A DNA stretch of 64,000 nt from Bacillus bingmayongensis (GTDB lineage: Bacteria > Bacillota > Bacilli > Bacillales > Bacillaceae_G), in the NCBI RefSeq assembly GCF_000299035.1, contig NZ_JH921517.1, positions 609,317 to 673,316 of the forward strand. Direction: 5' to 3'. A model generated the notes under the pieces. It worked only from the letters and a program-made list of their open reading frames with translations, was not told where the DNA came from and searched no databases. A program made the position numbers and the translations under genes. Below, one piece after another: positions 1 through 64,000 of the stretch. Numbering within the stretch: position 1 is the stretch's first letter; each line of letters opens with the position of its first letter.

Positions 1-260
1 ATAATGATGGGGGCGATCCTATTTTTGTAATGGATCAACTAAGTGATGAGAAACAAAGGGACGAGCAATGGGTGGAAGAATTGGCGTTGAAAGAAGGAAT
101 GAAACGATTAAATGATCGCGAAAAAATGATTATTCGAAAACGTTTTTTTCAAGGGAAAACACAAATGGAAGTTGCCGAAGAAATTGGGATTTCACAAGCG
201 CAAGTATCGCGCCTTGAAAAATCAGCAATTAAACAAATGAATAAAACAATTCAAGGATAA
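1..260 (+). CDS. sigG: RNA polymerase sporulation sigma factor SigG, C-terminal part
   Basis: Forespore-specific sigma factor acting after engulfment; only the C-terminal part lies in the window and the gene starts upstream. The reading frame is open from base 3, so the ATG at base 30 is an internal methionine. The visible part holds sigma region 4: a stretch rich in Arg and Lys followed by a helix-turn-helix (residues reading GKTQMEVAEEIGISQAQVSR) that contacts the -35 element. The neighbours ymxH, ylmDE and sepF follow as in B. subtilis. Identity rests on the C-terminal sequence plus synteny. Confidence 0.93.
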   Translation, partial: NDGGDPIFVMDQLSDEKQRDEQWVEELALKEGMKRLNDREKMIIRKRFFQGKTQMEVAEEIGISQAQVSRLEKSAIKQMNKTIQG

Positions 261-290
261 GGTCTCATCATTTTAGATGAGACCTTTTTA
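261..290 (+). terminator. Rho-independent terminator after sigG
   Basis: GGTCTCATC and GATGAGACC form a perfect 9-bp stem directly after the sigG stop codon, followed by TTTTT. It separates sigG from ymxH. Confidence 0.9.
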
Positions 291-413
291 TGTGCATGAT
301 TGAGATTCTGTTCATAGGAAAGATTGCGTGTTCATATAATGACAATAAAGTGAAACTATTGGCAGAGGGAAACTTCTCGATTACAAATAGCAACATAAAA
401 GGAGAGAATGACA

Positions 414-692
414 ATGATACGGATTTCAGAGTTTCAAATTAAGGATGTTGTAAATGTCTCTGACGGAAAAAAGCTTGGAAACATTAGCGATATAGATATT
501 GATCTGAACACAGGGAAGATTCAAGCTGTCATTATTTCAAAGCAAACACGAATGCTAGGGATATTTGGGAAAGAGGCAGAGTTTGTCATTCCGTGGAAGC
601 AAATTGTAAAAATTGGAGAGGATGTAATATTAGTAAGAGCTGATCATGTCAATTCTGTAACAGAATCAATACAAACACCGACAATTTCTTAA
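414..692 (+). CDS. ymxH: YlmC/YmxH family sporulation protein (PRC-barrel)
   Basis: Small protein of 92 residues with the PRC-barrel pattern of the YlmC/YmxH family: a short hydrophobic N-terminus, then a segment with a conserved GKKLGNISDIDID turn. The family is conserved in spore formers and expressed during sporulation; its biochemical role is unknown. Two in-frame ATGs exist at 408 and 414. The Shine-Dalgarno GGAGAG at 401-406 leaves only 1 nt before the first but 7 nt before the second, so 414 is chosen. A CATATAAT box at about 331 could be a sporulation-sigma -10 element, but this is weak. In B. subtilis a ylmA gene is found between sigG and this gene; it is absent here. Confidence 0.85.
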   Translation: MIRISEFQIKDVVNVSDGKKLGNISDIDIDLNTGKIQAVIISKQTRMLGIFGKEAEFVIPWKQIVKIGEDVILVRADHVNSVTESIQTPTIS

Positions 693-740
693 AGAATATT
701 ACAAATTCCTCTTTTTTTTATGTTGTCATTATGGAAAAAT

Positions 741-780
741 AAAAGTATGGTAAAATAGACAGGAAGTACCATGCTTTTTT
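741..780 (+). terminator. Intrinsic terminator between ymxH and pgeF
   Basis: Arms 741-752 and 767-778 pair over 12 bp with one G-U pair and end in a T run. It sits just upstream of the pgeF ribosome binding site, so pgeF is either read through or starts within this element. A TTGTCA box at 723 with a weak -10 could serve as a promoter. Confidence 0.7.
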
Positions 781-808
781 ATGTTATTTTATTAAAAGGA
801 GCCGCTTT

Positions 809-1618
809 ATGAGAGAACCATTTATATATGAGGACGGTATATTGTATTTACAAGCGTGGAAAGAACTTGGAAAAATTACTGCAGGATTTACGACAAAAGA
901 TGGTGGAGTAAGTACAGGCTCCTTTCAGGCGATGAATTTAGGGTTACATGTGAATGATATGGTGGAGAATGTTCATGAAAATAGACGTATTTTAGCGAAC
1001 AAGTTACAAAAACCATTAGAAAATTGGATTTGTTCAGAGCAAGTTCATGATCATCACGTTGAAAAAGTAGGACAAGGGGAAAAAGGGCGAGGAATCTATT
1101 TATATGAAGATGGTATTCCAAATACAGACGGTATTTATACAACTGATACAGATGTATGTTTAACATCTTGTTATGCCGATTGTGTTCCACTCTATTTCTA
1201 TGCACCATCACATGGTATGATAGGACTGGCACATGCTGGATGGAAAGGAACTGTAAAAGAAATTGCAAAAGAAATGATTCAAAAGTGGAGAGCAGAAGGG
1301 GTACCAGTTCATGAGATTTATGTTGCGATTGGACCAGCCATTGGGTCTTGCTGTTATGTAGTTGATGATCGCGTATTATCAGCAGCAAAACAAGCGGTAA
1401 ACGGACCTGTTCCATATAAAGTGATTTCAGACGGACAATATGCAATTGATTTAAAAGAAATCAATCGTATATTATGCATACAAGCTGGCATAAAAGATGA
1501 GCATATTGTGATGTCGTCTCTTTGTACAAGCTGTGAAGAACAATTGTTTTTCTCACATCGCCGTGATCGCGGAAAAACAGGAAGAATGTTGAGTTTCATA
1601 GGCTTTAAGGAGGATTGA
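809..1618 (+). CDS. pgeF: Peptidoglycan editing factor PgeF (YlmD, Cu-oxidase_4 domain)
   Basis: Single-domain protein of 269 residues of the YfiH/YlmD family. Members hydrolyse or phosphorolyse purine nucleosides in vitro, and the E. coli member prevents misincorporation into peptidoglycan precursors. The metal and active-site triad is visible: H80 in SEQVHDHH, C125 in CYADCVPLY and H142 in AHAGWKG. The start ATG is preceded by AAAGGAG. The gene heads the ylm cluster leading to sepF and divIVA, which fits an envelope-related role. Older annotations call it a laccase. Confidence 0.92.
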   Translation: MREPFIYEDGILYLQAWKELGKITAGFTTKDGGVSTGSFQAMNLGLHVNDMVENVHENRRILANKLQKPLENWICSEQVHDHHVEKVGQGEKGRGIYLYEDGIPNTDGIYTTDTDVCLTSCYADCVPLYFYAPSHGMIGLAHAGWKGTVKEIAKEMIQKWRAEGVPVHEIYVAIGPAIGSCCYVVDDRVLSAAKQAVNGPVPYKVISDGQYAIDLKEINRILCIQAGIKDEHIVMSSLCTSCEEQLFFSHRRDRGKTGRMLSFIGFKED

Positions 1619-1624
1619 AAACAA

Positions 1625-2299
1625 GTGGCAGTGCAAGAAAATTTAATATTCGTAAATGAGGAAATCAAAAAAGCACGTGAGCGAGCAGAGCGCTCGGCAC
1701 ATGAGGTTAAGCTCGTTGCAGTAACAAAAACAGTAGGAATTGAAAAAACAAATGAAGTAATAGAAGCTGGACTTACTGATTTAGGTGAGAATCGTAATGA
1801 AGGTTTTTTACAGAAGTATGAGCATTTCGGTTCAAAAGTAAATTGGCATTTCATTGGTTCGTTACAAACAAGAAAAGTAAAAGAAATTATTAATGAGATT
1901 GATTATTTACATTCATTGGATCGCATTTCACTTGCAAAAGAGATTCAAAAGCGGGCTACAAAAACAGTGCGATGTTTTGTACAAGTGAAAACATCGTCTG
2001 AAGAATCAAAGCAGGGGATACCAGCAGAAGAAACAATTGCGTTTATTCGTGCCCTGCAAGAGTTTGATAAAATTGAAGTTGTTGGATTGATGACGATGGC
2101 ACCATTCACTGAGGAAGAAGCAGAAATTCGTCATTGTTTTAAGGAATTGCGTGAGTTGCAAAAACAAGTGCAAGGACTAGGGTTATCGTATGCTCCGTGT
2201 AAAGAGTTATCGATGGGAATGTCAAATGATTATACGATTGCAATTGAAGAGGGTGCTACATATATTCGTTTGGGAACGATTTTAGTAGGGAAAGCGTAA
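1625..2299 (+). CDS. ylmE: YggS-family pyridoxal-phosphate homeostasis protein
   Basis: Protein of 224 residues with the fold of the N-terminal domain of alanine racemase. PLP would attach to K35 in the VAVTKTV motif; C-terminal motifs include ELSMGMSND and the phosphate-binding IRLGTILVG. The family buffers free pyridoxal phosphate and affects amino-acid pools, and no enzymatic activity is established. The start is GTG, served by AAGGAGG overlapping the pgeF stop codon, so the two genes are probably translated from one transcript. Confidence 0.92.
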
Positions 2300-2318
2300 A
2301 AGGAAGGAGAATATTATT

Positions 2319-2783
2319 ATGAGTTGGTCAAAAGTAAAATACTTCTTTTTTGACACACCGGAAGAGCGAGAAGCTTACGAAAAGGAAAAGGAGCAAGCTG
2401 AAATGAAAAAACAACAAGATCCTCCAGAGCAGCAGGATATTCCACTTACGAAAGCACAGCCGAAACAAAATATTGTAAGTATTGAAACAGCGAAGCAGTC
2501 TTCTAAAGTTGTTTTGCTAGAACCGCGGACATATTCAGAAGCACAAGGTATTGCGGATCATTTAAAGGGAAGAAGAGCAGTGGTCATCAATTTGCAAAGG
2601 ATGTCAACGGATCAAGCTGTGCGTATCGTTGACTTTTTAAGTGGTACTGTATACGCTATAGGCGGGGATATTCAAAAATTAGGACCGAAAACATTTATTT
2701 GTACACCTGAGACTGTGGATATTGTTGGGGCCATTTCTGAGTTGTTCGGTGAAGAGGAAGAGACAAATATAAAGAGGTGGTAA
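2319..2783 (+). CDS. sepF: Cell division protein SepF
   Basis: SepF polymerises into rings and arcs, binds the C-terminus of FtsZ and tethers the Z-ring to the membrane. The 154-residue protein shows the expected layout: an N-terminal amphipathic helix ([11 protein letters not shown]), an acidic and glutamine-rich linker to about residue 60, then the globular DUF552 domain from about 62 to 145 with VVINLQRMS and [12 protein letters not shown]. It is preceded by AAGGAGA. It sits between ylmE and ylmG, as in most Firmicutes. Confidence 0.96.
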
Positions 2784-2789
2784 TACGCC

Positions 2790-3053
2790 ATGACGATTAT
2801 TTTACAAGCATTGGTCTTGATCATTCAAATTTACTCCTGGGCGCTTATTATCTATATTCTTCTATCATGGTTTCCAGGGGCTAGAGAATCAACATTTGGC
2901 GATTTTCTATCGCGTATTTGTGAACCATATTTAGAGCCGTTTCGGAGATTTATTCCACCTTTTGGTATGATTGATATTTCTCCACTTGTTGCAATTATTG
3001 CGTTGAGATTGGCTAGTAGTGGTTTAATAAGTCTGTTTAGTTATTTCTTGTAA
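2790..3053 (+). CDS. ylmG: YggT family membrane protein YlmG
   Basis: Protein of 87 residues with two hydrophobic segments (about 4-26 and 65-86) flanking a short loop with the family motif [13 protein letters not shown]. The family is linked genetically to division and to membrane-protein placement, but its molecular role is not settled. It starts 6 nt after the sepF stop codon and so belongs to the same transcript. Confidence 0.9.
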
Positions 3054-3068
3054 CAAGAGGTTGGATGA

Positions 3069-3842
3069 ATGAGCATCTATGAGCATTTTAGACCAGAAGA
3101 AGCGGTCTTTGTAGATAAAGCGTTAGAATGGAAACAGGTAGCTGAAGAATATCATCAAGTGAAATTAACGGATTTTCTTGATCCGCGTCAGCAACAAATT
3201 GTTGCTACGATAATTGGTAATCAAGGAGATGCGACTTTGCGACTTTATGGTGCTACGCCAAAAGCGGAAAGGAAAAGAGCTCTTATTTATCCGAGTTACC
3301 TTGATTTAAATGAAGAAGAGTTTCAAGTTGAAGTATTAGAAATTGACTATCCTTCCAAGTTTTATACGCTTGAACATAGGCAAATATTAGGTGCATTTAT
3401 GTCTCTTGGTCTCACAAGAGAAAAGTGCGGTGATATTTTGCTTCAAGAAAATCGTGCCCAAATTATAGTTGCAAAAGAAATTGTTTCATACATTGAAATG
3501 AATTTACAATCGATAGGGAAAATGAAGGTCTCACTCTCCTCTGTACAAGCAGAGAAAGTATTGCGATTGCAAGAAGAATGGAGAGAACAGTCTGGAACTG
3601 TTTCATCACTTCGATTAGATGTCCTGCTAGCTGAAATGCTCCATATATCACGGCAAAAAATGCAGCCGCTTATAAAAAGCGGCCTTGTGAAAGTAAATTG
3701 GAAAACGGTTGAGCAAACTGCATACGAGTGTTTTCCGGGTGATGTTTTTTCAGTTAGGGGATATGGCCGGAGTAAATTATTTTCTGTAGAAGGAAAAACG
3801 AAACGCGACAAATGGAGAGTTTTGTATGGTATACTAAAATGA
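3069..3842 (+). CDS. ylmH: S4-domain RNA-binding protein YlmH
   Basis: Protein of 257 residues with an N-terminal YlmH-specific region and a C-terminal S4 RNA-binding domain from about residue 180 (SSLRLDVLLAEMLHISRQKM). The B. subtilis homologue binds stalled 50S subunits and can act in ribosome-associated quality control. That is relevant because rqcH is present further on in this window. The gene follows ylmG and precedes divIVA, the usual order. Confidence 0.9.
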   Translation: MSIYEHFRPEEAVFVDKALEWKQVAEEYHQVKLTDFLDPRQQQIVATIIGNQGDATLRLYGATPKAERKRALIYPSYLDLNEEEFQVEVLEIDYPSKFYTLEHRQILGAFMSLGLTREKCGDILLQENRAQIIVAKEIVSYIEMNLQSIGKMKVSLSSVQAEKVLRLQEEWREQSGTVSSLRLDVLLAEMLHISRQKMQPLIKSGLVKVNWKTVEQTAYECFPGDVFSVRGYGRSKLFSVEGKTKRDKWRVLYGILK

Positions 3843-3933
3843 TTAGTTTTTTAGAAGGAAAATCTCTAATTTTGTCGAAGAAAAGATATAATTAAAAGAG
3901 GAAAATTTAGATAACTACTTGGAGGTGGCGTTT

Positions 3934-4440
3934 GTGCCGTTAACACCATTAGATATTCATAACAAAGAATTTGGTCGCGGATTCCGTGGCTATGATGAGG
4001 ATCAAGTAAATGAGTTTCTTGATCAGATTATCAAAGATTATGAATTGGTCATTCGTGAGAAGAAAGCATTAGAAGAAAAAGTTGCCCAACTAGAAGGGAA
4101 ATTAGATCATTTCTCTAACATTGAAGACACGTTAAATAAATCTATCGTTGTTGCACAAGAAGCAGCGGAAGAAGTAAAGCGTAATGCACAAAAAGAAGCA
4201 AAATTAATTGTACGTGAAGCAGAAAAGAATGCAGATCGTATCATTAATGAAGCTTTAGTAAAATCAAGAAAAGTTGCATTTGATATTGAAGAGTTAAAGA
4301 AACAAGCGAAAGTATTCCGCACGCGTTTCCGTATGCTATTAGAAGCACAGCTTGAAATGCTAAACAACGATGATTGGGACAAATTAATTGAGCTAGAAGA
4401 AGAAGTGGACGAGCTGTTAAAGAAAGAAGAAACAGTGTAA
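3934..4440 (+). CDS. divIVA: Septum/pole organiser DivIVA
   Basis: Coiled-coil protein that binds negatively curved membrane at division sites and poles and recruits MinJ and other partners. The family N-terminus is clear: MPLTPLDIHNKEFGRGFRGY, whose F and R residues insert into the membrane. Two coiled-coil segments follow (about 28-65 and 75-160). The start is GTG at 3934. The open frame continues up to a TTG at 3919, but AGGAGGTG-like sequence at 3920-3927 lies inside that extension and is correctly placed for 3934. Length 168 residues. A TATAAT at 3887-3892 may belong to a private promoter, but no good -35 is visible. Confidence 0.95.
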   Translation: MPLTPLDIHNKEFGRGFRGYDEDQVNEFLDQIIKDYELVIREKKALEEKVAQLEGKLDHFSNIEDTLNKSIVVAQEAAEEVKRNAQKEAKLIVREAEKNADRIINEALVKSRKVAFDIEELKKQAKVFRTRFRMLLEAQLEMLNNDDWDKLIELEEEVDELLKKEETV

Positions 4441-4442
4441 GC

Positions 4443-4471
4443 TTGACGTTTTTCTCATTATTACATATAAT
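4443..4471 (+). promoter_or_regulatory. Sigma-A promoter of ileS
   Basis: TTGACG at 4443-4448, a 17-nt spacer, then a perfect TATAAT at 4466-4471. It begins 3 nt after the divIVA stop codon and drives the T-box leader of ileS. Confidence 0.85.
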
Positions 4472-4477
4472 TTTAAA

Positions 4478-4741
4478 CAACATATTTATTAAGAAAAACG
4501 AAGATAGGGATAAGTACCTTTTTCATACCTTATATAGCGAACTGAGGACGGTGTAAGCTCAGGATAAGGAGATAAATGGGAATATCACCCTGGAGTTCCG
4601 CGCTGAACAAAAAAGTAAGCGTAGGCGTATATTCGCGTTAAGAATATAAAGAGGACTTTGTATATACATGCATGGTCTACTAGGGTGGTACCGCGGGAGA
4701 CTTTCTCGTCCCTTTTTGGGGGATGAGAAAGTCTCTTTTTT
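4478..4741 (+). promoter_or_regulatory. Isoleucine T-box riboswitch
   Basis: Transcribed leader of ileS that senses uncharged tRNA-Ile. The T-box sequence AGGGTGGTACCGCG lies at 4682-4695 and pairs with the tRNA acceptor end. Upstream, the stem I region contains an ATC triplet at 4584-4586 in AATATCACC, consistent with an isoleucine specifier codon. The leader ends in the terminator at 4697-4741. When uncharged tRNA is bound, the antiterminator formed with the T-box bases would allow transcription of ileS. This is a well-known family, and the assignment agrees with the downstream gene. Confidence 0.95.
4697..4741 (+). terminator. T-box-controlled terminator of the ileS leader
   Basis: GAGACTTTCTC at 4697-4707 pairs perfectly with GAGAAAGTCTC at 4725-4735. 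The stem is extended by the neighbouring C-rich and G-rich bases and is followed by a T run. Confidence 0.93.
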
Positions 4742-4790
4742 ATTCCATTTTTTAGGGTCTTTCTTTTATACATTCGAGGAGGAATTGAGC

Positions 4791-7556
4791 ATGGAGTATA
4801 AAAACACATTACTAATGCCGAAAACAGAATTCCCAATGCGAGGGAATTTACCAAAACGTGAGCCTGCAATGCAAGAAAAATGGGCTGAGATGAACATTTA
4901 TGAAAAGGTACAAGAACATACAAAAGGTCGTCCTTTATTTGTACTGCATGATGGTCCTCCATATGCGAATGGTGACATTCATATGGGACATGCGTTAAAT
5001 AAAGTATTAAAAGATTTTATTGTACGTTACAAATCGATGACTGGATACTGTGCACCATATGTACCAGGATGGGATACACACGGTTTACCAATTGAACAAG
5101 CTTTAACAAATAAAGGTGTAAAACGTAAAGAAATGACGGTTGCGGAATTCCGTAAATTATGTGCAGAATATGCATATGAACAAGTAAATCGTCAACGTGA
5201 GCAGTTTAAACGTCTTGGTGTACGTGCAGATTGGGATCGTCCATATATTACTTTAGAGCCAGCATATGAAGCGCAGCAAATTAAAGTGTTTGGTGAAATG
5301 GCGAAAAAAGGTTACATCTATAAAGGACAAAAACCTGTTTATTGGTCTCCAACAAGTGAATCTGCGTTAGCTGAAGCTGAAATTGAATATAAAGATAAAA
5401 AATCAGCATCTATTTACGTAGCATTCCCAGTAAAAGACGGAAAAAACGTATTAGAAGGCGACGAGAAATTTATCATTTGGACAACAACACCTTGGACATT
5501 ACCAGCAAACTTAGGTATTTCTGTTCATCCAGAACTGGAATACAGCATTGTAAATGTAAATGACGAAAAATATATTATCGCTTCTGAACTATTTGACACA
5601 GTTTCTAAAACGTTAGAGTGGGAAAATGCTCAAATTGTGAAAACGATTAAAGGTAGTGAACTTGAGTATACAGTTGCGAAGCATCCATTCTATGATCGTG
5701 ATTCTCTAGTTATGCTTGGTGAGCACGTTACAACAGATGCTGGTACAGGTTGTGTACATACAGCGCCTGGACATGGGGAAGACGATTTCCTTGTTGGTAA
5801 ACAATATGGCTTAGAAGTTCTTTGCCCAGTTGATGATAAGGGTGTATTAACAAGTGAAGCACCTGGATTTGAAGGGTTATTTTATGATAAAGCGAATAAG
5901 CCAATCACAGAAAAACTAGAAGAAGTTGGCGCATTATTAAAACTAACATTTATTACGCATTCTTATCCACATGACTGGAGAACGAAAAAACCAATTATCT
6001 TCCGTGCGACAGCGCAATGGTTTGCATCTATTGAAGCGTTCCGCAGCGAATTATTACAAGCGGTTGAAGAAACAAAATGGGTACCAGCATGGGGTGAAAC
6101 ACGTCTTCATAATATGGTTCGTGACCGTGGTGACTGGTGTATTTCTCGTCAGCGTGCGTGGGGTGTACCAATTCCTGTCTTCTATGCAGAGAATGGCGAT
6201 CCAATTATTACAGATGAAACAATTAATCATGTAGCAGATTTATTCCGTGAGAACGGTTCTAACGTATGGTTCGAACGTGAAGCGAAAGATTTATTACCAG
6301 AAGGATTTACACATCCATCTAGTCCAAATGGCGAATTCCGTAAAGAAACAGACATTATGGATGTATGGTTTGATTCAGGTTCTTCTCACCAAGCTGTATT
6401 AGAAGAGCGTGACGATCTGCAGCGTCCGGCTGATTTATACTTAGAGGGATCTGACCAGTACCGTGGTTGGTTTAACTCTTCATTATCAACAGCAGTTGCA
6501 GTAACAGGTAAAGCACCGTATAAAGGTGTTCTAAGTCACGGATTCGTACTAGACGGTGAAGGTCGTAAAATGAGTAAATCTATTGGAAACATTGTTGTGC
6601 CGAAGAAAATTATGGATCAATTAGGCGGAGATATTTTACGTCTATGGGTATCTTCTGTTGATTATCAATCTGATGTACGTATTTCAGATGATATTTTAAA
6701 ACAAGTTGCAGAAGTATATCGTAAAATCCGTAACACATTCCGTTTCTTATTAGGAAACTTAGCTGACTTTAACCCAAGTCAAGATGCAGTAGCAGCAGCT
6801 GAACTACGTGAAGTGGATCGTTATATGCTAGTGAAATTAAATGACTTAATTACAAAAGTAAAAGAAGCATATGAAACATATGATTTTGCGGCAGTATATC
6901 ATGCAATTCATAACTTCTGTACAATTGATTTAAGTTCATTCTATTTAGACTTTGCAAAAGACATTTTATACATCGAAGCTGCAAATCATCATGACCGCCG
7001 TGCAATTCAAACAGTACTTTATGATGTTCTTGTTGCATTAACAAAGCTTGTAACACCAATCTTACCTCATACAGCTGATGAAGTATGGCCATATATTCCT
7101 GGTGTTACTGAAGAAAGCGTTCAGCTAACTGATATGCCAGAAGCTGTAGAAGTAGAGGGTGCTGAAGCGCTAAAAACAAAATGGGATGCATTTATGACAC
7201 TTCGCGACGATGTATTAAAAGCGTTAGAAGTGGCACGTAATGAAAAAGTAATTGGTAAATCGCTTAATGCGAGCATTACTTTATTCCCAACTGCGGAAAT
7301 GAAACAAATGTTAGAGTCTATTAGTGAAGATTTAAAACAATTGTTTATTGTTTCTGAGTACAAACTTGGTGGAACAATGGAAGAAGCACCAATCGATGCT
7401 CCGAAATATGAGCATACAGCTGTTGTTGTAGCGCAGGCAACTGGTGAAACATGTGAACGTTGCTGGGTTGTTTCTGAAACAATTGGTAAAGATGCTGAAC
7501 ATGAAACATTATGTGAGCGTTGTGCAACAGTAGTAAAAGAAAACTATGTAAAATAA
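4791..7556 (+). CDS. ileS: Isoleucyl-tRNA synthetase
   Basis: Class I aminoacyl-tRNA synthetase of 921 residues, charging tRNA-Ile and editing valine. Motifs seen: HMGH at residues 64-67 (HIGH signature), KMSKS at 593-597, the CP1 editing domain between, and a C-terminal zinc-binding knuckle with C888, C891, C908 and C911 (two CERC motifs). The start at 4791 follows GAGGAGG. An in-frame extension upstream runs through the T-box terminator and is not real. Regulation is by the T-box leader. Confidence 0.97.
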
Positions 7557-7565
7557 TGATGTGAT

Positions 7566-7600
7566 AAAAAACTGACTGCTATTACGGCAGTCAGTTTTTT
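7566..7600 (+). terminator. Intrinsic terminator after ileS
   Basis: ACTGACTGC (7571-7579) pairs with GCAGTCAGT (7587-7595), with an A run before and a T run after. Confidence 0.9.
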
Positions 7601-7784
7601 GCATTCAGTAAGGATTTTTCTTAACAGCTGGCAGATGTATGGAAAGTTCGATTGCTTATAGATTTTCTATCAGGCAGGATGAAGTGATTTTTAAGTACTT
7701 TCCTATGAAGGAAAAATGTGTGAGCGGTAAGTGAGAAAATTTCGGACACACTAACGGTACATTGCAGCCGGGAGGAATGTACAC

Positions 7785-8114
7785 GTGAATGACATCTACA
7801 TGGAAATCAAAGAAGAATTGCAATTGATGAAAAAAGAATTACAGGAGCGACTGGCAAAAGAAGCGATGCACACGTACCGTATGGAATTCGGACAAGAACT
7901 AGGGTATGAAATGAAGGAAGATGCGAAAAAGAAATTATTTTTACATGATATAAGAGAAGATTTAAAAGATGTTGAACGAGCATTATTTAAAATGGAAATC
8001 GACATGTATGGAATTTGTGAAGAAACTGGAAAATATATTCCTGTAAAGCAAATGCAAATGATGCCAACCGCTCGTACAATTTATGAATTTTTATATGAGA
8101 AAGTAAATGTCTGA
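7785..8114 (+). CDS. ylyA: DksA/TraR-like protein YlyA
   Basis: Protein of 109 residues with an N-terminal coiled coil (about 1-65) and a C-terminal region reading DMYGICEETGKYIPVKQ. This region matches the DksA/TraR zinc-finger region, but only one of the four usual cysteines is left. A DksA-like gene of sporulation, ylyA, is found at this place between ileS and lspA in B. subtilis, so the name rests on synteny plus the motif. The start is GTG, with GGAGG 9 nt upstream. Without the zinc finger it may still insert its coiled coil into the RNA polymerase channel, which is inference. Confidence 0.75.
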   Translation: MNDIYMEIKEELQLMKKELQERLAKEAMHTYRMEFGQELGYEMKEDAKKKLFLHDIREDLKDVERALFKMEIDMYGICEETGKYIPVKQMQMMPTARTIYEFLYEKVNV

Positions 8115-8174
8115 TAGGCACAACGATATTATATTACCTTTTTTCGTTTTATTTTATTCTTCCGTAAAGGTTCA

Positions 8175-8696
<522 letters not shown>

Positions 8697-8700
8697 TTGA

Positions 8701-9609
8701 ATGAGCGAAGTAGTACAAGTAACAGTTGCAGAAGAACAAAAAAATGAACGGATTGATAGATTTGTTGCTGGTGTAAACAATGAGTGGTCACGTACACAAG
8801 TGCAGCAATGGATTAAAGATGGTGTTGTAACCGTAAATGGAAATACCATCAAAGGAAATTATAAAGTAAAAGCAAATGATGAAATTGCAGTAGCAATTCC
8901 AGAACCAGAAGAGCTTGACATTTTACCAGAAGACATGAATTTAGAAGTTTATTATGAAGATGCAGATGTACTTGTTGTGAATAAGCCACGTGGTATGGTT
9001 GTACACCCAGCTCCTGGACATACAAGTGGTACACTTGTAAATGGATTAATGCATCATTGTAAGGACCTATCAGGGATTAACGGTGTAATGCGCCCTGGTA
9101 TTGTTCACCGTATTGATAAAGACACGTCTGGTTTATTAATGGTTGCTAAAAATGATATGGCACATGAATCTCTTGTAAATCAGCTTGTGGCAAAAACAGT
9201 AACAAGACGATATAAGGCGATTGTTCACGGTGTAATTCCACATGATAAAGGAATAATTGATGCACCGATTGCTCGAGATAAGAAGGATCGTCAAAGCATG
9301 ACGGTTGATGAAAATGGGAAACACGCTGTTACGCATTTTCAAGTATTAGAACGATTTAAAGATTTCACGCTTGTTGAATGTCGTTTAGAAACGGGACGTA
9401 CACATCAAATTCGTGTTCATATGAAATATATTGGATACCCGCTTGCAGGAGATCCGAAATATGGTCCGAAAAAAACATTAGATATAAATGGACAGGCACT
9501 TCATGCAGGAATTTTAGGATTTGATCATCCTCGTACAGGCGAATATATCGAATTTGAGGCGCCAGTACCAGCAGTATTTGAAGAAGTCTTAAATGTTTTA
9601 CGAAAATAG
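8701..9609 (+). CDS. rluD: RluD-family 23S rRNA pseudouridine synthase
   Basis: Protein of 302 residues with an N-terminal S4 RNA-binding domain (about 15-75) and a RluA-type catalytic domain. The catalytic aspartate is D139 in HRIDKDTSGLL, and the later family motif GRTHQIRVHMKYIGYPLAGD is present. The family isomerises uridines in 23S rRNA; the exact target cannot be read from the sequence. It corresponds to B. subtilis ylyB by position, between lspA and pyrR. Confidence 0.92.
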   Translation: MSEVVQVTVAEEQKNERIDRFVAGVNNEWSRTQVQQWIKDGVVTVNGNTIKGNYKVKANDEIAVAIPEPEELDILPEDMNLEVYYEDADVLVVNKPRGMVVHPAPGHTSGTLVNGLMHHCKDLSGINGVMRPGIVHRIDKDTSGLLMVAKNDMAHESLVNQLVAKTVTRRYKAIVHGVIPHDKGIIDAPIARDKKDRQSMTVDENGKHAVTHFQVLERFKDFTLVECRLETGRTHQIRVHMKYIGYPLAGDPKYGPKKTLDINGQALHAGILGFDHPRTGEYIEFEAPVPAVFEEVLNVLRK

Positions 9610-9611
9610 TA

Positions 9612-9640
9612 TTGACAAAATGAGTAAAAACTGCGATACT
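9612..9640 (+). promoter_or_regulatory. Promoter of the pyrimidine operon
   Basis: TTGACA at 9612-9617, a 17-nt spacer ending in TGC (extended -10), then GATACT at 9635-9640. It starts 2 nt after the rluD stop codon and is the only good sigma-A promoter seen upstream of pyrR. Confidence 0.8.
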
Positions 9641-9660
9641 AACAACAGTTAAATAATGAT

Positions 9661-9769
9661 CCTTTAACACAGCCCCGTGAGGTTGAGAAGGTAACGGTTT
9701 GAAATACTTAGGGTATGCTTGTACCCTTTTTTCAAAAGTCCTCTCGAACACGTTGAGAGGACTTTTTTT
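9661..9769 (+). promoter_or_regulatory. PyrR attenuator 1 (upstream of pyrR)
   Basis: The PyrR binding hairpin (anti-antiterminator) spans 9661-9691: outer pairing CCTT/AAGG, inner CAGCC/GGTTG and the consensus hexaloop CCGTGA. The intrinsic terminator is AGTCCTCTC paired with GAGAGGACT (9737-9763), followed by T. Sequence between (GGGTA/TGTACCC and TTTGAAA/TTTCAAA) can form the competing antiterminator. With UMP or UTP bound, PyrR stabilises the first hairpin and lowers readthrough. Confidence 0.93.
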
Positions 9770-9810
9770 ATACCATCCCTCTCACGCAAGAAAAAAGCTT
9801 GGAGGTGTAG

Positions 9811-10356
<546 letters not shown>

Positions 10357-10358
10357 AG

Positions 10359-10469
10359 CCCTTTTAAATGTAGTCCCGTGAGGCTGCCAAAGGGTCTTGA
10401 CTTTCGTATGTCAAATTTGACATACGAAAGTATAGGACTCTTTGTGCACAGGGCGCAAAGAGTTTTTTT
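10359..10469 (+). promoter_or_regulatory. PyrR attenuator 2 (pyrR-pyrP)
   Basis: Binding hairpin 10359-10394 with outer CCCTTT/AAAGGG, inner TAGTC/GGCTG and hexaloop CCGTGA. The antiterminator contains a perfect 15+15 nt palindrome at 10401-10430 (CTTTCGTATGTCAAA and its complement), flanked by AAGGGTC and GACTCTT. The terminator pairs ACTCTTTGTGC (10437-10447) with GCGCAAAGAGT (10453-10463), followed by seven T. Confidence 0.93.
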
Positions 10470-10503
10470 ATTGCAAAGTTTTAAACTGAAGGAGGATGTA
10501 ACA

Positions 10504-11787
10504 ATGGAGCAAAAGCCAGTGTTAGACATTCATGAAGTACCGAAACCGGGAAAATGGTTATTTTTGAGTATACAGCATTTGTTTGCGATGTTTGGATCAA
10601 CAGTGCTTGTTCCGTTCCTAACAGGACTGAATCCATCAGTAGCTTTAATCTCAAGTGGGTTAGGAACACTCGCGTTTCTACTTATAACAAAAGGTCAAGT
10701 ACCAGCATATCTAGGATCATCATTCGCGTTTATCGCACCGATTATAACGGCGAAGACTGCAGGGGGACCAGGAGCAGCAATGCTTGGTGGTTTACTAGCA
10801 GGACTTGTGTATATCTTGATTTCACTTGGAATTAAGAAATCGGGATCAGCGTGGATTATGAAGTTACTTCCACCGATTGTCGTTGGTCCAGTTGTAATGG
10901 TTATCGGATTAGCATTAGCGCATACAGCAGTTAATATGGCAATGAATGATGCGGATGGTAAGTATAGTTTTACACACTTCTCAGTGGCATTAGTAACACT
11001 TGCAATTACAATCATTTGCTCGATATTTGGAAGAGGATTTTTCAGTATCATACCAGTCTTACTCGGGATTATCGGAGGATATATCTTCGCTTACTTCCAA
11101 GGGCTAGTGGATTTAAAGCCAGTGGCTCAGGCAAAATGGTTTGATGTACCAGACTTTGTAGTACCATTTGTAACTTATACACCAGAGTTTTCATGGAAAA
11201 TCGTACTCTTAATGGTACCAGTTGCTCTAGTGACGATTTCAGAACACATTGGGCACCAAATTGTGCTAGGAAATGTTATTAAAAGAGATTTAATTGAAAA
11301 ACCAGGTTTACATCGTTCAATTTTTGGCGATGGTCTAGCCACATTAATCGCATCAGTAATTGGTGGACCACCAAATACAACATACGGTGAAAACATAGGT
11401 GTACTGGCAATTACGAGAGCTTACAGTGTATACCTATTCATCGGATCAGCGGTCTTCGCGATTATGTTCGGATTTATAGGTAAGATTTCAGCACTGATTC
11501 ACTCGATTCCAACACCAGTTATGGGGGGCGTATCAATCTTACTCTTTGGAGTAATTGCATCAAGCGGTTTACGCATGATGGTAGATGATAAAACAGACTT
11601 AAGCGACAAACGAAACTTAATGATTGCATCAGTGATTCTTGTAATTGGTATTGGTGGTGCGGTACTTCATGTCGGAGAATCATTCCAAGTAGAAGGAATG
11701 GCACTTGCAGCAATTGTAGGTGTACTGTTAAATCTACTGTTACCAGAAATGAAACAAAAACAACAATCTAAGCAGATTGCTTCATAA
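10504..11787 (+). CDS. pyrP: Uracil permease
   Basis: Uracil:proton symporter of the NCS2 family, 427 residues with about 12 to 14 membrane segments. Family motifs seen include the substrate-binding ISEHIGHQIVLGN and the FGGPPNTTYGENIGVLAIT-like region near residue 295. GGAGGATG lies before the ATG at 10504. The open frame extends back into the attenuator, which is not coding. Import of uracil feeds the same pool that represses the operon. Confidence 0.96.
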   Translation: MEQKPVLDIHEVPKPGKWLFLSIQHLFAMFGSTVLVPFLTGLNPSVALISSGLGTLAFLLITKGQVPAYLGSSFAFIAPIITAKTAGGPGAAMLGGLLAGLVYILISLGIKKSGSAWIMKLLPPIVVGPVVMVIGLALAHTAVNMAMNDADGKYSFTHFSVALVTLAITIICSIFGRGFFSIIPVLLGIIGGYIFAYFQGLVDLKPVAQAKWFDVPDFVVPFVTYTPEFSWKIVLLMVPVALVTISEHIGHQIVLGNVIKRDLIEKPGLHRSIFGDGLATLIASVIGGPPNTTYGENIGVLAITRAYSVYLFIGSAVFAIMFGFIGKISALIHSIPTPVMGGVSILLFGVIASSGLRMMVDDKTDLSDKRNLMIASVILVIGIGGAVLHVGESFQVEGMALAAIVGVLLNLLLPEMKQKQQSKQIAS

Positions 11788-11793
11788 AAACAA

Positions 11794-11870
11794 CCTTTTA
11801 ATTCAGTCATGTGAGACCGAAAAGGGTGGCTTCTTTCTTGCACCCTAGTCTCACATGACTAGGGTATTTT
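11794..11870 (+). promoter_or_regulatory. PyrR attenuator 3 (pyrP-pyrB), degenerate loop
   Basis: The binding hairpin 11794-11825 keeps the outer CCTTTT/AAAAGG pairing. The inner stem CAGTC/GACCG has one mismatch, and the hexaloop is ATGTGA instead of the CNGNGA consensus. The terminator pairs CCCTAGTC (11843-11850) with GACTAGGG (11857-11864). Bases 11805-11817 are perfectly complementary to 11848-11860, so a 13-bp antiterminator can form directly between the PyrR loop region and the terminator. Confidence 0.88.
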
Positions 11871-11926
11871 TATGCGAATATTGTTATATAAATACAAAAA
11901 TGTTATCATAAAAATCAGAAAGATGA

Positions 11927-14116
<2,190 letters not shown>

Positions 14117-14120
<4 letters not shown>

Positions 14121-15214
14121 AAAGACAGCTTATCTTAGAAGATGGAACAGTATTAATTGGAAAAGGTTTCGGCGGAGAAATTGAAAAATCAGGTGAGGTC
14201 GTATTTACAACAGGAATGACAGGATACCAAGAAACATTATCTGATCCATCATACTGCGGTCAAATTGTAACATTTACGTACCCATTAATCGGAAACTACG
14301 GAATTAACCGTGACGACTTTGAATCGATTCAGCCATCTGTACACGGCTTAATCGTAAATGAAATTTGTGATCACCCATCGAACTTCCGTAATGAAATTTC
14401 ATTAGATGAGTATTTAAAAGGAAGAAACATTCCAGGACTTGCAGGAATTGATACTAGAAAATTAACACGAAAAATTCGTCAATATGGAACATTACGCGGA
14501 CGTCTTTGTAACATGGATGCAGATGTAGACTATATCGTAAGTCAATTAAAAGCAACAGTCTTTACAGATCATGTAAAACGCGTATCAACAAAAGATCCAT
14601 ATCCAAGCCCAGGCCGTGGCTACCGCGTTGTACTTGTGGACTTTGGAATGAAGCACGGTATTTTGCGCGAACTAAATAAACGTGACTGTGATGTAATCGT
14701 TGTGCCCTACAATACATCAGCAGAAGAAATTTTACGCCTTAGCCCAGATGGAATTATGTTAAGTAATGGGCCTGGAGATCCAAAAGATGTACCAGAAGCA
14801 ATCGAAATGTTAAAAGACATTATCGGTAAAGTTCCTTTATTCGGGATTTGCCTAGGACATCAATTGTTTGCTCTAGCATCTGGTGCGAATACAAGTAAGT
14901 TGAAATTCGGTCACCGTGGTTTAAATCATCCAGTAAAACATCTTGCAACTGGAAAAGTAGCAATTACATCTCAAAACCATGGTTATGCAGTAGAAGAAGA
15001 ATCAGTTAAAAATACAGAGCTTGAAATTACACATGTTGCTTTAAATGATGGAACAGTAGAAGGGCTTCGTCATACGAAGTTCCCAGCATTTACAGTACAA
15101 TACCATCCAGAAGCTTCAGCAGGACCAGAAGATGCAAATGATTTATTCGAAGATTTCTTAGCAATGATTGAAAACTTCAAGAAAGAAGGGGAAGAGTTAT
15201 GCCAAAACGCCTAG
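14117..15214 (+). CDS. pyrAA: Carbamoyl-phosphate synthase small subunit (glutaminase)
   Basis: Glutamine amidotransferase subunit, 365 residues. The class I amidotransferase triad is complete: C245 in FGICLGHQL, and H330 and E332 in [10 protein letters not shown]. The start is the ATG overlapping the pyrC stop codon, with AGGAGAG upstream; an earlier in-frame start lies inside pyrC and is rejected. It overlaps pyrAB by 16 nt. This is the pyrimidine-specific enzyme; an arginine-specific carA would lie elsewhere. Confidence 0.97.
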
Positions 15215-18200
15215 ACATTAACACAATTTTAGTAATCGGATCAGGACCAATTGTAATTGGGCAAGCAGCGGAGTTTGACTACTCTGGTACACAAGCTTGT
15301 CAATCTCTTAAAGAGGAAGGTTACAAAGTAATCCTTGTTAACTCTAACCCAGCAACAATTATGACGGATACTGCAACAGCAGATAAAGTATACATTGAGC
15401 CATTAACATTAGAATTCGTAAGCCGTATTATTCGTAAAGAACGTCCAGATGCAATCTTACCAACATTAGGTGGTCAAACAGGTTTAAACATGGCTGTTGA
15501 ACTTGCAAAATCAGGCGTACTTGACGAGTGCGGAGTTGAAATTTTAGGAACAAAATTATCAGCAATCGAGCAAGCGGAAGATCGTGATTTATTCCGTACC
15601 TTAATGCAAGATTTAAATGAACCAACACCACCAAGTGAAATTATTCATAACCTTGATGAAGCATATGAATTCGTAAAAGAAATCGGTTATCCAGTAATTG
15701 TTCGTCCAGCATTCACATTAGGAGGAACTGGCGGCGGTATTTGCCATAACGAAGAAGAGTTAATTGAAATCGTAACAAGTGGTTTAAAACATAGCCCAGT
15801 AACACAATGTTTATTAGAGAAAAGTATTGCTGGCTGTAAGGAAATTGAATATGAAGTAATGCGTGATTCAAATGATAACGCAATCGTAGTATGTAACATG
15901 GAAAATATCGACCCAGTTGGGGTTCACACAGGTGATTCTATCGTTGTAGCACCGAGCCAAACGTTAAGTGACCGTGAATATCAAATGTTACGTAACACAT
16001 CATTACGAATCATTCGTGCATTAGGAATTGAAGGTGGATGTAACGTTCAGCTTGCACTTGATCCACATAGCTTCCAATACTATGTAATCGAAGTAAACCC
16101 ACGTGTAAGTCGTTCATCTGCACTAGCATCTAAAGCAACTGGATATCCAATTGCGAAATTAGCAGCGAAAATTGCAGTCGGCTTAACATTAGATGAAATT
16201 GTAAACCCAGTAACACAAAAAACATATGCTTGCTTCGAGCCAGCATTAGACTATGTTGTTTCAAAAATTCCACGTTGGCCATTTGATAAGTTTGAATCAG
16301 CGAACAGAACGCTTGGTACACAGATGAAGGCAACTGGTGAAGTTATGTCAATCGGACGTAACTTAGAGGAATCACTATTAAAAGCAGTTCGCTCTTTAGA
16401 GCTTGGTATTTACCACCTAGAGTTAGATCACTTAAAAGAGCTTGACAAAGAAACGATGAAAAAACGCATTATTAAAGCGGATGATGAGCGACTGTTCGTT
16501 GTAGCAGAAGCGATTCGCCAAGGTGTAACGAAAGAAGAAATCAACTCTTGGTGTGAAATGGACTTCTTCTTCTTACAAAAAGTTGAAAACATCGTAAACA
16601 TGGAACGCGAAGTAAAAGCGAATGTAGGAAATAAGGAAGTATTACAATCTGCGAAAGAAATGGGCTTTAGTGATCACTACATTGCAGCTGCTTGGAATAA
16701 AACTGAGCGCGAAATTTACGATATGCGTAAAGAAAATAATATGACACCAGTATTCAAAATGGTAGATACTTGTGCGGCAGAGTTTGAATCTGCAACACCT
16801 TACTACTACAGCACATATGGTGATGAGAATGAATCAATTGTAACAGATCGTAAAAGTGTAGTTGTACTAGGATCTGGTCCAATCCGTATCGGTCAAGGTG
16901 TGGAGTTTGACTACGCAACAGTTCACTCAGTATGGGCAATTAAAGAGGCTGGATATGAAGCAATCATCATTAACAACAATCCAGAAACTGTTTCAACAGA
17001 CTTCAGTATTTCTGACAAATTATACTTTGAACCATTAACAATCGAAGATGTAATGCACATCATTGATTTAGAACAGCCAGAAGGTGTTATCGTTCAGTTC
17101 GGTGGACAAACGGCAATTAACTTAGCGGCGAAGTTAGAAGAACACGGTGTGAAAATTTTAGGAACATCACTTGAGGATTTAGACCGTGCAGAAGATCGTG
17201 ATAAATTCGAAGCTGCATTAACACAACTAGGTATCCCACAACCAGTTGGTAAAACAGCAACAACTGTAGAACAAGCGGTAGCAATCGCTGAAGAAATTGG
17301 TTACCCAGTATTAGTAAGACCGTCTTACGTACTAGGCGGACGTGCGATGGAAATCGTATATCGTCAAGAAGAACTACTGCACTACATGAAAAATGCAGTT
17401 AAAGTTCATGCGGATCACCCAGTATTAATCGACCGTTATATGGTTGGTAAAGAAATTGAAGTAGATGCAATTTCAGATGGTGAGAATGTATTTATTCCAG
17501 GTATTATGGAACATATTGAGCGCGCTGGAGTTCACTCTGGGGATTCAATTGGAGTATATCCACCACAAAGCTTATCTGAGAAACTAAAAGAACAAATTAT
17601 TGAACATACAATTGCACTTGGAAAAGGTTTGAATATTGTTGGATTACTAAATATCCAGTTTGTAGTATTCAAAGATCAAGTGTATGTAATTGAAGTAAAT
17701 CCACGTGCGAGCCGTACAGTACCATTCTTAAGTAAAATTACAGGCGTACCGATGGCGAATGTTGCAACGAAAGTTATTTTAGGTCAAAACCTTGTAGAAC
17801 AAGGATATGGAACTGGATATCACCCAGAAGAGAAGGAAGTGTATGTGAAAGCTCCAGTATTCTCGTTTGCGAAACTACGCTCAGTTGATACAACATTAGG
17901 ACCTGAAATGAAATCAACAGGGGAAGTAATGGGTAAAGACTTAACACTTGAAAAAGCATTATACAAAGGGCTAGTTGCTTCTGGAATTAACATTCCAACG
18001 CACGGATCAGTAATCATTACTGTAGCGGATAAAGATAAAGAAGAAGCGATGGAAATTGCAAAACGTTTCCACGAAATCGGCTATAACTTATTAGCAACAG
18101 CGGGAACAGCAAAATCCTTAACAGAGAAAAATATTCCAGTGCAAGTTGTAAACAAAATTGATTCTGAAGACTACAACTTACTTGATATTATCCGTCAAGG

Positions 18201-18413
18201 AAAAGCACAGTTTGTAATCAATACATTAACAAAAGGAAAACAACCAGCGCGTGATGGTTTCCGCATTCGCCGTGAATCAGTAGAAAATGGTGTGGCTTGC
18301 TTAACATCACTTGATACAACAAGAGCAATCTTACGAGTATTAGAATCTATGACATTCTCAGCTCATTCAATGAAAGAAATTACGCAAACAAAGCGTCACG
18401 AGGTGGTACATGC

Positions 18414-18417
<4 letters not shown>
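15199..18417 (+). CDS. pyrAB: Carbamoyl-phosphate synthase large subunit
   Basis: Synthetase subunit of 1072 residues, built from two homologous halves (about 1-550 and 551-930), each with an ATP-grasp fold. The C-terminal MGS-like allosteric domain (about 935-1072) binds effectors such as UMP or PRPP. The repeated motifs [20 protein letters not shown] and [20 protein letters not shown] mark the start of each half; [11 protein letters not shown] and [11 protein letters not shown] are the second pair. It follows pyrAA with overlap and is coupled to pyrK by ATGA. Confidence 0.97.
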
Positions 18418-20101
<1,684 letters not shown>

Positions 20102-20103
20102 TC

Positions 20104-20820
20104 ATGTCACAGTCACTAATCGTTGCACTGGATTTTCCAGGTAAGGCAGAGGTAGAACAGTTTTTAGGCCATTTTGAAGGGGAACAGTTATTTGTCAAAG
20201 TTGGTATGGAGCTATTCTATAAAGAGGGACCTGCTATTATTACGTACCTAAAAGAAAAAGGGCATCAAATTTTTCTAGATTTAAAGCTTCATGATATTCC
20301 GAATACAGTAAAAAGCGCAATGCGCAGCCTAGCTAGTCTAGATGTTGATATGGTAAATGTTCATGCTGCTGGGGGAAGCAGCATGATGAAAGCTGCGCTT
20401 GAGGGATTAGAGGAAGGTAAGCCAGAAGGAAAAGAGAGACCGATTTGTATTGCAGTTACACAACTAACAAGCACTTCGGAAGCTATGATGAAAAAAGAGA
20501 TTGGTATTGAGAAAACGTTAGAAGAAGCGGTTGCTCATTATGCAAAATTAACGAAAGAAAGTGGACTTGATGGCGTTGTATGTTCAACGTTAGAAGTACC
20601 AAAGTTACGTGAAGTATGTGGACCTGGATTTGTAACAGTAACACCGGGGATTCGTCTTGCAAGTGATGACGTAAATGATCAAGTGCGCGTGGCAACACCG
20701 AAACGTGCGAGGGAACTTGGTTCAAGCTACATCGTAGTAGGACGTAGTATTACAAAAGCAGAAAATCCGCTTGAAGCGTATAAAACAGTAAAACAACAGT
20801 GGGAAGGTGTAACAATATGA
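20104..20820 (+). CDS. pyrF: Orotidine 5'-phosphate decarboxylase
   Basis: Converts OMP to UMP. The protein of 238 residues forms a TIM barrel with the catalytic D-x-K-x-x-D array in [13 protein letters not shown]. The phosphate-binding end has VTPGIR and YIVVGRSIT. The start is at 20104, giving the usual [12 protein letters not shown]. An earlier in-frame start lies inside pyrD. It overlaps pyrE by ATGA. Confidence 0.97.
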
Positions 20821-21449
20821 AAAAGGGAATCGCATCGCATTTATTAGAAATTGGAGCAGTATTTTTACAACCGAATGATCCATTTACTTGGTCTTCTGGT
20901 ATGAAATCACCAATTTATTGTGATAATCGTTTAACTTTATCTTATCCAAAAGTACGCCAGGCAATTGCAGCTGGATTAGAAGAGTTAATTAAAGAACACT
21001 TCCCAACTGTAGAAGTTATTGCAGGAACAGCAACTGCTGGTATTGCACACGCAGCATGGGTAAGCGATCGTATGGATTTACCAATGTGCTACGTACGTAG
21101 TAAAGCAAAAGGTCACGGTAAAGGAAATCAAATCGAAGGAAAAGCTGAAAAGGGTCAAAAAGTAGTAGTAGTAGAAGACTTAATTTCAACTGGCGGTAGT
21201 GCAATTACATGTGTAGAAGCACTTCGTGAAGCAGGTTGTGAAGTATTAGGAATCGTATCAATCTTCACATACGAGCTTGAAGCAGGAAAAGAAAAACTAG
21301 CAGCAGCAAACGTAGTATCATATTCTTTAAGCGACTACAGCACATTAACTGAAGTTGCAGCAGAAAAAGGTATGATCGGACAAGCTGAAACGAAGAAATT
21401 ACAAGAATGGCGTAAAAATCCAGCTGATGAGGCTTGGATTACAGCGTAA
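20817..21449 (+). CDS. pyrE: Orotate phosphoribosyltransferase
   Basis: Makes OMP from orotate and PRPP. The 210-residue type I phosphoribosyltransferase has the PRPP loop [20 protein letters not shown] and the flexible catalytic loop with [13 protein letters not shown]. The start at 20817 overlaps the pyrF stop codon. Last gene of the operon, followed by a strong terminator. Confidence 0.97.
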
Positions 21450-21453
21450 TGAT

Positions 21454-21490
21454 AAAAAAACGACCGCGGGGGGAAACGCGGTCGTTTTTT
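21454..21490. terminator. Bidirectional terminator between pyrE and the ABC-F gene
   Basis: CGACCGCG (21461-21468) pairs with CGCGGTCG (21477-21484), with A run before and T run after. It can serve both the pyr operon and the converging ABC-F gene. Confidence 0.93.
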
Positions 21491-21523
21491 AATAGGGATA
21501 GATGAATATTGTCTTACCTTTTA

Positions 21524-23152
21524 TTAAAGTTCTTTTATTTGTTTCGTAAGTTCTTTAAATCTTTTATCAAGTTCCGTGTATGCTTCATCTTTAGGAGTTA
21601 GGAAGCTAAGTTTTCCTAAAACTTCTTGTCGTTCTGTTTCAAGCTTTAAACGTAGTTCAACGAGATTATCTCTTTTTTGAGATGTTTCTTTCGACTGTTT
21701 TTGTATGCTATTGTTTGAAAACACCAATCTGCTGGTAGTCGTTTTTTCAAGGAAGTATCGATCATGTGAAACAACAAGCAGTGTACCATTATATTGTGCT
21801 AATGTATTCTCAAGCTGTTCACGTGAAGGTAAGTCAAGGTGATTTGTTGGCTCATCTAAAATAAGCACATCTTTTTCATCTAATATATATGTCATCAGCT
21901 TACACTTTACACGCTCTCCCATACTCATGTGCTTGATTGGTTCTGTCCATTGAGAAGATTTAAATCCTAAATGATTCATTAAACTTTGTACTTTTCCTCT
22001 TTCTTCAAAAGTCTCTTTATAAAATAATTGTTCTGGTGTTTTTTCAAGAGGTAAATCAAATACTTCTTGTGTTAAATAACCAACATTTGCAGATGGTGAA
22101 ATCCATACTTCACCTTCAACAGTTTCATGTCCCATAATCACCTTCAATAATGTTGTTTTTCCACAACCATTAGGACCCATTATTGCAATCTTTTCACCAT
22201 GTTGAATTGTAAAATTAACTTTTTCAAATAATGTCCGTTCCTCAAAACATTTTTTTAATTGTTTTACTTCTAAAAAACGTTTTCCTACCTTTTTATTTGT
22301 TTGAATTGAAAACTCTACAATAGGGTCCGGCTTGACACGGTCTGTTTTCATCTTTTCAAGTTCTTTTTCAAGACGTTTTTGTTTCGACTTTACTTGTGCA
22401 TCTGTTCGCTTTGCTTTGACACGATAATATTCTTTAAAACCCTCTTTTTTTGTCGACTGTGCATGTGCTTTTTGCGACCATGATGATAATTCTTTCATTT
22501 GTGATTCTATACGTTCAATATTTTTTTGTTGTTTTTCATATTCGCGCTGCTGGGTGAGCCTCTTTTGCTCTCGAGCTTGCATATAACTCGTGTAATTTCC
22601 TTTATGCTCAATTAGTTTTTTATCTTCTATCGACCAAATTCTTGTTGCAACAGTATCTAAGAAATAACGATCATGCGATACAACGATAATTGTTCCACTA
22701 GTGCTTTTTATCTGTTCAATAAGAAATTCTGTACTTTTTTCATCTAAATGATTCGTCGGTTCATCTAGTATTAGAAGGTTTGTTCCTTTCGCAAATCCTT
22801 TGGCGAGTCGGATTTTAAGCTTTTCGCCACCACTTAACTTATGAAAATCGTTTGCTGGTACGCCCCATTTTGCATGAAGTTCCGCTTCTACTGCTGAGAT
22901 TTCGTTAGATGTAAACCCCTCTGTTTCTTGTTCAACATATGCCATTGTGACATTCGTCTGTTGCCAGTCTAATTTCCCTTTTGTTGGTTCTATTTTTCCA
23001 TTTATTAATTGTAGCAAAGTGGATTTTCCAGCACCATTTTTTCCTATGACGCCGATAATATCTCCTTGTTTCACCGTAATGTTCATTTGTTCTAATAGAG
23101 TATTTTCCATTATTTCCACACAAACATCTTTTATTTTTAAAAGTTCCCTCAT
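21524..23152 (-). CDS. vmlR: VmlR-like ABC-F ribosomal protection protein
   Basis: ABC-F ATPase of 542 residues without membrane segments. It has two nucleotide-binding domains: Walker A GKNGAGKST and GPNGCGKTT, signatures LSGGE and MSMGE, and a LILDEPTNHLD plus SHDRYFL in each. The charged linker between (about 185-290) contains the run SQKAHAQSTKKEGFKEYYRV, typical of VmlR. A C-terminal extension rich in Lys and Glu follows. VmlR of B. subtilis displaces lincosamides, streptogramin A and pleuromutilins from the ribosome. The ATG at 23152 has AAGGA upstream; the in-frame TTG at 23197 lies within the terminator of the leader. Specificity here is inferred from similarity. Confidence 0.88.
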   Translation of the reverse strand: MRELLKIKDVCVEIMENTLLEQMNITVKQGDIIGVIGKNGAGKSTLLQLINGKIEPTKGKLDWQQTNVTMAYVEQETEGFTSNEISAVEAELHAKWGVPANDFHKLSGGEKLKIRLAKGFAKGTNLLILDEPTNHLDEKSTEFLIEQIKSTSGTIIVVSHDRYFLDTVATRIWSIEDKKLIEHKGNYTSYMQAREQKRLTQQREYEKQQKNIERIESQMKELSSWSQKAHAQSTKKEGFKEYYRVKAKRTDAQVKSKQKRLEKELEKMKTDRVKPDPIVEFSIQTNKKVGKRFLEVKQLKKCFEERTLFEKVNFTIQHGEKIAIMGPNGCGKTTLLKVIMGHETVEGEVWISPSANVGYLTQEVFDLPLEKTPEQLFYKETFEERGKVQSLMNHLGFKSSQWTEPIKHMSMGERVKCKLMTYILDEKDVLILDEPTNHLDLPSREQLENTLAQYNGTLLVVSHDRYFLEKTTTSRLVFSNNSIQKQSKETSQKRDNLVELRLKLETERQEVLGKLSFLTPKDEAYTELDKRFKELTKQIKEL

Positions 23153-23182
23153 ATTATCTATTCCTTTCTTTAAAAGGAGAAC

Positions 23183-23354
23183 AAAAAATCCTCCCAATTA
23201 AATTCGGCAGGATTAGTCGTTATATTATTTATACCCAAATAAGCTATTGTATGAAATAGCGTTCCTTTCTTATGGAAAATGGGCAGACTAATCCTATTTT
23301 TTATAAATTGAAATATCAAATTCCAACATTTAAAAATAAGATTAGTTAATCATC
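23183..23354 (-). promoter_or_regulatory. Attenuator leader of the VmlR-like gene
   Basis: Read on the minus strand, four segments can pair in two ways. Segment 1 ACTAATCCT (23347-23339) and segment 3 GACTAATCCT (23218-23209) are both complementary to segment 2 AGGATTAGTC (23295-23286). Segment 3 can also pair with segment 4 AGGATT (23192-23187), giving a terminator followed by TTTT. Segment 1 overlaps the stop codon of a three-codon ORF. A ribosome held there would block 1:2, allow 2:3 and prevent the terminator. This is the ribosome-mediated attenuation known for ABC-F genes. Confidence 0.8.
23343..23354 (-). CDS. Candidate leader peptide of three codons (Met-Ile-Asn)
   Basis: ATG ATT AAC TAA, preceded by GGGTGG. 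Its ATG overlaps the TGA of another mini-ORF (Met-Met-Gly-Gly-Arg, 23368-23351) that is preceded by GGAAAGG. The stop codon falls inside attenuator segment 1, which is where a drug-stalled ribosome would act. Translation is inferred only from position. Confidence 0.45.
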
Positions 23355-23390
23355 GTCCACCCATCATCCTTTCCGGCATTAGTAATGATA

Positions 23391-23419
23391 TTGTAGCACG
23401 GTAATGTTGTATTAGTAAA
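23391..23419 (-). promoter_or_regulatory. Promoter of the VmlR-like gene
   Basis: On the minus strand TTACTA (23419-23414), a 17-nt spacer ending in TGC, then TACAAT (23396-23391). This would start a leader of about 230 nt. Confidence 0.6.
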
Positions 23420-23485
23420 TGAGATTATTTGTAGTACAAAAAAGAAAGATAAGAAAAAGTACATTTATCCTAGCTTGATAGTAAT

Positions 23486-23573
23486 GGGGAGCATCAAAGA
23501 AACACAAATTTCGTACGCTAAGGAATTTGTGTTTCAAAAAATTTAGCTTTATCGTACGCTAAAAAAGTTCCCC
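23486..23573. repeat. Nested inverted-repeat element
   Basis: Bounded by GGGGA and TTCCCC. Inside, GAAACACAAATT (23499-23510) and AATTTGTGTTTC (23524-23535) are a perfect 12-bp inverted repeat. TCGTACGCTAA occurs twice, at 23511-23521 and 23552-23562. No gene is visible in 23420-23700. It may be a dispersed repeat; this cannot be decided from one copy. Confidence 0.5.
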
Positions 23574-23713
23574 AAAATCATTTGTAGCAACTTTTAAGGT
23601 GTTTTTTTGCAAAATACGAAATGGATAGTTATGTTGATTAAAAGAAGGAATTGTGAAGAGTGGTACTTAAGCGAATGGAGCAGGATAGTTGAATAACTCT
23701 CAAGTTTGACTAA

Positions 23714-23757
23714 AACAAGTGACTCAATAGACTAAATTGAATCACTTGTTTTCTTTT
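23714..23757. terminator. Terminator downstream of the LysE-type exporter
   Basis: AACAAGTGACTCAAT (23714-23728) pairs with ATTGAATCACTTGTT (23736-23750) with one mismatch and is flanked by A and T runs. It lies 3' of the minus-strand exporter gene. Confidence 0.8.
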
Positions 23758-23782
23758 AAATAACATTGTTCAAGTATTTACT

Positions 23783-24367
23783 CTATTTGACAAGAATTGA
23801 AAAAGCACTAAATACCAATAAAACTGCCATAATTATATTAAACTGTTGTCGGTATTGTAATAAGAGCTTTTGAAAAACCGAGCCAAATAGACTCCAACTA
23901 AACGTACTCATTAAACCAACCATTCCTAAAAATAATGAGAAAAGAAGATAGCTGGAATATGAATTGTAATAGGGGAGAATAAAGGTTGTTACTACTGTAA
24001 GCCCAAAAAGAATACCTTTCGGATTAATAAATTGTAACAAGATACCTATTAAGAAAAAGTTTCTATTACCTTCATCATTTTCGCCCGTATTCTCTTTACT
24101 GGTAAGTATTTTAAAAGCCAAGTATAACATATAACCTACACCCAAAATGGTTAAAGGAAATTCAATGATTGGTATAACACTTGTAAGTATAATATTAAAA
24201 AAGCTACACAATAATGTAAGAACAAAAAATCCAAAACTTACTCCTAAACAAAATGTAAATGTTTTCTTTAATCCATGTTTATTCGCAAATGTCATTGCCA
24301 TGATATTATTGGGACCTGGAGTAAAACTGCTAATAAAAACAAATAACAAAAATGAAAATAAAGGCAT
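23783..24367 (-). CDS. LysE/RhtB family amino-acid exporter
   Basis: Membrane protein of 194 residues with six hydrophobic segments and the family motif near the N-terminus SSFTPGPNNIMAM, followed by GLKKTFTFCLGVSFG. Members export amino acids such as lysine, threonine or homoserine; the substrate is not readable. It is divergent from an XRE-cupin regulator, a common pairing that suggests local control. AGAGAGG stands 6 nt before the start codon. Confidence 0.88.
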   Translation of the reverse strand: MPLFSFLLFVFISSFTPGPNNIMAMTFANKHGLKKTFTFCLGVSFGFFVLTLLCSFFNIILTSVIPIIEFPLTILGVGYMLYLAFKILTSKENTGENDEGNRNFFLIGILLQFINPKGILFGLTVVTTFILPYYNSYSSYLLFSLFLGMVGLMSTFSWSLFGSVFQKLLLQYRQQFNIIMAVLLVFSAFSILVK

Positions 24368-24394
24368 TTTTGGACCTCTCTTTCACTGGTGTAT

Positions 24395-24461
24395 GTTATA
24401 ATGTCCAAAATGAACAATATAACGTTGTGCTTTTTATTATACATAACGGTCGTTATAATGT
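24395..24461. promoter_or_regulatory. Divergent promoter region with repeated GTTATAATGT
   Basis: The 10-mer GTTATAATGT occurs twice (24395-24404 and 24452-24461) in the gap between the exporter and its presumed regulator. Each copy contains TATAAT-like sequence, so the repeats could be -10 regions, operator half-sites or both. Confidence 0.45.
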
Positions 24462-24482
24462 ATATATTATAGGAGTGATTTT

Positions 24483-25037
24483 ATGGAGGAAATTCAGCTT
24501 ATTCTTGCAAAGAATTTAAAAGCTATCAGAGAGAAGGAAAAATTAAGTTTGGAAAAGGTCTCTCAATTAAGTGGAGTAAGCAAAACGATGATAGGACAAA
24601 TTGAAAGAGGAGAGTCAAGTCCAACTCTTACAACGATTTGGAAGATAGCGAATGGATTAAAAATTTCCTTTACTTCCCTAATAAATAATCCACAGCCTGA
24701 TACGACAGTTGTTTTAAGAAATGAAATTCAAGTACTGTCTGAAGACAATGGAAGGTATAGAGTCTATCCTTACTTTCCCTTCCAAGAGGATAGACGCTTT
24801 GAAGTTTACTCTGTTGAAATTGAAAAAGAAGGGATATTAAGTTCTGATTCCCATAGAGAAGGAACTGAGGAATTTATCACTGTTTTTGATGGAGAAGTAA
24901 CGATTCATGTTAGTGAATGCAAATATAAATTAAAAAGCGGTGATTCAATCAGATTTAAGGCTGATAGACCTCACACATATTATAATTCTGGAGAAACATT
25001 AACTCGATTAAGTATGACGATATATTATCCAAGCTAA
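24483..25037 (+). CDS. XRE-family regulator with C-terminal cupin domain
   Basis: DNA-binding protein of 184 residues. Residues 8-62 form an HTH_3 domain (LSGVSKTMIGQIERGESSPT is the recognition region). Residues 105-180 form a cupin_2 barrel with the histidine- and glutamate-bearing segment SHREGTEEFITVFDGEV. Such proteins sense a small ligand in the cupin and usually control a neighbouring metabolic or transport gene, here most likely the divergent LysE-type exporter. GGAGTG precedes the ATG. Confidence 0.9.
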   Translation: MEEIQLILAKNLKAIREKEKLSLEKVSQLSGVSKTMIGQIERGESSPTLTTIWKIANGLKISFTSLINNPQPDTTVVLRNEIQVLSEDNGRYRVYPYFPFQEDRRFEVYSVEIEKEGILSSDSHREGTEEFITVFDGEVTIHVSECKYKLKSGDSIRFKADRPHTYYNSGETLTRLSMTIYYPS

Positions 25038-25049
25038 CAAGTAACCTAA

Positions 25050-25087
25050 AAAATCGACTTTCTTAACATAAAGGAAGTCGATTTTTT
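25050..25087 (+). terminator. Terminator after the XRE-cupin gene
   Basis: AATCGACTT pairs with AAGTCGATT (stem extended by one mismatch), with an A run before and six T after. Confidence 0.85.
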
Positions 25088-25105
25088 ATCATTTTAACCG
25101 AGAAG

Positions 25106-25138
25106 ACCCCCTCCTCTAAACGAAGTGGAGGTGGGGGG
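25106..25138. repeat. C-rich/G-rich hairpin
   Basis: ACCCCCTCC faces GGAGGTGGGGGG across a short loop. It has no T run on the plus strand. The rest of 25088-25278 shows nothing convincing. Confidence 0.4.
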
Positions 25139-25278
25139 AGTTCAATAGGAGAATGTTTAATTAATCATTTCTTTTTCGTAATGGTCACTTGTATATGAAG
25201 AAATAGGACTATCTAATAGAAGTCCTGAATTTTTACTAATTGTCAATACTATGCCTTAAAAGAACTTAAATAAAAATA

Positions 25279-25533
25279 TTAGTATTTTCCCTCTACAGCT
25301 TCATATCCCTTTACAAATAATAAAGTTATATAAGAAACGATAAATGAGAAAATGCTATACATGCCAACCCAAAAGAAAAAGGATGGGGTAAACAATGTAA
25401 CTCCTAATATTAGAAATATAGCAAACGTTACAATTGGCATTACGTAATACGTTCTTGTTCTACGTGTTCCAATTATTGAAACAATAAAGATAAGCAATGG
25501 ACAAATAAATAAGACGAAAATTAATTCACTCAT
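25279..25533 (-). CDS. Small membrane protein, DUF2651-like
   Basis: Protein of 84 residues with three hydrophobic segments (about 4-22, 32-50 and 53-75) separated by GTRRTRTYYVMP. The pattern resembles the DUF2651 family of Bacillus membrane proteins, whose function is unknown. Two ATGs are available; AAAGGGGAC is correctly spaced for the one at 25533. It is a lone gene on this strand. Confidence 0.65.
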   Translation of the reverse strand: MSELIFVLFICPLLIFIVSIIGTRRTRTYYVMPIVTFAIFLILGVTLFTPSFFFWVGMYSIFSFIVSYITLLFVKGYEAVEGKY

Positions 25534-25665
25534 GGTCATGTCCCCTTTTCTTACGAAGTAATATGTTTTTCGTAAACGTTTTGGAATAATTGTTGTTCTA
25601 ATATAATTTCGGTAGATGGTTTAGAATCCCTTTATGAAATCAGTATATTTTAACAATTCACAAGA

Positions 25666-25700
25666 GAAAACCGTAAGTAAAGAAAATCTTGCTTACGGTT
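25666..25700 (-). terminator. Terminator of the orphan transporter
   Basis: AACCGTAAG and CTTACGGTT pair (25669-25677 with 25692-25700), and the minus strand continues TTTCTC. The stem overlaps the transporter stop codon. Confidence 0.75.
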
Positions 25701-27054
25701 ATAAAAGAAACATCGCTAAAATTGTAGTAACAAATAATCCGATAACAACCGGTATAAAATTTCGCCGTGCAAGTTCAAATGGATCTACTTTACAAATTGC
25801 TGCTGCCGGAATAAGCGCCCAAGGAATTAAGGTGCCGCCTCCAGTCCAAATGGCAGCTACTTGTCCAAGTGCTGTTCCAAAAAGATTTGCAATAGAGCCG
25901 GCAAGAGAAATACCAGAGAATCCAGAGCCGTCTAAACCGGTGATAACACCAACACCGGTCAACGTAATGGCAGAGACATATTGATTAAGAGGAACAGTTT
26001 GTGAAATGGCAACACCTAAATCATTAATAATTCCATGCGATCCTTTTGGTAAATAGTCTCCAATAATTTTGACAAAACCGCTGTCGCCTAAGTAAAAAAG
26101 TGAAGCAATGGGAATGACGGGACCGAAAATTTTAAAGCCAAATTGGAGCCCTTGGATAAAATAATCAGTTGTTTTTTCAAATCCTTTTCCTCTATATGCA
26201 ATGAGGGAAATGATGATAATCATTACAACCGTTGTTCCACCAATAAGTGCTGTTGCATCACTTCCTTGTAAATGAAATTGAATCATACACAGAATATCAA
26301 TAGCATAAATGATAGGAATACAAATTGCGAGCCATCTTTTGACCCGAGGAGTAAGAGAAGTGAGGGTTTTAGATAATGCAGTTGACTCTACATGGCTTGT
26401 ATGCAGCGAACATGTTTGAAATTCTTTTCGTAAGAAGAAAAAGGCGACAGAGGTTGTAACAACACCCATAACGATAACAAGAAGAACACTGGCAGAAACA
26501 ACGCTGGAAACAGGAAGACCAGCAGCATCGGCTGTTAATTTTGGAGCGCCTTGAATAACGAAATCCCCAGATAAAGCAATCCCGTGTCCGAATAAGTTCA
26601 TGGCAATCGCCACACCGATTGGTGGAAGACCGACGCGAACGGCAACTGGTAACAAAATTGCTCCCATTAACGCAACGGCAGGAGGTGGCCAAAAGAAGAA
26701 AGAAATCGTCATCATTAAGAGACCGATAATCCAGTAGGCAAGAGTAGGGGTACGAATCATTTTTGTAAATGGTGAAATCATCGTATCGTTTATTCCGGTA
26801 TGCACGAGTAAATTGCTCATCGAAACAATAATAGAGATGATTAAAATTGTTGGTAGTAGTTCGGTAATGGCATAGATAAGACTTTGAAAAATCCCGCTAA
26901 CAGCAAGAGGAATAGAATGTGTTGCGGTTAGAGCTAATAAAAAGATAAAAACAATACAAATGATTGTCGTATCTTTTCGGAGAATAAAAAAGGTGATAAT
27001 TGTAAGTAAACAAAGAATATAGAGGGTGTGCAGAAGCGTTAATTCTACTCCCAT
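25699..27054 (-). CDS. Polytopic transporter, family not assigned
   Basis: Protein of 451 residues with about 11 to 12 hydrophobic segments and two re-entrant-type motifs, FFWPPPAVALMGAILLPVAV and IWTGGGTLIPWALIPAAAIC. They sit at similar places in the two halves, as in ion-transporter-superfamily carriers of organic anions. I do not recognise a specific substrate. The GTG at 27063 sits directly on the ribosome binding site AAAGGA, so the ATG at 27054 is preferred. It is monocistronic, with the terminator at 25666. Confidence 0.75.
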   Translation of the reverse strand: MGVELTLLHTLYILCLLTIITFFILRKDTTIICIVFIFLLALTATHSIPLAVSGIFQSLIYAITELLPTILIISIIVSMSNLLVHTGINDTMISPFTKMIRTPTLAYWIIGLLMMTISFFFWPPPAVALMGAILLPVAVRVGLPPIGVAIAMNLFGHGIALSGDFVIQGAPKLTADAAGLPVSSVVSASVLLVIVMGVVTTSVAFFFLRKEFQTCSLHTSHVESTALSKTLTSLTPRVKRWLAICIPIIYAIDILCMIQFHLQGSDATALIGGTTVVMIIIISLIAYRGKGFEKTTDYFIQGLQFGFKIFGPVIPIASLFYLGDSGFVKIIGDYLPKGSHGIINDLGVAISQTVPLNQYVSAITLTGVGVITGLDGSGFSGISLAGSIANLFGTALGQVAAIWTGGGTLIPWALIPAAAICKVDPFELARRNFIPVVIGLFVTTILAMFLL

Positions 27055-27159
27055 TATGCTCACATCCTTTAGGCGTTCGTGTAGTTTAGTTTATGAAGAG
27101 ATTGGGAGTGTGTGAGTGTAGGAAGAAAATATATAGTTTCATGCACTTTAATAATGAAA

Positions 27160-27204
27160 GAAAAAAGGCATCATCACGATTGTTGAATAGATAATGCCTT
27201 ATTA
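27160..27204 (-). terminator. Terminator downstream of the MetQ-like pseudogene
   Basis: AAGGCAT (27165-27171) and ATGCCTT (27194-27200) pair; the minus strand then runs into TTTTTTC. Confidence 0.65.
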
Positions 27205-27218
27205 AAGGGATGTATTCG

Positions 27219-28059
27219 TTATTTCATATAGTCAGGTTTCCAGAAACCTTTAAAAGAAGGATCTGTTTCAATAAGTTTTTTAAACTCTGGAGAGTGATAG
27301 GCTTCAATAATGTCTTTTACAAATTGTTTATTTTTATCTTCTTGACGGACTGCTACTAAATTTTGATATTCAAAAGGCGGGTCTTCAATTGCTAAGGCTT
27401 CGCTAATTTTAATACCGGATGCAATTGCGAAGTTCCCGTTGATTAAAGCATAATCAGCATCGTCTAATGATCTTGGTAACTGTGGTTGTTCAAGAGTTGT
27501 AAAAGAAAAATCTTTATTTCTTTTTGATATATTTTGCTCAGATACAGTAAGAGGATTGATGTTTTAGAGTTAACCAATTAACTTCTTCAAGAATTCGAAG
27601 GCCGCGTGCGAAATTTACCGGGTCGTTTGGTGCGGTGATTTTAATTTTACTATTCACCTCATCTAGTGATTTATGTTTTTTTGAATATAAGCCCATTGGT
27701 GCAGTAGGGACTTTTAACACTTCAGATAAGTTCAATTTGTTTTCTTTAGTAAAAGCTTTAAAATAGGCTGTGTGTTGGAATATATTTACATCTAATTCGC
27801 CTTTTGATAATGCGAAGTTTGGTTGAACAATATCATTAAATTCTACAATAGAAATTTTATATCCCTTTTTTTCTAAATAGGGTTTAATAACTTTTCGTAC
27901 TTGGTCACTATATGGACCAGGAGTAAATCCAAATACTAACTCTTTTTTAGTAGATACATTTGTAGAAGCGGTTTTACTTGTTTCTAAATTGGAAGTACAA
28001 CCAATGAGTAAAAGTAACATAACAATAGAAATCAATAGTCTTTTCATTTGTGGCATCAT
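27219..28059 (-). pseudogene. metQ: MetQ/NlpA-family lipoprotein, frameshifted
   Basis: Substrate-binding lipoprotein of the NlpA family (methionine or related sulfur compounds). The N-terminal part has a signal peptide with lipobox LIGC (C21) and the domain up to EEVNWLTLK, then stops at 27538. The continuation, beginning NPLTVSEQNISKR and ending FKGFWKPDYMK, lies in another frame and stops at 27219-27221. Total span 841 nt: deleting one base restores 280 codons (279 residues plus stop), normal for the family. The A run at 27562-27565 is the likely site of a one-base insertion. No permease or ATPase genes are adjacent. Start is ATG 28059 or 28056. Confidence 0.85.
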
Positions 28060-28135
28060 TTCCTTTCTTTGTTATTTTTTTATTGAGCTGGAGATTGTCT
28101 GTGGATTGGTGAAATATTTCAAGCACATAAACGTA

Positions 28136-28186
28136 TAAAAAGAAAAGAGGTATGAATATATTTCATACCTCTGGTGATCCAGTCAG
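28136..28186 (-). promoter_or_regulatory. Leader attenuator of the MetQ-like gene, motif copy A
   Basis: On the minus strand CTGACTGGATCACCAGAGG (28186-28168) forms a CTGG/CCAG hairpin with a four-base loop. It runs directly into the terminator AGAGGTATGAA/TTCATACCTCT (28172-28146), followed by TTTCTTTTT. The hairpin and the terminator share the bases AG, so they compete. Same 19-nt motif as at 28387-28405; see findings. Confidence 0.75.
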
Positions 28187-28229
28187 AATCAAATTTCAGT
28201 AAACATATGTATTTAATTGGTTTAAATGT

Positions 28230-28259
28230 ATTATAAAAGGGAATCTATTCATATTGCAA
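28230..28259 (-). promoter_or_regulatory. Promoter of the MetQ-like gene
   Basis: Minus strand TTGCAA (28259-28254), an 18-nt spacer, then TATAAT (28235-28230). It would start the leader about 165 nt before the gene. Confidence 0.6.
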
Positions 28260-28324
28260 CTATTTATTTGGAAAATTATTCATTTGATTTTATTTTAATG
28301 ACAAAACATTCTAATAATTCTTAC

Positions 28325-28353
28325 TTGACACCTCTGTTTTATTGGTATTAGAA
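28325..28353 (+). promoter_or_regulatory. Promoter of the monooxygenase operon
   Basis: TTGACA at 28325-28330, a 17-nt spacer and TTAGAA at 28348-28353. Transcription would start near 28360, so the ATG at 28353 is not in the mRNA. Confidence 0.65.
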
Positions 28354-28386
28354 TGGAACAAAGTTATTTATTAAGTATAAAATCTG

Positions 28387-28440
28387 CTGACTGGAGAGCC
28401 AGAGGCCTTTCGTATATATACACGAAAGGCCTCTTTATTT
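28387..28440 (+). promoter_or_regulatory. Leader attenuator of the monooxygenase operon, motif copy B
   Basis: CTGACTGGAGAGCCAGAGG at 28387-28405 forms the CTGG/CCAG hairpin. It is followed without gap by the terminator AGAGGCCTTTCG (28401-28412) paired with CGAAAGGCCTCT (28423-28434) and TTTATTTT. It matches copy A on the opposite strand in 16 of 19 positions, all three differences lying in the loop. Confidence 0.78.
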
Positions 28441-28463
28441 TGGTTGAAGGAGGAGTCTATGTA

Positions 28464-29963
28464 GTGACCAAATCAATTGGGAAAAGTTTCATAGAAAGCT
28501 TAGATGATAATCGATCTGTTTGGATAAGTGGTCGTAGAATTCAATCTGTTTCTAGTAATTTAGCTTTTAAAGGAACGTTACAAACGTTAAGCTCTTTAAT
28601 GAATACGTTAGAAAATCCATCTACTCAAAAAATAGTAGGGCACGTCAGTCCTAAAACAGGAAGTTACGTTCACAATGCTTTTTTAGTACCGAAGAATCAT
28701 GAAGATTTAAAAAGAAGAAAAGCAGCTTTTGAGTTATGGGCGAGCCAAACTTACGGTGTGATGAGTAGATTATCAGAATATGCAAGGTCTCTTGTAACGG
28801 GTTTGTATGCATCTAAATCGTATTTTCAGATGTTTGATTCTCAGTTTTCGGATAAAATAACGGAATATTTCGATAAATCTCGCGATGAAAATAGGATGAT
28901 TACGACAGCTATATTAGATCCGCAAATAGATAGATCAACAGATATTTATAATCAAAAGGATGATGTGATTTTACGTGTTATCCGTGAAACAAAGGATGGG
29001 ATTGTAATACGAGGGGCTAAAATGATTGCGACAGCAGCCCCTTATTCTCATGATGTGATTATTATGCCGCATCAGCGTTTAAAGGATGAAGATATTTCAA
29101 CTACAAATTTACTGATTGTACCTCTTAATTTACCTGGGATTCATATCGTATGTCGTGAATCGTTTGCAGAGCAAGAAGCAAATCGATTGCCTTTAAGTGC
29201 TAGATTTGAAGAAATGGATGCAGTGTTGATTTTTGATGATGTACTTGTCCCTTGGGAGAGAGTGTTGATTCGTGGGAATGCAAAAGGAGTATGGCAAGCA
29301 CAGCGACAGCAAAAAACAAATGAATTAGCGAACCATCAAACTGTTGTAAGATTGGTGAAAAAGTTAGAGTTTGTGACAGGAGTAGCCATTGCTGTTGCGG
29401 AGTCAATCGGAGCGGATCATTTCTTACATGTACAAGAAAAGCTCGGAGAACTGATTATGCAAGTAGAAAGCATTTCAGCTTTATTGACTGCGTCTGAAGT
29501 AAATGCGAAGTTAAATGAATTCGGTGTATTTGTCCCAGATGCAACCCCATTGTATACTGCTAGAAATTTAGGAACTCGTTTTTATCCACGTGCATTAGAA
29601 GTAATACAACAAATCGGAGCTGGCGGATTGATTCAAATACCTTCCGGAAACATCGGGGAATTTAGTGAAATAGATGAATTGATTCATAAATATTTTAAAG
29701 GGAAAAATATTGAGGCGGAGCAGCGGGTTCAATTATTTCGTCTTGCTTGGGACTTAGTAGGAAGTGAACTGGGATCTCGGCATGAATTATATGAAAGGTT
29801 TTATACAGGAGATCCAGTCCGGATGTTTGCTTTTCAATATGAAATGTATGACAAACAAGTCCTTCATAAAAGAATAGAGGATGCGCTTCGGGTGTTTCAT
29901 AAACAAGTAAAGGAGGATGAAACAAGTGGGTTACGGTCAAAAATATCTATCCCGTTTAAATGA
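28464..29963 (+). CDS. HpaB-like flavin-dependent monooxygenase 1
   Basis: Two-component flavin monooxygenase of 499 residues in the 4-hydroxyphenylacetate 3-hydroxylase (HpaB) family, with an acyl-CoA dehydrogenase-like fold. Seen: GVMSRLSEYARSLVTG, the flavin-region motif VIRGAKMIATAAP, and ARNLGTRFYPRALEVIQQIG near the C-terminus. A separate reductase would have to supply reduced flavin, and none is encoded nearby. The start is GTG 28464, with AAGGAGGAG 8 nt upstream; the open frame extends back through the leader terminator. The natural substrate is not known. The sulfone and sulfonate genes downstream suggest a sulfur compound rather than a phenol. Confidence 0.85.
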   Translation: MTKSIGKSFIESLDDNRSVWISGRRIQSVSSNLAFKGTLQTLSSLMNTLENPSTQKIVGHVSPKTGSYVHNAFLVPKNHEDLKRRKAAFELWASQTYGVMSRLSEYARSLVTGLYASKSYFQMFDSQFSDKITEYFDKSRDENRMITTAILDPQIDRSTDIYNQKDDVILRVIRETKDGIVIRGAKMIATAAPYSHDVIIMPHQRLKDEDISTTNLLIVPLNLPGIHIVCRESFAEQEANRLPLSARFEEMDAVLIFDDVLVPWERVLIRGNAKGVWQAQRQQKTNELANHQTVVRLVKKLEFVTGVAIAVAESIGADHFLHVQEKLGELIMQVESISALLTASEVNAKLNEFGVFVPDATPLYTARNLGTRFYPRALEVIQQIGAGGLIQIPSGNIGEFSEIDELIHKYFKGKNIEAEQRVQLFRLAWDLVGSELGSRHELYERFYTGDPVRMFAFQYEMYDKQVLHKRIEDALRVFHKQVKEDETSGLRSKISIPFK

Positions 29964-31347
29964 TGGTCGTAATGTTTGGTTACAGGGAGAACTTGTAAAA
30001 AATATAGACACTCATCCAGCTTTTGAGGGGACAATTCAAACTTTTGCAAAGCTTCTAGATATGCAGAATCACGCAGAAACAAGAGATAAACTTACTTTTA
30101 TTTTAGATGAAAATAAGGATAGAGCAAATCTTGCGTTTTTGGTACCTAAAACTACTGAGGATTTGGCAAGAAAAAGAGAGGCTTATAAAGTATGGTCTGA
30201 TGCTACTTTTGGTGTGATGAGTAGACTTTCAGAATATTCACGTTCGCTCATTACAGGATGGTATGCAAGTAGACATCGTTTGGGGAAAAATGTGAATCAT
30301 TTCGCTGAAAAGATAGAGCGGTACTATCAAAAAAGTTGTGTGCTTGATTTGTTATCTACAACAGCAGTACACGATCCACAAATTGATCGTTCGAAAAAAG
30401 CATCAGAAATGATAGATCCTTATACGATGGTCAGGATTGTAAAGGAAACAGAGGATGGAATAGTTGTTCGAGGTGCAAAAATGATTGCAACAGCAGCTCC
30501 ATATGTAGATGAATTACTTGTTTTTCCATATCATAAAAGACCACAAGAAGACACTCGATATGCAACAATGTTCGCTGTCTCTGTAAATACACCTGGTGTC
30601 CATATTGTATGCCGTGAATCATTTGCCTCCGAATATGAAGAGGATCATCCTTTAAGTGCCCGTTTTGATGAGATGGATTCGGTAGTGATTTTTGAAGATG
30701 TATTAATTCCATGGGAAAGAGTGTTTATTAAAGATGATCCGGAAGCTATTTGGAAGACACGGACAGATCCTGTTGTCTCCGCTTTAAGCCAACATCAAAC
30801 GGTTGTTAGGCTTATTAGTAAATTGGAGTTTATTACAGCTTTAGGAAATGAAATTGCGGTATCTATTGGTGTTACACAGTTCTTGCATGTGAAAGAAAAG
30901 TTAGCAGAATTGATTATGCAGCTTGAAACTATAAAGGCATTGCTTCTAACAGCAGAGCATCAAGCAAAAATTTATGAAGGAATATTTTTACCAGCAATTG
31001 TACCATTAACAACTGCTAGAAATTTAGGAACTCGCTTTTATCCACGGGCTATTGAAATCTTACAGCAAATTGGCGCAGGTGGGTTATTACAATTACCATC
31101 TGAATTGCAAGAGTTACAAGGGCCTATTGGTCATCTACTTCATCGATACTATAACGGTGCAGACCGTAATGCAGAGAAGAAAGTGCGACTGTTCAAATTA
31201 GCTTGGGATATCATTGGTAGTCCACTTGGTGCACGGCATGAGTTGTATGAAAGATATTATTCAGGTGACCCAGTTCGGACGTTTGCAGCTCAGTATCAAG
31301 GATATGATACGAAAAAGCTCACAAAACAACTAACACCATTTCTTTGA
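29926..31347 (+). CDS. HpaB-like flavin-dependent monooxygenase 2
   Basis: Paralogue of the preceding gene, 473 residues with the same blocks: GVMSRLSEYSRSLITG, VVRGAKMIATAAP and ARNLGTRFYPRAIEILQQIG. It overlaps the first gene by 38 nt. AAAGGAGG at 29908-29915 is well placed for the GTG at 29926; the in-frame ATG at 29917 is too close. The pair probably arose by tandem duplication and may form a heteromer or oxidise successive intermediates. Both ideas are inference. Confidence 0.85.
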   Translation: MGYGQKYLSRLNDGRNVWLQGELVKNIDTHPAFEGTIQTFAKLLDMQNHAETRDKLTFILDENKDRANLAFLVPKTTEDLARKREAYKVWSDATFGVMSRLSEYSRSLITGWYASRHRLGKNVNHFAEKIERYYQKSCVLDLLSTTAVHDPQIDRSKKASEMIDPYTMVRIVKETEDGIVVRGAKMIATAAPYVDELLVFPYHKRPQEDTRYATMFAVSVNTPGVHIVCRESFASEYEEDHPLSARFDEMDSVVIFEDVLIPWERVFIKDDPEAIWKTRTDPVVSALSQHQTVVRLISKLEFITALGNEIAVSIGVTQFLHVKEKLAELIMQLETIKALLLTAEHQAKIYEGIFLPAIVPLTTARNLGTRFYPRAIEILQQIGAGGLLQLPSELQELQGPIGHLLHRYYNGADRNAEKKVRLFKLAWDIIGSPLGARHELYERYYSGDPVRTFAAQYQGYDTKKLTKQLTPFL

Positions 31348-31366
31348 AGAGGGAGGAGTATAAAAT

Positions 31367-32428
31367 ATGACAATTCAATTTTATTGGTTTGCCCCTACTA
31401 GTGGTGATGGACAATATGTTGGTACGCAAAAGCCAGAACGACCACCTACACTTGATTACCTGGTGTCTATTGCCCAAAAAGCAGAAGAAGCACATTTTGA
31501 TGGGATTTTAATTCCAACAGGAACACCTTATTTAGATGCGTGGATGGTTGGATCAGCTATTATTCATGCAACAAAATCTATTTCTCCATTAGTGGCATTT
31601 CGACCTGGTTTTATTTCTCCTACAGTAGCTGCAAAAATGGCTTCTACTTTGGATGAGTTTAGCCGAGGGCGATTAATGGTAAATCTTGTAGCAGGTGGGT
31701 CTTCTGTTGAGTTAGGACAAGATGGTGATTTTTTAGAACATGATCTTCGCTATGAACGGGCAGATGAATTTTTAGATATTATAACAAATTTGTGGAAGGG
31801 ACAATTAGTTGATTATCAATCTAACTTTTATAAAGTAGAGAAAGCAAATTTAATTCCGAAAAACTATCAAAATCGAAACCTTCCTATTTATTTTGGAGGT
31901 TCGTCTCACGCAGCAAAAGAAGTAGCTGCTAAATATGCGAATGTATATTTACAATGGGGTGAACCTGCAAATGAAATTAGACAGCAGTTGCAAGATGTAC
32001 AAGAAAGAGCGAAAGCATATAATCGTTCATTAGAGTTTGGGATTCGTATTCATATTATTGTACGTGATACTGAAGAAGAAGCCTGGAAGGCAGCTCATCA
32101 TCTTCTCAGTGAAGTGAACACTAAAGTTAAGAATAAGATGAATACGTACTATAAGGAAGCTGATTCTGTTGCGCAAAAGCGTATGAATAATTTGTTAACC
32201 GGCGATTATCGTTTTGGAAAATATAAATGGGCTGGGATTGGAACAGTACGGAAAGGGGCAGGAACAGCGATAGTGGGAACACCGAAGCAAGTAAGAGAAG
32301 GGTTACAAGAATATATTGATCTTGGTGTTACTCATTTTATTTTGTCAGGATATCCTCATTTAGAAGAAGTAGAGCGTTTTGGAGAATTAGTAATGCCGCT
32401 GTTTAAATCTAATGAAGTATTAGCTTGA
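31367..32428 (+). CDS. ssuD: FMNH2-dependent alkanesulfonate monooxygenase (SsuD-like)
   Basis: Luciferase-like TIM-barrel enzyme of 353 residues, releasing sulfite from alkanesulfonates. It keeps the SsuD hallmarks FYWFAPTSGDGQYVGT, GILIPTG, VAGGSSVELGQDGDFL, YFGGSS, LQWGEP, GIRIHIIVR and the C-terminal LSGYPHLEE. The cysteine of E. coli SsuD in the GRSCEDAW motif is replaced by tyrosine here (GTPYLDAW). GAGGGAGG is upstream. It lies in one operon with the SfnG-like gene. Confidence 0.9.
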   Translation: MTIQFYWFAPTSGDGQYVGTQKPERPPTLDYLVSIAQKAEEAHFDGILIPTGTPYLDAWMVGSAIIHATKSISPLVAFRPGFISPTVAAKMASTLDEFSRGRLMVNLVAGGSSVELGQDGDFLEHDLRYERADEFLDIITNLWKGQLVDYQSNFYKVEKANLIPKNYQNRNLPIYFGGSSHAAKEVAAKYANVYLQWGEPANEIRQQLQDVQERAKAYNRSLEFGIRIHIIVRDTEEEAWKAAHHLLSEVNTKVKNKMNTYYKEADSVAQKRMNNLLTGDYRFGKYKWAGIGTVRKGAGTAIVGTPKQVREGLQEYIDLGVTHFILSGYPHLEEVERFGELVMPLFKSNEVLA

Positions 32429-32445
32429 GTAGGAGGGAACGGGAT

Positions 32446-33495
32446 ATGGAGTTTGCTACATGGGGATATAATGTTTCAGGTGGTTTCTTGCGTGCAAGCG
32501 TGGAACAGATTACAGAATGGTCTTATGAATATAATAGGGATTTAACCTTGCTTGCAGATCGATTGGGAGTAGAGTTTATACTGTTTCCAGTTCGATATAT
32601 CGGAAAAATTGGTGGAGGAGATGACACTAGTGGTCAATTAGATCCTTTGAGTATCACTGCGGCTTTAGCAGTAGAAACAGAGCATATTCATTTTATTAGT
32701 GCCGTTTTGCCTGGTTTTATTCCTCCTGCCACTTTAGCGAAAATCGGAGCAACAATTGATGTTATTAGCGGAGGAAGATGGCATATTAATTTAGTAAGTG
32801 GATGGTTTCAAGGTGAGCAAGAAGCCTTTGGAATTCCGTGGATTACTCATGAAGAAAGGTATAAACGCTCTGAAGAGTATTTAGAAGTTTTGAAAAGCTT
32901 ATGGCAACAAAAAGATGTTACATTTACAGGAGATTACTATTCTCTCAAACATGCGCAAATGGAACCAAAACCCGTACAAAAGCCTTATCCTAAAATTTTT
33001 CAGGGAGGGAATTCTGAGGAAGCTAGAAAAATGGCAGGAAGGTTGTCGGATTGGTATTTTATAAACGGCGCTCCACAGGAAGAGTTAATAGCGCAGGTAC
33101 AGGAGGTCAGTAAAATTGCTAAAAGTTATAACCGGAAAGTACGATTTGCTGTAAATGCATTTGTAATTGCTAGAGAAACAGAAGAAGAAGCAAAACAAGA
33201 ATTACAAACGATTGTTACTCATGCAGATGAAAATGTAATTCAAAAATTTAAAGAAAAAGTGGGAAATGCAAAAGGCATGTGGGCAAACGCAACAGAAATT
33301 AGTGACTTTGTTGCAGCTAATGAAGGATTCCGTACGGGTTTAATTGGTTCTTATGAACAAGTCACCAAAAAAATTCAACAACTAGAAGAAATTGGGGTTG
33401 ATCTAGTGTTATTGACATTTCGTGATCCATTAAAAGAGTTGCCTACTTTTTATGAGAAAGTTCAATCTAAGTTGTTGCAGATTCATAGTCTATGA
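32446..33495 (+). CDS. sfnG: Dimethylsulfone monooxygenase (SfnG-like)
   Basis: Luciferase-like flavin monooxygenase of 349 residues, similar along its length to SfnG, which turns dimethyl sulfone into methanesulfinate. Motifs: WGYNVSGGF at the N-terminus, YNRDLTLLADRLGVEF, GGRWHINLVSGWFQGE, EERYKRSEEYL and GGNSEEARKMA. AGGAGGG lies 8 nt before the ATG at 32446; the in-frame start at 32425 would overlap the previous gene. It is the last gene of the four-gene operon. Confidence 0.88.
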   Translation: MEFATWGYNVSGGFLRASVEQITEWSYEYNRDLTLLADRLGVEFILFPVRYIGKIGGGDDTSGQLDPLSITAALAVETEHIHFISAVLPGFIPPATLAKIGATIDVISGGRWHINLVSGWFQGEQEAFGIPWITHEERYKRSEEYLEVLKSLWQQKDVTFTGDYYSLKHAQMEPKPVQKPYPKIFQGGNSEEARKMAGRLSDWYFINGAPQEELIAQVQEVSKIAKSYNRKVRFAVNAFVIARETEEEAKQELQTIVTHADENVIQKFKEKVGNAKGMWANATEISDFVAANEGFRTGLIGSYEQVTKKIQQLEEIGVDLVLLTFRDPLKELPTFYEKVQSKLLQIHSL

Positions 33496-33526
33496 AAATA
33501 GAGGAATGTATGAATAGGAATAAGAG

Positions 33527-33558
33527 AGATGACTTGAAATAAATTGGAGTCATCTTTT
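33527..33558 (+). terminator. Terminator of the monooxygenase operon
   Basis: AGATGACT (33527-33534) pairs with AGTCATCT (33548-33555), followed by a short T run. Confidence 0.75.
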
Positions 33559-33640
33559 CCTAATTCTTTATATTCAAGGTTGTAAGATCATTGATTGATA
33601 CAAGAGAGTTATAATTTCATGTACTGAACTGACAAGATGG

Positions 33641-33770
33641 ATAAAGTGAAACTTTAATCAGTGGGGTTTTCTTCATCCCCCACTGATTATCAGCCCGCCC
33701 CCCACCTAACTTCTTTGCTTTCGCTGAACTTTGAGGTGGGGGTCTCACTGCCCAAAAATAGCGGGATAAA
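33641..33770 (+). repeat. 130-bp repeat with ATAAA ends (bcr-like), copy 1
   Basis: Bounded by ATAAA at 33641-33645 and 33766-33770. It contains two hairpins: TAATCAGTGGGG (33655-33666) with CCCCACTGATTA (33678-33689), and CCCCCACCT with AGGTGGGGG (33699-33742). A diverged relative lies at 52124-52210 on the other strand. The size and the TTTAT/ATAAA ends fit the bcr1 repeats of the B. cereus group; I could not compare it with a database. Confidence 0.7.
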
Positions 33771-33850
33771 TGGATGGTATAATACAAAAAAACTGAAAAT
33801 GGCATAAAAGGAGGGGCTTATGCTCAAGAAAATAAGTTTTTGAGAATTTA

Positions 33851-34375
33851 TTATTTTACTGAATGAGCTTTTTGCATCTTTTTAATTAATCGAATTTGTC
33901 CGCGATGATTGATTTCATCTTCAAAGACGTGAAACCATTTGAAATAGTTGTTTGCTGGTTTGTCATGCCAAAACGGTGTCGTTTGATATAGCCATTCATC
34001 AGGCAGTGATTGAAACGTTGCAATTGTTTTAGCGCGAACTTCTTCTAACGTATGTATGTAGTAGTCTAATGGATGATTTTTAATCGTTTGACGTCCGAGA
34101 TCACCTAATTCAATCCCTGGTAACCAGTGTTTTAATTCAGCTTCTGTTGGTTCCCGATCCTCAAAAGTATGAATTTGATAGTAAAATTCGATTGCAGCCA
34201 TATGATATAAAAGCATACCAATGGAATTCGCCTCATCATCGTACAAATAATCCAGTTCTTCAATTGTTAAGTCTTGTACAGCTTGCATAGTTGTATAACG
34301 AGCATAATTCATCATTGAAACAAGTTTTGAAAATTCTACGTTTAATCCGTCCATTTTATCAATTACAAAATTCAA
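33851..34375 (-). CDS. DinB/YfiT family protein
   Basis: Four-helix-bundle protein of 174 residues. A DinB-type metal site is suggested by H58 in MLLYHMAAIEFYYQ and by the C-terminal HVFEDEINHRGQIRLIKK. Some members transfer thiols such as bacillithiol; others have no known activity. The start is TTG, supported by AGGAGG 8 nt upstream. It stands alone between the repeat and the rqcH terminator. Confidence 0.8.
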   Translation of the reverse strand: MNFVIDKMDGLNVEFSKLVSMMNYARYTTMQAVQDLTIEELDYLYDDEANSIGMLLYHMAAIEFYYQIHTFEDREPTEAELKHWLPGIELGDLGRQTIKNHPLDYYIHTLEEVRAKTIATFQSLPDEWLYQTTPFWHDKPANNYFKWFHVFEDEINHRGQIRLIKKMQKAHSVK

Positions 34376-34522
34376 TAGAAATTCCTCCTAGTAAATAATC
34401 TCTTCAGAGAAAGATTTCTCTATGCAGAAAGAAATTCCTGTTAGATAGAGAAGGTGAAATTCCATATGTTAAAAGAAAAAATCGTTACATAGGGGATAGA
34501 TTAACCAATAACAATAAGGTCT

Positions 34523-34600
34523 CTAATCGCTTTTGTAATGAATAATTAGTCTATTACGTATTAATGTAGTTGTTCGTGGATTTTTTATTCTTAAAGTCAT
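34523..34600 (-). CDS. Candidate small protein of 25 residues
   Basis: ATG at 34600 with AAGGAAGGG 7 nt upstream; the product is basic and begins MTLRIKNPRTTT. Above it, on the minus strand at 34650-34634, TGGCAC-N5-TTGTT resembles a sigma-54 promoter (consensus TGGCAC-N5-TTGCW). No homologue is recognised. The rest of 34376-34790 shows only scattered short inverted repeats. Confidence 0.3.
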   Translation of the reverse strand: MTLRIKNPRTTTLIRNRLIIHYKSD

Positions 34601-34790
34601 TTTAATCCCTTCCTTTCATCTCCTTAATATAAAAACAATAATTGTGCCAACTTATAACAAGTGCTAATTCATGTATAACGTGTCAAAAAATAAGAGAGGA
34701 ATTATGTATGTGTCTGGATTTTGACAATATAGAGATAAAGTGTCAATTTTTTTATCAGTATATTGTCCAGAGAGAGCGAGAGGAGTAAAT

Positions 34791-34829
34791 AAAAAACGCA
34801 ATGATTGATTAAGATCATTGCGTTTTTAT
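34791..34829 (-). terminator. Terminator of rqcH
   Basis: CGCAATGAT pairs with ATCATTGCG, flanked by A and T runs on either strand; it lies immediately 3' of rqcH. Confidence 0.9.
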
Positions 34830-34831
34830 AT

Positions 34832-36541
34832 TTAAGCTTTTAACTTCATCACCATATCGGCATCAGGCGTTACATACAGTGTTTGTTGATTATCGTATGT
34901 AACAAATCCAAGTTTGGCACCACTCGGTTTTTTAACATGACGAATCTTTGTGAAATCTACAGGAACAGAGCTAGAGTCCTTTGCTTTGCTGTAATAAGCA
35001 GCAAGTTTGGCAGCTTCTAATAAAGTTTCTTCGGTAGGTTCTAATGAGCGAATGACAACATGAGAACCAGGAATATCTTTTGTATGTAACCAAATTTCAT
35101 CACGGCGTGCAAATTTCGTTGTTAAATAGTCGTTTTGTTTATTGTTTTTACCAACTAAAATTTCAGTTCCATCGCTGGCGATATACTTATCTAGTACTGG
35201 CTTTGCCTGCTTTTTCTTTGTGTTTTTCGATTTGCGATTACGCATATAACCTTCTTCAGCCAATTCTTCACGGATTTCTTCAATATCTTTTGAAGAAGCG
35301 GCCTCCATTTGTTGAAGTAGGCTATCAAAGTAAATGATTTCTTCATTTGTTTTTTCAATTTGTTCTTTTACGATTGCGACAGAATTTTTTGCTTTTTGAT
35401 ACTTTTGGAAATAACGTTGTGCGTTTTCTGACGGTGTTTTTAGTGGATCTAATGTAATTTTTACTGTTCCACCATTTTCATCGTAGTAGTTGACAACTTC
35501 AATTTCTTTGTCGCCTTTTTTTAATGCATACATGTTAGCTGTAAGGAGTTCACCGAATAATTGATATTTATCAGCTTTCCCAGCATCTTGTAGTGTTTTT
35601 TGTAATTTAATTAATTTCTTTTCATTCTTTGTTTTTTCATTGTGCATAAATCGTTCTAAATCATGTGCCTGTTGTTTTACGCGGTCGCGCTCTGCTTTTC
35701 CGAAGAAGAAACGATCTAATAATTCACTAACAGATGAAAATGTTTTCTCATCACCTTTTAAGTGAGCGAGAGGAAATAGATAAAAGAATTCTTTTCCGTC
35801 TACTGTTATCATTGTTGGTTCATATTGGTGTACCTGCAATGGTTTTTGTAATGTGAAAAACGCTTCTGATAATGCACTTTCATTTACCATACCAGCTTTT
35901 TTTACAACTTCTTTAGCAAATAGCGGAGAAAGCCCCATAAAGGCCCCAACGAGTTGTTTATCCATATTTCCTGCTAAAAAGTCTAGTGGCCTAATAAACT
36001 CCTCTTGTGTTTCAATCTGCAAGGGATTGATTTTATGCTGTGATGGTGGTGCAACATATTCTGCGCCAGCATATACAGTACGATGCCGGTTGACCGCTAA
36101 AGAAACATGCTTTAAGCTATCCAAAATGTTATTCGTTTTCGTGTCTACTAAAATAATATTGCTGTGACGCCCCATTATTTCAATAACTAATGTTTTTAAC
36201 GATTCGTCCCCAATTTCGTTACGGCTTCGAACGGTAATTTGAATGATTCGTTCTAAATCGATTTGTTCAATTTTCTCAATAAATCCACCTTCTAAATGTT
36301 TGCGAAGAAGCATACAAAACATTGGTGGTAATGCCGGTGAATCATAACTTTGATTTGTAAGATGCATACGTGCGTATGTAGGATGCGCGGAAAGAAGCAG
36401 TTTTTGATTTTTTCCGTTCGCTCGAATATGTAACAAAATCTCATATTTTGAAGGTTGATATATTTTCGAAATTCTTCCTGTTTGAAGAGAATTTGTAATT
36501 TCATGTGTAATCGCTCTTGTAAATAATCCATCGAATGCCAT
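34832..36541 (-). CDS. rqcH: Rqc2 homologue RqcH (NFACT family, FbpA-like)
   Basis: Protein of 569 residues that binds stalled 50S-peptidyl-tRNA complexes and adds C-terminal alanine tails for degradation. Domains in order: NFACT-N (about 1-200), helix-hairpin-helix and long coiled coil (about 270-430), then NFACT-R with the hallmark [12 protein letters not shown] near residue 490. The ATG at 36541 is 8 nt after AAAGGAG; an upstream GTG overlaps that site. Also annotated as fibronectin-binding protein and as yloA. The neighbour yloB is divergent. Confidence 0.93.
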
Positions 36542-36645
36542 TATGAACACTCCTTTCTAACTAAATATTAATTATAGCATTTTTTTGGACGGGGCTGAAT
36601 AAGCTTTCATTAGAGCATGTCTGCAATCAGGAGGTCGATAGCGAG

Positions 36646-39369
36646 ATGAATTGGTATGAAATGCGTGCAAATGAAGTGGAAGAAAGAACGAATACGAATG
36701 TGAAGGTAGGATTGTCAGAGCAAGAAGCGGAAGGGCGATTAAAGAAGCTAGGCCCAAATGAATTACAAGAAGCAAAGCGGCCTTCTGCACTCGTTGTATT
36801 TTTATCACAATTTAAAGATTTTATGGTGCTTGTTTTATTCGGTGCAACGATTATTTCAGCATTTTTAGGAGAGTATATTGATGCAATTGCAATTGTGGCA
36901 ATTGTGATTATTAATGGGATTCTTGGTTTTTTTCAGGAACGAAAAGCAGAAAAGTCACTTGAAGCTTTAAAGGAACTAGCCGCCCCGCAAGTGACAGTTT
37001 TACGAAATGGAAAATGGATAAAGGTACCATCAAAAGCTCTTGTTCTTGGTGATGTCATTAAATTTTCTAGCGGGGATCGTATTGGAGCAGATATTCGTCT
37101 TATTGAAGCATCCAGTTTATATATCGAAGAATCAGCGTTAACAGGTGAATCTGTACCTGTTCAAAAGAAAGTAGAAGCATTACAAGGTGAAAATGTTGCG
37201 ATTGGTGATCAAAGAAATATGGCTTTTATGGGAACGATGATAACGAGAGGATCAGGGATAGGCGTAGTAGTAGGGACAGGAATGAATACTGCAATGGGAC
37301 AAATTGCAAATATGTTACAAAATGCGGAGCAAATGGAAACACCATTACAAAGAAGGTTAGAACAACTTGGAAAGATTTTAATCATTGTTGCCCTTATTTT
37401 AACAGCACTTGTTGTACTAGCTGGGGTATATCAAGGGAATGAAGTGTACCATATGTTCTTAGCGGGTGTGTCACTTGCTGTTGCAGCAATTCCAGAAGGA
37501 TTACCGGCAATTGTTACGGTCGCATTGTCACTTGGTGTACAGCGCATGATTAAAAAGAGGGCGATTGTTCGAAAATTACCAGCAGTAGAGACGTTAGGAT
37601 GTGCTTCTGTTATTTGCTCGGACAAAACAGGAACGATGACACAAAATAAAATGATGGTAACACATATGTGGTCAGGTGGCGAAACATGGCATGTAACGGG
37701 GCAAGGATACGAGCCTACTGGATCGTTTATGAAAGGTGAGCAGAAGGTTAATCCGGCAGCTACAAGGTCGTTATATCAATTGTTAACATTTGGGTGTCTA
37801 TGCAATAACGCGAACATTGTAAAAAAGAAAAAAACGTATGTCCTAGATGGAGATCCTACAGAAGGTGCACTCATTGCAGCGGCGATGAAAGCGGGAATAT
37901 CGCGTGAAGCTTTAAAAGAGAAGTTTGAAATTATTCATGAGTTCCCTTTTGATTCCACACGTAAAATGATGAGTGTTATCGTTCGTGATCGTGATGGTAA
38001 AAAATTTGTAGTCACAAAAGGAGCACCTGATGTTCTTTTGCAAATGAGTCAAACCATTTTATGGGGGGATAAACAGCAGCCTTTAAGTGAGTTATATCGT
38101 AAAGAAGTGCAGGCAGCAATTCATAACCTTGGAAGCCAAGCGCTTCGAACGATTGCTGTTGCATTTAGGGCTTTAAAAGTAACAGATTCAATTGAACATG
38201 AAAGAGAAGTAGAAAAAGGCTTCATGCTTGTCGGGATACAAGGGATGATCGATCCGCCAAGACCGGAAGTGAAACAGGCTGTAAAAGAGTGTAAAGAAGC
38301 TGGTATTAAAACGGTAATGATTACGGGAGATCATAAAGTAACAGCAATGGCTATTGCAGAACAGTTAGGAATTTTACCACAAAACGGCCGCGTTGTAGAA
38401 GGTGTGGAATTAGCAAATATGTCTGTAGGTGAACTAGAAGATATTGTAGAAGATACTTATGTATTTGCACGTGTATCACCGGAACATAAGTTAAAAATCG
38501 TAAAGGCTCTTCAAAATAAAGATCATATTGTTGCAATGACAGGTGACGGAGTGAATGATGCCCCAGCAATAAAAACAGCTGATATCGGGATAGCGATGGG
38601 GATTACAGGAACGGATGTAGCAAAGGAGGCTTCATCTCTCATATTATTAGACGATAATTTTGCTACAATTAAATCGGCAATTAAAGAAGGTAGAAATATA
38701 TATGAAAATATTAGAAAATTCATTCGTTATTTATTAGCATCAAATGTTGGGGAAATTTTGGTTATGTTATTTGCGATGATGCTTGCATTGCCACTCCCGA
38801 TGGTTCCGATTCAAATTTTATGGGTGAATTTAGTAACAGATGGTTTACCGGCAATGGCACTAGGATTAGATGCAGCTGAAGGAGATGTAATGCGAAAAAA
38901 TCCACGGCATCCGAAAGAAGGGGTGTTTGCAAGAGGGTTGGCTTGGAAAATTGTGAGCCGAGGATTTTTAATAGGGATTGTAACCTTACTTGCATTTATT
39001 ATTGCGTTTAATCAGCATCCAAGTGAATTGAAATATGCGCAAACAGTAGCTTTTGCTACACTCGTTTTAGCACAGCTTATTCATGTATTTGACTGCCGGA
39101 GTGAACACTCTATATTCCATCGTAATCCTTTTGGGAATATGTATTTGGTTGGAGCAGTTATTATTTCAGTGTTACTAATGCTTGTGGTTATTTATTATCC
39201 ACCATTGCAACCGATTTTTAGTACAATGCCAATTCAGGCGAGGGATTGGTTATTAATTGTAGGTTTATCATCTATTCCAACATTCTTATTAGTTGGATCT
39301 TTATTAACGGGGAAGAAAGAGAAAAAGAAAAAGCCTTTCTTATATAAGAAGAGTGTAAACTTGAAATAG
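36646..39369 (+). CDS. yloB: P-type Ca2+-transporting ATPase (SERCA-like, YloB)
   Basis: P2A-type ATPase of 907 residues that pumps Ca2+ out of the cell. Seen: TGES in the actuator domain (about 166), the Ca2+-site motif PEGLP (283-287), the phosphorylated D326 in SDKTGTMT, the hinge motif TGDGVNDAPA and the second Ca2+-site region NLVTDGLPA. Ten membrane helices are expected and visible as hydrophobic blocks. AGGAGG lies 10 nt before the ATG. The B. subtilis homologue is sporulation-linked. Confidence 0.93.
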   Translation: MNWYEMRANEVEERTNTNVKVGLSEQEAEGRLKKLGPNELQEAKRPSALVVFLSQFKDFMVLVLFGATIISAFLGEYIDAIAIVAIVIINGILGFFQERKAEKSLEALKELAAPQVTVLRNGKWIKVPSKALVLGDVIKFSSGDRIGADIRLIEASSLYIEESALTGESVPVQKKVEALQGENVAIGDQRNMAFMGTMITRGSGIGVVVGTGMNTAMGQIANMLQNAEQMETPLQRRLEQLGKILIIVALILTALVVLAGVYQGNEVYHMFLAGVSLAVAAIPEGLPAIVTVALSLGVQRMIKKRAIVRKLPAVETLGCASVICSDKTGTMTQNKMMVTHMWSGGETWHVTGQGYEPTGSFMKGEQKVNPAATRSLYQLLTFGCLCNNANIVKKKKTYVLDGDPTEGALIAAAMKAGISREALKEKFEIIHEFPFDSTRKMMSVIVRDRDGKKFVVTKGAPDVLLQMSQTILWGDKQQPLSELYRKEVQAAIHNLGSQALRTIAVAFRALKVTDSIEHEREVEKGFMLVGIQGMIDPPRPEVKQAVKECKEAGIKTVMITGDHKVTAMAIAEQLGILPQNGRVVEGVELANMSVGELEDIVEDTYVFARVSPEHKLKIVKALQNKDHIVAMTGDGVNDAPAIKTADIGIAMGITGTDVAKEASSLILLDDNFATIKSAIKEGRNIYENIRKFIRYLLASNVGEILVMLFAMMLALPLPMVPIQILWVNLVTDGLPAMALGLDAAEGDVMRKNPRHPKEGVFARGLAWKIVSRGFLIGIVTLLAFIIAFNQHPSELKYAQTVAFATLVLAQLIHVFDCRSEHSIFHRNPFGNMYLVGAVIISVLLMLVVIYYPPLQPIFSTMPIQARDWLLIVGLSSIPTFLLVGSLLTGKKEKKKKPFLYKKSVNLK

Positions 39370-39400
39370 TCAATGATATGAAAATGTGATATAATTTACA

Positions 39401-39434
39401 AAAGGTAGTAGAGTTGCATCTCTATTACCTTTTT
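39401..39434 (+). terminator. Terminator between yloB and yloC
   Basis: AAAGGTAGTAGAG pairs with CTCTATTACCTTT (one G-U pair), followed by TT. Confidence 0.8.
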
Positions 39435-39468
39435 CATTGAGTTATTTCATGGCGTGGATGTGATAAAA

Positions 39469-40344
39469 ATGATTTCTAGCATGACAGGGTTTGGAAGGTC
39501 AAAAGTAGAAAACGAAGCTTTTCAAATCACAGTAGAAATGAAGTCAGTGAATCATCGCTTTTTAGAGATGAACATTCGACTTCCGAAACAAATGATGGTT
39601 TTTGAAGATAAAATTCGTAAGTTAATTGCAGAGCAAGTTCGCCGTGGGCGCATTGAAGTGTCCGTTATTATTACAGGAGAAGCTCTTGTTGAAAGAAAGT
39701 TAAGTGTGAATTGGTCGCTTCTTGAACAGTATAAATCCATTATGGAAGATGTGAAAACGAAATTTCAACTACAAGATTCCATTACACTTCAACAATTAAT
39801 GGCGATGCCAGAAGTAACGGCGATTGAAGAAATGGAAAATGTAAATGAACAATTTGAACAAAGTTTATATGAAGCTGTTCGCCAAGCTGCTCGTATGTTA
39901 AAAACGATGAGAGATGGCGAAGGAGAACGATTACATAAAGATATAGCACATCGTTTACAAGAAATTCACGATTGTGTCAATGCGATTATTCCGCATGCAC
40001 CAATTGTTACTCAAAAGTATCGTGAACGATTGGAAAATCGCTTAAAGGAATTACATAATCAGGAGTTAGATGAACAAAGGTTGCTGACAGAGGTGGCGAT
40101 ATTTGCGGAGCGCTGTGATATTCATGAAGAATTGGTTCGCTTGCAAAGCCATTTAGATCAATTTCATGAAGCGCTTGCAATTGAGGAACCTGTTGGTAGA
40201 AAAATGGACTTCATTGTACAAGAGATGCATCGGGAAATTAACACGATTGGTTCTAAGGCAAACGACTTAACAATTTCAAAATATGTTGTAGAAATGAAAA
40301 ATAACCTTGAAAAAATTCGTGAACAGGTACAAAATATTGAGTAG
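39469..40344 (+). CDS. yloC: YicC/YloC family endoribonuclease
   Basis: Protein of 291 residues with the YicC N-terminal domain (MISSMTGFGR, VEMKSVNHRFLEM) and the C-terminal DUF1732 domain ending in SKANDLTISKYVVEMKN. E. coli YicC is an endoribonuclease. The start ATG 39469 gives the conserved N-terminus; a GTG at 39454 precedes it in frame but has no ribosome binding site. It heads the yloC-remA-gmk-rpoZ cluster. Confidence 0.9.
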   Translation: MISSMTGFGRSKVENEAFQITVEMKSVNHRFLEMNIRLPKQMMVFEDKIRKLIAEQVRRGRIEVSVIITGEALVERKLSVNWSLLEQYKSIMEDVKTKFQLQDSITLQQLMAMPEVTAIEEMENVNEQFEQSLYEAVRQAARMLKTMRDGEGERLHKDIAHRLQEIHDCVNAIIPHAPIVTQKYRERLENRLKELHNQELDEQRLLTEVAIFAERCDIHEELVRLQSHLDQFHEALAIEEPVGRKMDFIVQEMHREINTIGSKANDLTISKYVVEMKNNLEKIREQVQNIE

Positions 40345-40411
40345 CTGTCAAAAAATATATAAAGTTATACGTGGTGGAGAAATCGGATAGACTTACTAGG
40401 AGGCGCAAACT

Positions 40412-41306
<895 letters not shown>

Positions 41307-41307
41307 T

Positions 41308-41520
41308 ATGTTAAATCCATCAATTGATTCATTACTAAAAAAAATCGACTCTAAATATACATTAGTAACGGTAGCTGCAAAACGCGCTCGTGAAATGCAA
41401 ATGGCTAACAACTGTGTTGTTGAAAATCCTGTTTCTCATAAATGTGTAGGTAAAGCATTGGAAGAAATTGATGCGGAAGCGTTAAATTATGTACCAAGCG
41501 AAGAGAAAGTGTCTGAGTAA
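41308..41520 (+). CDS. rpoZ: RNA polymerase omega subunit
   Basis: Omega subunit of 70 residues that helps assemble beta'. The family core [15 protein letters not shown] is present, followed by the [11 protein letters not shown] segment. It starts 1 nt after the gmk stop codon, with GGAGGG as ribosome binding site. Confidence 0.94.
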
Positions 41521-41573
41521 GGCATTCTTTTCGACAAATGAAAACATAGACTTTATACTTTTCTATGTAACGG

Positions 41574-41608
41574 TAACAACCTATTTACAAGTAGGTTGTT
41601 ATTTTTTT
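41574..41608 (+). terminator. Terminator after rpoZ
   Basis: TAACAACCTA (41574-41583) pairs perfectly with TAGGTTGTTA (41592-41601), followed by seven T. Confidence 0.93.
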
Positions 41609-41719
41609 ACGATAGAGCTAAAAAGAAATAGGTTTTTGTTTGATGAAATACTAGCACTGACGAGCTGGAATGAATACATTTCAGCAGAATAAGTTTGAAA
41701 AAGAAAGAGGACGAGTCAT

Positions 41720-42925
41720 ATGCTAAAAGGGAAAAAGATACTTCTATGTGTAACAGGAGGTATTGCTGTTTTTAAAGCGGCTGCGTTAACGAGTAAATTA
41801 ACACAAGCAGGGGCACTTGTAAAAGTAATGATGAGTGAATCAGCGATGAAATTTGTTACACCTCTTACATTTCAAGCGCTTTCTCGCCATGATGTATACA
41901 CGGATACGTTTGATGAAAAAGATTCTGCAGTTATCGCTCATATTGATTTAGCAGATTGGGCGGACGTTGTACTTGTTGCTCCAGCAACTGCGAACTGTAT
42001 CGGAAAACTAGCAAATGGTATTGCTGATGATATGATTACAACAACATTGTTAGCTACTACAGCACCAGTTTGGATTGCACCTGCTATGAATGTGCATATG
42101 TATGAAAATAAAATTGTTCAAAAGAATATGATGACGTTAAAAACGTTAGGATATACATTTATTGAGCCTGGGGAAGGCTTTTTAGCATGTGGATATGTTG
42201 CGAAAGGTCGATTAGAAGAACCAGAAACGATTCTTGCTCGATTGCAAGAAGCTTTTTCGGAATATAAACCATTAAAAGGGAAGAAAATTTTAATAACGGC
42301 TGGGCCAACTCGTGAAAAAATTGATCCAGTACGTTTTATGACGAATTTTTCTTCAGGAAAAATGGGTTATGCTCTAGCGGAAGTTGCAGTTGACTTAGGA
42401 GCGGATGTAATTCTTGTTTCAGGTCCAACTGCAATAACACCGCCTATAAATGTAACAACTGTACAAGTAGAATCTGCACAAGAGATGTTAGAAGCTGTAA
42501 TGCAACATTATGGACTTATGGATGTTGTCATTAAAACAGCTGCAGTAGCAGATTATCGCCCCAAAATAGTGCATGATCAGAAGATGAAAAAGAAAAGTGG
42601 CGATGCGGTCATTGAGTTAGAAAGAACAACCGATATTTTGAAAACACTCGGTGAGAAAAAAGAACATCAGCTACTTGTTGGTTTTGCCGCTGAAACGACA
42701 AATATAGAAGAATATGCAACGAAAAAATTACGCGAAAAAAATGCGAATATGATTGTTGCAAATGATGTGAAAGCGCAAGGAGCAGGATTCGGTACGGATA
42801 CGAATATTGTAACAATGTATAGAAAAGATGGAGAAGTTATTCGATTGCCTCTTTTAACAAAGAAAGAAGTTGCGCGTGAAATCCTAATGCAAATCAAAGC
42901 GATGTTAGAAGAGGATCATGTATGA
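41720..42925 (+). CDS. coaBC: Phosphopantothenoylcysteine decarboxylase/synthetase CoaBC
   Basis: Bifunctional coenzyme A enzyme of 401 residues. The N-terminal CoaC flavoprotein domain (1-185) has GGIAVFKA, IDLADWADVVLVAPATAN, PAMNVHMYEN and the catalytic cysteine in LACGYVAKGR. The C-terminal CoaB domain (from about 187) has ITAGPTREKIDPVRF and KTAAVADYRP. It overlaps priA by ATGA. Confidence 0.95.
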   Translation: MLKGKKILLCVTGGIAVFKAAALTSKLTQAGALVKVMMSESAMKFVTPLTFQALSRHDVYTDTFDEKDSAVIAHIDLADWADVVLVAPATANCIGKLANGIADDMITTTLLATTAPVWIAPAMNVHMYENKIVQKNMMTLKTLGYTFIEPGEGFLACGYVAKGRLEEPETILARLQEAFSEYKPLKGKKILITAGPTREKIDPVRFMTNFSSGKMGYALAEVAVDLGADVILVSGPTAITPPINVTTVQVESAQEMLEAVMQHYGLMDVVIKTAAVADYRPKIVHDQKMKKKSGDAVIELERTTDILKTLGEKKEHQLLVGFAAETTNIEEYATKKLREKNANMIVANDVKAQGAGFGTDTNIVTMYRKDGEVIRLPLLTKKEVAREILMQIKAMLEEDHV

Positions 42926-45327
42926 AGTTTGCAAGTGTAATCGTTGATGTACCGGCCCGTCAAACAGATCGCCCGTTTGATTATGTTATCCCAAAGAAAT
43001 GGGAGGATATTGTACAAACAGGTATGCGTGTAGTCGTTCCATTTGGTCCACGGAAATTACAAGGTTTTATTATTGAAATAAAAGATTCAGTCGATGTGGA
43101 AAGTAAAAAGTTAAAAGCATTACATGAAATACTAGATGTTACGCCAGTTTTAAACGAAGAATTATTAAAACTTGGTTTTTGGCTGACGGATGAAACGTTA
43201 TGTTATACGATTTCAGCTTTTCAAGTTATGCTTCCAACGGCGATAAAAGCAACTTATAAAAAGCGATTGCAGCTCCATAAACCAGAAGAAGTAGCGCCGG
43301 AAATTCGTGATTTGTTTCAAGGGAAAGAAGCGATAGATTGGGAAGAAATTGTCACGTACTCACATATGTATCGCATGGTTCAAAAAGAGATAACAAACGG
43401 TACCATTGAAGTCATCTATAGAGTAAAGGATAAAGTGCAAAAGAAGAAACAAAGAGTGGTTCAGCCAGAATTGCCACAGGAACAATTGGAAGCAGCTGCA
43501 TTTGAACTGAAAAGTAAAAAGCAACAAGATGTACTTTATTATTTTGTAGAAAATTATCACAGTGTGGCATTAAAAACGTTAACAGAAGAACTACAAATAA
43601 CAGATGCACCTGTAAAGTCGCTTGTGAAAAAAGGACTGCTTTTAGAAAAGTATGTTGAAGTATACCGTAATCCATATGACGACGAGGCTTTTGAACAGAC
43701 AAAGCCATTTCCACTCACAGATGAACAAACCCAAGTGATTACACCTATTTTGTCATCTATTGCAAATGAAACATATAATCCATTTTTACTATATGGTGTT
43801 ACAGGAAGCGGTAAAACGGAAGTGTATTTACAATCCATTGCTGCGGTATTAAAAAAAGGAAAAGAAGCCATTGTGCTCGTTCCGGAAATTGCGTTAACGC
43901 CGCAAATGGTAGATCGTTTTAAAGGACGATTTGGTTCACAAGTTGCGGTTCTTCATAGTGCGCTTTCTGTTGGGGAAAAATATGATGAATGGCGGAAAAT
44001 TTTACGGAAAGAAGTAAAGGTGGTCGTCGGGGCACGTTCTGCTATCTTTGCGCCATTTGAAAACTTAGGAATTATTATTATTGATGAAGAGCATGAATCA
44101 AGTTATAAACAAGAAGATAATCCAAGGTATCACGCACGAGATGTTGCAGTCTGGAGAGGTCAATATCATAATTGTCCAATCGTGCTCGGTAGTGCAACGC
44201 CGACGCTTGAATCGTTCGCTAGAGCGAAGAAGGGCGTTTATAATTTATTAACAATGCAAAAACGTATGAATGAACAAGCGTTGCCGACAGTAGAAATTGT
44301 TGATATGCGTGAAGAACTTCGAGATGGAAATCGTTCCATGTTTTCTAAATTACTTCATGAAAAAATAGCGGATCGGTTAGCAAAAAAAGAACAAATGGTT
44401 CTTTTTTTAAATCGAAGAGGCCATTCAACGTTTGTCATGTGTCGTGATTGCGGTTATGTAGTACAATGCCCTCATTGTGATATATCACTCACTTATCATA
44501 AAATGAATCATCGTTTAAAATGTCACTATTGTAGCTATGAGGAAAGTATGCCAACTGCTTGTCCTGCTTGTAATAGTTCGTATATTCGTTTCTTTGGTAC
44601 AGGCACGCAAAAGGTAGAAGAAGAAATTACAAAGTTATTTCCAGAGGCACGGGTTATTCGTATGGATGTTGACACGACGAGTCGTAAAGGAATGCACGAA
44701 AAACTATTAAAAGCGTTTGGTGAAGAGAAAGCGGATATCTTACTTGGTACACAAATGATTGCCAAAGGGCTTGATTTTCCAAAGGTGACACTTGTTGGTG
44801 TCTTAACAGCTGATACGATGCTGCATTTACCAGATTTCAGGGCGAGTGAAAAAACGTATCAGTTATTGACGCAGGTGAGTGGACGTGCAGGGCGACATGA
44901 ATTACCGGGAGAAGTGGTAATTCAAACGTATACGCCAGAACATTATAGTGTAGAACTAGCAAAGAATCAGCAGTACGATGTATTTTTTGAACAAGAAATG
45001 CAAATGAGAAAAATGAGGCAATACCCACCGTACTACTACGTCGCGCTTATCACCGTTTCGCATCCAGAGTTATTAAAAGCAGTGAAAGTAACGGAAAAAA
45101 TTGTCGGTTATTTACGAACGCATTGCATGCAACAAACAATGGTACTAGGGCCGGTTTCTTCAGCAATTCCAAGGATAAAAGATAGATATCGATACCAATG
45201 CATGATAAAATACAAGCGGGAACCAAACTTAAAGTACGTGCTCAAAATGGTAAATGAACATTATCAAGCAGAAATGCAAAAAGATTTGCAGATCTCAATC
45301 GACTTTAATCCAACAATGTTAATGTAG
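42922..45327 (+). CDS. priA: Primosomal replication helicase PriA
   Basis: Restarts stalled forks by loading the replicative helicase. The 801-residue protein has a DNA-binding N-terminal half, Walker A GVTGSGKTEVYL, Walker B IIIDEEHE, and a zinc module with four CxxC pairs between CRDCGYVVQCPHC and CPAC. The helicase motif QVSGRAGR follows. The start overlaps coaBC. Confidence 0.96.
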   Translation: MKFASVIVDVPARQTDRPFDYVIPKKWEDIVQTGMRVVVPFGPRKLQGFIIEIKDSVDVESKKLKALHEILDVTPVLNEELLKLGFWLTDETLCYTISAFQVMLPTAIKATYKKRLQLHKPEEVAPEIRDLFQGKEAIDWEEIVTYSHMYRMVQKEITNGTIEVIYRVKDKVQKKKQRVVQPELPQEQLEAAAFELKSKKQQDVLYYFVENYHSVALKTLTEELQITDAPVKSLVKKGLLLEKYVEVYRNPYDDEAFEQTKPFPLTDEQTQVITPILSSIANETYNPFLLYGVTGSGKTEVYLQSIAAVLKKGKEAIVLVPEIALTPQMVDRFKGRFGSQVAVLHSALSVGEKYDEWRKILRKEVKVVVGARSAIFAPFENLGIIIIDEEHESSYKQEDNPRYHARDVAVWRGQYHNCPIVLGSATPTLESFARAKKGVYNLLTMQKRMNEQALPTVEIVDMREELRDGNRSMFSKLLHEKIADRLAKKEQMVLFLNRRGHSTFVMCRDCGYVVQCPHCDISLTYHKMNHRLKCHYCSYEESMPTACPACNSSYIRFFGTGTQKVEEEITKLFPEARVIRMDVDTTSRKGMHEKLLKAFGEEKADILLGTQMIAKGLDFPKVTLVGVLTADTMLHLPDFRASEKTYQLLTQVSGRAGRHELPGEVVIQTYTPEHYSVELAKNQQYDVFFEQEMQMRKMRQYPPYYYVALITVSHPELLKAVKVTEKIVGYLRTHCMQQTMVLGPVSSAIPRIKDRYRYQCMIKYKREPNLKYVLKMVNEHYQAEMQKDLQISIDFNPTMLM

Positions 45328-45338
45328 TGGAGGAAAAT

Positions 45339-45815
45339 ATGGCAGTTTTAGAAATTGTAAAGCATCCAGATGAAGTGTTAGAAACCCCATGTGAACGGGT
45401 AATTAACTTTGATAAAAAGTTAGTGAATTTGTTAAAAGATATGCATGAAACAATGTTAGTTGCAGATGGTGTTGGTTTAGCAGCGCCACAAGTAGGGGTA
45501 AGTTTGCAAGTAGCAGTTGTTGATATTGGTGATGATACTGGGAAAATCGAACTGATTAATCCGGTTATTTTAGAAAAACGTGGTGAACAAGTAGGTCCCG
45601 AAGGCTGCTTAAGCTTTCCGGGACTTTATGGTGAAGTGGAGCGTGCAGAATATATTAAAGTACGTGCGCAGAATCGCCGTGGTAAAATCTTTTTATTAGA
45701 AGCAGATGGTTTTCTAGCACGTGCAATCCAACATGAAATCGATCATTTACACGGTGTGCTATTTACATCAAAAGTGACGAGATATTATGAGGAAAATGAA
45801 TTAGAAGAGATGTAA
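45339..45815 (+). CDS. def: Peptide deformylase
   Basis: Removes the formyl group from nascent proteins; 158 residues. The three motifs are complete: GVGLAAPQVG, EGCLSFPG (metal-ligand Cys) and QHEIDHLHGV (two His ligands and catalytic Glu). The ATG at 45339 follows GGAGG; an in-frame GTG at 45327 overlaps the priA stop codon. It is paired with fmt. Confidence 0.95.
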   Translation: MAVLEIVKHPDEVLETPCERVINFDKKLVNLLKDMHETMLVADGVGLAAPQVGVSLQVAVVDIGDDTGKIELINPVILEKRGEQVGPEGCLSFPGLYGEVERAEYIKVRAQNRRGKIFLLEADGFLARAIQHEIDHLHGVLFTSKVTRYYEENELEEM

Positions 45816-45831
45816 AAGGAGCGGTCTTTGA

Positions 45832-46776
45832 ATGATAAAAGTAGTGTTTATGGGAACACCGGACTTTTCTGTACCGGTGCTTCGTCGTCTTATTGAAGAT
45901 GGATATGATGTGATTGGTGTTGTAACGCAGCCTGATCGTCCAGTGGGCAGAAAAAAGGTTATGACACCAACACCTGTTAAGGTTGAAGCGGAAAAACATG
46001 GTATCCCGGTGTTACAACCGTTAAAAATTCGTGAACAAGACGAATATGAAAAAGTATTGGCATTAGAGCCTGATTTAATTGTGACAGCTGCGTTCGGACA
46101 AATTGTACCAAACGAAATTTTAGAAGCACCAAAGTATGGGTGTATTAATGTTCATGCTTCATTGCTTCCAGAACTTCGAGGTGGTGCACCAATTCATTAT
46201 TCCATCATACAAGGAAAAGAAAAAACAGGTATCACGATTATGTATATGGTAGAAAAATTAGATGCTGGCGATATTTTAACGCAAGTAGAAGTGGAAATCG
46301 AAGAGCGTGAAACAACTGGTTCATTATTTGATAAATTAAGTGAGGCTGGAGCGCACTTATTATCAAAAACTGTTCCACTTTTAATACAAGGAAAATTAGA
46401 GCCGATTAAACAAAATGAGGATGAAGCAACATTCGCTTACAATATTAAACGTGAGCAAGAAAAGATTGATTGGACGAAAACAGGAGAAGAGGTTTACAAT
46501 CATATTCGTGGTTTAAACCCGTGGCCAGTTGCTTATACAACTTTAGCAGGGCAAGTTGTAAAAGTATGGTGGGGCGAAAAAGTTCCTGTAACCATGCAGG
46601 CTGAAGCTGGTTCTATTGTAGCGATTGAAGAAGATGGTTTCGTTGTGGCAACAGGAAATGAAACTGGGGTTAAAATTACTGAGTTGCAACCATCTGGTAA
46701 AAAACGTATGAGTTGTTCACAATTTTTACGTGGAACCAAACCTGAAATTGGTACGAAGTTAGGAGAAGACGCATGA
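45832..46776 (+). CDS. fmt: Methionyl-tRNA formyltransferase
   Basis: Formylates initiator Met-tRNA; 314 residues. N-terminal Rossmann domain with [10 protein letters not shown], the catalytic motif [13 protein letters not shown] and GITIM; C-terminal OB-fold (from about 205). AAAGGAG precedes the ATG. It overlaps rsmB by ATGA. Confidence 0.96.
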
Positions 46777-48107
46777 GACAAAATGTTCGTGAGTTAGCTC
46801 TCGATGGTTTAATACAAGTTGAAAAAAGCGGTGCTTATAGTAACTTACTTTTAAATAATTTGATTGAGAAGAGTCAAATTGATAGAAAAGATGTTGGGTT
46901 GTTAACAGAAATCGTTTATGGAACAATTCAACGTCGCGATACGCTGGATTATTATTTACAACCATTTTTAAGAAAAAAGGTGGAGGCGTGGGTAAAAGTC
47001 TTATTACGTCTTTCCTTATATCAAATGATATATTTAGACCGTGTTCCAGAAAGAGCGGCAATTCATGAAGCAGTTGAAATCGCAAAACGTCGTGGCCATA
47101 AAGGGATTGCGGGAATGGTAAACGGAGTGCTGCGCTCGATTCAACGTGAAGGTGTACCGGCTGTAGAAGAAATACAAGATCCTGTAAAACGACTTTCTGT
47201 TGCGACGAGCCATCCTGAGTGGCTTGTACAAGAGTGGACGGCAGCATATGATTTAGAAACAGCGGAAAAAATGTGTAAAGTGAACTTGCTTCCACCTGTT
47301 TCAGCAGCGCGTGTAAATGTCGATAAAGGAACAGTAGAAGAAGCGATTGTCTTGTTAGAAAATGAAGGTGTAGAGGCAAAACGTGGTGATTTATCCGAAG
47401 ATGCTATCCAAATTGAAAAAGGAAACGTAGCGCATACAGAAGCGTTTCAAAAAGGTTTCCTTTCTATTCAAGATGAAAGCTCTATGCTTGTTGCGCGTGC
47501 TTTGGAACCAGAAGAAGGAGATATGGTTCTTGATAGCTGCGCGGCGCCTGGTGGGAAAACAACACATATCGCAGAGCGTTTAAAGGGAACTGGACAGGTA
47601 ACATCACTGGATTTACATCCGCATAAAGTTCGGTTAATTCAGCAACAAGCGAAGCGCCTTGGCTTAGAAAATGTTGAAACAAAGGCCCTTGATGCAAGAA
47701 AAGTCCAAGAGCATTTTGCAAACGAAAGCTTTGATAAAATATTAGTAGATGCACCGTGCTCTGGGTTCGGTGTAATCAGACGTAAACCTGATATTAAATT
47801 AGGTAAAGAAAAAGGCGATAGCGAAAGATTGTCGACAATTCAACTATCGATACTAGAAAAGGTAGCTCCACTGTTAAAAGCAGGTGGTCGCCTTGTTTAT
47901 AGTACATGTACAATTGAAAAAATAGAAAATGAACAAGTGATAGAGCGATTTTTACAAGAGCATCCTGAATTTGAATGGGATACTACTATGAAAGAGCGCA
48001 TGCCAGAAAAACTACGTCCTTATATAAATGATGGACAAGTACAAATTTTACCGCATTATTTTGCAACAGATGGCTTTTATATTGCTTGTTTAAGAAAGAA
48101 GGTGTAG
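46773..48107 (+). CDS. rsmB: 16S rRNA (cytosine-967-C5)-methyltransferase RsmB
   Basis: Protein of 444 residues with an N-terminal NusB-like RNA-binding domain (1-130) and a SAM-dependent methyltransferase domain. SAM site: [14 protein letters not shown]. The two catalytic cysteines lie in VDAPCSGFG and VYSTCTIEK. It is coupled to fmt and precedes rlmN by 4 nt. Confidence 0.95.
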
Positions 48108-48111
48108 CATC

Positions 48112-49200
48112 ATGGAAACGACTGTAAAAAAACAAAAGAAAAATTTAGAAACAAAAAAACCATCTATTTACTCTTTACAACTTCATGAAATGCAAGATTG
48201 GTTAAAGGAACAAGGTGAACCGAAATTCCGTGCAGGTCAAATTTTTGATTGGCTATATAAAAAACGTGTAAAAAATTATGAGGATATGACAAACCTTTCC
48301 AAAGGATTGCGTGATAAATTGTCGAATTCCTTTGATATTACTACTTTAAATACGTTAGTAAAGCAAACATCTTCTGATGGAACAATTAAATTTTTATTCC
48401 AATTGTACGATGGATATTCTATTGAAACGGTATTAATGCGACATGAATATGGAAATTCCATTTGTGTAACAACACAGGTAGGTTGCCGAATTGGTTGTAC
48501 ATTCTGTGCATCAACACTAGGTGGTTTAAAGCGAAATCTAGAGGCTGGAGAAATCGTAGCGCAAGTAGTAGAGGTTCAACGTGCGCTGGATGAGACGGAT
48601 GAGCGCGTGAGTTCTCTTGTTGTAATGGGAATTGGAGAGCCGTTTGATAACTACGATAACTTAATGTCGTTTTTACGCATTATCAACCATGAAAAAGGAA
48701 TCCATATTGGTGCGCGTCATATGACGGTTTCAACAAGTGGAATCATTCCGAAAATTTACAAGTTTGCTGAAGAAGATATGCAAATTAACTTTGCGATTTC
48801 ATTGCACGCTCCAAATACAGAATTACGTTCAAAGTTAATGCCGATTAACCGTGCTTATAAGCTACCTGACTTAATGGAAGCTATTAAATACTATGTAAAT
48901 AGAACTGGGCGTCGTATTACGTTTGAATATGGTTTATTTGGAGGAGAAAACGACCAAGTTGAGCATGCTGAAGAATTGGCTCAACTTTTAAAAGGTGTAA
49001 AATGTCATGTAAACTTAATTCCGGTAAACTATGTACCAGAACGCGATTACGTAAGAACACCACGTGAACAAATTTTCTTATTTGAAAAAACGTTGAAAGA
49101 CCGTGGAGTGAATGTAACGATTCGTCGTGAGCAAGGTCATGATATTGATGCTGCCTGCGGTCAGTTGCGTGCAAAGGAGCGCAAAGAAGAGACGAGGTGA
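48112..49200 (+). CDS. rlmN: Dual-specificity RNA methyltransferase RlmN
   Basis: Radical SAM enzyme of 362 residues making m2A2503 in 23S rRNA and m2A37 in some tRNAs. The [4Fe-4S] cysteines are C125, C129 and C132 (CRIGCTFC), and the methyl-carrying C349 is in DIDAACGQL. This is RlmN and not the Cfr resistance enzyme, judged by place and by overall similarity to RlmN. Confidence 0.95.
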
Positions 49201-49204
49201 CAAG

Positions 49205-49957
49205 ATGAAAGCCGTGTTTCTATCGGATAAAGGAAAAGTTCGTCAACATAATGAAGATAGTGCAGGAGTTTTTCATAATTTAGATGGAGATATTTTAGCG
49301 GTGGTAGCTGATGGAATGGGAGGTCATCGAGCAGGCGATGTTGCTAGCTCGATGGCCATTCAACTATTCCATGATTATTGGAAGCAAACGTATAATATGG
49401 ATATACCAAAAAAGGCAGAAGAATGGCTACATACAAATGTTAAAATGATTAACGAGAGGGTATACGAATACTCGAAAAAGCATACAGAGTGCAATGGTAT
49501 GGGAACTACTGTTATTGTTGCAATTTGTACAGCGGGATTTGTAACAATTGGACACATAGGAGATAGCCGGTGTTACATGTTATCAGATGGGGAGATTTCA
49601 CTTATAACTGAAGACCATTCACTTGTAAATGAACTTGTCAGGTATGGTGAGATTTCAAAAGAGGATGCAGAGTATCATCCAAAAAAGAATGTGCTTTTAC
49701 GAGCGCTTGGAACAGAAGAAAAAGTTGGATTAGATGTTAAAACATTAGTGTTAGAAGAAAATGATCAACTGCTTCTTTGCTCTGACGGATTATCAAATAA
49801 AGTTGCAATGGATGATATGCGAAAGATTTTGCAATTAAACGAACAACTCGAGACAAAGGGAGAGTATCTTGTTCAACTTGCGAATGATCGTGGTGGAGAA
49901 GATAATATTACCCTTGTTATTGTTGATTATGCGGATTCGGCAAACGAAAGTAGGTGA
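49205..49957 (+). CDS. prpC: PP2C-type Ser/Thr phosphatase PrpC
   Basis: Metal-dependent phosphatase of 250 residues that reverses PrkC phosphorylation. PP2C motifs: HNEDS at the N-terminus, [20 protein letters not shown], and [12 protein letters not shown] at the C-terminus. The start at 49205 follows rlmN by 4 nt; an in-frame ATG within rlmN is rejected. The next gene is prkC. Confidence 0.95.
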
Positions 49958-49965
49958 ATTACAAC

Positions 49966-51939
49966 GTGCTGATTGGAAAACGCCTAAACGACCGTTATAA
50001 GCTGCTGAAAATGATTGGTGGCGGAGGAATGGCCAATGTATATTTGGCTCATGATGATATACTAGGCCGGGATGTAGCGGTAAAAATACTACGACTCGAT
50101 TATGCAAATAATGAAGAGTTTATTAAACGTTTCCATCGAGAAGCGCAATCTGTTACAACGTTGTCGCATCCAAATATTGTGAATATGTATGATGTTGGGG
50201 AAGAAGATGGAATTTATTATCTTGTCATGGAATATGTACCTGGACAAACATTAAAGCAATACATAGATCAGCGTGGGATGTTACCTATTGGGGAAGCTCT
50301 TGATATTATGGAGCAGTTAACATCTGCAATGGCACATGCTCATCATTTTGAAATTGTCCACCGAGATATAAAACCACATAACATCCTCATTCGAAATGAT
50401 TGCGTTGTGAAAGTGACGGACTTTGGAATTGCGACAGCTACAAGTGCAACGACGATAACCCATACGAACTCAGTGCTCGGTTCTGTTCATTATTTGTCAC
50501 CAGAACAAGCGCGTGGAGGGATAGCGAATAAACAATCGGATATTTATTCACTTGGCATTGTTATGTTTGAATTGTTAACAGGGCGACAACCGTTTTCAGG
50601 GGAGTCCGCCGTTGCGATAGCTTTAAAACATTTACAAAATGAAACACCATCTCCAAAACGCTGGAATCCAGATATTCCGCAAAGTGTAGAAAATATTATT
50701 TTAAAAGCAACTGCAAAAGATCCGTTCCATCGATATCAGTCTGCTAATGCAATGAAAAGAGATATTGAAACAGCACTTTATCCAGAACGTATAAACGAAC
50801 AACCATTTTATATACCTAAAGATATGGAAGCGACGAAGGCGATTCCAATTATTCAACAAGAACAATTATTTGGAAATGTAAGTGATGAAACAATTGTATT
50901 GAATGGAAGCAAAGCGGATGAACAGATAAAAAATGAAGAAATCAAACCGAATGTGGAAAAAAAGCGGAGTAACAAATGGTTGAAAGTATTAATTACAACA
51001 TTTTTACTTTTAGCAATCGGTACAACGTTAGCGCTTACGGTAATTCCAGGATTCTTTATCCCAAAAGATGTGAAAATTCCTGATGTGTCTGGTATGAAGT
51101 ATGAGACTGCTGTTAATGCTCTTGTTGAGAAAGGATTTGAAGTTGCTGAGCCAAACATTGTTTATACAGATGATGTTGAAGCTGGGCAAGTGATTAAAAC
51201 AAGTCCGGCAGCAGGAAGGGTTGTAAAGGAAAGTTCTAAAATTACAATCTATCAATCCGGCGGGAAAAAAAAGAGTAAAATGAGCAATTTAATCGGAAAA
51301 GATTTTGATAGTTTGAAGGACGAATTGGAAGGGAAATATAAAATTATTGTTCCATCCTATATTGAAAGTGATAAACCAAAAGGTCAAATTCTAGACCAAA
51401 GTCCAGCGGCAGATCAAATGGTTGTGGAAGCGGAGCAAGAGGTGAAAGTTTGGATAAGCAAGGGTCCTTATCAAATTAGACTTGGTGATTTTTCAGGATG
51501 GACTGAAAATTATGTGAATAGCTATTTGAATGAAAATAAACTTGTCCCTAATATAAAAAGAGAGTATTCGGATACAGTTGAGAAAGGTTTGGTGGTCTCA
51601 CAATCACCAAAACCAGGGACTCCGTTAAAAGAAGAAGATAAAGTAACGGTTACTATTTCGGATGGACCAAAGCCGAAAGTAACGAAGACTGTAAAAGTTG
51701 ATAACATTTCGCTTCCGTATGAGGCTCCCGCAGAAGGTGAGAAAAAGCCACAAACAATTGAAATTTATAAAGAAGATATGCAGCAAAAAATGGATAAACC
51801 AATTGAAACCCGAACAATAACAGAATCTGCTACTATTTCTTTGGAATTTGTGATCCAAGAAGGAACAAAAGGTCATTACAAAATTGTTCGAGATGGAACG
51901 ACAATTATTGATAAAGAAGTGCCATATCCAGCCCAGTAA
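49966..51939 (+). CDS. prkC: Ser/Thr protein kinase PrkC with PASTA repeats
   Basis: Membrane kinase of 657 residues that senses muropeptides and signals germination and cell-wall state. Kinase domain 11-270: glycine loop [10 protein letters not shown]40, E59, catalytic D134 in [11 protein letters not shown] at 152-154. One membrane helix at about 338-365, then three extracellular PASTA repeats between about 367 and 575 and a C-terminal domain. The GTG at 49966 gives the standard MLIGKRL start and has TAGGTGA upstream; the GTG at 49954 overlaps prpC. Confidence 0.95.
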
Positions 51940-51940
51940 A

Positions 51941-51973
51941 GGTGTGAATCCATTTGGTGGATTCCACCTTCTT
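51941..51973 (+). terminator. Probable terminator after prkC
   Basis: GGTGTGAATCCA and TGGATTCCACC pair with one bulge, followed by TTCTTTG. The T run is imperfect. Confidence 0.55.
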
Positions 51974-52072
51974 TGTATGGAGGGTGGAATTTGTTGCTCT
52001 TGCCTGTTATGCTGGTAACGTAGCGGACGGCAAAAAGGGCAAGAAATTACGTTTTGAAATAGAAGAATAGCC

Positions 52073-52220
52073 ATAAAAGTGAAGTCGAAATAAAGGATAA
52101 TCTGAACTGATAGATAGTTAGTGTTATCCAGTATTCGCTGGCAGTACCCCGTCTCAAGGCTTTAAGGAAGGGATAAATGTAGGGAGAGGCTGATAACAAT
52201 TTCACTTTATATAGAATAAA
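52073..52220 (-). repeat. Diverged second copy of the ATAAA-ended repeat
   Basis: The gap between prkC and rsgA is 291 nt. Read on the minus strand from 52210 to 52124 it begins ATAAAGTGAAA, has ATCAGCC and later TTGAGACGGGGTACTGCC and GGATAA. This parallels the copy at 33641 but lacks its first hairpin. ATAAA also occurs at 52073-52077 and 52216-52220, and AAAGTGAA/TTCACTTT close the ends. A GGATAA/TTATCC hairpin (52095-52129) sits at one side. 51974-52072 holds nothing recognisable. Confidence 0.55.
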
Positions 52221-52230
52221 GGAGAATTAT

Positions 52231-53112
52231 ATGGCAGAAGGAAAAATTGTAAAAGCTTTAAGTGGTTTTTATTATGTGCAGCATGAAGGCGGCATTACAC
52301 AATGCCGTGGTCGTGGTGTATTCAGAAAAAATAAAATTACACCGCTTGTAGGAGATCAAGTAGTTTTTCAAGCGGATAATCCGAATGAAGGCTATGTTTT
52401 AGAGGTTTTTGAGCGGAAGAATGAACTTGTTAGACCGCCAATTGCCAATGTTGATCAAGCAATCCTTGTTTTTTCAGCAGTTGAACCAGATTTTAACCCA
52501 GGATTATTAGATCGATTTCTAGTATTAATTGAATATCATAACATTAAACCAATTATTTGTATTAGTAAAATGGATTTAGTCGATGAAAAAGTGCGAGAAA
52601 CTGTTGAATCTTATGCAAATGATTATCGTGAAATGGGATATGATGTATTATTTACTTCTATAAATACATCGGAAAGTATTGATATTTTAAAACCATTTTT
52701 AGAAGGCTGTGTCTCAGTGGTTGCAGGACAATCTGGTGTAGGGAAATCATCCATGTTAAATGTATTACGACCAGATTTAGCGCTGAAAACAAACGATATT
52801 TCTTCACATTTAGGGCGTGGTAAGCATACGACAAGACACGTAGAATTAATTGAGGTTGGAAGTGGGCTTGTTGCAGATACACCTGGTTTTAGTTCCCTTG
52901 ATTTTATTGATATAGAAGTAGAAGATCTTACACATTGTTTTCCAGAGTTGAAAGAAGAGAGTCAATATTGTAAATTTAGAGGGTGTACACATCTTTCTGA
53001 ACCAAAATGTGCGGTGAAAGTTGCGGTTGAGGAAGGGAAGATTACCCAATATCGTTACGAACATTACAAACAATTCGTAGAAGAAATTAGAGAGAGAAAG
53101 CCGAGGTATTAG
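52231..53112 (+). CDS. rsgA: Ribosome small-subunit biogenesis GTPase RsgA
   Basis: Circularly permuted GTPase of 293 residues acting in late 30S assembly. N-terminal OB-fold (1-70), then G4-like SKMD (112-115), G1 GQSGVGKS (166-173), G3 DTPGF, and a zinc knuckle with Cys and His in [21 protein letters not shown] precedes the ATG. In B. subtilis it is a substrate of PrkC (also called cpgA). Confidence 0.95.
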
Positions 53113-53114
53113 TC

Positions 53115-53759
53115 ATGATTAAAATTGCACCATCGATTTTATCAGCAGATTTTTCAAGATTAGGGGAAGAAATTAAAGATGTAGAAAAAGGCGGAGCGGA
53201 CTATATCCATGTTGATGTAATGGATGGACACTTTGTTCCGAACATTACAATTGGTCCGTTAATTGTAGAGGCAATTCGTCCAATTACATCATTACCATTA
53301 GATGTACATTTAATGATTGAAAATCCTGATAACTATATCCCTACTTTTGCAAAAGCTGGAGCGGATATTATTACTGTTCATGTAGAGGCATGTCCACATT
53401 TACATCGTACAATTCAATTAATTAAATCACATGGTATCAAAGCTGGAGTTGTATTAAACCCACATACACCAGTTTCAATGATCGAACACGTATTGGAAGA
53501 TGTTGATATGGTATTACTTATGACAGTAAATCCAGGATTTGGTGGACAGAAGTTTATTCATTCTGTATTATCGAAAATTAAACAAGTTGCGGAAATGGTC
53601 AAAGAGCGTAATTTACAAGTAGAAATCGAAGTTGACGGTGGTGTAAATGCTGAGACTGCGAGACTTTGTGTAGAAGCTGGAGCAAATGTCCTTGTAGCTG
53701 GATCAGCAGTATACAATCAAAAAGACCGCGGTGAGGCAATTCGCCTAATTCGTGGATAA
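53115..53759 (+). CDS. rpe: Ribulose-phosphate 3-epimerase
   Basis: Pentose-phosphate enzyme of 214 residues with a TIM barrel. Seen: PSILSADF, the metal-site [28 protein letters not shown] and EVDGGVN. It starts 2 nt after the rsgA stop codon, so it is co-transcribed. Confidence 0.95.
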
Positions 53760-53809
53760 GGAATAGATGTAAGAAAATTTTCATGACCTGTTAGAACGGG
53801 AAAAATGTG

Positions 53810-53845
53810 AAAAAGGCAATCTACCGACTGGCAGATTGCCTTTTT
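53810..53845 (+). terminator. Terminator between rpe and thiN
   Basis: AAAAAGGCAATCT pairs perfectly with AGATTGCCTTTTT (13 bp). thiN starts 21 nt later. Confidence 0.9.
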
Positions 53846-53865
53846 CTATAGAAGGGGAAGAAAAG

Positions 53866-54507
53866 ATGATTATTCATATTTTAGCTGGAGGACCTGAGGA
53901 ATACTGTGCTGATTTCTCTCTATATGAAAATGAGAAAGTGATATGGGCAGCGGTTGACCGTGGTGTATATCGTTTGTTGCGAAGAGGGATCGCGCCAACA
54001 GTTGCATTTGGTGATTATGATTCGGTTACAGATGAAGAATTAGCGTGGATGCAAAAACAGACAGAGGAGTTACATATTGTTCCGCGTGAAAAAGATCAAA
54101 CGGATTTAGAAATCGCAATCCATTGGGCATTGGAGCAAAAACCGGATTTAATTCGTATTTTTGGTGCTACAGGTGGAAGGCTTGATCATGGATTGGCGAA
54201 TATACAAATGCTTTTAAAAGGATTAGAAGCATATACTGAAATGTATATCGTTGACAATAAAAATGAAATCTCTGTAAAAAAAGCAGGTACATATATAATT
54301 GAAGAAAATGAACAATTTCCATACGTATCCTTTGTGCCTGTTACCGAAATTGTAAAAGGTATTACACTTCGTGGCTTTAAATATCCTCTTACTGATAAAA
54401 CGATAGAATGGGGATCAACGCTTTGTATTAGTAATGAACTCATTGCGGAAAAAGGTACTTTTTCATTTACTTCTGGCATATTAATGGTGATAAGAAGCAC
54501 TGATTGA
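53866..54507 (+). CDS. thiN: Thiamine pyrophosphokinase
   Basis: Converts thiamine to thiamine diphosphate; 213 residues. Motifs GDYDSVTDEEL, KDQTDLEIAIHWAL and GATGGRLDHGLANI define the catalytic domain, and a C-terminal thiamine-binding domain follows. The ATG at 53866 has GGGGAAG upstream; an in-frame start at 53836 lies in the terminator. Confidence 0.93.
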   Translation: MIIHILAGGPEEYCADFSLYENEKVIWAAVDRGVYRLLRRGIAPTVAFGDYDSVTDEELAWMQKQTEELHIVPREKDQTDLEIAIHWALEQKPDLIRIFGATGGRLDHGLANIQMLLKGLEAYTEMYIVDNKNEISVKKAGTYIIEENEQFPYVSFVPVTEIVKGITLRGFKYPLTDKTIEWGSTLCISNELIAEKGTFSFTSGILMVIRSTD

Positions 54508-54573
54508 AGAAACACTTTTGCTACTCGCATCATATAGTAAACAAGTGGAGTAATGGGGATTAGGAGGGAAACC

Positions 54574-54654
54574 ATGAGATTTTATACAATTAAGTTACCT
54601 AAATTTCTTGGTGGAATTGTTCGCGCGGTGTTAAATACCTTTAAAAAGGACTAA
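54574..54654 (+). CDS. spoVM: Stage V sporulation protein M
   Basis: Peptide of 26 residues, beginning MRFYTIKLPKFLGG and ending NTFKKD. It forms an amphipathic helix that recognises the convex forespore membrane and anchors SpoIVA for coat assembly. The conserved proline at position 9 is present. TAGGAGGG precedes the ATG. The stop codon is part of the terminator. It lies between thiN and rpmB as in B. subtilis. Confidence 0.96.
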   Translation: MRFYTIKLPKFLGGIVRAVLNTFKKD

Positions 54655-54680
54655 AAAAGCACCATTAATGGTGCTTTTTT
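54653..54680 (+). terminator. Terminator of spoVM
   Basis: Perfect palindrome built from AAAAAAGCACCATT and its complement, overlapping the spoVM stop codon. Confidence 0.92.
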
Positions 54681-54692
54681 CATGAGGATAAT

Positions 54693-54721
54693 AAAAAAAG
54701 AGCCTATTGGCTCTTTTTTTT
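54693..54721 (-). terminator. Terminator of rpmB
   Basis: AAGAGCC pairs with GGCTCTT, flanked by A and T runs. It lies immediately downstream of the minus-strand rpmB. Confidence 0.9.
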
Positions 54722-54725
54722 ATTA

Positions 54726-54914
54726 TTAAACACGTTCGATTTTGCCAGATTTTAATGCTCTAGCAGAAACGTAAACACGTTGAACTTTACCGTCGATGCG
54801 TACGCGAACTTTTTGAAGGTTAGCGCCCCATTTACGTTTTGTAGCGTTCATTGCGTGAGAACGAGAGTTACCAGAACGAGCTTTTCTTCCAGTAATAGCA
54901 CAAACACGAGCCAT
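54726..54914 (-). CDS. rpmB: 50S ribosomal protein L28
   Basis: Ribosomal protein of 62 residues with the family N-terminus [16 protein letters not shown] and the [11 protein letters not shown] segment. The paired CxxC of zinc-binding L28 forms is absent, so this is the zinc-free type. GGGAGGG precedes the ATG. It is transcribed against its neighbours. Confidence 0.96.
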
Positions 54915-54995
54915 CTATATTTCCCTCCCTTAACTACCTTACCATACGTAATTTTTCAATGTTAGTCTTTTATGCGATGCTAAAAACACTACTAT

Positions 54996-55024
54996 AATTT
55001 AACACAACTAAAAAGAGAATGCAA
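54996..55024 (-). promoter_or_regulatory. Probable promoter of rpmB
   Basis: Minus strand TTGCAT (55024-55019), a 17-nt spacer, then TAAATT (55001-54996), with TATAGT just after. The leader would be about 75 nt. Confidence 0.5.
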
Positions 55025-55038
55025 CAGTGTATAAAAAA

Positions 55039-55109
55039 GAAATCAAGAAAAATTACTTGACACTAAAGGTCAGTAAAGAAAAGTAGAAATCAAGAAAAAT
55101 TGCTTGACA
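55039..55109 (+). repeat. Direct repeat of a 24-nt TTGACA-ending module
   Basis: Bases 55039-55062 and 55086-55109 match in 23 of 24 positions (each ends CTTGACA). The start-to-start distance is 47 bp. A TATAAT stands at 55130-55135, 20 nt after the second TTGACA. The repeats lie upstream of yloU. The rest of 54915-55291 has no gene. Confidence 0.8.
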
Positions 55110-55291
55110 TATTATAGTGGTACATGTTGTATAATAACAATGGACTATTTTGCTCGTCATAGAAAAGTGTAATAATAAGCATAAAATATGAGGGCGAAAA
55201 GAAAGAACGATGGAATTTTCTTTAAAAAGATTATATGATAGTAATTAAAGTAGTCTAGCTCACTTTCACCATTTATGAAGGGGGAAAAGAG

Positions 55292-55654
55292 ATGTCAATT
55301 GAAATTAAAACGAAGTACGGTCAAATTGATATTAGTACAGATGTAATTGCAACGATTGCTGGAGGTGCCGCGGTAGATTGCTACGGTATCGTTGGTATGG
55401 CTTCAAAAAATCAATTAAAAGATGGATTAACCGAAATTTTACGAAAAGAAAACTTCACTCGAGGCGTTATTGTTCGTAAAGACGAAGATGAAGTACATAT
55501 TGATATGTATATTATTGTGAGTTACGGTACAAAAATTTCAGAGGTAGCACATAACGTCCAAACGAAAGTGAAATATACATTAGACCAAACGGTAGGACTA
55601 GCAGTAGATTCTGTAAACATCTACGTACAAGGAGTTAAAGTAATAAACTTGTAA
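55292..55654 (+). CDS. yloU: Asp23/Gls24 family protein YloU
   Basis: Protein of 120 residues of the Asp23 family (envelope-stress-related, membrane-associated in Staphylococcus). Seen: TIAGGAAVDCYGIVGMAS, then VDMYIIVSYG-like and VNIYVQGV segments. GGGGGAA precedes the ATG. It is followed by yloV, the usual pair. Confidence 0.92.
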   Translation: MSIEIKTKYGQIDISTDVIATIAGGAAVDCYGIVGMASKNQLKDGLTEILRKENFTRGVIVRKDEDEVHIDMYIIVSYGTKISEVAHNVQTKVKYTLDQTVGLAVDSVNIYVQGVKVINL

Positions 55655-55676
55655 TGTGCATTAAGGAGGAAAATCT

Positions 55677-57353
55677 GTGTCAATTCAAAAAATTGATGGA
55701 AAACGTTTATCACAAATGATTATTCAAGGAGCGAATAATTTAACAAACAATGTTCAGCTTGTTGATGCATTAAACGTTTTTCCAGTTCCAGATGGCGATA
55801 CCGGTACAAATATGAATTTATCAATGACTTCAGGTGCGCGTGAAGTAAAAGCAAACCCTTCACAGCATGCTGGTAAAGTCGGCGTAAGTTTAGCAAAAGG
55901 ATTATTAATGGGAGCTCGTGGTAACTCAGGTGTTATTTTATCTCAGTTATTCCGTGGTTTCTCTAAATCCATCGAACAAAAAGAAGAATTAACAACAGTT
56001 GATTTTGCGGCAGCTTTAGAAGCTGGTGTAGAAACGGCGTATAAAGCGGTTATGAAGCCGATTGAAGGAACGATTTTAACAGTTGCAAGAGAAACGGGTA
56101 AATATGCAGTCACAGTTGCGAAAAAACAGCGCGACTTTGTTTTGTTTATGGAAGACGTTGTAAAAGAAGCGAATGCATCGTTAAATCGTACGCCAGATTT
56201 ATTACCTGTATTAAAACAAGTTGGCGTTGTAGATAGCGGTGGTAAAGGTCTTGTTGTTGTATACGAAGGCTTTTTAGCTGATTTAAAGGGAGAAACAATT
56301 TCTTCTGAGTTACCTGTGCAACCATCTATGAATGAAATGGTACGTGCAGAACATCACCGTAGTGTACAAAGCCAATTGAGTACAGAAGACATTAAATACG
56401 GATATTGTACGGAATTCATGGTGAAATTAGAGTCTGAGAAAATGAAAGAACATAATTTCTCTGAACAAAAATTCCGTGAAGATATTAGTGTTTATGGAGA
56501 TTCATTACTTGTTGTATCGGATGATGAAGTTGTAAAAGTTCATATTCATGCAGAACATCCTGGTGATGCGATGAACTACGGTCAACGTTATGGTAGTTTA
56601 ATTAAAATTAAAGTAGAAAATATGCGTGAACAGCATACTGCTTTATTAGACGAGCCAGCACCGATGCACGAAGAAGTGAATGTGCCAAAAGAAAAGCAAC
56701 CGTACGGTATTGTAACTGTAGCGATGGGATCGGGTATTAAGAACTTATTCGAGAGCATTGGGGCAACTGAGGTTATCGAAGGTGGTCAAACGATGAATCC
56801 AAGTACGGAGGATATCGTAAAGGCAATCGAAGAGGCGAATGCTGAAAAAATCATTATTTTACCGAATAACGGTAATATTGTGATGGCGGCAGAGCAAGCT
56901 GCATCTGTTGTTGATCAAGAAGTGATTGTTGTTCGTTCGAAAACTGTTCCTCAAGGAATGGCTGCGATGTTGGCATTTAATCCGGCTGGAACGTTAGAAG
57001 AAAACGAAGAGAACATGAAAGAAGCACTAGCACATGTGAAAACAGGTCAAATTACGTATGCGGTTCGTGATACGGAAATTGACGGTGTAGCGATTCAAAA
57101 AAATGATTTCATGTGTATTGCAGATGGGAAAATTGTATCTACAAATGCTAAAAAAGTAGGTGCAGCGAAACAATTGCTAGAAAGCATGATCGATGAAGAT
57201 TCTGAAATCGTAACGATCTTGCAAGGTGAAGATGCAACAGATGAAGAAGTGGCAGAGTTAGTTGCATTTGTAGAAGAGAAATTTGAAGATGTAGAGGTAG
57301 AAGTTCACCAAGGAAATCAACCTGTATATTCTTTCATATTCTCTGTAGAATAA
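55677..57353 (+). CDS. yloV: DAK-domain fatty-acid kinase-like protein YloV
   Basis: Protein of 558 residues similar to FakA, the ATP-binding subunit that phosphorylates fatty acids bound to FakB. The N-terminal DhaL domain has PVPDGDTGTNM and GARGNSGVILSQ (nucleotide and Mg2+ binding). The middle and C-terminal domains follow to about 555. The start is GTG, with AAGGAGG 7 nt upstream. No fakB is nearby. In B. subtilis sdaAB and sdaAA come next; they are missing here. Confidence 0.9.
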   Translation: MSIQKIDGKRLSQMIIQGANNLTNNVQLVDALNVFPVPDGDTGTNMNLSMTSGAREVKANPSQHAGKVGVSLAKGLLMGARGNSGVILSQLFRGFSKSIEQKEELTTVDFAAALEAGVETAYKAVMKPIEGTILTVARETGKYAVTVAKKQRDFVLFMEDVVKEANASLNRTPDLLPVLKQVGVVDSGGKGLVVVYEGFLADLKGETISSELPVQPSMNEMVRAEHHRSVQSQLSTEDIKYGYCTEFMVKLESEKMKEHNFSEQKFREDISVYGDSLLVVSDDEVVKVHIHAEHPGDAMNYGQRYGSLIKIKVENMREQHTALLDEPAPMHEEVNVPKEKQPYGIVTVAMGSGIKNLFESIGATEVIEGGQTMNPSTEDIVKAIEEANAEKIIILPNNGNIVMAAEQAASVVDQEVIVVRSKTVPQGMAAMLAFNPAGTLEENEENMKEALAHVKTGQITYAVRDTEIDGVAIQKNDFMCIADGKIVSTNAKKVGAAKQLLESMIDEDSEIVTILQGEDATDEEVAELVAFVEEKFEDVEVEVHQGNQPVYSFIFSVE

Positions 57354-57462
57354 GTTGAATCTCTTTCTTCGCAGAGATGAACGGTTTTACTTGCTAATGA
57401 GCAAGAGCTAGCGGCAATATATTGTCAGCGGTTCTTTTTCAAAAGGCTAGCATAATGATGAT

Positions 57463-57500
57463 AAAAAAGAGCCTTGCTGCTATAGTAAGGCTCTTTTCTT
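57463..57500 (+). terminator. Terminator after yloV
   Basis: AAGAGCCTT pairs with AAGGCTCTT, with an A run before and TTTCTTT after. The remaining gap to recG (57501-57766) shows no gene and no convincing promoter. Confidence 0.85.
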
Positions 57501-57766
57501 TCGTATATCTTTCTTCGGGTGAAGCATAATTTGCTCGTAATATTTTAAGTAAGCATTTAGGTTCATGGAAGGGAAGGGCCATTGTATAGGTGATAATGTA
57601 TAAGGCTAGTTTCTTTTAGAATGCTTATGATAGAATAGAAAAGGCAAAAGAGAGCGATTAAGTTAGGACAGTAAATGTGTAAAGTATATGGAATTATATA
57701 TTCATATAGGTATGCAGATTATATTTGAGTAAAAATAAGAAAATGATGTGACGGAGCGTGAAAATC

Positions 57767-59815
57767 TTGAATGAAGTTGTGCAAGTTCCTGTTACGGATG
57801 TAAAGGGAATCGGGGAAGAGACATCTGAATTATTACATGAGATGGGGATTTATACAGTTTCTCATCTATTAGAGCATTTTCCGTACCGTTATGAAGACTA
57901 TGCGATGAAAGATTTGGCAGAAGTGAAGCATGAAGAACGTGTAACAGTGGAAGGAAAGGTACATAGTGTTCCATTATTACAATATTATGGGAAGAAGAAA
58001 TCGCGTCTTACTGTTCGCGTACTTGTTGGTCGTTATTTAATTACGGCTGTATGTTTTAATAGACCGTATTATAAGCAAAAATTAAAGCTTGATGAAACGG
58101 TGGCGATTACTGGTAAATGGGATCAGCATCGTCAAACGATTTCTGTATCCGAACTTCACTTTGGTCCAGTCGTACGTCAGCAAGAAGTGGAACCTGTGTA
58201 TTCAGTAAAAGGGAAATTAACAGTAAAACAAATGCGTCGTTTTATTGCGCAAGCATTAAAAGAATACGGTAACTCTATAACTGAAGTATTGCCAGATGGT
58301 TTGCTGAGCCGTTACAAGTTGTTGCCTCGATATGAAGCTCTTCGGGCACTGCATTTCCCAGTTGGTCAAGAAGATTTAAAACAGGCACGTCGCCGATTTG
58401 TATATGAAGAATTTTTCTTATTCCAGCTCAAAATGCAAGCGCTACGTAAAATGGAAAGAGAGAGTTCGAAGGGGACGAAAAAAGATATTTCAATGAAAGA
58501 ATTAGAAGAGTTCACTGATGCGCTTCCATTCCCACTTACTGGTGCACAGCGTCGCGTTGTTTCTGAGATTATGAAAGATATGCAGTCTCCTTATCGAATG
58601 AATCGGTTATTACAAGGGGATGTTGGATCTGGGAAAACAGTCGTAGCTGCAATTGCTCTTTATGCAGCAAAACTTGCGCATTATCAAGGGGCGTTGATGG
58701 TACCTACAGAAATTTTAGCTGAGCAACATTATCAATCACTAGCAGAGACGTTCTCGCATTTTAATATGAATGTGGAATTGTTAACGAGTTCAGTTAAAGG
58801 CGCACGTCGTCGTGAAGTTTTAGCGAAACTTGAACAGGGAGAAATAGATATTCTTGTTGGGACACATGCTTTAATTCAGGATGAGGTCATTTTCCATAGA
58901 CTTGGAATTGTTATTACTGACGAACAACACCGTTTTGGTGTAGCGCAGCGCCGCGTTTTACGGGAGAAAGGTGAAAGTCCAGATGTGTTGTTTATGACAG
59001 CAACACCAATTCCTCGTACATTGGCGATTACTGCTTTTGGAGAGATGGATGTTTCTATTATTGATGAAATGCCGGCTGGGCGTAAAGTGATTGAAACGTA
59101 TTGGGCAAAACATGACATGTTAGAGCGTGTCCTTGGCTTCGTGGAAAAGGAAGTGAAGAAGGGGAGACAAGCTTATGTAATTTGTCCACTTATTGAAGAA
59201 TCTGAGAAGCTTGATGTGCAAAATGCAATTGATTTGCATAGTATGCTGATGCATCACTATCAAGAGAAGTTTCAGGTTGGGTTAATGCACGGACGTTTAT
59301 CTTCTCAAGAAAAAGAAGATGTAATGGAGCAATTTAGTGAAAATAAAGTGCAAATTCTTGTTTCAACAACTGTAGTTGAGGTTGGTGTTAACGTGCCAAA
59401 TGCAACAGTTATGGTAATTTATGATGCGGAGCGCTTTGGTTTATCGCAATTGCATCAGCTTCGAGGTCGTGTTGGCCGTGGAAGTGAGCAGTCATATTGC
59501 TTGTTAATCGCAGATCCGAAATCGGAAACTGGGAAAGAACGCATGCGCATTATGACGGAAACAAATGATGGATTTGTATTGTCGGAAAAAGATTTAGAGT
59601 TACGTGGTCCTGGAGATTTCTTTGGAAGTAAACAAAGTGGTCTACCAGAGTTTAAGGTAGCTGATATGGTACATGATTATCGAGCATTGGAAACAGCGAG
59701 ACAAGATGCGGCCATACTGGTTGATTCAGAAGCGTTTTGGCATAACGAGCAGTATGCTGCACTCCGCGTATATCTTGAAGGGACAGGTGTATTTCAAGGA
59801 GAAAAGCTCGATTAA
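57767..59815 (+). CDS. recG: ATP-dependent DNA helicase RecG
   Basis: Branch-migrating helicase of 682 residues that remodels stalled forks and Holliday junctions. N-terminal wedge (OB-fold) domain to about 230, then motor motifs: Walker [13 protein letters not shown] box [17 protein letters not shown], and QLRGRVGRG. The TTG at 57767 is 10 nt after GGAG and gives the usual MNEVVQVPV start; the GTG at 57758 is too close to the same site. Confidence 0.95.
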
Positions 59816-59838
59816 AAATAGAATGTGTAAACTTTTTG

Positions 59839-59867
59839 TTGCATTCTACTTTTAATGATTATATACT
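59839..59867 (+). promoter_or_regulatory. Sigma-A promoter of the fapR operon
   Basis: TTGCAT at 59839-59844, exactly 17 nt, then TATACT at 59862-59867. Confidence 0.75.
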
Positions 59868-59871
59868 ACTG

Positions 59872-59888
59872 TTAGTACCTAGTCATAA
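59872..59888 (+). promoter_or_regulatory. FapR operator
   Basis: TTAGTACCTAGTCATAA, a 17-bp imperfect palindrome matching the known FapR box (TTAGTACCTG-type), placed over the expected transcription start. It allows autorepression, relieved by malonyl-CoA or malonyl-ACP. Confidence 0.85.
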
Positions 59889-59904
59889 AAATGGATGGTG
59901 CGGT

Positions 59905-60498
59905 ATGAAAAAGAGAAAAAGTAAGAAAGAAAGACAAGCGTTATTACAACAAACGATAGAAACGAATCCGTTTATAACGGATGAAGAGTTAGCAGAGCAG
60001 TTTCAAGTAAGTATACAAACAGTTCGCCTTGATCGGATGGAATTATCCATTCCAGAGTTAAGAGAGCGAATTAAACATGTAGCGACACGGCAGCATGAAG
60101 AAGATGTGAAATCTTTACCGTTAGAAGAGGTAGTTGGAGAAATTATTGATATAGAATTAGATAGACATGCAATTTCTATTTTTGAAGTGAAGATGGAGCA
60201 TGTATTTAAAAGAAATCAAATTGCACGTGGGCATCATTTATTTGCTCAAGCAAACTCACTAGCTGTTGCAGTTATTGATGAAGAACTAGCTTTAACTGCA
60301 AAGTCTACCATTCGATATATTCGTCCTGTAAAATTAGGAGAACGTGTTGTTGCTAAAGCGCGCGTTGAAGATGTGGAGAATGATAAAGGTCGGACGGTTG
60401 TAAAAGTGCGTAGCTTTGTTGGCGAAGAACTTGTTTTTTCAGGCACTTTTGAAATGTATCGATCTAGTAATTATAGTGAGGAAGGTAACAATTTATGA
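59905..60498 (+). CDS. fapR: Fatty-acid and phospholipid biosynthesis repressor FapR
   Basis: Repressor of 197 residues with an N-terminal helix-turn-helix (about 20-45, [19 protein letters not shown]) and a C-terminal hot-dog domain that binds malonyl-CoA. The ATG at 59905 starts [11 protein letters not shown]. It overlaps plsX by 4 nt, so the regulator is made with the genes it controls. Confidence 0.96.
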
Positions 60499-61487
60499 AA
60501 ATCGCAATAGATGCAATGGGCGGCGATCACGCTCCAAAAGCAGTTGTATTAGGAGCAATGAAAGCTATTAAGGAATATTCGGATTTACATATTACCCTAG
60601 TAGGGAAACAAGAGGAAATTCGTCAGTATTTAACAAATGAAGAGCGTATTACTATACTTCATACAGACGAAATGATTGAAGCGACAGACGAGCCGGTAAG
60701 AGCTGTTCGCCGTAAAAAACAAGCTTCAATGGTACTTGCAGCACAACAAGTAAAGACAGGTGTAGCAGATGCTTGTATATCAGCGGGTAGTACAGGAGCT
60801 TTAATGGCCGCGGGATTGTTTGTGGTAGGACGAATGGAAGGGATTGAACGACCAGCTTTATCACCTACAATGCCAACTGTTGATGGAGAAGGCTTTGTTA
60901 TGCTAGATGTTGGAGCAAATGTCGACGCAAAACCGATTCATTTATATCAATACGCGGTTATGGGTTCTGTTTACGCTGAAAAAGTAAGAGGGATTCAAAA
61001 TCCACGCGTTGGGCTTTTAAATGTTGGTACAGAAGATGGAAAAGGAAACGACCTTTCAAAACAAGTATTTGCTATGTTAAAAGATGCGCCGATTAACTTT
61101 GTTGGAAACGTTGAATCAAGAGACTTACTGCAAGGCGTAGCGGATGTTGTTGTATGTGATGGTTTTACTGGGAATGTAGCATTAAAATCATTAGAAGGAA
61201 CAGCACTTGCGTTGTTCTCTATGCTAAAAGAACAATTAATGAGTTCGTTTACAAGTAAATTAGCAGCAGCAGTATTAAAACCGAAACTTATGAGATTAAA
61301 AGATAAAATGGATTATTCGGAGTATGGCGGAGCAGCATTATTTGGATTGAAAGCTCCTGTCATTAAGGCTCATGGTTCTTCTAATGCTCAATCGATATTC
61401 AGTGCGATTCGTCAAACGAGAGAAATGGTAGCGAAAGAAGTAATTCCTACAATTTCAAGTGTAATGGAGAAAGAGCCGCTCCGATAA
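60495..61487 (+). CDS. plsX: Phosphate acyltransferase PlsX
   Basis: Makes acyl phosphate from acyl-ACP, the first step of phospholipid synthesis in Gram-positives; 330 residues. Family blocks: [45 protein letters not shown] and [11 protein letters not shown]. Its ribosome binding site lies at the end of fapR. Confidence 0.96.
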
Positions 61488-61501
61488 GAGGAGGATTTGA
61501 A

Positions 61502-62452
61502 ATGGGAAAATTAGCATTTCTTTTTCCGGGCCAAGGTTCACAGGCAGTTGGAATGGGTAGACAGTTAGCGGAGAATCATAAAAAGGTTGCAAAAGTGTTT
61601 CAAAAAGCGGATGAAGTTTTACAAGAGTCTCTTTCAGATGTGATTTTTGAAGGGCCGCAGGAAAAACTGACATTAACGACAAATGCACAGCCTGCATTGT
61701 TGACGACCAGCTTTGCGATTTTAACAGCTTTGAAAGAATATGATATTACACCAGACTACGTGGCAGGGCATAGTTTGGGTGAATATAGCGCGCTTGTAGC
61801 AGCTGGAGCATTGACATTTGAAGATGCTGTGTATGCTGTGAGAAAACGTGGTGAATATATGGAAGAATCTGTGCCGGGTGGAGAAGGGGCAATGGCAGCT
61901 ATTTTAGGAGCTGATCCGGATGTCCTAAAACAAGTTACAGAAGAAGTAACGAATGAAGGTTATGCTGTACAAATTGCTAATATGAATAGTACAAAGCAAA
62001 TTGTCATTTCTGGAACGAAACAAGGAGTAGAATTGGCTTCTCAAAGAGTGAAAGAAAAAGGTGCAAAACGAGCGATTCCGCTCCGTGTGAGTGGTCCGTT
62101 CCATTCTTCATTAATGAAACCAGCAGCTGAAAAATTTCAAAGTGTTTTAAATGAAATTACAATCCAAAATGCAAATGTTCCAGTTGTTGCAAACGTTACG
62201 GCAGACTGTATTACGCGTAGCGCAGAGATTAAAGAAAAGCTAATTGAACAACTCTATTCACCTGTTTTATGGTACCCATCGATTGAACGTATGGTAGAGC
62301 AAGGGGTAGACACGTTTATTGAAATTGGACCTGGAAAAGTGTTAGCTGGTCTTATGAAATCAATCGCTCCATCTGTGAAAGTATATGCGATATATGATGA
62401 AGAGACATTGAAAGATACCATTTCAAATTTGAGAGGAGAAAGCGGATGTTAA
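61502..62452 (+). CDS. fabD: Malonyl-CoA:ACP transacylase FabD
   Basis: Loads malonyl on ACP; 316 residues. N-terminal [13 protein letters not shown], the nucleophile serine in [10 protein letters not shown] and the histidine in GPFHSSLM are all present. AGGAGG precedes the ATG. It overlaps fabG by 7 nt. Confidence 0.96.
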
Positions 62453-63186
62453 AAGGGAAAGTAGCATTAGTAACAGGTGCATCACGCGGGATTGGCCGTG
62501 CAATTGCAATTGATTTAGCAAAGCAAGGTGCGACGGTTGTAGTAAACTACGCTGGTAATGAACAAAAAGCAAATGAAGTAGTCGATGAAATAAAAAAACT
62601 TGGCTCAGAAGCAATCGCGGTAAGAGCTGATGTTGCAAATGGTGAAGATGTTGCAAATATGGTAAAACAAACTGTTGACACATTTGGGAAAGTTGATATT
62701 CTTGTGAATAACGCAGGTGTAACGAGAGATAATTTATTAATGCGTATGAAAGAAGAAGAATGGGATACAGTTATTAATACAAACTTAAAAGGTGTATTCT
62801 TATGTACGAAAGCAGTATCTCGCTACATGATGCGTCAACGTCATGGCCGTATTATTAATATTGCTTCTGTTGTTGGTGTTACAGGAAATCCTGGTCAAGC
62901 GAATTACGTTGCTGCAAAAGCAGGTGTAATAGGATTGACAAAAACGTCTGCTAAAGAATTAGCTAGTAGAAATATAACTGTAAATGCCATCGCACCTGGA
63001 TTTATTGCTACCGATATGACGGACGTATTGGCAGAAAATTTAAAAGAAGAAATGTTGAAATTGATCCCTGCTGCTAAGTTTGGAGAGGCGCAAGATATTG
63101 CGAATGCTGTAACATTTTTTGCTGCTGATCATAGCAAATATATTACAGGACAAACATTACATGTTGATGGCGGTATGGTAATGTAA
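62446..63186 (+). CDS. fabG: 3-oxoacyl-ACP reductase FabG
   Basis: NADPH-dependent SDR enzyme of 246 residues, the reductive step in fatty-acid elongation. Cofactor motif [16 protein letters not shown], and catalytic Ser in INIASVVG, Tyr and Lys in YVAAKAG. Overlap with fabD points to coupling. Confidence 0.96.
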
Positions 63187-63257
63187 TAAAAGAAACGATT
63201 TCACCTAGTTTTTTTGTGAAATATTTAATATAATATTTGAGGGGAGGTGAATGAATT

Positions 63258-63491
63258 ATGGCAGATGTTTTAGAGCGTGTAACGAAAATCATCGTGGATC
63301 GTTTAGGAGTAGAAGAAACAGAAGTAGTACCAGCTGCAAGCTTTAAAGAAGATTTAGGTGCAGACTCCCTAGATGTAGTTGAACTTGTAATGCAATTAGA
63401 AGATGAGTTTGAAATGGAAATTTCTGATGAAGAAGCAGAAAAAATTGCTACTGTTGGCGATGCTGTGACTTACATAGAGAGTCATCTATAA
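63258..63491 (+). CDS. acpP: Acyl carrier protein
   Basis: Acidic protein of 77 residues with the phosphopantetheine-bearing serine in [20 protein letters not shown] precedes the ATG, a strong ribosome binding site fitting high expression. The 71-nt gap from fabG holds no clear promoter. Confidence 0.97.
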
Positions 63492-63501
63492 TGTTTGAGT
63501 G

Positions 63502-63530
63502 AAGTCCCGTTTTATAGCGGGGCTTTCTCG
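63502..63530 (+). terminator. Possible partial terminator between acpP and rnc
   Basis: AGTCCCG can pair with CGGGGCT, followed by TTTCTC. The stem is short and the T run imperfect, so partial readthrough into rnc is likely. Confidence 0.4.
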
Positions 63531-63550
63531 GCTTATATCTGGAGGGACCT

Positions 63551-64000
63551 ATGCCATACCGAAAATATAGAGAAAAAAAATATGAAACAAAATATCGTGA
63601 AGCTTTTAAAACGTTTCAACAAAAAATAGGTATTACGTTTACAGACGAAAAATTATTGATTCAAGCATTTACGCATTCATCGTATGTGAATGAGCATCGA
63701 AAAAAGCCACATGAAGACAATGAACGTCTTGAATTTCTTGGAGACGCTGTATTGGAACTAACTGTATCACAGTATTTGTTTCAAAAATATCCGACAATGA
63801 GCGAAGGAGAACTAACAAAGTTGCGTGCAGCTGTTGTGTGTGAACCATCTCTTGTTCGTTTCGCGAATGAATTGTCATTTGGAAATCTAGTTCTATTAGG
63901 AAAAGGTGAAGAAATGACAGGCGGGCGTGAACGACCAGCTTTATTAGCGGATGTCTTTGAAGCGTTTATTGGTGCCCTTTATCTTGATCAAGGATTGGAT
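63551..64000 (+). CDS. rnc: Ribonuclease III, N-terminal part
   Basis: Double-strand-specific RNase; 150 residues are visible and the gene continues beyond the window. The family signature [14 protein letters not shown] is at about 57-70, and a second acidic cluster, [15 protein letters not shown], ends the visible part. GGAGGG is 5 nt before the ATG. It follows acpP as in other Bacillus genomes. Confidence 0.96.

Follow-up and report, generated by a model that had tools for sequence, protein, structure and literature searches.

Several described systems of bacteria use a protein to control the choice between a hairpin and a terminator. In the BglG/LicT/SacT systems, an RNA-binding domain of about 55 amino acids (CAT_RBD, PF03123) goes together with the RAT hairpin, which has an asymmetric internal loop and overlaps the 5' arm of a terminator, and the site is often directly preceded by the gene of its regulator, as with licT ahead of bglS. 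ANTAR, HutP, GlpP, TRAP and PyrR resemble them in this protein-controlled choice, and ANTAR sites consist of two hexaloop hairpins. S-box (RF00162) and T-box (RF00230) elements are found in sulfur-gene leaders and also act via terminators.

In bacilli, an unnamed attenuator cluster was noted upstream of a sulfonate ABC operon and an unknown gene (Naville and Gautheret 2010, PMC2965389). The passage concerned gives no motif, protein or mechanism, and the cluster is possibly an early sight of the element described below (PMC2965389).

The two elements reported here lie in a 64-kb stretch of Bacillus bingmayongensis (64,000 nucleotides, the whole of the DNA analysed, hereafter the window). We consider it quite probable that both belong, as orphans, to a widely distributed family of attenuators that depend on a protein, in which DUF2292/YezD would bind the hairpin and cause readthrough into sulfur genes in trans.

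Two motif copies on divergent transcripts

The motif CTGACTGGANNNCCAGAGG has two copies in the window, at 28387-28405 on the plus strand and at 28186-28168 on the minus strand. The first-pass annotation had described it on two divergent transcripts, and both copies are where they had been placed, with no further copy in the window at up to two mismatches (2 matches vs 0.01 expected from shuffles). The features concerned are as follows:

28325..28354, plus strand: promoter-like hexamers TTGACA-18-TAGAAT of the plus transcript (consensus match only, 11/12)
28386..28406, plus strand: candidate antiterminator hairpin (motif matches, RNAfold, covariation of upper and lower stem)
28386-28388/28404-28406, plus strand: lower stem of this hairpin
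28389-28390 (GA) / 28403 (A), plus strand: internal loop of this hairpin
28391-28394/28399-28402, plus strand: upper stem of this hairpin, loop AGAG
28401..28441, plus strand: intrinsic terminator, 13 pairs within 28401-28434, -21.8 kcal/mol, 5' arm beginning inside the motif
28464..29963, plus strand: HpaB-like flavin monooxygenase gene, GTG start after AAGGAGGAG (start chosen by us)
29917..31347, plus strand: second HpaB-like monooxygenase gene
31367..32428, plus strand: SsuD-like luciferase-like monooxygenase gene, under the curated cut-off
32425..33495, plus strand: SfnG (dimethylsulfone monooxygenase) gene, luciferase-like, 385.1 bits vs a curated cut-off of 382.95
28230..28259, minus strand: promoter-like hexamers TTGCAA-18-TATAAT of the minus transcript (consensus match only, 10/12)
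28168..28186, minus strand: candidate antiterminator hairpin core, lower stem imperfect with U.U at -1:20
28146..28172, minus strand: intrinsic terminator, 11 pairs, -14.0 kcal/mol, 5' arm beginning inside the motif
27538..28059, minus strand: NlpA/MetQ-type lipoprotein gene, interrupted, profile positions 1-129 of 236

The motif had been said to fold as a CTGG-N4-CCAG hairpin, a description which is correct for the 4-bp stem and its N4 loop and which missed the lower stem and the GA/A internal loop. In the plus copy, RNAfold pairs G(-1)-C1-U2 with G18-G19-C20; above this lie the internal loop G3A4/A17 and the 4-bp upper stem, which is capped by a tetraloop. For the minus copy alone, RNAfold favours another weak fold (-5.0 kcal/mol). 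The plus hairpin alone reaches -8.3 kcal/mol vs -21.8 kcal/mol for the plus terminator alone, and when hairpin and terminator are folded together, the terminator is formed in both copies (-25.0 kcal/mol for plus and -19.6 kcal/mol for minus, RNAfold). As first described, the motif leads directly into an intrinsic terminator in both copies, with the 5' arm within the motif, and this overlap recurs in other genomes. Each transcript had also been given a promoter; hexamers are indeed present upstream of both, and leaders of about 26-37 nt are estimated from them, yet that kilobase holds 7 promoter-like sites vs 4.5 expected, which makes the hexamers weak evidence for both promoters.

The minus gene, previously called MetQ-like, is of NlpA/MetQ type, although its open reading frame is interrupted and covers about half of the profile; by our reading the protein apparently resumes in another frame, at about 27217-27560 on the minus strand. 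The lower-stem mismatch of the minus copy and the interruption of this gene look as though selection had been relaxed. Elsewhere in the window, a LysE-type exporter gene like those of cysteine/O-acetylserine transporters is divergent from a gene for an HTH-cupin regulator (23783-25037) and lies near sulfur genes, and an Rfam scan detected a T-box ahead of an ileS-like region (4492-4716), two PyrR sites (9657-9771 and 10356-10471) and the sRNA ncr1575 (23182-23384).

Overlap of motif and terminator across genomes

A scan with the exact pattern, using one genome per species, returned at least 117 stretches, which together with the window gave 122 exact sites. By our estimate, a pattern with 16 fixed bases would have about 120 exact matches in the collection by chance, so the number of exact matches is no evidence in itself, and the terminator and the gene context were used instead. 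A terminator of -12 kcal/mol or lower whose 5' arm starts in the motif was detected at 76 of the 122 exact sites listed vs 8 of 366 controls with shuffled flanks, and in all 76 passing sites the arm begins at motif positions 13-16, with 13-24 permitted. About ten of the 46 exact sites that fail at -12 kcal/mol look genuine by their genes, and the remaining ones are probably mostly chance matches.

The 3' strand of the hairpin thus serves as the 5' arm of the terminator, so the two folds exclude each other, and the constant start of the arm upholds the switch-like layout that had been read from the window. A shared strand and mutually exclusive folds are also what characterizes protein-dependent transcription attenuators in general. 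A dispersed repeat, mentioned beforehand as something that could explain the motif, was rejected as unlikely, given the differing terminator arms and the unrelated genes.

Covariation of the upper and lower stems

In sites selected for pairing, the upper stem is paired in all cases (100%) by construction, and the real test is an unselected set of nine sites. In this test the pattern YYRA-N4-ANNN-N4-AGG with a terminator at AGG was searched in the 117 exact-motif loci, pairing of the two N4 segments not being demanded. Nine further sites were found, eight of which pair at 4 of 4 positions, seven of these with other stem letters; the eight paired stems are CUAG/CUAG, UCAG/CUGA (two sites), CCGG/CCGG, CCAG/CUGG, UUGG/CCAA, CUGG/CUAG (with one G.U) and CUGG/CCAG with a changed flank.

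The lower stem was analysed in 181 sites that had been selected for upper-stem pairing but not for the lower stem. Pair -1:20 is formed in 171 of them (G-C in 97, A-U in 49 and U-A in 11), and the number of Watson-Crick pairs at this position was 157 vs a mean of 83.9 and a maximum of 102 in shuffles, which ignore the kinship of the sites. With the same shuffles, pair -2:21 (103 vs 67.2) and pair -3:22 (77 vs 48.0) were also enriched, and pair -4:23 was not above chance in the 181 sites. One locus has U1-A19 in place of C1-G19. An extended outer pair, U2-A17, was dropped because it is unpaired in 6 of 35 distinct rows, and Y2-G18 and -1:20 were preferred. The consensus is 5'-(lower stem ending C-Y)-GA-[YYRG]-ANNA-[CYRR]-A-(GG... 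lower stem)-3', with a 4-bp upper stem, a GA/A internal loop and a terminal loop of 4-5 nt, mostly with A at both ends. It had been held that only the letters of the motif are conserved, which is true inside the window, whereas across genomes the stem letters vary as compensated pairs.

As the upper and lower stems covary, the element is an RNA structure. If the motif were instead a DNA operator that overlaps terminators by chance, its shortness and partial palindromy would be accounted for, but compensated changes in two stems split by a conserved asymmetric internal loop, together with the strand-specific placement before terminators, would not; a DNA operator was rejected on the covariation and retains next to no probability.

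Two covariance models, R1 and R2, were built from the rows that MAFFT aligned cleanly (37 of 65 references and 56 of 59, respectively). Duplicates were removed, three dubious sites and loops longer than 5 nt were excluded from the second reference set, and the E-values of the models given below are rough.

Comparison with described RNA elements

No family of Rfam 15 reached its gathering score over the hairpin in the window, in sets of 18 and 20 loci, or in 40 loci selected for DUF2292, some of which are hairpin-free. A lax scan gave only matches far under gathering (e.g., 16.6 vs 84 bits, on the opposite strand). A known riboswitch was rejected on this ground, and the original view that the element is no S-box, T-box, PyrR loop or other familiar class came through the check proposed for it, a covariance model compared with Rfam: the stems covary, and no family was found at threshold. 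Neither the RF00162 aptamer nor RF00230 was present at the hairpin; where these occur in the loci considered here, they are separate elements upstream of DUF2292.

The element would function in the manner of the LicT/RAT class, to which it does not belong. The two share a small protein, a hairpin with an asymmetric internal loop over the terminator arm, and a regulator gene that is often just upstream, whereas the hairpin sequence, as judged by eye, is unlike that of RAT. No CAT_RBD match was found in the DUF2292 proteins scanned. CAT_RBD was detected in 19 of 30 motif genomes, all drawn from those that also have DUF2292, vs 8 of 30 genomes without the motif, 4 of which have weak motif matches; being missing from 11 of the 30 motif genomes, it was ruled out as a necessary factor. 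The element also looks unlike ANTAR sites, since it has just one hairpin, whose terminal loop is 4-5 nt long and whose internal loop is GA/A, which argues against ANTAR.

Genes downstream of the hairpin

The downstream set of exact sites was obtained by leaving out L067 and L093, whose terminators are dubious, and eight sites at which no ORF could be called, and by adding ten loci that fail the terminator test but were chosen by a look at their genes (L006, L015, L023, L036, L059, L061, L075, L096, L103 and L116). L096 had no ORF, which left nine added loci in the final set. In this set (n = 81), whose tallies are biased towards sulfur genes, the first downstream genes include 13 NifB (4 of them from hand-added loci without a detected terminator, by our reading), 9 SsuC/TauC-type permeases, 5 nitrogenase-like proteins, 4 PALP proteins (CysK-like by our reading), 3 NIL-domain proteins (MetN type) and 3 family-3 binding proteins. 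The loci found by covariance model (n = 84 genes; tallies may overlap and cover the 25 commonest families only) contributed 8 sulfate-binding proteins, 8 CysH, 8 luciferase-family monooxygenases including SsuD/SfnG types, 7 NMT1/SsuA types, 5 ABC ATPases, 3 TauE, 3 FMN reductases, 3 nitrogenase-like proteins and 2 NifH. Several sites may be present in one genome (R1, E<=0.1), such as 8 in Clostridium, 6 in Heliophilum and 5 in Aeribacillus. Downstream genes without a clear sulfur role were also observed, including a leucine carboxyl methyltransferase-like gene (in Selenomonas), Fe-ADH, MarR and DUF4430.

The recurring overlap of motif and terminator, the covarying stems and the many sulfur genes downstream bear out the initial proposal of an attenuator linked to sulfur supply. 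That the downstream genes point to sulfur supply holds for many of the first genes and has to be qualified for others, as phage satellites and apparently cobalamin-linked operons carry the element too.

In Lachnospiraceae-type loci such as L013, L050, L068 and L098, a short NifB is encoded behind the hairpin, in several cases together with a NifX-like protein (PF02579, checked in L098), and this nitrogenase-related cluster is apparently tied to sulfur rather than nitrogen.

DUF2292/YezD as the candidate partner protein

Clustering of the hairpin neighbours identified DUF2292/YezD (PF10055), a family of 50-65 amino acids. The gathering score of 22 bits was reached by bacterial proteins from L068 (62.5), L191 (58.0) and L020 (57.2) to L222 (32.1), L088 (28.1), L022 (27.9), L028 (24.2) and L092 (22.5). 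Within the window itself, a DUF2292 profile search gave no match, and in a control search B. subtilis proved to have a DUF2292 gene. The family libraries used record no function for DUF2292 or for PBSX_XtrA (PF17356), and no solved relative was found. In the part of the open-access literature that was searched, neither a function for DUF2292/YezD nor a description of this element was found, and among the matches listed for the motif letters as a text string, the titles look like primer lists.

Published ribosome profiling in B. subtilis lists ssu, tcy, ytm and yxe genes alongside yezD, among 68 genes whose induction on biofilm entry exceeds that in serine starvation at least 10-fold; the authors note that this group is enriched in sulfur genes (PMC3862929). 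In other papers, yezD adjoins a sulfate transporter (PMC7953295) and a DUF2292 gene is reported in Pseudomonas fragi (PMC7921472), and a paper on B. subtilis starvation mentions yezD twice (PMC6385201).

Co-occurrence of motif and DUF2292 was examined in three samples, as raw counts over related genomes. In the first, 299 genomes from the class that includes an Aeribacillus, 99 had both, 6 the motif only, 20 DUF2292 only and 174 neither; the corresponding numbers were 7, 0, 1 and 91 for 99 genomes from the phylum that includes a Geomonas, and 9, 8, 2 and 177 for 196 genomes from the class that includes a Clostridium. The sparse pattern in the second sample (7 of 99) argues against simple descent as the cause of the co-occurrence. 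In the Clostridium-class sample, the motif E-value exceeds 1e-5 in 6 of the 8 motif-only genomes; when E<=1e-7 is required, 7 of 8 motif genomes contain DUF2292. Six of the 105 motif genomes of the first sample lack a PF10055 match, and in two of them (G061 and G247) phage-type relatives adjoin the motif. When the 20 DUF2292-only genomes of that sample were searched with higher sensitivity, hairpin matches at E<=0.01 appeared in 10, seven of them directly behind DUF2292, and no hairpin in the other 10; among the controls, weak matches at E<=0.01 occurred in 4 of 16 genomes with neither and in 0 of 4 outgroup genomes.

The layout of the sites is asymmetric. At 37 of 176 sites, the end of a same-strand DUF2292-like ORF falls in the 400 nt 5' of the hairpin, vs 4 sites with such an ORF within 600 nt on the 3' side and 1 with it on the opposite strand. 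In the reverse direction, 40 loci were fetched by the DUF2292 profile alone (the best-scoring 30 and 10 of two surveys), and a hairpin (R2, E<=1e-3) lies within 250 nt 3' of DUF2292 in 22 of them. Another protein or a small molecule might bind the hairpin, with DUF2292 merely a frequent member of the regulon, as its genes are often located behind riboswitches and near sulfur genes; however, the preference for the 5' side (37 vs 4), the co-occurrence over patchy genomes and the pairing of variant proteins with variant hairpins in satellites (three cases, see below) make this improbable. In addition, a conserved RNA of about 25 nt is small for a ligand pocket, which tells against a small molecule, and the absence of CAT_RBD, the known antiterminator domain, from 11 of 30 motif genomes tells against a protein with that domain.

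It is also conceivable that DUF2292 acts mainly as a leader reading frame in cis, the ribosome at its stop codon picking hairpin or terminator. This would fit the 9 of 176 sites in which the stop codon is inside the motif, as part of CUGA, and the 37 in which the ORF ends within 400 nt. We regard leader-ORF attenuation as quite unlikely all the same, because 139 of the 176 sites, both window copies included, have no such ORF close upstream, the ORF-hairpin distances range from -1 to 184 nt, and the DUF2292 protein sequence is conserved as a domain. For the preferred reading, in which the protein itself binds the hairpin, these 139 sites without a near DUF2292 mean that action in trans must be assumed.

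Genes for an Rrf2 protein (6 loci) and a LysR protein (5 loci) were considered as regulators and set aside as DNA-binding neighbours. In the vicinity of Pelosinus-type sites (L018, L020, L041 and L101) there are tandem DUF2292 domains as well as DUF2325 or DUF1847 genes.

Riboswitches and T-box upstream of DUF2292

In the 40 DUF2292-selected loci, Rfam models detected a SAM riboswitch (RF00162) upstream of DUF2292 on the same strand in 14, a cobalamin riboswitch in 2 and a T-box (RF00230) in 1, a Clostridium locus whose specifier position, by our reading, matches the cysteine codon UGC. It seems to be this control of DUF2292, by SAM riboswitch, T-box or cobalamin riboswitch, that does the sensing, rather than the hairpin itself. 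The sensing step is probably an ordinary one, placed ahead of DUF2292, and the relay is probably the new part.

Several individual arrangements were observed. In L235, a single DUF2292 gene is preceded by a tandem pair of SAM riboswitch matches (1825-1990 and 2152-2319, minus strand), and in L327 a TwoAYGGAY RNA match (1081-1237) is present upstream of a DUF2292 gene. A DUF2292 subgroup ending in ..KKSIKL (L331 and L332, with similar forms in L022, L071 and L092) is encoded ahead of DUF4430-type surface-protein genes in some loci, by our reading, and in L331 and L332 it follows a cobalamin riboswitch. On the basis of such gene order, the relay may serve B12 genes as well.

Related proteins and hairpins in phage satellites

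The canonical form of the motif was found in 14 viral-contig stretches, with a terminator call in 5 (two of them doubtful), and the CTAG form in 13, with a terminator in 10. In 10 of these 27 stretches, a small ORF with a loose DUF2292 C-terminus pattern ends 3-13 nt before the motif. One such small protein matched 63 phage records, all Streptococcus by name, and the 20 of these 63 that were listed are all satellite phages. The satellite proteins match phrog_1551 and have weak matches to both DUF2292 (PF10055) and PBSX XtrA (PF17356), falling under the PF10055 gathering score (19.8 bits in L164 and no match in L168), whereas the bacterial partners are DUF2292.

In nine satellite records, annotated replication genes are located 5' of the small gene in 7 and annotated late-type genes (terminase, capsid) 3' of it in 3, the other genes being hypothetical. 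The hairpin is standard in six of the nine, and in three (L335, L336 and L337) it has, by our reading, a shifted form, GUCUA-stem-AACAA-stem-GGG, which occurs together with a variant of the small protein that has KK at its end. That protein and RNA change in parallel, as seen in three cases, is the best argument for direct recognition, and it is possible, judging from the sequences, that L335, L336 and L337 contain orthogonal protein-RNA pairs.

The order of the satellite genes also bears on the direction of the effect. The sign cannot be read from sequence, and DUF2292 could destabilise the hairpin or favour the terminator and so repress readthrough. We give this opposite direction a very slim chance, as the terminator is excluded whenever a factor holds the hairpin, the satellite gene comes after replication genes (7/9) and before late-type genes where these are annotated (3/9), and bacterial DUF2292 is often located behind a SAM riboswitch and ahead of the genes concerned. 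Antitermination is the likely effect, considering the geometry and the position of the gene in satellites.

Proposed mechanism and implications

In the proposed mechanism, the hairpin 3' strand would double as the terminator 5' arm such that one fold could exist at a time, and the stronger terminator would be formed in the default state. The tiny DUF2292 protein probably works the switch: it likely binds the hairpin, and by holding it would let transcription continue into the sulfur genes. Its own expression would often be set by a SAM riboswitch, and in one locus by a T-box. Low SAM or uncharged tRNA-Cys could then lead to production of DUF2292 and to readthrough in its own operon as well as at orphan sites located elsewhere, including the window pair. 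Orphan sites thus likely respond in trans, and the window copies likely respond to sulfur supply.

On a broader scale, it is moderately probable that the DUF2292/XtrA micro-proteins represent a large new family of RNA-hairpin antiterminators, which would relay a riboswitch or T-box signal in trans to sensorless hairpin-terminator sites, including those of nitrogenase-like and organosulfur operons, that the diverged satellite pair would be an early-to-late switch, and that protein and hairpin would coevolve as orthogonal pairs.

These results offer a testable function for a Pfam family of unknown function and suggest that a protein of 50 residues can pass a riboswitch signal on in trans to many operons that are unlinked. 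They also point to a regulatory layer for organosulfur scavenging, which would include the NifB and nitrogenase-like genes of anaerobes, whose control in these organisms is, to our knowledge, poorly known. Phage satellites may use a related switch for their late genes. If confirmed, the pairs of protein and hairpin would be compact, orthogonal parts for transcription control.
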